From: a virus
IMG/VR virus record: IMGVR_UViG_3300022669_000001
Span: 1-29,135 of that record
Direction: 5' to 3' (one strand)
Length of the DNA: 29,135 nt
Shown one piece after another: positions 1-29,135 of this stretch. The notes below the pieces were generated by a model. That model ran no database searches, was not told the origin of the DNA, and saw only the letters and a list, made by a program, of their open reading frames with translations. The first letter of the stretch is position 1; each line of letters begins with the position of its first letter. The position numbers and the translations under genes are program-made.

Positions 1-87
1 ATGATTGACGCACTAGTCGATAACTACTTTGAAAACAAAGATGAACTAATTAAAACACAAAAAGCTGAATTTAATAAAATAGATTAA
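1..87 (+). CDS. C-terminal end of a small hypothetical protein split by the window boundary
   Basis: An open frame runs from base 1 to a TAA at 85-87 and encodes 28 residues ending ENKDELIKTQKAEFNKID. It starts with ATG but has no upstream context. The open frame at 28830-29135 ends exactly on a codon boundary, so joining the two ends gives one continuous 130-residue frame across the boundary. I read this as the C-terminal tail of that protein in a circular genome, with the ATG as an internal Met. Alternatively it is a 28-residue gene of its own. Function is unknown. Confidence 0.6.
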   Translation: MIDALVDNYFENKDELIKTQKAEFNKID

Positions 88-89
88 TT

Positions 90-224
90 ATGTATATAAA
101 CATTGAACTAAAAAAAGCAGAAAGAAAAGATTATTACATCTTTAACATTAACGGAGTTAAACTAGGAGAATGGGAAAGAAGCGATTTAAGACACTTAATT
201 GAAACAATAGACAACAAGATATGA
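90..224 (+). CDS. Hypothetical 44-residue protein
   Basis: A short frame beginning MYINIELKKAERKDYYIF, starting 2 bases after the preceding TAA. Its TGA (222-224) overlaps the ATG of the next small gene at 221, the tight coupling seen throughout this genome. It is mixed hydrophobic and charged, with no transmembrane segment, signal peptide or known motif. The overlap structure and lack of a competing frame make it a plausible gene; no function can be assigned. Confidence 0.5.
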   Translation: MYINIELKKAERKDYYIFNINGVKLGEWERSDLRHLIETIDNKI

Positions 225-310
225 ATTTAGAAAGCGATTGCTGTGGTGCATCACAATGGAACGAATTAGATATATGTAGCGAATGTTTAGAACACGCTGA
301 ATTTAAATAA
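221..310 (+). CDS. 29-residue cysteine-containing protein, zinc-knuckle-like
   Basis: The frame starts in an ATGA overlap with the gene before. It encodes four cysteines: a CC pair at residues 7-8 and a C-x2-C at about 20 and 23, followed by EHAEF. Very small proteins with a CCGA...CxEC pattern are common in tailed phages, and the four Cys could hold a zinc ion. The size is below usual gene-calling limits, but the Cys spacing and overlap support it. Function is unknown. Confidence 0.5.
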   Translation: MNLESDCCGASQWNELDICSECLEHAEFK

Positions 311-318
311 AAAAAATT

Positions 319-687
319 ATGAAAATAGAAATAATAGCAGAAACAATAAAAGATATTACAGACGTAAACATATTTGAAAAGACACGAAAACGTGAAGTAG
401 TCGAGCTTAGAAGCGTTGCTACTTATTATTTACGTCAAGTTGCTGGATTAAAATATAGGCAGATTACGAATGAATACAAAAAGAATGGTCTTAATATACA
501 TCATTCTACATTAATGCACAGTTTAAAAAATTACGATATATATAAGACTTACAGTGATGACGTAAAGAAAGCTCATTTGTGCTTAATAAACGACAACTTA
601 GTAGATGCTAGAAAATACATATTAAAGAATATGTCAAATATGACAGCTGAAAAAATAGAAAAGATTGAACAAGTGATGAGTAGCTAA
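319..687 (+). CDS. Stand-alone DnaA domain IV-like DNA-binding protein
   Basis: The protein has 122 residues. Residues about 26-76 resemble the C-terminal DNA-binding domain IV of the replication initiator DnaA: a helix (VVELRSVATYYLRQ), a second helix (YRQITNEY), and HHSTLMHSLKNY, matching the DnaA signature in which D/H-HST precedes the recognition helix. No AAA+ ATPase domain is present, so it cannot act as a complete initiator. It lies just upstream of the terminase genes and of a 32-bp promoter-like element that overlaps its stop codon. Possible roles are origin or DnaA-box binding, transcription control or a packaging accessory. The fold call is fairly strong; the role is inference. Confidence 0.6.
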   Translation: MKIEIIAETIKDITDVNIFEKTRKREVVELRSVATYYLRQVAGLKYRQITNEYKKNGLNIHHSTLMHSLKNYDIYKTYSDDVKKAHLCLINDNLVDARKYILKNMSNMTAEKIEKIEQVMSS

Positions 688-715
688 AATAAAAGTAAAA
701 TGTTTATATATTAGT
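684..715 (+). promoter_or_regulatory. Late promoter-like 32-bp element, copy 1 (before terminase)
   Basis: CTAAAATA (684-691), 10 bases, then GTTTATATATTAGT (702-715). It has the same layout as four other copies at 2237, 9762, 11653 and 13911. It overlaps the stop codon of the preceding gene. This is the only copy that does not abut an ATG: the terminase small subunit starts 14 bases downstream. That favours a transcription signal over a translation-start signal. Confidence 0.6.
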
Positions 716-729
716 ACAACAACTATACT

Positions 730-1077
730 ATGGCATACAAGACTCAAGATTTAATCGAGCAAAGCTTAGAAGCAATCAAGAAACACAATTTGATATTTGT
801 AAACGATATATTTGCATACACTCCATTTGTGAGAAAAACTTTTTACGATCACGATTTACACAAAAGTGACACTATAAAAAGCGAATTATCAAAGAATCGA
901 ATCAATATGAAAATAGAGATGAGAGCTAAATGGTACGCAAGTGACAACGCTACACTTCAAATAGGACTGATGAAACTCATAGCAGACGATGAAGAAGCTC
1001 ATAGATTAAACGGAACTAAACGTGAAGTAAAACACGACACAATCGACAAAGAGATTAATATAAAAATACATAGATAA
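730..1077 (+). CDS. terS: Terminase small subunit (probable)
   Basis: A 115-residue protein directly upstream of the large terminase, the usual place and size for the DNA-recognition subunit of the packaging motor. It contains helical stretches (YKTQDLIEQSLEAIKKHNL and FVRKTFYDHDLHKSDTIKSE) compatible with a helix-turn-helix that binds packaging sites. The later MKIEMRAKWYASDNATLQIG segment is one I recall from small terminases of Bacteroidota phages. Its TAA is in the same frame as the large terminase and separates the two proteins by a single codon. The call rests on position and family resemblance; no catalytic motif is expected. Confidence 0.7.
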   Translation: MAYKTQDLIEQSLEAIKKHNLIFVNDIFAYTPFVRKTFYDHDLHKSDTIKSELSKNRINMKIEMRAKWYASDNATLQIGLMKLIADDEEAHRLNGTKREVKHDTIDKEINIKIHR

Positions 1078-2232
1078 TTGAATGTTGATGTAAACGTTGT
1101 ATTTGAACATCTACTTGATAGCGAATCAAAGATAGTCGTAGAACAAGGCGGCACTCGATCTGGTAAGACTTTTAATATATTACTTTATATTATATTTCAC
1201 TATTGCCAAATAAACAAAGGCAAGACTATAACAATATGTAGAAAGACTTTTCCAGCTGTTCGTTCTTCAGTTATGCGTGACTTTATTGATATACTCAAAC
1301 AACATAATAAATATGATGAAGCTAATCACAATAAATCAAATAGTGAATATACTTTAGATGGTAATTTAGTTGAATTTATTTCAGTAGATCAACCTCAAAA
1401 GATTCGTGGTCGTAAACGTGAGTTTCTATTTATCAATGAAGCTAATGAGCTAGACTATGAAGATTGGCAGCAGCTTATATTTAGAACTACTGAAAAAGTT
1501 GTACTTGATTACAATCCTTCAGATGAGTATCACTGGATATATGACAAAGTATTAAATCGTGAAGATGTTGAGTTCTACAAGACTACATATCTAGATAATA
1601 AGTTTCTTGACAATAGCATAGTAAAAGAGATTGAAAGACTTAAACAAACTGATGAGCAATATTGGCAAATATATGGACTTGGTGAGAAAGGTGTTTCAAA
1701 AGCAACTATATTTAATTACAATGAAGTAAGTCACATTCCACACGATGCTGAACTTATAAGCTATGGCGCAGATGCTGGATATACAAATGATCCAAGTACA
1801 CTCGTAAGCGTTTACAAGAAAGATCATAATCTATATATCAAAGAACACTTATATAGAACTATGATGACAACTAAAGACTTGAGCGATCACTTTAAGCAAG
1901 AAGTAGAAAGAAGAAGTCCTATTTATTTTGATGCAGCCGAACCAAGATTAATTGATGAACTTCGCAGAATGGGTCACAATATACAACCTAGCTTAAAAGG
2001 TCGTGATAGTATCAATGCAGGTATAGACTTGCTAAAGCGTTTTAAGATACATATAACAAGCGAAAGCGACAACGCAATACAAGAGTTTAGAAACTATAAA
2101 TGGCAAGAGGATAGAAGCGGTAAATTAACGAACAAGCCTGTTGATAAGAACAATCATATAATTGATGCTGTCCGTTATGCTACGTATTCAATAATGAGCA
2201 GACCAAACTTTGGTAGATACGCAGTTCAATAA
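1078..2232 (+). CDS. terL: Terminase large subunit
   Basis: This is the DNA-packaging ATPase and nuclease (PBSX/Terminase_3-like), 384 residues. Walker A is GGTRSGKT at 24-31 and Walker B is FLFINEAN around 116-123. A nucleotide-coupling segment VVLDYNPS lies near 141-148. RNase H-like nuclease acidic residues are D232 (in GADAGYTNDPS), D284 (IYFDAAEP) and D362 (NHIIDAVRYA). The start must be the TTG at 1078: the in-frame TAA of the small subunit lies immediately upstream, and the first in-frame ATG (residue 66) would remove Walker A. It is slightly shorter than typical members (about 420) but retains all motifs. Confidence 0.95.
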   Translation: MNVDVNVVFEHLLDSESKIVVEQGGTRSGKTFNILLYIIFHYCQINKGKTITICRKTFPAVRSSVMRDFIDILKQHNKYDEANHNKSNSEYTLDGNLVEFISVDQPQKIRGRKREFLFINEANELDYEDWQQLIFRTTEKVVLDYNPSDEYHWIYDKVLNREDVEFYKTTYLDNKFLDNSIVKEIERLKQTDEQYWQIYGLGEKGVSKATIFNYNEVSHIPHDAELISYGADAGYTNDPSTLVSVYKKDHNLYIKEHLYRTMMTTKDLSDHFKQEVERRSPIYFDAAEPRLIDELRRMGHNIQPSLKGRDSINAGIDLLKRFKIHITSESDNAIQEFRNYKWQEDRSGKLTNKPVDKNNHIIDAVRYATYSIMSRPNFGRYAVQ

Positions 2233-2236
2233 AGCT

Positions 2237-2268
2237 CTAAAATAAAATAAAAATCTTTATATATAAAT
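2237..2268 (+). promoter_or_regulatory. Late promoter-like 32-bp element, copy 2 (before tail module)
   Basis: CTAAAATA (2237-2244), 10 bases, CTTTATATATAAAT (2255-2268), followed directly by the ATG at 2269. It lies in the 36-base gap after the terminase and would drive the tail genes. Spacing is identical to the other four copies. If it acts as a promoter, the mRNA would be leaderless or nearly so. Confidence 0.6.
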
Positions 2269-2913
2269 ATGAAAGTTAAATTAAATATACCAACAAGCCT
2301 AAACGAAGTGACTTTAGCACAGTATCAAGAATTTGATAAATTGAACGCTAAAAGTGAATCAGAGCTTCAAATGAGAATGGTTGAAATATTCTGTAAAGTA
2401 TCAAAGCAAGTCGTGATGAGTATGAAAGCGAATGACATAATTGAGATATGCAATATTATCAATGTTATGTTTGACACTAAATATCAATTAATAAATACTT
2501 TCAAAGTAAACGGTCAAGAATATGGCTTTATCCCCAGTCTTGAAGATATGAGTTTTGGCGAATATGTCGATCTTGATACTTACATTGGTGATGACGATAA
2601 TCTGCATAGAGCTATGAATGTCTTATTTAGACCGATAGATATTAGAAAAGGTGGTAGATATATAATTGAAGACTACGATCCAGACAAAAACGAAAGAGCA
2701 AAAGATTTTCCTTTAGACGCTTGTTTAGGTGCAGTTGTTTTTTTTTATCATTTAGGCAAGGATTGTTCGACAGTTATGCTGAACTCTTTGAACAAAGCGA
2801 ACGAGGAGAACTTAGTGCAATATCTGGCTTCACAACCAAATGGGGCTGGTACAATTCAATCTATGGAATCGCTCAAGGGGATATTACAAAATTTGAACAT
2901 ATCACTAAATTAA
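2269..2913 (+). CDS. Tail assembly chaperone, short (unshifted) form
   Basis: The 214-residue product begins MKVKLNIPTSLNEVTLAQYQ. I read it as the gpG-like tail assembly chaperone, which holds the tape measure during tail assembly. A run of nine T (2738-2746) falls late in the gene, and a second well-formed frame continues in the -1 register to 2999, the classic G/GT arrangement. The unshifted product ends SLKGILQNLNISLN. The N-terminal family is one I associate with Bacteroidota phages and carries no catalytic motif. It sits before the neck genes and well upstream of the tape measure, whereas it is usually adjacent. The chaperone role is inferred from the frameshift architecture. Confidence 0.7.
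   Translation: MKVKLNIPTSLNEVTLAQYQEFDKLNAKSESELQMRMVEIFCKVSKQVVMSMKANDIIEICNIINVMFDTKYQLINTFKVNGQEYGFIPSLEDMSFGEYVDLDTYIGDDDNLHRAMNVLFRPIDIRKGGRYIIEDYDPDKNERAKDFPLDACLGAVVFFYHLGKDCSTVMLNSLNKANEENLVQYLASQPNGAGTIQSMESLKGILQNLNISLN
2739..2745 (+). promoter_or_regulatory. Probable -1 ribosomal frameshift slippery site T TTT TTT
   Basis: Codons in the upstream frame read GTT TTT TTT TAT, so T TTT TTT at 2739-2745 allows both ribosomal tRNAs to re-pair after a -1 slip. After the slip, reading continues TTA TCA TTT AGG into the frame that stays open to 2999. This fits the X XXY YYZ slippery rule. A downstream pseudoknot was not worked out. Confidence 0.7.
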
Positions 2914-2999
2914 ACGTTCACGAATGTTTAACATACTTGACATTCACAAAAGAAAAAAACGAAATAGAAGCTAGACAAATTAAAAACAAATTCAAATGA
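2745..2999 (+). CDS. Tail assembly chaperone frameshift extension (long form C-terminus)
   Basis: This -1 frame gives 84 residues after the slip, including SAISGFTTKWGWYNSIYGIA and ITKLNVHECLTYLTF. Joined to residues 1-159 of the upstream frame it makes a 243-residue long form (gpGT-like). Evidence that the frame is translated: it is open and protein-like for 250 bases, it has no plausible ATG start of its own, and its TGA (2997-2999) overlaps the ATG of the next gene (2996), as in translationally coupled genes. The GWY...LNVHE...YL pattern is one I recall from C-terminal parts of similar phage proteins. Confidence 0.7.
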   Translation, partial: LSFRQGLFDSYAELFEQSERGELSAISGFTTKWGWYNSIYGIAQGDITKFEHITKLNVHECLTYLTFTKEKNEIEARQIKNKFK

Positions 3000-3466
3000 G
3001 TAACACAGGAATAAGAGGATTTTATTTATTAACTGAAGCGATAGAAAATGCACTTTTAAATGACGTAAACGTGAACACTGTCACGACAGGCGACATCTAC
3101 GATATTGATTTGAAAAAACAGTCTATATTTCCGTTGTGTCACATAATAATAAATAATGTAAGTGCGAATGAATCTGTTTTAGTTTTTAATGTTTCTGTTT
3201 TATCAATGGACATAGTTGATGAGAGTAAAGAAAAAACAACTGATATATTCAGAGGTAATAATAATGAACAAGACGTCCTTAACACACAATTAGCTGTCTT
3301 AAATAGTTTAGTTCAAGAATTAAGAAAAGGCAATTTATATAATGACAAATATCAATTAGACGGCAACGCAAACTGTGAGCCTTTCTATGAGAGGTTTGAA
3401 AACAAACTAGCTGGTTGGACAGCAACTTTTGATGTGTTTGTAAATAATGACATCACGATATGTTAA
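2996..3466 (+). CDS. Putative tail terminator / tail-completion protein
   Basis: A 156-residue protein beginning MSNTGIRGFYLLTEAIENAL. Its ATG overlaps the stop of the frameshifted chaperone, and its own stop overlaps the next start. Size, position next to a gp10-like neck gene and alternating beta-rich stretches (HIIINNVSANESVLVFNVSV, and a C-terminal GWTATFDVFVNND) suit a tail terminator that caps the tube. No catalytic motif is visible. The assignment is by context and by resemblance to Bacteroidota phage neck-region proteins, not by a defining motif. Confidence 0.5.
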   Translation: MSNTGIRGFYLLTEAIENALLNDVNVNTVTTGDIYDIDLKKQSIFPLCHIIINNVSANESVLVFNVSVLSMDIVDESKEKTTDIFRGNNNEQDVLNTQLAVLNSLVQELRKGNLYNDKYQLDGNANCEPFYERFENKLAGWTATFDVFVNNDITIC

Positions 3467-4020
3467 ACAGTAAAGAAGTAGAAGAAGAACTTAATAAGTT
3501 CGCTAAATATGTGATACAACAATCAAGAAACAACTTGACTAAAGGTGCAACTCCATACGGCACTTACAATGACACTGGCAGCTTATATAACAGTCTAGGT
3601 CACTTTGTAGATAGAACAGCAAACGGTTACGCTCTTAATCTTGAAATGGAAGACTATGGTAAATTTAAAGATAGAGGTGTTAAAGGAAAAGACACTAGCA
3701 AGAAAGCACCAAATAGTCCGTATCGTTTTGGAAGTGGCACAGGACAAAAAGGTGGTTTAACTGATGCGATGGAAAAATATGTAAGACGTAAAGGTATACA
3801 ATTTAGAGAAAGAAAGAAGAAAGGTGAGAAAGGTAGATTTTTAAGCTACGATCAAACAGCTTTCATAATTGCTAGAAGTATATATAAAACAGGTATAAAA
3901 TCAAGTATGTTTTTTACAACTCCATTTTTAAGAGCTTTCAAAAGACTACCTGATGACTTGCTTAAAGCTTACTCTCTTGGAATAGATAGACAAATAAAGT
4001 TAACATTAACAAAGAAATAA
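3460..4020 (+). CDS. HK97 gp10-like neck / tail-completion protein (putative)
   Basis: A 186-residue basic protein. The N-terminal helix EEELNKFAKYVIQQSRNNLT is followed by TGSLYNSLGHFVDR, then a Lys/Arg/Gly-rich middle (KDRGVKGKDTSKKAPNSPYR) and a C-terminal part with MFFTTPFLRAFKRLPDDLL. An amphipathic N-terminal helix followed by a T-G-x-L-x-x-S motif is typical of gp10/minor tail-completion proteins at the head-tail joint. It overlaps the previous gene by 7 bases. The call is moderate and based on pattern and context. Confidence 0.5.
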   Translation: MLNSKEVEEELNKFAKYVIQQSRNNLTKGATPYGTYNDTGSLYNSLGHFVDRTANGYALNLEMEDYGKFKDRGVKGKDTSKKAPNSPYRFGSGTGQKGGLTDAMEKYVRRKGIQFRERKKKGEKGRFLSYDQTAFIIARSIYKTGIKSSMFFTTPFLRAFKRLPDDLLKAYSLGIDRQIKLTLTKK

Positions 4021-4021
4021 A

Positions 4022-5134
4022 ATGGCAAAAATTAACGTAAGAAGTCCATACTATGTATATTATAATTTAAGTAAGTTAGAAAGTGCTGAATTAAGTCTTT
4101 GGATATATACAGGAACGCAAACAACTTCAAGGCCTGTAAATGCTACGTATGTATTAAACGCATCGGCAGTAAACTTTACTGTAAATTTTGAAATAGCTGA
4201 ACTTGTGAGAGATTATATGACTTACAATGCAGACGATTACGAAACAGAAATTGTGTGGGTTGATTATCAAATAAGAAGAACAGTCAGTGGGGTATCTGGT
4301 TTTTTACCTTTAGTTGAAAACAAAGCGTTTTACGGTTACGGATATTTTCAAGAGGGAATTAATCCTCAAAACGATAGTGGACTATTGCAGTCTAATTTAA
4401 CAGTCGTTAAGCTAGATGACGCACCAGTTGTTTTACCTGTTGACACAAGTAAGGTTACTACTGTGCAATACTATTCAGAAAACCAAGAAGTTTACGAGAA
4501 GAATTTTGTGCCGACAACCGCTTCATCAACTCAAATACAATACGTTTCAAATACTGTAAACGGAACTGACGAATTTGCAGATAGAGTTTATAGGGACGGT
4601 GGTACTTTTGAGAACAGTATATGTTTAAACGAATTCTTAGAAACTAATGTGACGTTTCCTGTTGATACTATTTATATTAATTCAACAGAGGGCGTTTCAG
4701 TTGTTAAAGTTGAAAATATCACAGAGTGCAAATACGAGCCTTACAAATTAAGTTTTATAAACAAGTTTGGAGCGTTGCAAAATATATGGTTTTTTAAGCG
4801 AAACAATAAACAACTATCAACTAAAGCAGAGGACTTTAAAAGAAACACACTTGTAGCAAATAGTTATGATGTAGATAAGCACCAACAGAAAAACCTATAC
4901 AAAATGGGTAACGAAAAAATGGACTTAAATACAGGGTTTTATCCAGAAGCATATAATGAAGTATTTAAACAAATGCAATTAAGTGAGGACTGTTGGATTG
5001 AAATAGACAACGTTGTTTTACCTGTTAATGTAAGTGATAGCAGTTTTAGTTATAAAACAAGTCTAAACGATAAGCTGATTAATTACACTATAAAAATAGA
5101 CTTTGCTTTTGATACTATAAACAATATTCGATAA
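4022..5134 (+). CDS. Tail structural protein of unknown role
   Basis: The 370-residue protein is largely beta-rich (for example VNFTVNFEIAELVRDYMTYN and ETEIVWVDYQIRRT) with no transmembrane segment. It starts 1 base after the preceding stop and ends directly against the next gene, placing it inside the tail operon between the neck proteins and the large 866-residue tail protein. No enzyme motif is visible. It may be part of the distal tail or baseplate. I recognise the family only as one found in tail regions of Bacteroidota phages. Confidence 0.5.
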   Translation: MAKINVRSPYYVYYNLSKLESAELSLWIYTGTQTTSRPVNATYVLNASAVNFTVNFEIAELVRDYMTYNADDYETEIVWVDYQIRRTVSGVSGFLPLVENKAFYGYGYFQEGINPQNDSGLLQSNLTVVKLDDAPVVLPVDTSKVTTVQYYSENQEVYEKNFVPTTASSTQIQYVSNTVNGTDEFADRVYRDGGTFENSICLNEFLETNVTFPVDTIYINSTEGVSVVKVENITECKYEPYKLSFINKFGALQNIWFFKRNNKQLSTKAEDFKRNTLVANSYDVDKHQQKNLYKMGNEKMDLNTGFYPEAYNEVFKQMQLSEDCWIEIDNVVLPVNVSDSSFSYKTSLNDKLINYTIKIDFAFDTINNIR

Positions 5135-7735
5135 ATGCAGATAATAGACTTATATATTAGAGATGGTAATAAATATACTAGTGAGGGATATTTTCCAACA
5201 ACGACTAGGCTTGTAGATACGTCAACAGATTTCACAACAGGTAATTTCAAAGTAGGTCAATTAATTAAAAACTTAAACTCTGGGGCTATTGGTTCTATAA
5301 CTGCAATAGCACCTAGTGGTAACGTTAATACCTTAGATGTTGACGGTGGCGTTTTTAATGGCACAAATCAACCTTACCAAATTTATGACGATTATACAAA
5401 ACTGGAATTATTTAAAGATGAGAGCGTATCAATTACAGATACTATCCAGAATGTAAAAGACCCAGCTAAGATATTTGCACCGTTTAGCCAACAGTTTAGC
5501 GTACCAGCATCTAAGCATAATAATAAATTTTTTAAGCATTATTACGATAGTGAAATTCAAAATAGTTTTGATGCTAGATTTCAAGGGGACGGTCTTATTC
5601 AATTAAATGGAGTAAACTATAAAATAGGTAAACTACGATTAACGTCTGTTGATTTAAAAAACAATGTAGCTTATTCTTATAAGTTAGTGTTTACAGGTGA
5701 AACAGTTGAGTTCAAGCAAATACTAGCAGAGAATGAATTAAGCTCTTTATTATATCCAGAAGCGTTAAATTTTCAATATACAAGCGATTTTGTTAAAAGT
5801 AAATTACGAGGAACTGCAGAGGGTGACGATGTAATATTTCCACTTATAACGCATAGTAAAAATATGCGATACAATTATAATAGCAACCCTGGGTATAGGG
5901 ACGCTATAACAGGCACACACTTAAATTATGCAGATTTAAAACCAGCTTTAAAAACTAAAGTTATAATTGATGCAATACAAACGACTTATCCGCAAATTGT
6001 ATTTAGTCAGCAGTTTTTTAATAGTACGGTTTTTAAAAAAATGTATATGTGGCTTCACAGAGAAGAGGGATATTTATCTAACGCAGATGAGGGTGGAGCA
6101 GCTCAACAAATAAGCAATAGATTTTATTTACCAGAAAACGCATCTTCGGCAGCAACTAATTATAATTTTGTTAGTGGCACTGAATTAAGACCAGCAAGAT
6201 GTTTTCATACTAGTAATACATTTTTAGCTAGAAGATATGGTTATATATTTACTTTAAACGTTAGTTTTGCTGGTACTAGAGATTACGAGGTAAAGATATT
6301 AAGGGCATCGGATAACTCCGAATTATTTAGCGCAACAGATAGCACTGCTCAAACTTTTACATATGAGTTTACAAGAGATAATTATGGTGAAAATGATATT
6401 GATGTTTTTATAAATATAAACACTGATAACACTTTAGGCATATCTCAAACATTAACGGTTCAAAGAGGTTATAGGATATTCAGTGGACCATTTCAACTTG
6501 AACAAACTGGTAATTATCAAAAACTAGCTACAACAGACGCAAACACTATTGTTATAGCTAATCAAATGCCTAAGATGAAAATATTTGATTTTCTTAAAAA
6601 TATCTTTACTATGTTTAATTTAACTGCATATAAAGAGGACGGTATTATAACAGTATTACCTTTAGACGATTACTATAACGCTGGTAAGGTTTACGATATA
6701 ACGGAATATGTAGATACAAGCAAGTCTAAGATTTCAAAGTTATTGCAGTTTAAAAATATGATATTTAACTTTAAAAGCAAAAAATCATATTTAGTTCAAT
6801 ATGCAGAAGAATTGCAAGGTAATATATTTGCTCACGAGAGTTATGGTAATGACGAATGGGACGGAGGCAATTACAAAGTTGAGGTTGATTTTGAGAAAAT
6901 GATGTACGAAAGATTAACAGACGAGGGGTCTGGTCAATTAACAACAATCGTACAAGGTGCTATGTTAGATAAAAAGTTTGAGCCAACAATAGGCTCTCCA
7001 TTATTATTCTATTGTTTTAGTACAGCTACAAATGATGCACTTTTATTTCAAAATGATGACAATAGTTTAAGTAATATAAACCCTTATTTAAGACCATCTA
7101 ATTCTATTTCAAATATTGCAACTGGCTTTATAACTCAAACGTTAAATTTTGGTATTGAGATTGATGAATACACACTTGGCACTGGTAGTGCAGCACAACA
7201 AAACCTGTCAAATGATTTATTTACTAAGTATTATAGAAATTACGTAGCTAATCTATTTGCTAGGAATTCAAGAAAAACAAATGTATCAGCTTACTTGCCA
7301 TTGAATATAATTTTAAAATATAGATTAAACGACATATTTATTATAGGAACAACAGAATACAGAATAAACTCTATAAAGACAAATCTACTAACAAATAAAA
7401 GCGACTTAGAATTATATAACTTAAAAGTAAATACTTCGCAAAGCTTGAGGGGTCAAAGTCAAACTTTACAAAGAGTTGAGAATTTAGAAACAACAAGCAA
7501 AACAAGTAGTACAATAGACTTTACATATAACTCTATTACAGACACAAACCTTTTAAGGTACGAAATTTATGTAGATGATATTTATAATGGTTTTACTAAC
7601 CCTGGCTCTTTTGGTTCTACTGTTTCAGCTTTAGATAGTGATACAACTTACAAAATATCTGTAAGAGCTATTTACGATGTTGATAGCGTAGAAGCTGGGG
7701 CATTTGACACAGATTTATTTGAAACAACATTATGA
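5135..7735 (+). CDS. Large tail / distal tail-hub protein with C-terminal fibronectin III-like domain
   Basis: An 866-residue, beta-rich protein in the tail operon before the tape measure. The region around residues 95-200 carries structural-type sequence (KDPAKIFAPFSQQFSVPASK, FDARFQGDGLIQLNG) seen in baseplate and distal tail proteins. The last 85 residues (ending in VSALDSDTTYKISVRAIYD) look like a fibronectin type III domain, often present in phage tail tips to bind cell-surface sugars. Its stop overlaps the ATG of a 46-residue gene. Likely role: adhesion or hub at the tail tip. The exact family is not certain. Confidence 0.55.
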   Translation: MQIIDLYIRDGNKYTSEGYFPTTTRLVDTSTDFTTGNFKVGQLIKNLNSGAIGSITAIAPSGNVNTLDVDGGVFNGTNQPYQIYDDYTKLELFKDESVSITDTIQNVKDPAKIFAPFSQQFSVPASKHNNKFFKHYYDSEIQNSFDARFQGDGLIQLNGVNYKIGKLRLTSVDLKNNVAYSYKLVFTGETVEFKQILAENELSSLLYPEALNFQYTSDFVKSKLRGTAEGDDVIFPLITHSKNMRYNYNSNPGYRDAITGTHLNYADLKPALKTKVIIDAIQTTYPQIVFSQQFFNSTVFKKMYMWLHREEGYLSNADEGGAAQQISNRFYLPENASSAATNYNFVSGTELRPARCFHTSNTFLARRYGYIFTLNVSFAGTRDYEVKILRASDNSELFSATDSTAQTFTYEFTRDNYGENDIDVFININTDNTLGISQTLTVQRGYRIFSGPFQLEQTGNYQKLATTDANTIVIANQMPKMKIFDFLKNIFTMFNLTAYKEDGIITVLPLDDYYNAGKVYDITEYVDTSKSKISKLLQFKNMIFNFKSKKSYLVQYAEELQGNIFAHESYGNDEWDGGNYKVEVDFEKMMYERLTDEGSGQLTTIVQGAMLDKKFEPTIGSPLLFYCFSTATNDALLFQNDDNSLSNINPYLRPSNSISNIATGFITQTLNFGIEIDEYTLGTGSAAQQNLSNDLFTKYYRNYVANLFARNSRKTNVSAYLPLNIILKYRLNDIFIIGTTEYRINSIKTNLLTNKSDLELYNLKVNTSQSLRGQSQTLQRVENLETTSKTSSTIDFTYNSITDTNLLRYEIYVDDIYNGFTNPGSFGSTVSALDSDTTYKISVRAIYDVDSVEAGAFDTDLFETTL

Positions 7736-7872
7736 TAAAATTAATAATAGAGAGTTTAAAGTACGCAAACGGAGAAACTGAAAATTTGCGAATAGCACAA
7801 GGTAAATACAAACTACCTATGACATTGAAAGAGGGTTACAAAGCGTTAAAACAAGAGATAAAATGGCAATAG
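7732..7872 (+). CDS. Small hypothetical protein between tail protein and tape measure
   Basis: A 46-residue frame beginning MIKLIIESLKYANGETENLR. It starts in an ATGA overlap with the stop of the 866-residue gene and overlaps the tape-measure start by 10 bases, so it fills an otherwise empty 127-base gap. Lysine-rich, with no transmembrane segment. Double overlap is good evidence that it is translated. Function unknown; possibly a tail assembly helper. Confidence 0.6.
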   Translation: MIKLIIESLKYANGETENLRIAQGKYKLPMTLKEGYKALKQEIKWQ

Positions 7873-9758
7873 AAAAAGTAATTGAGATTAAATTATCGGC
7901 ACAAGAAGCTGAAAAGAATTTAAAAGCAATAAATAAAACTTTAGAAGAACAAAGAGAGATTCTTATTCTTTTAGAGAAAGAACTTCTTGATGTTCAAGAC
8001 GCTCAAAACAAAACATCTAAAACAAATCTAGCAGCACAAAAACAACTTACGACACAATCTAATCACTTAAAATCTTCAATTAGAGATCAAAAGCTTGGTT
8101 TAAAAAGTCTTAATATTGAAAGACGTGAAGCGGCAGATGTTTTAGCAGACTTAAATAAAGGTAGCAAAGACAATACAAACATAATACGAGGTGTCGATAA
8201 GCTCACAGGTGGATATGCTACTAAAATAATAAAACTTAAAAAAGGGTTTCTTTCTTCTATTAAAGTTGTAAAAGGATTCGTTGCTGGTTTAAGTGGTGTT
8301 AAAAAGGCATTGATAGCTACAGGTATCGGCGCTCTTGTAGTCGGTCTTGGTCTTGTAGTTGCTTATTGGGAAGATATAATCGCTTTATTTGATGACGGCT
8401 CTAAGAAGCTTCAAGAACAAGCTGATGAGCATAGAAAAAACATATCTTTAAGTGAAGATCAATTAGCTTTACTTAATAATCAAGAAAAGATACTTAAATT
8501 ACAAGGTAAAAGCACCAAAGAAGTCGTAGAACAAAAAAAGAAAGTTCTAGTATTACAACAAGAAGAAAACAGACTGCTTCTTGAAAACTTAAAAACTCAA
8601 TTACTAAGAGAACAACAACAACAAACAGAATTAACTTTCTGGGAAAAGACAAAAGTTGCCGTTGCAAATGCTGTTGGTGGCTTAGGTGCAGCCGCTGTGG
8701 CGAATGCTAAAACTTTCAAGAAAACAGCTGAAGAAATTGAAAAACTTGATGACTTAGAAAAGCAAATTCAAGACACAAAAATAAACGGTCAAAAGCTCAC
8801 ACTTTCACTTCTTCAGCTTGATGAAAAACAAAAGCAAAAGAAAGTTAAAGACGCCAAAGACACTAAACAGTTAGAAAAAGAAAAGCAAGAAGCACTTGAG
8901 AGAATAAGAAAAGGTGAAATTGATACTGAAGATGAAAGACGTGCTGAAGAACTATATCAAGTACAAGAACAATATAAAAAGCTAATTAAAGAAGCTGATA
9001 AGTACAATCAAAGCACTACTGAATTAATAGAGGCGCAAGGCGTTAAAGAACAAAAATTAAAAGATAAGTTCGCACAGCAAGACAAAGAAAAGAAACTTAA
9101 AGAACAAGAAAAACTTATTGAAGAACTTGAACTGAAGAAAGAAGATGAAGAACTAAGTTTTGATGAACAAAGACAGTTAATTGCTGATCGTGAACAGCTA
9201 TTGATAGAAGATAAGACGCTTACTGATGAACAAAGACTTCAACTTGAAGGGCAATTTACAGATGCAAAGATAAAACTAGCTGAAGCTGAAGCGGCAGCTA
9301 AAGATAAAACACTAGGTGAAACAGCTGATGTTCTACAAAAATTTAGTGGCATTGCCGGTGAAGAAACTGCGGCAGGCAAAGCTTTAGGAATTGCTAGTGC
9401 TACAATTAACACTTATAGAGGTGTTTCAGATGCTTTAGCGGCAACAACTGTAACGCCGTTTGAAACTGCATTAAAATTCGCAAACGCTGGAGCTATATTG
9501 GCATCTGGTCTTCAAAACGTTCAAAAAATTGTAAGTGTAAAAGTCCCCAGAACTAGCAGCGGCGGTGGTGCAGCAGCAACGGGAGGATCTGCACCAGCTC
9601 CACCAAGTTTCAATGTAGTTGGCGCAAGTGAAACAAGTGTTTTAGCTGATACAGTCGCAGAGCAAACAAACGAACCAGTACAAGCTTATGTAGTTTCAAA
9701 CGATGTAACAACAGCACAAAGTTTAGAAAACAATATAGTTGAGGGTGCAACTTTATAA
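7863..9758 (+). CDS. Tail tape measure protein
   Basis: A 631-residue protein dominated by Lys/Glu/Gln-rich heptad patterns predicting long coiled coils (residues about 10-100 and 180-480). A hydrophobic glycine-rich stretch lies at about 138-168 (VKKALIATGIGALVVGLGLV), followed by YWEDIIALF. An Ala/Gly-rich region near 480-590 includes GGGAAATGGSAPAPP. This coiled-coil plus hydrophobic-segment layout is the hallmark of tape measures, which set tail length and help DNA pass the membrane. At roughly 1.5 angstrom per residue it would predict a tail near 95 nm (rule of thumb, not measured). It ends the tail operon. Confidence 0.85.
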   Translation: MAIEKVIEIKLSAQEAEKNLKAINKTLEEQREILILLEKELLDVQDAQNKTSKTNLAAQKQLTTQSNHLKSSIRDQKLGLKSLNIERREAADVLADLNKGSKDNTNIIRGVDKLTGGYATKIIKLKKGFLSSIKVVKGFVAGLSGVKKALIATGIGALVVGLGLVVAYWEDIIALFDDGSKKLQEQADEHRKNISLSEDQLALLNNQEKILKLQGKSTKEVVEQKKKVLVLQQEENRLLLENLKTQLLREQQQQTELTFWEKTKVAVANAVGGLGAAAVANAKTFKKTAEEIEKLDDLEKQIQDTKINGQKLTLSLLQLDEKQKQKKVKDAKDTKQLEKEKQEALERIRKGEIDTEDERRAEELYQVQEQYKKLIKEADKYNQSTTELIEAQGVKEQKLKDKFAQQDKEKKLKEQEKLIEELELKKEDEELSFDEQRQLIADREQLLIEDKTLTDEQRLQLEGQFTDAKIKLAEAEAAAKDKTLGETADVLQKFSGIAGEETAAGKALGIASATINTYRGVSDALAATTVTPFETALKFANAGAILASGLQNVQKIVSVKVPRTSSGGGAAATGGSAPAPPSFNVVGASETSVLADTVAEQTNEPVQAYVVSNDVTTAQSLENNIVEGATL

Positions 9759-9761
9759 AAA

Positions 9762-9793
9762 ACAAAATAAATAAAAAAACTTTATATATAATT
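9762..9793 (+). promoter_or_regulatory. Late promoter-like 32-bp element, copy 3 (before head module)
   Basis: ACAAAATA (9762-9769), 10 bases of A/T, CTTTATATATAATT (9780-9793), directly followed by the ATG at 9794. It fills the whole 35-base gap after the tape measure. Spacing and sequence match copies 1, 2, 4 and 5. Confidence 0.6.
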
Positions 9794-10963
9794 ATGAGAA
9801 TAGTCGAATTGATATTAGATGAAGATCAAGAGCTTGGAATTGAAGCCATAAGTGTGGTTGAGAGCCCGGCAATTGAAGAAGATTTTGTCGCTTTAAAAAG
9901 TCAAGAGTTTAAACTTGCTGAAGTTGATAAAGAGCGTAGAATTTTAATGGGTGCTTTATTGATACCAAACAAGCCTATTTACAGACGTAATGGTGAAGAT
10001 GAGTACTATATATATTTTTCAAAAGATACTGTCTTAAAAGCTAGTCAAATGTATTTGATGAATAGCAAACAAAATAACGCTACACTTGAGCATCAATACG
10101 AAATAAACGGACTTAGTTTAGTGGAATCTTGGATAGTTGAAGATAAAGTTCACGATAAGAGCGTTAAGTTTGGAATGGACTTACCTTTAGGAACTTGGGT
10201 CGGTAGTGTTAAAGTCAATAATGATAAGATCTGGAATGAGTTCGTGAAGACTGGCAAGGTAAAAGGTTTTAGTATTGAAGGATATTTTGCTGATAAAATG
10301 GAACGGCCGAACGATGCAACTATAAAAGATGAACTTTCTTCTATTGAAGATGAAGAAGCAGAGTATTTATTAAATCAAGTAAAGTCAATTTTAAAGAATG
10401 AAGAAGTTGATCTTAAAACTTACGCTGATTATCCAGATGCTGTTAAGAACAATGCAAAGAAAGGAATTGAACTTAACGAGAAACAAGACAATAAATGCGC
10501 CACTCAAGTCGGAAAAGTTAGGGCTAGACAATTAGCACAAGGCAAAGGACTTAGTAAAGAAACGATAAAAAGAATGTACTCTTATCTATCAAGAGCTTCA
10601 GAATACTACAATGAAAAAGATAACGAAGCTTGTGGTACTATTTCTTATTTGCTCTGGGGTGGAAAAGCTGGTTTACGTTGGTCACAATCTAAATTAAAAG
10701 AATTAGAATTGTCGTCTGAAATTATCAATGAAACAATGGCAATAATTGATGGGCGTTTAGCGTACTCAACAAAAGAAGAAGCTGTAAAGGCGGCTAAAGA
10801 CATAGGCTGTGAAAAATATCACACACACGAATTTGAAGATAAAACTTGGTATATGCCTTGCGAAAGTCATAGTTTGAAATCACCTTGTTGGGACGGATAC
10901 GAACAAAAAGGAACTAAAATATTAGACGGAAAGACAGTGCCTAATTGCGTAAAAATAAAATAA
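9794..10963 (+). CDS. XkdF-like prohead serine protease with extra C-terminal domains
   Basis: A 389-residue protein. Residues 1-175 match the XkdF/Peptidase_S78_2 type of head maturation protease, which cleaves scaffold and capsid during prohead maturation. The probable catalytic His is H100 (TLEHQY) and the Ser is S160 (VKGFSIEG), with LVESWIV between them. Residues about 205-300 form a separate conserved-looking unit (KKGIELNEK, CATQVGKVRARQLAQGKG, YLLWGGKAGLRW). The last 75 residues (YHTHEFEDKTWYMPC, GYEQKG, VPNCVKIK) form a third, Cys/His/Trp-rich unit. Neither extension has a function I know. The next gene starts inside its TAA. Confidence 0.75.
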   Translation: MRIVELILDEDQELGIEAISVVESPAIEEDFVALKSQEFKLAEVDKERRILMGALLIPNKPIYRRNGEDEYYIYFSKDTVLKASQMYLMNSKQNNATLEHQYEINGLSLVESWIVEDKVHDKSVKFGMDLPLGTWVGSVKVNNDKIWNEFVKTGKVKGFSIEGYFADKMERPNDATIKDELSSIEDEEAEYLLNQVKSILKNEEVDLKTYADYPDAVKNNAKKGIELNEKQDNKCATQVGKVRARQLAQGKGLSKETIKRMYSYLSRASEYYNEKDNEACGTISYLLWGGKAGLRWSQSKLKELELSSEIINETMAIIDGRLAYSTKEEAVKAAKDIGCEKYHTHEFEDKTWYMPCESHSLKSPCWDGYEQKGTKILDGKTVPNCVKIK

Positions 10964-11178
10964 TGAAACAATTTGAAACGCCTAGCAAAACAAGTCCTAA
11001 AGGTGGCAGAAAAGGTTGTCTTTGTAAAGATAATACTTACTCAACTAAATGCTGTGACGGAACTTTAAGAGCCCAAGGAATTGGTAGTACGTCTTCTATT
11101 GGTGAAAGAATAGAGTTTTTAACACAAGAAGACACTTATTTAATACTTCAAGAAAATAATCAAAAAATATTAATATAA
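10963..11178 (+). CDS. Small cysteine-rich protein of unknown function
   Basis: I start this at the ATG at 10963, inside the previous TAA (TAATG), rather than at an in-frame TTG 18 bases earlier. The product has 71 residues. The N-terminal half holds GGRKGCLCKDNTYSTKCCDG: four Cys in C-x-C and CC pairs, possibly a metal-binding knot. The rest is polar and beta-like. It lies between the head protease and a fibre-like protein, so a minor virion role is possible. Small proteins with this motif recur in Bacteroidota phages. Confidence 0.6.
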   Translation: MKQFETPSKTSPKGGRKGCLCKDNTYSTKCCDGTLRAQGIGSTSSIGERIEFLTQEDTYLILQENNQKILI

Positions 11179-11645
11179 TGCCAAATTTAAAAATAAGTCA
11201 ATTACCCGAATTAAGTGTTTTATCACTTACAGATGAGTTCGCAGTCGTTAATAATAGCCAGACAAAAAGAGTTACTTTTAATAATCTTCAAAAAGAAGTT
11301 TTAAATTATTTAGTTCCTACAAACTTAACGGTTACAGCTGATAATAATGTTGATTTGGATTCAGAAACTTACAATCATTCTGAAGTAATTAGATTAACTT
11401 GGTCGGGTACAGCTGGAAATATGACTTTAACTCTGCCAGATGCGACTTCTACAAACAACATAAATAGATTAATGAGATTTATATCCGATTCAACATTTAA
11501 CACAAATACAAGAGTTTATTTAACTCCAGCTTCAGGTCAAACAATAGACGGCAGTTCTAATTATTACGAAATAAATAAAGAATTTGAGGGTATTCAATTA
11601 TGGAGTGATGGCGTAGAATGGTTCATAATTCAGAAAAAAGCATAA
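11178..11645 (+). CDS. Fibre-like or capsid decoration protein (putative)
   Basis: A 155-residue protein whose N-terminus (LKISQLPELSVLSLTDEFAV, then KRVTFNNL) matches a pattern common at the virion-anchoring ends of phage fibres and head decorations. A beta-rich C-terminal part follows (LTLPDATSTNN, TIDGSSNYYEI, LWSDGVEWFIIQ) with the look of a short beta-prism tip. It shares its start base with the preceding stop codon. Location between protease and scaffold suggests attachment to the head rather than the tail tip, but this is inference. Confidence 0.5.
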   Translation: MPNLKISQLPELSVLSLTDEFAVVNNSQTKRVTFNNLQKEVLNYLVPTNLTVTADNNVDLDSETYNHSEVIRLTWSGTAGNMTLTLPDATSTNNINRLMRFISDSTFNTNTRVYLTPASGQTIDGSSNYYEINKEFEGIQLWSDGVEWFIIQKKA

Positions 11646-11652
11646 CGAAAAT

Positions 11653-11684
11653 ACAAAATAAATTAAACTAAATTATATATTAAT
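11653..11684 (+). promoter_or_regulatory. Late promoter-like 32-bp element, copy 4 (before scaffold and capsid)
   Basis: ACAAAATA (11653-11660), 10 bases, AATTATATATTAAT (11671-11684), followed directly by the ATG at 11685. It would drive the scaffold and major capsid genes up to the terminator at 13265. Its 14-mer differs from the CTTTATATATTAAT of copy 5 only in the first two bases. Confidence 0.6.
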
Positions 11685-12287
11685 ATGAAGTCAAACAATA
11701 TGATTGAAAAAATCAAAGATGTGTTAAGCTTGAATGAAGAAGTAAAGCTTGAACAAATTAAACTGGAAAACGGAACTGTGATTGAAGCTGAATCTTTTGA
11801 AAAAGGGAAAGAAGTTTTTATTGTAACAGATGACGAAAAAGTGGCAATGCCAGTAGGCGAGTATATTCTTGAAGATTCTAAATTATTAGTAATTGAAGAA
11901 GAAGGATTAATTGCTGATGTTCGTGAAGTTTCTGATGAAGTACCTAGTGAGGAATCTGAAGAAGAAATGGAAGAAGAACTAGCTGAAGAAGCCGACGTTG
12001 CAGATTGGAAAGGTATGGAAAAAAGAATTAAAAATCTTGAAGACGCTATTGCAGACATTAAAGCTGAAGAAGACTTAAAAGAAGAACTATCAGCTATCGA
12101 AATGGGTAACAACTTAACTGTTGAGCTTTCAAAAGAAGTACCAACTGAAGTTGAAGCTGTATTAAGCGAGCCAAGTGCCGAGCCTATCGTTTCAAATCCA
12201 GAGTCTTTCAAAGAGCTATCAAAATTCAAGATAGGTTCAAACAGAAAAGCAAATACAATGGATAGAGTATTCGCAAATTTAAAATAA
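11685..12287 (+). CDS. Head scaffolding protein (putative)
   Basis: A 200-residue, strongly acidic protein with a Glu-dense centre (EEMEEELAEEADVADW), a coiled-coil-like segment (KNLEDAIADIKAEEDLKEEL) and a basic C-terminal tail (FKIGSNRKANTMDRVFANLK). That polarity, together with its place between the protease and the major capsid gene, is typical of scaffolds, whose basic tail binds the capsid protein and which the protease later removes. The N-terminal half (ENGTVIEAESFEKGKEVFI) is beta-like. A minus-strand open frame over the same bases is a Ser-rich mirror of this gene and is not real. Confidence 0.7.
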   Translation: MKSNNMIEKIKDVLSLNEEVKLEQIKLENGTVIEAESFEKGKEVFIVTDDEKVAMPVGEYILEDSKLLVIEEEGLIADVREVSDEVPSEESEEEMEEELAEEADVADWKGMEKRIKNLEDAIADIKAEEDLKEELSAIEMGNNLTVELSKEVPTEVEAVLSEPSAEPIVSNPESFKELSKFKIGSNRKANTMDRVFANLK

Positions 12288-12317
12288 ATAATAAATAACA
12301 ACTAAAAAAAAATTCAA

Positions 12318-13247
12318 ATGAGTTTAGCAATTACAACAACCTATGCTGGTGAATTTTCAGGAAAATACATCGCAGCCGCTTTGCTTTCTGGGGATACTCT
12401 AGCAAACAATGAGATTACAATCTTACCAAACGTGAGATATAAGTCTGTTCTACAAAAAGCATCAACTGACAATATTGTACGTGACGCTGATTGTAACTTT
12501 CAAACAGGACAAGGAACTTTAACTTTAACTGAAGCTGTATTAACAGCCGAGGAATTTCAAGTAAACCTTGAATTGTGTAAAAAAGAGCTTCACCAATCGT
12601 GGCAAGCTTTAGAGATGGGATATTCAGCTTTCGCAGAGATTCCAGCTTCTTTCTCTGATTTCGTACTTGGTCACGTAGCGGCTAAAGTAGCAGACAAAAC
12701 AGAAAAAAACATCTGGCAAGGTGTTAATGCAAACACTGGAGAGTTTGACGGTCTTGCAACTTTATTAGCAGCTGATGGAAATTTACCTGCAGCTCAAGAC
12801 TTAGTTGCTGCCGCTGTTGATCCTGCTACAATTATAGCAGAGCTTGGTCGTGTAGCCGATGCGATTCCTACTGCTGTTTACGGCAAGGACGATTTAAGAA
12901 TTTACGTATCTTCAGACATCGCCAGAGCTTACACAAGAGCTTTAGGTGGGTTTGCTGCTGCAGGAGTTGGAGCAAATGGTTTCGACAACAAAGGAACTAA
13001 TCAAGTTCTAGGTGGTTTATACTTTGATGGAATTCAATTAGTAGTTGCAAAAGGTATGGCTGACGGAACTATGATTGCAGCTGAAAAATCAAACCTTTTC
13101 TTCGGAACAGGATTGCTTTCAGATCAGCAAGAAGTTCGTGTTATCGATATGAGCGAAACCGACGGAAGTCAAAATATTCGAGTAGTGATGAGATTTACCG
13201 CTGGCGTCCAGTACGCACAGGTAACCGACATTGTTCTTTACTCTTAA
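12318..13247 (+). CDS. Major capsid protein (HK97-like)
   Basis: A 309-residue protein in the size range of HK97-fold capsids, following the scaffold and preceding a strong terminator. Typical regions: an N-terminal arm (MSLAITTTYAGEFSGKYI), a spine-like helix stretch (DFVLGHVAAKVADKTEKNIW), an Ala-rich A-domain (VYGKDDLRIYVSSDIARAYT) and a C-terminal beta stretch (RVVMRFTAGVQYAQVTDIVL). Base and codon use look richer in G/C than the surrounding genes, as expected for a very highly expressed gene. No 32-bp element lies immediately upstream, so it is probably read through from the scaffold promoter. Confidence 0.8.
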   Translation: MSLAITTTYAGEFSGKYIAAALLSGDTLANNEITILPNVRYKSVLQKASTDNIVRDADCNFQTGQGTLTLTEAVLTAEEFQVNLELCKKELHQSWQALEMGYSAFAEIPASFSDFVLGHVAAKVADKTEKNIWQGVNANTGEFDGLATLLAADGNLPAAQDLVAAAVDPATIIAELGRVADAIPTAVYGKDDLRIYVSSDIARAYTRALGGFAAAGVGANGFDNKGTNQVLGGLYFDGIQLVVAKGMADGTMIAAEKSNLFFGTGLLSDQQEVRVIDMSETDGSQNIRVVMRFTAGVQYAQVTDIVLYS

Positions 13248-13264
13248 TAATTAATTAATCATTG

Positions 13265-13297
13265 AAAAAGGGTGGGTAAAATAACTCGCCCTTTTTT
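13265..13297 (+). terminator. Rho-independent terminator after the major capsid gene
   Basis: A 13-bp stem pairs AAAAAGGGTGGGT (13265-13277) with ACTCGCCCTTTTT (13284-13296), including two G-U pairs, around a 6-base loop, with the U-run built into the 3' arm. It begins 17 bases after the capsid stop. Confidence 0.85.
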
Positions 13298-13317
13298 ATT
13301 TAAAAAACTTTAAACCT

Positions 13318-13845
13318 ATGGGATGCCTAATAACTAGCGGCCGTAAAGTACCTTGCAAATCAGCGGTGGGTGGTATTAAAACTATCTATTTCGCAGATTA
13401 CGGAACTTTAGGAACTGCGACAATCGTAGCTGGAGAAATTACAGCTGTTTCTGGAACGCCAACGTGGTTTCAGTTTGACGTAAAAGGTAACAGTTCAATG
13501 GAAACTGCTATCACTTCAAGCCGAGAAAACGGAACGACTTTCTATGATACTACACTAAATATGACTTTGACATTTCAAGACAAAGCTACACAAGAAGAAC
13601 TTAAACTAATCGCTCACGCACGTCCGCACGTTGCCGTTGAAGATTATAACGGAAACTTCTTTTTAGTAGGACTTGAAAATGGTGGCGATGTAAATGGCGG
13701 GACAATAGTCACCGGAGCTGCAATGGGGGATTTAACAGGTTACACTTTAACGGTGAATGCTCAAGAAACTGCACCACCTTTCTTTGTAACATCAACTGTT
13801 ATAACTGACGATGCTTCAGCGGTTCAAATTGACCCAACTGCATAA
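13318..13845 (+). CDS. Major tail tube protein (putative)
   Basis: A 175-residue protein starting MGCLITSGRKVPCKSAVGGI. It is beta-rich with motifs (KTIYFADYGTLGT, FDVKGNSSMETAITSSRENG, HVAVEDYNGNFFLVGLENGG) I recognise from tail-tube-type proteins of Bacteroidota siphophages. It is flanked by terminators on both sides and has capsid-like, more G/C-rich codon use, consistent with a second very abundant virion protein. Its own promoter is not obvious; the gap of 20 bases from the upstream terminator holds only an AT-rich stretch. It sits in the head block, away from the rest of the tail genes. Confidence 0.7.
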   Translation: MGCLITSGRKVPCKSAVGGIKTIYFADYGTLGTATIVAGEITAVSGTPTWFQFDVKGNSSMETAITSSRENGTTFYDTTLNMTLTFQDKATQEELKLIAHARPHVAVEDYNGNFFLVGLENGGDVNGGTIVTGAAMGDLTGYTLTVNAQETAPPFFVTSTVITDDASAVQIDPTA

Positions 13846-13867
13846 TTAGTACTTTTACTTATAAATT

Positions 13868-13897
13868 AGGGTTATCTTAACGGGTAACCCTTTTTTT
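13868..13897 (+). terminator. Rho-independent terminator after the tail tube gene
   Basis: The stem pairs AGGGTTATCT (13868-13877) with GGGTAACCCT (13882-13891), including two G-U pairs, with a 4-base loop, followed by T through 13897. It lies 23 bases after the tail-tube stop and 14 bases before late element copy 5. Confidence 0.85.
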
Positions 13898-13910
13898 ATT
13901 TCTACACTAT

Positions 13911-13942
13911 ACAAAATATTTATTTTTTCTTTATATATTAAT
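13911..13942 (+). promoter_or_regulatory. Late promoter-like 32-bp element, copy 5 (before portal block)
   Basis: ACAAAATA (13911-13918), 10 T-rich bases, CTTTATATATTAAT (13929-13942), directly followed by the ATG at 13943. It lies immediately downstream of a terminator, where a new transcript would have to start. The spacer here is T-rich whereas in the other copies it is A-rich, so the two flanking blocks rather than general A-richness are what is shared. Confidence 0.65.
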
Positions 13943-14314
13943 ATGAAGTTAATCACGACAAGCGGAATTAAATTATTTAGGGTAATTCCAAGAGAATTTA
14001 TTACTGGGGACATTGATGTAATTATTATAAATGAAAGCACAAATGTAACTTTGCCAACACAAACTGTTCAATCTACAATTCAAGGAAACTTTATACAATT
14101 CACTTGTAATTTTGGAACTTTAGTTGAAGGAAACTTTTACACGATGGATATAAAATACAACGACATTGCGAATCAAGAAACTAGAGTTATATATAAAGAT
14201 AAGATTTTTTGCACTAATCAAGCTGTTAATCAAGAAAAAGGTATTTATTACAGCATAAACAAAGATGAATTTGTTAGTGAAGATAGTTTTGATAATGAAT
14301 ACATAATAATATAA
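13943..14314 (+). CDS. Small structural-region protein of unknown function
   Basis: A 123-residue, beta-rich protein (SGIKLFRVIPREFITGDIDV, FIQFTCNFGTLVEGNFYTM) ending EDSFDNEYIII. It lies directly behind late element copy 5 and 2 bases before the portal gene. Regularly spaced strands and the FxxLVEGxFY stretch suggest an immunoglobulin-like fold of a minor virion protein. I recall similar small proteins beside portal genes in Bacteroidota phages. A minus-strand frame over the same bases is a mirror. Confidence 0.55.
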   Translation: MKLITTSGIKLFRVIPREFITGDIDVIIINESTNVTLPTQTVQSTIQGNFIQFTCNFGTLVEGNFYTMDIKYNDIANQETRVIYKDKIFCTNQAVNQEKGIYYSINKDEFVSEDSFDNEYIII

Positions 14315-14316
14315 AT

Positions 14317-16131
14317 ATGAATGATTTAAGAATAGTGAACTTGAGTACTTACACAAGTCCTGATATTATTGAAAAATCAAGTAAGGAATACGTTTCCTAT
14401 GGGGCCGATAATAATTATTTTCAGTATTTAATTGATAGATACAACGGCAGCCCAACAAACAATGCGATTATAAACGGAATAAGTCAAATGATTTATGGAC
14501 GTGGACTAGATGCGTTAAATTCAAATAAAAAGCCAGGGCAATACGCACAAATGATTTCTTTGTTTAAAAAAGATATGGTTCGAAAAGTGTGTTATGATCT
14601 TAAATTAATGGGTCAATGTGCTATACAAGTAATTTATTCTAAAGATAGAAAAACAATCGCACAAGTTGAACATATTCCAGTTGAGAATTTAAGAGCTGAA
14701 AAATGCAACGACAAAGGAGAGATAGAAGCATATTATTACTCGGATAATTGGACTAAAGTTAAAAATATAAGTAGTACTCTTAAAATACCAGCTTTCGGTT
14801 TCAGTAAAGAAAATATTGAGATTATATATGTAAAACCTTACAGAGCTGGTTATAAATATTATTCCAGCCCGGATTATGCAGGAGGACTTCAATATGCAGA
14901 GCTGGAGCAAGAGATAAGCAACTACCACCTCAACAATATATTAAATGGTCTGGCGCCTAGTATGTTGATTAATTTTAACAACGGAACTCCAAATGCAGAG
15001 GAGCGTCAAATGTTAGAAAACAGAATTTTAGAGAAATTTTCTGGGAGTTCAGCGGCGGGTAAGTTCATTTTAGCCTTTAATGATAATCCAGAAAGTGCTG
15101 CAACTATTGAGCCTATACAATTAAGCGATGCTCACAATCAATATCAGTTTTTAAGTGATGAAAGTTCTAAAAAAGTTATGGTTGCTCACAGAGTGGTTTC
15201 ACCTATGCTTTTAGGAATTAAAGATAATTCTGGACTTGGAAATAATGCTGATGAATTACGCACAGCTTCGACACTAATGGATAACACGGTTATAAGACCG
15301 TTTCAGACACTTTTAATAGATGCCTTTGATACTATACTAGCGTACAATCAAATATCGCTTAAATTGTACTTTAAAACGCTTCAGCCGTTAGAGTTTACAG
15401 ACTTAGAGAATGTTCAAGATAGTGAAACAATGGAAGAAGAAACAGGTGTCAAGTTAAGTGAAGAATCTAGATCTTTAATTGAAAAACGTTTAAAAGACAT
15501 TGGTCAAGATGAAAGCGAATTATTAGCTGATTATGACTTAGTTCACGAAGCTGAAGTTGATTATGACTTAGAAGACGAACTTGATGAGATTGTAAACGAA
15601 TTAAATAAACCAAAAGATGACACTTTATTATCTAAAGTTTTAAAATTTGCAAAAGTTGGAAAAGCTACGCCTTACAGAGATAGCGAACAAGATGGAACTT
15701 CTAAGAAAAAAGGTCAAGAAGATGTTGAGTTTTTAGTTAGATATAAATACACAAAAGCACCTGGTAAATCAAAGACTGGGGAACAAAGAGATTTCTGTTT
15801 TGAAATGGAAAAAGCAAATAAAGTTTATCGAAAAGAAGATGTACTTGAAATGAAAAGCTTAGAATTGAATCCTGGCTTCGGAAAAGATGGAGTTGAAGAA
15901 TATTCGATTTGGTTATACAAAGGCGGCCCACGTTGTGAACATCGCTGGACTCGTAAGCTTTACGCAAGAAAAGACGGTCGTAGTTTGGGAAATGCAATAA
16001 GCACAACTCAAGCAATAAAGAGAGGATTCAGACCAGAATCAAATAACAGAAAAGTATCAATAGCGCCAAAGAATATGGAATACGCTGGTTACACAAAAGA
16101 ATATTGGGATAAAATGGGATTTGAAAATTAA
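14317..16131 (+). CDS. Portal protein with unusual C-terminal domain
   Basis: A 604-residue protein. Residues about 20-390 have the order expected of a portal, the 12-fold DNA channel at the head vertex: SYGADNNYFQYLIDRYNGSP, NAIINGISQMIYG, LMGQCAIQVIYSKD, then the long helical region QFLSDESSKKVMVAHRVVSP and LRTASTLMDN. Residues about 455-604 are extra: RYKYTKAP, KANKVYRKEDV, YSIWLYKGGPRCEHRWTRKL, YAGYTKEYWDKMGF. That domain has a C-x-H and Trp/Tyr-rich pattern and may be a fused minor-head domain; its function is unknown. The portal follows the capsid and tail-tube genes instead of preceding them. Confidence 0.8.
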   Translation: MNDLRIVNLSTYTSPDIIEKSSKEYVSYGADNNYFQYLIDRYNGSPTNNAIINGISQMIYGRGLDALNSNKKPGQYAQMISLFKKDMVRKVCYDLKLMGQCAIQVIYSKDRKTIAQVEHIPVENLRAEKCNDKGEIEAYYYSDNWTKVKNISSTLKIPAFGFSKENIEIIYVKPYRAGYKYYSSPDYAGGLQYAELEQEISNYHLNNILNGLAPSMLINFNNGTPNAEERQMLENRILEKFSGSSAAGKFILAFNDNPESAATIEPIQLSDAHNQYQFLSDESSKKVMVAHRVVSPMLLGIKDNSGLGNNADELRTASTLMDNTVIRPFQTLLIDAFDTILAYNQISLKLYFKTLQPLEFTDLENVQDSETMEEETGVKLSEESRSLIEKRLKDIGQDESELLADYDLVHEAEVDYDLEDELDEIVNELNKPKDDTLLSKVLKFAKVGKATPYRDSEQDGTSKKKGQEDVEFLVRYKYTKAPGKSKTGEQRDFCFEMEKANKVYRKEDVLEMKSLELNPGFGKDGVEEYSIWLYKGGPRCEHRWTRKLYARKDGRSLGNAISTTQAIKRGFRPESNNRKVSIAPKNMEYAGYTKEYWDKMGFEN

Positions 16132-16134
16132 TAT

Positions 16135-16635
16135 ATGGCAACAGCATTATTTATAACAAGAAACGACTTAGTTCGTAATTCAATAATTGACGGAAATGTT
16201 GATTATGATAAAATAGTTCAATTCGTGAAAGTGGCGCAGGAGATAGACGTTCAAAACTTATTAGGAACTGATTTATACAACAGAATAAGTGCTGATATTA
16301 TTGCCGGCACATTAACTGGAAACTACTTAACACTTGTAAATGAGTACGTTCAGCCTATGTTGATTTGGTTCGCTCAAATGAATTATATTCCTTTCAGTGC
16401 TTACACTATTGCTAAAGGCGGCGTATATAAGCATCAAGCTGAAAACTCTCAAACAGTTGATAAAAATGAAGTTGATTATTTAGTTGCAAAAGCTAGAGAA
16501 TACGCAAATTATTACAGTACAAGATTAGTCGATTATATGTGCTTTAATCAATCTTTGTTTCCTGAATACAATAGCAATACAAACGAGGATATAAGTCCAG
16601 ATTCAGATACAACGTTTAATGGCTGGGTTTTATGA
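16135..16635 (+). CDS. Head-tail adaptor (connector) protein (putative)
   Basis: A 166-residue helical protein directly after the portal. The sequence ALFITRNDLVRNSIIDGNVD...VKVAQEIDVQNLLGTDLYN and MCFNQSLFPEYN...FNGWVL matches a connector-type family I know from Bacteroidota phages (I believe DUF6712). Such proteins form the ring that joins portal to neck. Its TGA overlaps the start of the next, tiny gene. Position and pattern agree, so the role is fairly likely. Confidence 0.7.
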   Translation: MATALFITRNDLVRNSIIDGNVDYDKIVQFVKVAQEIDVQNLLGTDLYNRISADIIAGTLTGNYLTLVNEYVQPMLIWFAQMNYIPFSAYTIAKGGVYKHQAENSQTVDKNEVDYLVAKAREYANYYSTRLVDYMCFNQSLFPEYNSNTNEDISPDSDTTFNGWVL

Positions 16636-16724
16636 TCTACAAAGTTAAAGATAAAAACTTGAGTAAGTTAATAGCTTATTTGAAGAAAGAAAGCAAACCT
16701 TTAATAAAGGAAAAGACTAAATGA
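16632..16724 (+). CDS. Tiny basic protein (30 residues)
   Basis: It starts in an ATGA overlap with the adaptor stop and ends in another ATGA overlap with the next gene at 16721. Sequence MIYKVKDKNLSKLIAYLKKE, then a Lys-rich tail, so strongly basic and probably helical. It fills what would otherwise be an 85-base gap, and both ends are coupled to neighbours. Function unknown. Confidence 0.5.
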   Translation: MIYKVKDKNLSKLIAYLKKESKPLIKEKTK

Positions 16725-17167
16725 TTAATAACGTTTTAAAAGCTAAAACAAGAGAATATACTAGCAGAGGTTTAACGACTGAAAAAATATCAGTTACGTG
16801 GCGTCACTATATTAGTGGTATTTCTACTTATACGCTTTTTGGTACTGGTGCGAGTACTGCGTTCCCTTATGCTTATGGCGGCATAGGTGTTCCTTACGAT
16901 GCTTATTTTAGTCAATTTCAGCTGTCATCAATGCCTTATAGTTCTAGGCAGTTTCCTAACGGAAGCTCTTTAACTTTAAGTGTTTATGTAGATAATGTTT
17001 TAAAAGGTAGTCAAACGAGTGCTTACGGTAATAATGTTAGAGAAGTAGTACTTTTAGATTTTGGTAGGTCAATAGAAATAAACAGAGGTCAAGTGGTAAC
17101 GCTAAGACTACAAGTGAACGGACAGTGGTGGTATTGTACTAGTACATCAATAATAATAGAAAGATAA
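16721..17167 (+). CDS. Fibre-associated or receptor-binding region protein, unknown
   Basis: A 148-residue, beta-rich, Tyr/Ser/Gly-rich protein (SGISTYTLFGTGASTAFPYA, GGIGVPYDAYF, SLTLSVYVDNVLKGSQTS, VVTLRLQVNGQWWYC). It lies just before the lectin-like fibre protein and shares a base with its start. Composition and position suggest a tail-tip, fibre-base or decoration component. I do not recognise a family. Confidence 0.45.
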   Translation: MINNVLKAKTREYTSRGLTTEKISVTWRHYISGISTYTLFGTGASTAFPYAYGGIGVPYDAYFSQFQLSSMPYSSRQFPNGSSLTLSVYVDNVLKGSQTSAYGNNVREVVLLDFGRSIEINRGQVVTLRLQVNGQWWYCTSTSIIIER

Positions 17168-18423
17168 TGAAAAAGCCAGTATTAGCATTAGTGCCTAGCG
17201 CAGAAAAATCTTTAAAAGTTTATTCAGTTTTACCAGTAAATGGTGACGGAGATTTTGAACTAAGAAGAAACGGTGCTGCAAATAGAGTAAATAAAGACGG
17301 TTTAATTGAGTTTGTTTCAGGCTCAAATAACCCTAGATTAAATTGGAGCGGCGAATGTCCTAGTCTTTTATTAGAGGGAACATCTACAAATTTACAAATA
17401 AGAAGCGAAGAGTTTGATATTTTCACGTGGACTAAAACAAATATAACGGTTACTGCAAACGATACAATTTCTCCAGATGGAACGGAGAGCGCTGATAAAT
17501 TACAAAGAACAAATACTGCCGCTAGTTACATATATGACGCTATAAGCATAGGTTATGGGCAAAAGACTTACACTAATTCAATTTTTGTAAAAAAAGGTGT
17601 GGGTAGTTTTTTAGCCATTAGAGCAAGAGGCTCTGGTGCGTGGGTAGATTTAAGATTTAATTTTTTAACTAAGCAAATAATTTCTTATACTGCAACTAGT
17701 ATATTTACTGCAATAAGCTCAAAGGTTGAGGAGTTTGACAATGGTTGGTTTAGAATATACTTTACATATACAACCGACGGATATAATATACTAACTCATT
17801 CTTATAGTCCTAGATTTACACAGGGCGATATTGATGACACAGACGTAAACAACAATGCTAATTGTTTTATCTGGGGGTCACAAGTTGAGGAGCAAATATA
17901 TGGCTCTAGCTACATAAAAACAGAGGGTAGTATAGCTACAAGAAACAAAGAAACTAGAGTATCGACTGGGTTATATGGTGACACAGAATTTAATAAAAAT
18001 GAGGGTGTCGCATTTATAGACGTTAAACCTTTTCCAGTCGATGCAAGTGATACAAACGGAAACATAATATCTTTAGTAGGTGGGAGTTATAATCAAATGT
18101 TTTTTAGGTTCAGAACAAGCAATGTTTTAGAGTTTTATGCTCACGATGCCCCAGCTGGTTCGGCAATTTTTGATTATGACTTAGCACACAATGGCGGCAG
18201 AATTAAAGCAGCTATAAGGTGGAACAATGGCAATTATTCTATTTTTGCAAACGGACAACTTTTAAACAGTTACTTAAATACTAGTAGATTTTTTAGTGAC
18301 TTAGAAACATTCCAATTTCAACAATCATATAGCAGTAATGAATTTGAGGGTGAAGTTTATGAAATACAAGTTTTTGACGAAGCTCTAGATAATAACGAAA
18401 TGGTAAAATTAACGGAATTATGA
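17167..18423 (+). CDS. Tail fibre / receptor-binding protein with lectin-like domains
   Basis: A 418-residue protein. The N-terminal 70 residues end in LNWSGECPSLLLEGTSTNLQ, a junction motif I recall from Bacteroidota phage fibres (LLLEPxxTNL). Residues about 80-260 form a carbohydrate-binding-like jelly-roll segment (ISPDGTESADKLQRTN, FVKKGVGSFLAIRARGSG, GWFRIYFTYTTDGYN). Residues about 275-410 resemble a concanavalin/LamG-type fold (GVAFIDVKPFPVDASD, IKAAIRWNNGNYSIFANGQL, FEGEVYEIQVFDEALDNNEM). This layout fits a host-recognition protein that binds surface glycans. No hydrolase motif is visible. Confidence 0.7.
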   Translation: MKKPVLALVPSAEKSLKVYSVLPVNGDGDFELRRNGAANRVNKDGLIEFVSGSNNPRLNWSGECPSLLLEGTSTNLQIRSEEFDIFTWTKTNITVTANDTISPDGTESADKLQRTNTAASYIYDAISIGYGQKTYTNSIFVKKGVGSFLAIRARGSGAWVDLRFNFLTKQIISYTATSIFTAISSKVEEFDNGWFRIYFTYTTDGYNILTHSYSPRFTQGDIDDTDVNNNANCFIWGSQVEEQIYGSSYIKTEGSIATRNKETRVSTGLYGDTEFNKNEGVAFIDVKPFPVDASDTNGNIISLVGGSYNQMFFRFRTSNVLEFYAHDAPAGSAIFDYDLAHNGGRIKAAIRWNNGNYSIFANGQLLNSYLNTSRFFSDLETFQFQQSYSSNEFEGEVYEIQVFDEALDNNEMVKLTEL

Positions 18424-18761
18424 AAATAGGCAAATACGAATTTAACGACAAAGAACAAGTTAAAGAAAAAATTGAAGACTTAGGTGTGGACTATGACTTT
18501 GAGGGTAACCAATATCCAACACATAACCATAGTATTGTTGAGTTGGGAAATATAGTTTTACAAAAAGGTGAATACGAGATTAAAGAGGGTGAAATGCAAA
18601 TGATTAAAGAGCCTGTATTAAGCGACAAGTATCACGTTGATGTTATCTGGAGTGACTTAAAAGACCACCCTTGGGGTTGGAAAACTTACAGTTGCGACTT
18701 AGACACAGAAGGAATGCACAGTTTTTTTGGGCTTTCATATTTAGAATATAAAATAAAATGA
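18420..18761 (+). CDS. Conserved-type small phage protein downstream of the fibre
   Basis: A 113-residue acidic protein with THNHSIVELGNIVLQKGEYE and LSDKYHVDVIWSDLKDHPWG, ending SYLEYKIK. It starts in an ATGA overlap with the fibre stop. I recognise it as a family commonly found between fibre and lysis genes in Bacteroidota phages, with no known function. Possible roles are fibre assembly or a minor virion component. Confidence 0.55.
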   Translation: MKIGKYEFNDKEQVKEKIEDLGVDYDFEGNQYPTHNHSIVELGNIVLQKGEYEIKEGEMQMIKEPVLSDKYHVDVIWSDLKDHPWGWKTYSCDLDTEGMHSFFGLSYLEYKIK

Positions 18762-18925
18762 CAATACAAGATTTGAAAATAGGAATATTAAATGCTTTCA
18801 CTTTTGGAGTGAGTTTTACGCATATAGAAAATAGTTTAAAAATTATATTATTGCTATTGTCAATAGGATATACGGCACAAAAAATATATGAAACGCACAA
18901 GAAAAAAAATGCGAACGATAAATAA
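18758..18925 (+). CDS. Small membrane protein, holin-like
   Basis: A 55-residue protein starting in an ATGA overlap with the previous stop. Residues about 9-20 are moderately hydrophobic, and residues 27-43 (LKIILLLLSIGYTAQKIY) form a clear transmembrane segment followed by a Lys-rich tail (THKKKNANDK). It overlaps the amidase gene by 17 bases if the amidase starts at 18909. A short hydrophobic protein with a charged tail directly before an endolysin is a good holin or spanin-like candidate. The 3-TM protein at 19328 is the stronger holin, so this one may be accessory. Confidence 0.6.
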   Translation: MTIQDLKIGILNAFTFGVSFTHIENSLKIILLLLSIGYTAQKIYETHKKKNANDK

Positions 18926-19328
18926 AATAATAGTACACTGTTCAGCTACGCCAGAAAAAAGAAATGTATCGCCAGAAGAAATTAAAAGGTGGCACGTTGA
19001 GGACAATGGCTGGTCTGACATAGGTTATCATTTTATTATAACACTTGACGGAGTTGTGCATTTTGGCAGAGAAGTAGAAAGAGCTGGAGCTCACGTTCGT
19101 GGTCATAATTCAGATAGCATAGGAATATGTTATGTAGGTGGAGTTGATGAAAATTTGATTGCAAAAGACACTAGAACTGATGAACAAAAAGAAGCTTTAG
19201 TAGATCTATTGTGTGAGTTAAAAGACACTTACGGAGGAGAGATATACGGACACAGAGATTTCAGCTCAAAAGAATGTCCTAGCTTTGATGCAAAAAAAGA
19301 ATATGAAAATATAAGTCATAGATATTAA
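18909..19328 (+). CDS. N-acetylmuramoyl-L-alanine amidase endolysin (Amidase_2 / T7 lysozyme-like)
   Basis: This enzyme cleaves the amide bond between N-acetylmuramate and L-alanine in peptidoglycan during lysis. I prefer the second ATG (18909) over 18888 because it gives the usual short start before the first strand (INKIIVHCSAT). With that start, 139 residues, the zinc ligands are H10 (VHCSAT), H115 (YGHRDFS) and C123 (KECPSFD), with K121 in the position of the T7 lysozyme catalytic Lys. SDIGYHFIITLDGVVHFGRE and RGHNSDSIGICYVGG are standard family motifs. No signal peptide, so it needs a holin. Confidence 0.9.
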   Translation: MRTINKIIVHCSATPEKRNVSPEEIKRWHVEDNGWSDIGYHFIITLDGVVHFGREVERAGAHVRGHNSDSIGICYVGGVDENLIAKDTRTDEQKEALVDLLCELKDTYGGEIYGHRDFSSKECPSFDAKKEYENISHRY

Positions 19329-19804
19329 TGCCTAGCTATAAAGATAAAAACGGAACTACTAGAGTTGGCGATGCTTTACGTTGGTTGTTAAAGCAAGGCA
19401 AAGAAGTTGCACCAGAACTTTTAAAAATAGCTGGTAACGTTACAGGAATAGAAGCACTAGATGTTTTAGCTTCAAAAATAGGAGCAGACGATAAACTAAG
19501 CGAAGCAGATAAACAACTTTTATTAGAAGAACTAAACTTCGATAAAATAGAAATGCAAGAAACCACAAAGCGATGGGTTTCAGATAACAATACAGACAGT
19601 TATTTAACACGCAATATAAGACCCTTAACACTTGCTTTTTTAACCGCTACACTGTTTATCTATATTATATTAGATAGTTCATTAGAGGGCTTTAAAATAG
19701 ATTCTAATTGGATTGATTTACTTTCTTCTTTATTACTTTTGGTTTATGGTGGATATTTTGGTATGCGATCAGCAGAGAAAATCACTAAACATTGGAAGAA
19801 ATAA
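19328..19804 (+). CDS. Holin of the 3-TM gene-transfer-release type (putative)
   Basis: A 158-residue protein. The first 90 residues are soluble, with a segment KLSEADKQLLLEELNFDKIE. WVSDNNTDSYLTRNIRP leads into transmembrane segments at about 98-117 (LTLAFLTATLFIYIILDS) and 127-146 (WIDLLSSLLLLVYGGYFGM), with a Lys-rich end. This matches the holin family first described in gene transfer agents (GTA_holin_3TM), which opens the inner membrane so that endolysin reaches peptidoglycan. It follows the amidase with a one-base overlap. Confidence 0.75.
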   Translation: MPSYKDKNGTTRVGDALRWLLKQGKEVAPELLKIAGNVTGIEALDVLASKIGADDKLSEADKQLLLEELNFDKIEMQETTKRWVSDNNTDSYLTRNIRPLTLAFLTATLFIYIILDSSLEGFKIDSNWIDLLSSLLLLVYGGYFGMRSAEKITKHWKK

Positions 19805-19811
19805 TATTTTT

Positions 19812-19843
19812 TTTGTTTTATTAAAAATAAATATATAACTTTG
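19812..19843 (+). promoter_or_regulatory. Bacteroidota-type promoter before the NinG-like gene
   Basis: TTTG at 19812-19815 and TAACTTTG (fits TAnnTTTG) at 19836-19843, separated by 20 bases, matching the host -33/-7 promoter pattern. It lies directly after the lysis genes. The predicted transcript leader would contain the 16-bp direct repeats. Confidence 0.55.
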
Positions 19844-19878
19844 AATTATTTATTAATAGAAGTGTTTAAAAACATATT

Positions 19879-19918
19879 TCTAAAAATATAGATATATAAA
19901 AATCTAAAAATATAGATA
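19879..19918 (+). repeat. Perfect 16-bp direct repeat with 24-bp period
   Basis: TCTAAAAATATAGATA occurs at 19879-19894 and again at 19903-19918. An 8-bp palindrome AGATATCT follows at 19925-19932. Two copies in a non-coding, AT-rich gap just after a promoter suggest an operator, or an iteron-like origin element. Low complexity means chance cannot be excluded. Confidence 0.5.
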
Positions 19919-19945
19919 AATATAAGATATCTGAAGTGTATTCAA

Positions 19946-20341
19946 ATGGCTAAGAAAACAAAAAGAAAAAAATTAATTGAAAAACTAGATAAGATTTTCA
20001 GTGTTTATATAAGAAGAAGAAAAGCTGTTAATGATATATCAGAATGTTTTACTTGTGGCAAACAAGATCATTGGAAGAAATTACAAAACGGCCACTTTCA
20101 ATCCAGAAAACACTATTCTACTAGATGGCACGAATTAAATTGCCAGGTTCAATGTGCTGGTTGCAATGTATTCAGATATGGCGAACAATATAAATTCGCA
20201 TTAAATTTAGATAATACTTATTACAGTGGTTTAGCTGAAGAACTTTTAATTGAAGCTCATAAAACTGTCAAGCTAGACAACACGGACTTAGAAATGTTGA
20301 TAAATAAGTATCAAGAATTGATTGAAGAACTAGATAATTAA
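19946..20341 (+). CDS. ninG: NinG/Rap-like recombination endonuclease
   Basis: A 131-residue protein. A basic N-terminus (KKTKRKKLIEKLDKIFSVYI) is followed by C34-x2-C37, NGHFQSRKHYSTRW at 48-61, N65-C66 and C70-x2-C73-N. This is the zinc-finger and HNH-like pattern of lambda NinG (Rap), a structure-specific nuclease acting on recombination intermediates. The size is shorter than lambda NinG (about 200), as often in Bacteroidota phages. It is isolated from the other recombination genes and has its own promoter region. Confidence 0.8.
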   Translation: MAKKTKRKKLIEKLDKIFSVYIRRRKAVNDISECFTCGKQDHWKKLQNGHFQSRKHYSTRWHELNCQVQCAGCNVFRYGEQYKFALNLDNTYYSGLAEELLIEAHKTVKLDNTDLEMLINKYQELIEELDN

Positions 20342-20351
20342 GTTATATTTG
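20321..20351 (+). promoter_or_regulatory. Possible Bacteroidota-type promoter for a short transcript
   Basis: ATTG (20321-20324), 19 bases, TATATTTG (20344-20351) matching TAnnTTTG. A second -7-like box TATCTTTG lies at 20361-20368 without a matching upstream half. The only downstream feature before a strong terminator is about 70 bases of structured sequence. Confidence 0.4.
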
Positions 20352-20355
20352 TAAA

Positions 20356-20428
20356 AGAATTATCTTTGTTTTTGTTTTAAGGCTGCTAACCAGTCGAATA
20401 AGACCACTCTTAACGGGGTGGTTTTTTT
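20356..20428 (+). ncRNA. Candidate small structured RNA (about 70 nt)
   Basis: Between a promoter-like sequence and a terminator there is no start codon. There is a small hairpin GGCTG-CTAAC-CAGTC (20381-20395, with one G-U pair) followed by the terminator hairpin. The layout is that of a short regulatory RNA, but it could equally be just the 3' end of the NinG transcript. No known RNA family recognised. Confidence 0.3.
20400..20428 (+). terminator. Rho-independent terminator before the early operon
   Basis: ACCACTC (20403-20409) pairs with GGGTGGT (20416-20422) with one U-G pair, extended by A/G-U pairs below, with a 6-base loop and a T-run through 20428. It isolates the upstream genes from the promoter at 20437. 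Confidence 0.85.
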
Positions 20429-20436
20429 GTTTACAA

Positions 20437-20467
20437 TTTGTTTATATCGTTTTTTTTCTTATATTTG
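20437..20467 (+). promoter_or_regulatory. Bacteroidota-type promoter for the early gene block
   Basis: TTTG (20437-20440), exactly 19 bases, TATATTTG (20460-20467). This is a near-ideal match to the Bacteroidota housekeeping pattern, 9 bases after a terminator and 25 bases before the ATG at 20493. It is the best candidate for the main host-read early promoter. Confidence 0.7.
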
Positions 20468-20492
20468 TAAATATTAATTAAAACAAAGACAA

Positions 20493-20693
20493 ATGAATTT
20501 ATTAGAAAGATTAAAACCAGAGTACAAAGACAACCTTGAAACAGGTAACACAAAGCACCCAGCTCTTGTTGGATATGCAGTTGACCAATTAGAACTTTAC
20601 AAATTTGTTAGAGATATGCCTTACGGATTAGTAACAGACTTAAGATTCTTGTTAGACGTGGAAAGTCCTTACGAATTATTTAAAGAGATATAA
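20493..20693 (+). CDS. Hypothetical early protein (66 residues)
   Basis: The first gene behind the early promoter. Sequence MNLLERLKPEYKDNLETGNT, then LVGYAVDQLELYKFVRDMPY, likely helical, with no transmembrane segment or known motif. The leader ends in AAAACAAAGACAA just before ATG, a purine-rich start context shared by other early genes here (22146, 25291, 26894). As a first-transcribed early gene it may act on the host, but nothing in the sequence shows how. Confidence 0.6.
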   Translation: MNLLERLKPEYKDNLETGNTKHPALVGYAVDQLELYKFVRDMPYGLVTDLRFLLDVESPYELFKEI

Positions 20694-20694
20694 T

Positions 20695-20835
20695 ATGACT
20701 TATAAAGAAGACGTAAAAAGAGCATCAAGCACAGACACAATAGACTACTTAAACGCAAGAGTAGAAGCTTTAGAAAAAAGAGTTGAATTTTTAGAAGCAC
20801 AAATTGAAATTAATAACTTAAACATAAATCAATGA
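20695..20835 (+). CDS. Small coiled-coil protein (46 residues)
   Basis: The frame starts 1 base after the preceding TAA and its TGA overlaps the next ATG at 20832. Residues about 18-45 (NARVEALEKRVEFLEAQIE) form textbook heptads, predicting a dimeric or trimeric coiled coil. It could be an oligomerisation partner of the adjacent recombination protein. Function unknown. Confidence 0.6.
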   Translation: MTYKEDVKRASSTDTIDYLNARVEALEKRVEFLEAQIEINNLNINQ

Positions 20836-21239
20836 ACAAAGACAAATTAATGGAGTTATACAAAAAGTATGACCTAAACAAAGACGATTTTTTTAAACAT
20901 CAACATTATACGATCATAACCAGGGCGGGAATCGACAAAATTCAAGCTTTAGAACAAATGAGCGTTAAATATGAAGTAATAAGATGTGAAACAAATTTTG
21001 CAGTATTTAAAGCGACAGCTACAAAAGACAATAAGACTATTGAAACTTTCGGTAGTGCTTTAAAAGGCGATAGTTATAAAGAATCAAATACAAATTCTTG
21101 GTATGTCGCAGAAATGGCAGAAAAACGAGCGATGTCAAGGGCTGTATTGAAATTGACAGGATTCTATGAGCTTGGCGTATTTGGTGAAGATGAGTCAGAA
21201 TCATTTAAGAAAAAAGAAACAACATTTAAAACCCTTTAA
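20832..21239 (+). CDS. Probable single-strand annealing protein (Rad52/Sak-like)
   Basis: A 135-residue protein with an N-terminal domain DDFFKHQHYTIITRAGIDKI, a beta stretch (YEVIRCETNFAVFKATAT), ETFGSALKG and then WYVAEMAEKRAMSRAVLKLT ending GVFGEDES. The G-S/E-A-x-x-G followed by EMAEKRAxSRAVLxLtG pattern is that of phage annealing proteins related to Sak/DUF1071 of the Rad52 group, which pair complementary strands during recombination. The gene neighbours SSB, and an exonuclease is present at 26101. Start chosen in overlap with the coiled-coil gene. Exact family is uncertain. Confidence 0.65.
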   Translation: MNKDKLMELYKKYDLNKDDFFKHQHYTIITRAGIDKIQALEQMSVKYEVIRCETNFAVFKATATKDNKTIETFGSALKGDSYKESNTNSWYVAEMAEKRAMSRAVLKLTGFYELGVFGEDESESFKKKETTFKTL

Positions 21240-21250
21240 TATATATAAAT

Positions 21251-21559
21251 ATGAGTGCATTAATTAATTACAGTTTAAGAGTGGATAAGCTCCCTAAGGA
21301 GAAATTTATCGCAGGAAAAGATGGCGCATTTTACGTCAATTTAACAATGAGTGTAAATGACGACACAAGATACGGCAACAACGTAGGTGTTTTCGTTTCA
21401 CAAACACAAGAAGAACGAGAAGCTAAAAAGCAAAAGTTGTATCTTGGAAATGGTAAGGTTGTCTGGAACAACGGAACAATTGTCAATGCTGAAAAAGAAG
21501 TTGCTGAAGAATTGCAAACTCACCCAGTAGAAGCGGAAGCTGACGGATTGCCGTTTTAA
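21251..21559 (+). CDS. ssb: Single-stranded DNA-binding protein
   Basis: A 102-residue protein with OB-fold-like strands (ALINYSLRVDKLPKEKFIAG, FYVNLTMSVNDDTRYG, NNVGVFVSQTQEEREAKKQK) and the acidic C-terminal tip EADGLPF, closely similar to the D-D-x-P-F tip by which SSBs recruit partners. It follows the annealing protein and precedes a terminator. Its leader has a partial match to the late 14-mer (TAATATATATAAAT), so it might be expressed in both phases; this is weak. Confidence 0.75.
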   Translation: MSALINYSLRVDKLPKEKFIAGKDGAFYVNLTMSVNDDTRYGNNVGVFVSQTQEEREAKKQKLYLGNGKVVWNNGTIVNAEKEVAEELQTHPVEAEADGLPF

Positions 21560-21568
21560 TTAAATTAG

Positions 21569-21594
21569 GGAGGGCTTTTTGCCCTCTTTTTTTT
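21569..21594 (+). terminator. Rho-independent terminator after the SSB gene
   Basis: The stem GGAGGGC pairs with GCCCTCT around a TTTTT loop and is followed by a long T-run. The next tiny frame starts at the last T. It closes the block that starts at 20437. Confidence 0.85.
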
Positions 21595-21714
21595 ATGAAT
21601 TGCAAAAAATGTAAAACAAAATGCTTTGGCAAATTATGTAAAAAATGTTTTGAAAAGAATAGTTTAAAATCTTTTCATATATTAATGAAAAAACAAAAAA
21701 AATGGAAAACTTAG
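21595..21714 (+). CDS. Possible 39-residue Cys-rich zinc-binding peptide
   Basis: The frame begins at the end of the terminator T-run and overlaps the next gene by 13 bases. It has five Cys in MNCKKCKTKCFGKLCKKCF (C-x2-C, C, C-x2-C), a zinc-knuckle-like arrangement with a Lys-rich body. The Cys spacing favours a real product, but length and lack of a clear promoter leave doubt. Confidence 0.4.
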   Translation: MNCKKCKTKCFGKLCKKCFEKNSLKSFHILMKKQKKWKT

Positions 21715-22031
21715 ATAAAGTAAAAAAATATTATAATTTTGAATTTACTGATGACTGGGGACTTCAAGACTTTTATATTTATGAAGAAAGCACAGCTGAT
21801 GGTTATTCGGTATATGTAGCGATTGATGACCCTAAAAACGGTATTTGTGTAGGCGAAAATGTATATTATTACGATTCAGATTTACAAGATGCTTTAGTCG
21901 ATCATATAAAATATAGCTCTAAACTAGATAAGGATATTATTTACGTTGATGACTTAAATTCTTTTTATATAGAAGAAGCTATTGATGTTTTAAATGAGTT
22001 AATGGAAGATGAATTAAGCGAAAAATTATGA
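21702..22031 (+). CDS. Highly acidic early protein of unknown function
   Basis: A 109-residue protein with 28 Asp/Glu against 8 Lys and no Arg. Regions: WGLQDFYIYEESTADGYSVY, GENVYYYDSDLQDALVDHIK and a C-terminal helix IEEAIDVLNELMEDELSEKL. Small, strongly negative early phage proteins include DNA mimics that block nucleases and restriction enzymes, but no specific family motif is seen. Upstream lies a sequence partly like the late 14-mer (TTTCATATATTAAT at 21673-21686). Its stop overlaps the next ATG. Confidence 0.6.
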   Translation: MENLDKVKKYYNFEFTDDWGLQDFYIYEESTADGYSVYVAIDDPKNGICVGENVYYYDSDLQDALVDHIKYSSKLDKDIIYVDDLNSFYIEEAIDVLNELMEDELSEKL

Positions 22032-22126
22032 TAAAAGCAATATTATATATTATATTAGCATACGTTGTTATGAAATTAGGCAAAATAATAGGTAAAAAAA
22101 TGTGGCCAGAAGATTGGAATTATTAA
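22028..22126 (+). CDS. Tiny single-pass membrane protein (32 residues)
   Basis: The frame starts in an ATGA overlap with the previous stop. Residues 2-19 (IKAILYIILAYVVMKLGK) are a transmembrane helix, followed by a short polar end with WPEDWNY. No signal-peptidase site is obvious. It lies in the early block, so membrane targeting of the host or superinfection defence is possible. Function unknown. Confidence 0.55.
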   Translation: MIKAILYIILAYVVMKLGKIIGKKMWPEDWNY

Positions 22127-22145
22127 TACAAAACAAAAAACAAAG

Positions 22146-23027
22146 ATGACCGAAAAAGAAACAACCGAGAATATGTTAATGCAACTTATAAAAGAAGAAT
22201 GTGCTGTTGATACAAACGACATCTTAGAATATCCGCCTTTAGCATTAAGTCTTGGAACTACAACAATACAAACAAAATCGGGTAATTTAACTTTTCCTAT
22301 TCCAATTGCTACAATGGGAAATATAAGCGTGGTCACTGCACCACCTAAGACAAAGAAAACATTTTTTATGTCTTTACTAGCTTCAGTTTATTTAAGCGAT
22401 CAAAATACTTTTGGAGCTGATATAAAAGGTTATCGTGATGACAAATGTCTAGTTCATTTTGACACAGAGCAAGGTACTTGGCACGCACAAAGAGTTTTTA
22501 AGAGAGTTCAAGATATGTCAAGTAATAAAAAGCTTGGTTGTTATCAAACGTATGCTTTAAGAACTATCAACTATAAACAAAGACTTGAGTTTATTGAGTA
22601 CATATTAAAAGAGAATAAGAATGAAAATGGTTTGATTTTAATTGATGGCATTGCCGATCTTGTTTCCGATGTAAATAATATTGAGGAGTCAAATCTTTGT
22701 GTTCAAAAATTAATGGAATTAAGCGCCAGAAATAATTGTCACATAATGACTGTTATACATCAAAACTTTGGTAGTGCAAAGCTTGGCACTGGTCATCTCG
22801 GCTCTTTCTTAGAAAAAAAAGCTGAAACTGTTATTCAGTTAGAAGCAAACACAACAAACAATGAATGGATAACTGCAATATGTAAACGCTCAAGAGGTTA
22901 TTCTTTTGATACTTTTAGTTTTAGTGTAAATGAATTTGGTTTACCTTACGTTGTTGGCAACCTTTATGACCCGTTAAAAGATTTTATTCCTAAGAAATTA
23001 GTACCAAATAAAACAACAACAAAATGA
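22146..23027 (+). CDS. RepA-like AAA ATPase / replicative helicase candidate
   Basis: A 293-residue RecA-fold ATPase of the AAA_25/RepA type, likely the phage's helicase or helicase loader at the replication fork. The P-loop is APPKTKKT (65-72), a variant in which the usual Gly residues are replaced but the final K-T is kept. A conserved HFDTEQG lies at 104-110, Walker B LILIDG with D167 at 163-168, and VIHQNFGSAKLGTGHLGSFL follows as the sensor/loop segment. The nearby enzymes lack polymerase and primase motifs, so this is the only clear replication ATPase. It overlaps the next gene by 4 bases. Confidence 0.75.
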   Translation: MTEKETTENMLMQLIKEECAVDTNDILEYPPLALSLGTTTIQTKSGNLTFPIPIATMGNISVVTAPPKTKKTFFMSLLASVYLSDQNTFGADIKGYRDDKCLVHFDTEQGTWHAQRVFKRVQDMSSNKKLGCYQTYALRTINYKQRLEFIEYILKENKNENGLILIDGIADLVSDVNNIEESNLCVQKLMELSARNNCHIMTVIHQNFGSAKLGTGHLGSFLEKKAETVIQLEANTTNNEWITAICKRSRGYSFDTFSFSVNEFGLPYVVGNLYDPLKDFIPKKLVPNKTTTK

Positions 23028-23872
23028 AAACAGTAAACAGTTTAAGCGGTGGTAAGACATCAAGTTATATAGCAGCTAATTACCCAGCTGATTATAATGT
23101 GTTTTCTTTAGTTAGAACAGACGATAAAAAATGTATGTTCCCAGATGCTAAAATAAGACAGCAAGTTAGTGATAGGTTAGGTACTGAATTTATAGGCACT
23201 TTAGAAGAAGATACTATTATATATACAATGTTAGATTTAGAGCAGTTTATAGGTTCAAAAATTGATTGGGTAACTGGTAAGACTTTTGACAAGGTTATTG
23301 ATAGAAATGGTAAAAAATATTTACCAAATGCAACAATAAGATTTTGCACAACCGAAATGAAACTAAAACCTATTTTTAATTGGTGGCATAAAGAAATAAA
23401 TCAAGTTGTAAAAATGCGTATAGGGTTTAGAGCAAACGAACAAAGCAGAGCAAAAACAATGTTAAATAAAACAAATAAAAATGGTTTTTTAGAAATGAAA
23501 ACTATTGTAGGTAAAAGAAAAACACAAAACAAATGGGCGGATATAGAATGGCAAAAACCTGTATTCCCTTTAATTAAAGATAATATATATAAAGACCAAG
23601 TAGAAAAATACTGGAAAGATAAAAATGTTAGGTTTGCTTATATGAATAATTGCGTAGGTTGTTTTCATAGAAACGAAGTGTTGCTTAAATTAATGAGTGA
23701 TAAGCACCCAAATAAATTTAATTGGTTTATAGAAGCAGAACAGGAAACAGGTTATAATGTTAGAACCTTTAAAAACGGAATTAACTATAAACAAATAAAA
23801 AACAGTTTTAAACAAACAGAACTATTTGATGACGACTTTAATGAATGCGACAGTGGTTATTGTGGCTTATAA
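23024..23872 (+). CDS. PP-loop ATP pyrophosphatase, PAPS-reductase/DndC-like
   Basis: A 282-residue protein. The PP-loop is SGGKTS at 8-13, the N-type ATP site that adenylates a substrate. RFCTTEMK (106-113) is the second family motif, with C108. Cysteine pairs C210-V-G-C213 (NNCVGCFHRN) and C275/C280 (ECDSGYCGL) could hold an Fe-S cluster or zinc. The family includes PAPS reductases and sulfur-inserting enzymes such as DndC and TtcA. In a phage, the substrate is more likely DNA, a nucleotide or tRNA than sulfate. It starts in an ATGA overlap after the ATPase gene. The exact reaction cannot be read from sequence. Confidence 0.75.
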   Translation: MKTVNSLSGGKTSSYIAANYPADYNVFSLVRTDDKKCMFPDAKIRQQVSDRLGTEFIGTLEEDTIIYTMLDLEQFIGSKIDWVTGKTFDKVIDRNGKKYLPNATIRFCTTEMKLKPIFNWWHKEINQVVKMRIGFRANEQSRAKTMLNKTNKNGFLEMKTIVGKRKTQNKWADIEWQKPVFPLIKDNIYKDQVEKYWKDKNVRFAYMNNCVGCFHRNEVLLKLMSDKHPNKFNWFIEAEQETGYNVRTFKNGINYKQIKNSFKQTELFDDDFNECDSGYCGL

Positions 23873-23881
23873 AATAAATAA

Positions 23882-24373
23882 ATGACACCAATTTTAGAAC
23901 TAGCTTATAAAAAGCATAATGATTGGAATAACATAGTAAAGAGTTTCGGATGCAACCCCTCAATGAGTGAGGACGTTGTAATGGAAATGTATATTCAGCT
24001 TGATGCTGATGTTAAAAAAGGTTTAGACCTTTACTATAAAGACCAGATAAATCATTACTATTGCTACAAAGTTCTAAGAGGTATTTACTGCAATATATAT
24101 AAAAAAGAAGCTATAATTTTAAAGCTATATCTTGAGGACATTGATGAGTTGAAACAAGCTGAAGACTTAGGTATAAACGAGATTGAATACGCTAGTCGAA
24201 AAAAACAAATTGATAACATATTGAAAGAGATGTATTGGTACGATAGAAAAATATTTGAAATTTGTGCATCTGGCAAATCAGTAGCTAGTTTGTCAAGAGA
24301 AACAAAAATCAGTTATTACTCACTATATAACACTTATATAAACGCTAAAAAGCACATAAAAAAACAGTTATGA
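23882..24373 (+). CDS. Divergent sigma-70-like factor (putative)
   Basis: A 163-residue protein. The N-terminal part (AYKKHNDWNNIVKSFG, then SEDVVMEMYIQL) resembles sigma region 2, where a H-x-x-W helix precedes an E-D-x-V-x-E-M-Y helix. Residues about 113-160 form a helix-turn-helix like region 4.2 (WYDRKIFEICASGKSVASLS, then ISYYSLYNTYINAKKHIKK). The middle is Lys/Ile-rich. Such short sigma-like proteins occur in Bacteroidota phages. It would redirect host RNA polymerase to phage promoters; the five 32-bp elements upstream of virion genes are the obvious candidates. Family membership is likely; the target is inference. Confidence 0.65.
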   Translation: MTPILELAYKKHNDWNNIVKSFGCNPSMSEDVVMEMYIQLDADVKKGLDLYYKDQINHYYCYKVLRGIYCNIYKKEAIILKLYLEDIDELKQAEDLGINEIEYASRKKQIDNILKEMYWYDRKIFEICASGKSVASLSRETKISYYSLYNTYINAKKHIKKQL

Positions 24374-24513
24374 AGTTAGGAGATTTAATTTATTATATTA
24401 CGTTTTACACTGGTATTCATTGGCTAGTCAAGACAATAAGCAAAGCCCTGGGGAAAGATTGCGGTTGTGATAAAAGAAGAAGTGAATGGAACGACATTAA
24501 TATAGAGTTATGA
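24370..24513 (+). CDS. Small protein with GxDCGCDKR motif
   Basis: A 47-residue frame with ATGA overlaps at both ends. The N-terminal half (LGDLIYYITFYTGIHWLVKT) is hydrophobic and may sit on the membrane; KDCGCDKRR gives a C-x-C pair followed by a basic run. I recognise short LGDLIExxTxxTG...DCGCxxR proteins from Bacteroidota phages, function unknown. It directly follows the sigma-like gene and could be its partner. Confidence 0.6.
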   Translation: MKLGDLIYYITFYTGIHWLVKTISKALGKDCGCDKRRSEWNDINIEL

Positions 24514-24713
24514 GAATAGAAGATCAAGAAGCGTGGCTAGATTTTAAGTCAAGCGTTACAGGTAAGCTTAATCAAGAACAGTTTAGATTACTGTGTGAAT
24601 TACATTCAACTTATTATAATCATAGATATTACGAGCCTTGCAGTTGCAGACCAAAAGATATTGTAATGTGGATTAAAGATATTGATAATTTATATAATAA
24701 AATTAAATGATTA
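24510..24713 (+). CDS. Small Cys-containing hypothetical protein
   Basis: 66 residues beginning MRIEDQEAWLDFKSSVTGKL. Later CELHSTYYNHRYYEPCSCRP contains Cys/His residues suggestive of metal binding (C, H, H, C-x-C), followed by DIVMWIKDIDNLYNKIK. Its start overlaps the previous stop, and its TGA (24708-24710) overlaps the next ATG at 24707. The coding part ends at 24710. No function is recognised, but the tight coupling on both sides supports it as real. Confidence 0.55.
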
Positions 24714-25162
24714 AAGAAATTAATAAGTGGGAAGAAGCTGTCGTGATGCTTTTAAATTTAGATGGTTGGAACTTAAAGCACACAGGAAAAAGCAATGAAA
24801 GTTGGGACGCTATCGGAACTACGCCAAAAGGTTTAGAATGTGTAATTGAAATGAAATTTAGAAAGAAGCATTATAAGGAAAAGATTATTGAAAAGTTTAA
24901 ATATGACAAACTTATAGCTACAAATAAAATAGCATTGTATTTAGTGAATGATCCGAAAGGTAATTATATGTTTTTTCTAAATAATTTAAAAGATTTGAAA
25001 ACTAAAGATATATATTGTCCAGATACTACATTATGGACTACAAAAAAAGTTTTAAAGACTTGTTATTTATTAAATGAGAGTGACGCATCTATAATAAATA
25101 TCAATGAAAAAGATACCGAACTTGGTATTTGGGACTCTTATTTTAAGCTAAATGAAAAATAA
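24707..25162 (+). CDS. PD-(D/E)XK nuclease-like protein
   Basis: A 151-residue protein with an N-terminal helix (EINKWEEAVVMLLNLDGWNL), then SWDAIGTT with D34, and GLECVIEMKFRKKHY with E48-x-K50. That D-(about 14)-E-x-K arrangement in a small alpha-beta protein is the core of PD-(D/E)XK nucleases of the resolvase or restriction-like fold. Later strands (NKIALYLVND) fit the fold. It may be a Holliday junction resolvase or structure-specific nuclease for packaging or recombination. It ends just before a 128-base gap. Confidence 0.6.
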   Translation: MIKEINKWEEAVVMLLNLDGWNLKHTGKSNESWDAIGTTPKGLECVIEMKFRKKHYKEKIIEKFKYDKLIATNKIALYLVNDPKGNYMFFLNNLKDLKTKDIYCPDTTLWTTKKVLKTCYLLNESDASIININEKDTELGIWDSYFKLNEK

Positions 25163-25290
25163 TATTGTTTATATTTTGTTTATAAGTTAGTTTTTACTAT
25201 ATTGCAGTGTTAATGAAACATAAAGTAAGGTATGAAAAGACGATCCTCTAAAAAGAAACATTAACTTTTTAATCTTTAAAACAAAAAACA
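25163..25290 (+). promoter_or_regulatory. Intergenic region, possible weak promoter
   Basis: 128 non-coding bases between two gene blocks. TTTG at 25175-25178 is followed 19 bases later by TATATTGC (25198-25205), a partial match to TAnnTTTG. An inverted repeat GTTAATG (25209-25215) and CATTAAC (25259-25265), followed by a T-run, could be a loose operator or hairpin. The leader ends AAAACAAAAAACA before ATG. Promoter assignment is tentative. Confidence 0.3.
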
Positions 25291-25437
25291 ATGAAAACAC
25301 AATTAGACGATCTTAATCACGAGTTAAGACAAATCAACAGAACTTTAAGGTATACAAATAATATACCAGATATTCTATTAAATAATTTAGTAAATAGAAA
25401 AGACTTAATAAGTAGTATAATTTTTAACATACAATAA
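25291..25437 (+). CDS. Hypothetical 48-residue helical protein
   Basis: It begins MKTQLDDLNHELRQINRTLR, then YTNNIPDILLNNLVNRKDLI. Preceded by the purine-rich AAACAAAAAACA start context used by other early genes of this genome. It ends one base before the next gene starts. Predicted helical, with no membrane segment and no motif recognised. Plausible as the first gene of a small early block. Confidence 0.55.
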   Translation: MKTQLDDLNHELRQINRTLRYTNNIPDILLNNLVNRKDLISSIIFNIQ

Positions 25438-25438
25438 A

Positions 25439-25627
25439 ATGAAGATAACAGGAACAGGATTACATATTGAAACTAGAAAGAATCGTATTGAGGTTTATAC
25501 TAAAAAAGAATTGCGACAAAAAAAACTATATGAAAAACAAGCTAGAAATTTTATAATAACAGGAACTGTTTTACTTTTTGCATTGTTAATCTTTACTTTA
25601 GGTTTACTTGTTGGCTCTAGCATATAA
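25439..25627 (+). CDS. Small single-pass membrane protein (62 residues)
   Basis: A basic cytosolic-type N-terminal part (ETRKNRIEVYTKKELRQKKL) is followed by a C-terminal transmembrane helix at about 42-60 (FIITGTVLLFALLIFTLGLL), ending VGSSI. This tail-anchored topology puts the charged part in the cytoplasm. It shares a base with the next start. Role unknown; possibly host membrane takeover or superinfection exclusion. Confidence 0.6.
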   Translation: MKITGTGLHIETRKNRIEVYTKKELRQKKLYEKQARNFIITGTVLLFALLIFTLGLLVGSSI

Positions 25628-25902
25628 TGACAATACTACAAAAGCAATCTTACAATCTTTGGTTTAATTGGATAGCCGACAAAGTTATAGAATGGAAACA
25701 AGCCAAGCCTATGAACACAGACTTGAATAATTGTATCAAAGCTATGAATGAGATTGGTCAATATGTTAATCAATTAAATATTGAAAACGAAGTCTTAATG
25801 AAAAGAATATCTTTGACACGAGAAAGTAAAAATAAATTAATAGTAGATTTACAAAAACAAATAGAAGACTTAGAAAACAAATTAAAACAATACGAGATAT
25901 GA
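25627..25902 (+). CDS. Coiled-coil hypothetical protein (91 residues)
   Basis: The N-terminal part is Trp-rich (YNLWFNWIADKVIEWKQAK); from residue about 50 on there are heptads (LNIENEVLMKRISL, NKLIVDLQKQIEDLENKLKQ) predicting a coiled coil at the C-terminus. It overlaps both neighbours by 1-4 bases. No enzyme motif. It may be an oligomeric regulator or a partner of the membrane protein before it. Confidence 0.55.
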   Translation: MTILQKQSYNLWFNWIADKVIEWKQAKPMNTDLNNCIKAMNEIGQYVNQLNIENEVLMKRISLTRESKNKLIVDLQKQIEDLENKLKQYEI

Positions 25903-26108
25903 ATATAATTTATAACGACATAGCTTTATCAATAGAATACAGTTATGAAGAACAAGAGCCAGCAAGTTATGATTACCCAGGCTCCCCAGATAGTGCTGAA
26001 ATTGAAAGCGTAAAAGTTAAAGATGTTGATGTTTATGATCTTCTTAGTATCGAGCAGCTTTATGAAATAGAGGGAATAATATTAAATAAAATAAGAAACA
26101 ATGAGTAA
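25899..26108 (+). CDS. Small acidic hypothetical protein (69 residues)
   Basis: The sequence MNIIYNDIALSIEYSYEEQE, then ASYDYPGSPDSAEIESVKVK, contains a beta hairpin-like start and a Y-P-G-x-P-x-x-A-E-I motif that I recall from small Bacteroidota phage proteins, function unknown. It overlaps both neighbours (4 and 8 bases), the latter being the exonuclease, so it may act in the same pathway. Net charge is strongly negative. Confidence 0.55.
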   Translation: MNIIYNDIALSIEYSYEEQEPASYDYPGSPDSAEIESVKVKDVDVYDLLSIEQLYEIEGIILNKIRNNE

Positions 26109-26874
26109 TATCAAACTACTAGACGGAAAGCTTTACGATAAAAACGCATTGCTTAAAAAAATGGATAATGATGAATTTTATTATGGCGAACTCAATAAAC
26201 TAGCTTTAAGTTCTAGCAGCTTAAAGACGTTGTTGTCAAGTCCTAAAACTTATAAATTCGTTCAACAATATGGTAGTCCAGAATCACAACCACTTCGTGA
26301 CGGTTGGCTATTTCACACAGCAATTCTTGAGCCAGATGTTTTTTCAGCTCAAACTTTTATTGACGTTCAAAGCAAGAATACAAAGAAGTTTAGAGAAGCA
26401 AAGCAAGAGCTTGGTAGGGTTTTCACTATAAAAGAAAAGAACAACGCTGAAAGATTAGCAGACGCTTTTTATAGAAATGAACACGCACTTCAATCGATAA
26501 CAAATGCAGAGTTTGAAGTACCAGTGATTGGTGAAGTTATGGGCAAGCCGTTCAGAGGCAAAGCTGATGTACTTGCTTCAGATAGAATTGTTGATTTAAA
26601 AACAACGAGTGACATCAAAGGCTTTAGTTATGCTGCAAAGAAATACGGCTACGACATTCAATGCTATCTTTATTGCAATCTTTTCGGTAAAACATACGAT
26701 CAATTTAAGTTTGTAGTACTTGACAAAGGTAGTCTTGACATCGGCGTCTGGGAATGCTCTGAAGATTTCTATTTTGCTGGTGAAGAAAAAGTCGCTAAAG
26801 CGATTGATTTATATGATAAGTTCTTCATTCAAGGCTATGACTTAGATAATTATTGTTTAAGCGGTACACTTTAA
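26101..26874 (+). CDS. PD-(D/E)XK exonuclease (RecE/DUF3799-type)
   Basis: A 257-residue protein. LSSSSLKTLLSSPKTYKFV and LRDGWLFHTAILEP (H72) form the N-terminal family signature. The catalytic core is FRGKADVL with D156, then RIVDLKTTSD with D165 and K167, and YDIQCYLYCN as the Q-x-x-x-Y motif. This is the RecE/exonuclease VIII-like family (PDDEXK_1/DUF3799) that digests one strand of duplex DNA to prepare 3' ends for an annealing protein, here the one at 20832. Length is near the usual catalytic-domain size. Confidence 0.8.
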   Translation: MSNIKLLDGKLYDKNALLKKMDNDEFYYGELNKLALSSSSLKTLLSSPKTYKFVQQYGSPESQPLRDGWLFHTAILEPDVFSAQTFIDVQSKNTKKFREAKQELGRVFTIKEKNNAERLADAFYRNEHALQSITNAEFEVPVIGEVMGKPFRGKADVLASDRIVDLKTTSDIKGFSYAAKKYGYDIQCYLYCNLFGKTYDQFKFVVLDKGSLDIGVWECSEDFYFAGEEKVAKAIDLYDKFFIQGYDLDNYCLSGTL

Positions 26875-26893
26875 AAACTAAAACAAAAACAAG

Positions 26894-27286
26894 ATGAAAC
26901 AAATAAATATGTTTAGCGGCGAATTATCTGAAGACGATAACAAGTACACTAAAAAAGTAGAAGCTCCGATATACGAGCCTAAAAACAAGAAACCACATAT
27001 ATTTGAACTATGCGATAAGTATAAAACACATAGACTTATAAGAGAGATTGAAAGTTCAAACATAGAGCTTGAAGAAAAATCTTTTTTAATAGACGCTGCT
27101 AGAAGACACAATGTCTTTCATTATGAAAAGATAGCTGATTATTATGCACATTCGAGTAAAGAGATGCAGATGTTAATGGAGAAATCAGCTCTTGTTATAA
27201 TAGACTTTGAGAAAGCTATTCAATTAGGTTATGTTAAACTTTCTGAAGAAATAAAGAATCAATACTTACAAGAGTATGGAGAATAA
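26894..27286 (+). CDS. Conserved-type early protein MKQINMFSGE, unknown function
   Basis: 130 residues. N-terminal KQINMFSGELSEDDNKYTKK, a linker with Pro and Lys (APIYEPKNKKPHI), then a long helical part (EEKSFLIDAARRHNVFHYEK, SSKEMQMLMEKSALVIIDFE). I recognise this as a widespread Bacteroidota phage family, always early, with no known function; the helical part could bind another protein or DNA. It overlaps the glycosyltransferase gene by 11 bases and follows the exonuclease. Confidence 0.6.
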   Translation: MKQINMFSGELSEDDNKYTKKVEAPIYEPKNKKPHIFELCDKYKTHRLIREIESSNIELEEKSFLIDAARRHNVFHYEKIADYYAHSSKEMQMLMEKSALVIIDFEKAIQLGYVKLSEEIKNQYLQEYGE

Positions 27287-28136
27287 AGACTTCGTTGCTT
27301 TTATACTATCACACGGTCGATCTGATAATGTGATAACTTATAAGACTTTAAAAAGAAGTGGATATACTGGCAGAATTATTATTGTTATAGATAATGAAGA
27401 CAAAAGTATAAATAAGTATATAGAAAACTTCGGTCATAAAAACGTATATATTTTTGATAAAAAATCTATGGCTGATTCTATTGATGAAGGTAATAATTTT
27501 GACAATAGAAAAGTAATTGTTCACGCTAGAAATGTTTGTTTTAAAATAGCTAAAGAGTTAAATATAAAATACTTTATTCAATTAGACGATGACTATACAA
27601 GTTTTAGATATAGATACGTAGATCACAAATATACAACAAAAGGAAGCGTTAAGAATCTTGATTTCTATTTTGATCTTCTATTAAATTTTTATAAAACGAT
27701 AGATGCTAAAAGTATAGCGTTTGCACAAGGTGGTGACTTTATTGGTGGTGCTGGTTGTGGTTTAATATCAAACTACATAAACAATTCAAGAAAGTGTATG
27801 AACTCTTTTATATGTTCGACCGATAGAGAGTTTCAATTTGTAGGTTCTATAAATGAAGACGTTAATACTTATACAAGTTTAGCTTCAAGAGGTGCTTTAT
27901 TTCTTACATTGCCTTATATAGGTCTTGAACAAAAAGCCACTCAAAGTCAAAGCTCTGGAATGACCGACATATATCAACTCTCTGGAACTTATATAAAATC
28001 TTTTATGAGTGTATTAATGCAACCATCTAGCGTAAAAGTGGGAATGATGGGTTTTACAAAGCCAAGACTTCATCACTCTATTAAGTGGCGAAATACTACG
28101 CCGATGATTATTAAACAAAAACACAAGAAACAATGA
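27276..28136 (+). CDS. TET-associated-type glycosyltransferase (GREB1/TAGT-like)
   Basis: A 286-residue protein. FILSHGRSD at 9-17, then IIIVIDNED, YFIQLDDDYTSFRYRYVD with D104-D105-D106 as the DXD-type metal and sugar-nucleotide site, and AFAQGGDFIGGAGCG. This fits the TET/JBP-associated glycosyltransferases known from phages and proposed to glycosylate hydroxymethylated bases in DNA. No cytosine or thymine hydroxylase is recognisable in this window, so the acceptor is uncertain: it may be a base modified elsewhere, or a non-DNA target. The gene overlaps its neighbours on both sides. Confidence 0.7.
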   Translation: MENKDFVAFILSHGRSDNVITYKTLKRSGYTGRIIIVIDNEDKSINKYIENFGHKNVYIFDKKSMADSIDEGNNFDNRKVIVHARNVCFKIAKELNIKYFIQLDDDYTSFRYRYVDHKYTTKGSVKNLDFYFDLLLNFYKTIDAKSIAFAQGGDFIGGAGCGLISNYINNSRKCMNSFICSTDREFQFVGSINEDVNTYTSLASRGALFLTLPYIGLEQKATQSQSSGMTDIYQLSGTYIKSFMSVLMQPSSVKVGMMGFTKPRLHHSIKWRNTTPMIIKQKHKKQ

Positions 28137-28591
28137 AAACAAGAAAAGCATTTAAACCAACTTACCACAACAATGAGTTCAACTATTTAATAAGTGAACT
28201 AACAGATTTAAAACGCTCAATAATAGACATCGATTGTGTACTAACAAAATTCAATTACAATACATTTTTTATAGATCACAAAAAGACTGGGGATTTAACT
28301 TCAATAAATACTGTAAGAACTCTTGCTAATTACGTAGATGTTAAGCTTACAGATAACACAAAAATACAATGCTTCATTGTACGATCAAATGTAAATACCG
28401 AAACCTGTGAAACGATAGACGGAATCACTATGGTATATGAAATAAAAAATATAAAAGAAGTAAAAGATAGAAAGAATAAAAGTGAATACATAAAAGCTAT
28501 GTATAGAATTACAAGTGATGAACATTTAAAACTATTCTTTCAGCAAGAAACACACAATCAAATAAAAGACAAATTAAAAGTAAAACTATGA
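28133..28591 (+). CDS. Hypothetical protein next to the glycosyltransferase
   Basis: 152 residues with an N-terminal helix (NEFNYLISELTDLKRSIIDI), a polar middle with NTVRTLANYVDVKLTDNTKI, and a basic C-terminus (KDRKNKSEYIKAMY, IKDKLKVKL). It overlaps the glycosyltransferase by 4 bases and the DUF3310 gene by 4. No catalytic motif visible. The adjacent overlap suggests it is co-translated with the DNA-modification candidate gene. Confidence 0.5.
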   Translation: MKTRKAFKPTYHNNEFNYLISELTDLKRSIIDIDCVLTKFNYNTFFIDHKKTGDLTSINTVRTLANYVDVKLTDNTKIQCFIVRSNVNTETCETIDGITMVYEIKNIKEVKDRKNKSEYIKAMYRITSDEHLKLFFQQETHNQIKDKLKVKL

Positions 28592-28815
28592 GAGCAACTT
28601 ATTTACACTATGAAAACGGAAAAGGCTATGACGTTATAGATTTCATTCGAGATTACGGCTTGAACTTCAATCGAGGTAACTGCATAAAATATTTAGTTAG
28701 AGCGGGAAAGAAAGAAGATGAAATAAAAGACTTAGAGAAAGCTTTAGATTATTTAAAGAGAGAAATTGACTATCTAAGAAACGAACAAGAAAAGTGGATA
28801 GAAAAGAATAAATAA
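28588..28815 (+). CDS. DUF3310-type protein (nucleotide kinase-like, SaV family)
   Basis: 75 residues. The sequence YDVIDFIRDYGLNFNRGNCI followed by KYLVRAGKKEDEIKDLEKAL is the DUF3310 signature (Y-D-V-I-D-F, G-N-x-x-K-Y-x-x-R-A-G-K-K, D-L-x-K-A). DUF3310 proteins are widespread in phages, helical and sometimes labelled nucleotide kinase-like, but their reaction is not settled. Start overlaps the preceding stop. Confidence 0.8.
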   Translation: MRATYLHYENGKGYDVIDFIRDYGLNFNRGNCIKYLVRAGKKEDEIKDLEKALDYLKREIDYLRNEQEKWIEKNK

Positions 28816-28829
28816 AATACTACAAACAA

Positions 28830-29135
28830 ATGAAACAAAAAGAACTAGAACATCAAGAAGAAAGCGAGTCAATAAACGATAGACATCTAAACTATTTAAA
28901 ATGTGTATTGATAAGTCAATTACTACTAGAAGCAAACGATGAACTACAAGGCAGTAACGCTTTTAAACAAAACGTAAAACTACAAGTGAATAAGACAAAC
29001 GCAATTCTTGAAAGAGTATATAAACAAGGCTTTAATGTGATCTATCATAATAACCCAGAAATGTGTACTAATGTATTAAATAAAATAGACAGCTTAATAC
29101 ACAAGATTAAAACAGCTTCTATTGATGAACTTGTT
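28830..29135 (+). CDS. Hypothetical protein running off the window end (joins base 1)
   Basis: 102 codons with no stop, beginning MKQKELEHQEESESINDRHL and ending KIKTASIDELV exactly on the codon boundary at the last base. It continues in frame into the frame at base 1 (MIDALVDNYFENKDEL), giving a 130-residue helical protein. I recall similar short proteins with an S-I-D-E-L-V-M-I-D-A-x-x-x-x-Y-x-E-N-K motif spanning that very junction from Bacteroidota phages. Function unknown. Confidence 0.65.
   Translation, partial: MKQKELEHQEESESINDRHLNYLKCVLISQLLLEANDELQGSNAFKQNVKLQVNKTNAILERVYKQGFNVIYHNNPEMCTNVLNKIDSLIHKIKTASIDELV

Follow-up and report, generated by a model that had tools for sequence, protein, structure and literature searches.

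Tail assembly chaperones of the G/GT type are encoded by open reading frames (ORFs) joined by a −1 frameshift, and the resulting products share an N terminus, one of them having an extended C terminus. These chaperones bind the tape measure and tail tube proteins, are needed for tails and are absent from the virion. Their genes usually belong to the structural operon and precede the tape measure gene; direct adjacency is typical but not defining. A stimulator of ribosomal −1 frameshifting, such as a stem-loop or a pseudoknot, is common but not obligatory. To our knowledge, all of the characterised chaperone frameshifts that can be cited are ribosomal. In phage lambda, the short product gpG is accompanied by the longer −1 product gpGT, following a fixed-ratio logic (PMC5009743). 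Among the P2 relatives checked, the slip motifs vary (T_TTT_TTG, T_TTT_TTC and G_GGA_AAG), with 2 to 16 codons between slip and stop. For the ribosome, U_UUU_UUY is among the efficient slip motifs in E. coli (PMC4066793). Transcriptional slippage on runs of nine A or nine T has been described for Shigella mxiE, Thermus dnaX and IS elements (PMC3711429, PMC1088944, PMC5009743), where it restores the frame in a fraction of the mRNAs. Programmed transcriptional realignment has a published threshold of Tn with n > 8 (PMC3711429), and in bacterial genomes avoidance of A/T runs is usually seen at a length of nine (PMC1088944). No paper was found in the literature on a phage tail chaperone made by transcriptional slippage or on the present frameshift in Bacteroidota phages.

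The DNA analysed here (the window) is a metagenome-derived virus record of 29,135 bases from a phage of marine flavobacteria. A frame-0 ORF on the plus strand (2269 to 2913) encodes a putative short, G-like product of 214 aa, which consists of an N-terminal domain of about 158 aa and a 55-codon frame-0-specific tail. Within it, a run of nine T (T9; 2738 to 2746, plus strand) is read as GTT TTT TTT TAT, the GTT codon starting at 2737, and contains T_TTT_TTT in register. It is the sole T run of at least 8 inside any gene of the window. Beyond the slip lies an open −1 frame of 84 codons (2745 to 2996) that ends with TGA (2997 to 2999), which overlaps the ATG of the next ORF (2996) as ATGA. This extension (2745 to 2999, plus strand) contains the "KWGWY" domain, has no ATG of its own and would form the T-like part of a long product, predicted to have about 242 aa in total. 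The heptamer register, the length and ATGA ending of the −1 frame and its lack of an ATG were all as reported in the first-pass annotation, and the predicted junction peptide, VVFF-LSFR, agrees with the VVFFLSFR given there. When the frame-0 protein was recoded synonymously 20,000 times with the codon usage of the window, the −1 frame was open over the overlap in just 0.17% of the recodings; in the converse recoding, frame 0 was open, given the −1 protein, in 2.7% of trials. This indicates that the frame arrangement exceeds chance. The other T8 runs of the window (19807, 20450 and 21587) are intergenic, and an A9 run at 12304 is also located between genes.

The locus is very probably one gene that gives two proteins sharing the first 158 to 159 residues or so, with a minority of expression shifting to −1 at T9. 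Most expression would stay in frame 0 and yield the 214-aa product, and the minority that shifts would yield the product of about 242 aa ending in the KWGWY domain. The short and long forms are likely to act as a tail assembly chaperone pair in a fixed ratio. For the shift itself, there is about an even chance that RNA polymerase slips on T9 (A9 in the template), adding one U or losing two in some transcripts; ordinary translation of the altered transcripts would then enter the −1 frame. Polymerase and ribosome may both contribute to the slip. Taken as a whole, with RNA polymerase chiefly responsible for the slip, this account receives half of our confidence.

The two-product design is already known, and the slip site and the long dual-coded overlap are the variant. 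Lambda gpG/gpGT is alike in its short product and −1-extended product with a C-terminal domain, but its slip site, G_GGA_AAG, leaves 5 codons to the stop, whereas here T9 is followed by a dual-coded overlap of 55 codons. The lambda gene has the major tail protein gene on one side and the tape measure gene on the other, whereas the present gene is next to the terminase large subunit gene (TerL); there is no detectable homology between the lambda gene and the present one. P2 gpE/E+E' (phrog_166) shares a T-rich slip site (T_TTT_TTG), the −1 frame and, for some members of the present family, a weak phrog_166 match. It differs in having a T6 + G run, an overlap of 6 codons and a gene located directly before the tape measure gene, and the hhalign comparison was negative. 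The overlap of 55 to 84 dual-coded codons far exceeds the 2 to 16 codons of the lambda and P2 cases checked. The mxiE, dnaX and IS systems have the nine-A/T run in common with the present site, but they are cellular genes or IS elements, whereas the present gene belongs to a phage.

Separate tblastn searches with the two frames converged on Nonlabens phages P12024L and P12024S, each of which has the two overlapping frames. P12024L gp40-gp41 (phrog_32199) is the same gene pair, with a CTT TTT TTT TAT site and TerL as its neighbour; the difference is that the pair is annotated in both phages as two separate hypothetical genes, with the frameshift unannotated. Scans of IMG/VR gave 221 distinct loci, including the window and the two isolated Nonlabens phages, and the T run and the −1 domain were kept in all of them. 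All 221 loci fit the pattern nTT TTT TTT T.., their runs comprising 9 or 10 T when counting starts at the second base of the first codon. A second search was restricted to the N-terminal 100 residues of a divergent prophage homologue as the query, so that the slip site itself was not selected for. It yielded 72 distinct loci, and all of the 70 that reach the slip site, with identity down to 27%, had 9 to 11 T. Every contig among them that was long enough also encoded a comparable −1 product, in most cases with a KWGWY/KWGWF-like motif. Run length across the 221 + 70 loci was thus 9, 10 or 11 and never below 9. The −1 domain hardly varies in length (80 to 92 codons in most loci); the frame-0 tail, by contrast, ranges from 16 to 84 codons, and the −1 domain is thus the conserved partner.

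Genome scans around a Winogradskyella metagenome-assembled genome (MAG) found few copies, in 3 of 299 genomes of the family, 2 of 395 of the phylum and 2 of 396 of the order, and the clade therefore seems to consist largely of free phage. One Winogradskyella MAG has two family members on short contigs, about 54% and 69% identical to the frame-0 protein of the window, and these perhaps represent two co-binned phages. Flavobacterium phage 6H (KC959568) encodes a distant structural relative of the frame-0 protein on the minus strand (10352 to 10927; Foldseek 5.9e-4; hmmsearch E 0.002), the ORF of which ends shortly after T TTT TTC. The unannotated region from 10048 to 10351 of phage 6H contains a protein-like −1-frame stretch, but with a TAG just past the slip.

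Dual constraint across homologues, which the first-pass annotation had named as a check, was found in the overlap (2747 to 2913, plus strand). Upstream of the slip, the entropy at the three frame-0 codon positions was 0.60/0.37/1.25, and in the overlap it was 0.29/0.52/0.53. The decrease from 1.25 to 0.53 indicates that the third position is not free in the overlap. Downstream, where only the −1 frame is coding, the entropy in the −1 register was 0.21/0.16/0.75. The mean pairwise identity in the overlap was 58.6% for frame 0 and 63.9% for frame −1. Conservation of this kind in the two amino acid sequences indicates that both frames are under selection over the 55-codon overlap.

These homologues bear on three simpler explanations of the frame pair. 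A sequencing or assembly error, with a true run of 8 or 10 T and a plain single ORF, would be in keeping with the error-prone nature of homopolymers and with the metagenomic origin of the record. It is refuted by the identical frame relation in the 221 + 70 loci, which come from many samples and include two isolated phages, and by the conservation of both frames over 55 codons; its probability is practically nil, bearing out the initial judgement that an error was less likely. Replication slippage on the T run might instead toggle the fusion by phase variation, since T9 can be hypermutable (PMC1088944, PMC3711429). However, no in-frame DNA fusion of the two frames by insertion or deletion of T was found among the loci compared, and the few T10 and T11 loci keep the −1 relation, so phase variation was rejected as extremely improbable. 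The separate CDS annotation in P12024L/S would agree with a −1 ORF that is an overlapping gene of its own, translated by re-initiation and without fusion. Against this, none of 106 homologues had an ATG in the open part of the −1 frame before the frame-0 stop, and in a wider set a −1-frame ATG was present in only 2 of 210, located 29 nt after the slip codon begins. In addition, no start is conserved in the −1 frame, which becomes conserved from the T run onward (FF-L-x-F-R). A separate start was therefore also rejected and is considered highly unlikely.

Judged by its homologues, the two-product gene is genuine, deeply conserved and unannotated. No annotation of the long form was found anywhere; the isolated phages list two hypothetical genes, and the family is without an assigned function. 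The programmed −1 frame transition proposed initially is strongly supported by the run and the −1 domain in the 221 + 70 loci and by the constraint on both frames; the initial reading has to be qualified in its chaperone label, its slipping agent and its view of the gene placement.

The same two products would be obtained by programmed −1 ribosomal slippage on U_UUU_UUU, in which the tandem tRNA-Phe in the P and A sites would re-pair, as in lambda G/GT and P2 E/E'. The prior favours the ribosome because every citable characterised chaperone frameshift is of this kind, P2 using T_TTT_TTG. A perfect T_TTT_TTT heptamer is present in the frame-0 register in all site-reaching loci, and in E. coli U_UUU_UUU needs no stimulator to slip (PMC4066793). 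However, any T9 run holds T_TTT_TTT in register, and the register can therefore not separate polymerase from ribosome. A run of at least nine T, the form expected for transcriptional realignment, is likewise present at the junction in all site-reaching loci. Although 7 T would suffice for the ribosome, the run is never shorter than 9.

Codon choice at the slip site was compared among 71 lineages obtained by dereplication at 85% nucleotide identity. TTC was found at neither slip Phe codon (0 of 71 lineages, no change on the tree), compared with 9 to 18 TTC and 8 to 15 changes on the tree in four control Phe columns of the same gene. At the last wobble, replacing T by C would leave the protein unchanged in frame 0 and, in most lineages, in frame −1 as well (TTA/CTA, TTG/CTG); the ribosomal model permits this TTC, but it was never seen. 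The 5' T was lost (GGT, AAT) in four lineages by three inferred events, and all four carry an extra 3' T (TTG, TTT), which occurs in 2 of the 67 other lineages. The run is thereby restored to at least 9 despite the loss of the 5' T, and such compensation of a register shift by T gain counts against the ribosomal model.

In 793 other genes of these phages, no T run of at least 9 was found against about 10 expected, and A runs of at least 9 were depleted fivefold (8 against 44 to 45 expected). T7 runs, too, are underrepresented to some extent in the other genes, which speaks for ribosomal slippage, but avoidance elsewhere tracks length and not register: in-register 7-mers were avoided no more than out-of-register ones (T 7-mers, 0.65 in the ribosomal register vs 0.38 out of register; A 7-mers, 0.98 vs 0.80). 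RNAalifold, run for stems on 28 sequences, gave 8 weak pairs about 80 nt downstream of the slip, none compensatory, and thus no conserved stem that would count for the ribosomal model. The run never below 9 T, the absence of TTC, the compensated shifts, the length-dependent avoidance and the lack of a covarying stem together suggest that homopolymer length is selected, and it seems to be this length, not the ribosomal heptamer, that is conserved.

Several of these observations have other possible readings. First-base changes in the other Leu columns inside the overlap numbered only 3 to 5, which makes zero wobble changes only moderately surprising, and dual coding may account for part of the wobble freeze. 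Ribosomal slippage could also increase with a longer U run, the avoidance of long runs may reflect replication slippage, and the compensation evidence comes from about three events. Despite the prior, we lean toward RNA polymerase, at about an even probability, because the T run of at least 9 that seems to be needed equals the reported length for transcriptional slippage; ribosomal slippage comes a close second, somewhat short of even. Of the initial reading of ribosomal slippage at T_TTT_TTT, the in-register heptamer was found everywhere, but the data fit a requirement for at least 9 T and are at least equally compatible with polymerase. As a broader proposition, a large, uncharacterised clade of Bacteroidota phages might set the short-to-long ratio of its chaperone by RNA polymerase slippage on a run that must hold at least 9 T and not by the ribosome, which we regard as a tentative idea slightly more doubtful than the polymerase reading itself. 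If polymerase slips, the same tail-assembly ratio would have evolved with two different decoding machines, and a textbook ribosomal frameshift would have been replaced by a transcriptional one.

The assignment as a tail chaperone is a probable one. At the sequence level, two ORFs are joined by a −1 shift with a common N terminus and an extended C terminus, and a short and a longer −1 product from one gene of a structural operon, as in lambda G/GT and P2 E/E+E', suggest that the gene probably works like a G/GT tail assembly chaperone; membership of that family is not claimed. All 52 aligned frame-0 proteins matched phrog_32199, a family of unknown function, that of the window with 9.4e-20. Weak matches to phrog_166, which picks out P2 gene E (3.6e-9), were obtained for the N-terminal 60 residues or so of 16 of the 52 homologues (best E 3.7e-5) and are the sole homology link in favour of the chaperone label given initially. 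The profile-profile and fold comparisons did not extend it: hhalign against an alignment of eleven P2-type gpE proteins was negative (probability 0.1%), and Pfam and NCBIfam had no credible match for the putative chaperone. AlphaFold2 with the 52-row alignment gave a frame-0 model with a pLDDT of 79.6 (residues 189 to 214 at low confidence), compared with a useless 38.8 from the single sequence. With this model, Foldseek found nothing in the PDB at E ≤ 0.001, and the best hits of VIA-align 2 (Z 2.7 and 2.0) were unrelated proteins. In a viral structure library, many uncharacterised phage proteins were matched, and matches to annotated chaperones were weak.

A real two-product gene for some other assembly factor would be consistent with this lack of a fold, Pfam or hhalign match to known chaperones and with a position not adjacent to the tape measure gene. 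It is made unlikely by the two-product −1 design, the operon shared with structural genes 5' of the tape measure gene, the weak phrog_166 link and the fact that no rival chaperone candidate was noticed near the tape measure gene. Recognition as a tail chaperone would identify a protein that probably serves assembly in many Bacteroidota phages, marine and freshwater.

The candidate chaperone gene directly follows TerL (1078 to 2232, plus strand; Pfam Terminase_3, 2.8e-23, and synteny) and lies 4.9 kb upstream of, and on the same strand as, the candidate tape measure gene (7863 to 9758, plus strand; phrog_24676 "tail length tape measure protein", E 1.7e-7). The placement about 5 kb from the tape measure gene had been called unusual, but it is normal for the family: TerL is immediately upstream in 165 of the 182 loci with room, and a homologue of the ORF at 2996 is immediately downstream in all 186 loci with room. 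This downstream ORF (2996 to 3466, plus strand), whose ATG overlaps the −1 stop, matched phrog_30964, and the next one (3460 to 4020, plus strand) matched phrog_29822. The second may be a neck or tail-completion gene; the genes that were earlier labelled as neck genes matched only PHROGs of unknown function.

The order of the structural genes in the window (7863 to 16131) is unusual, with the portal last: the tape measure candidate is followed by a head maturation protease-like protein (9794), a probable capsid protein (12318), a 175-aa protein (13318) and the portal (14317). The 175-aa protein may be the tail tube. The ORF at 9794 to 10963 has a head maturation protease-like N terminus (phrog_34096), and its C-terminal part matches pieces of several unrelated PHROGs.
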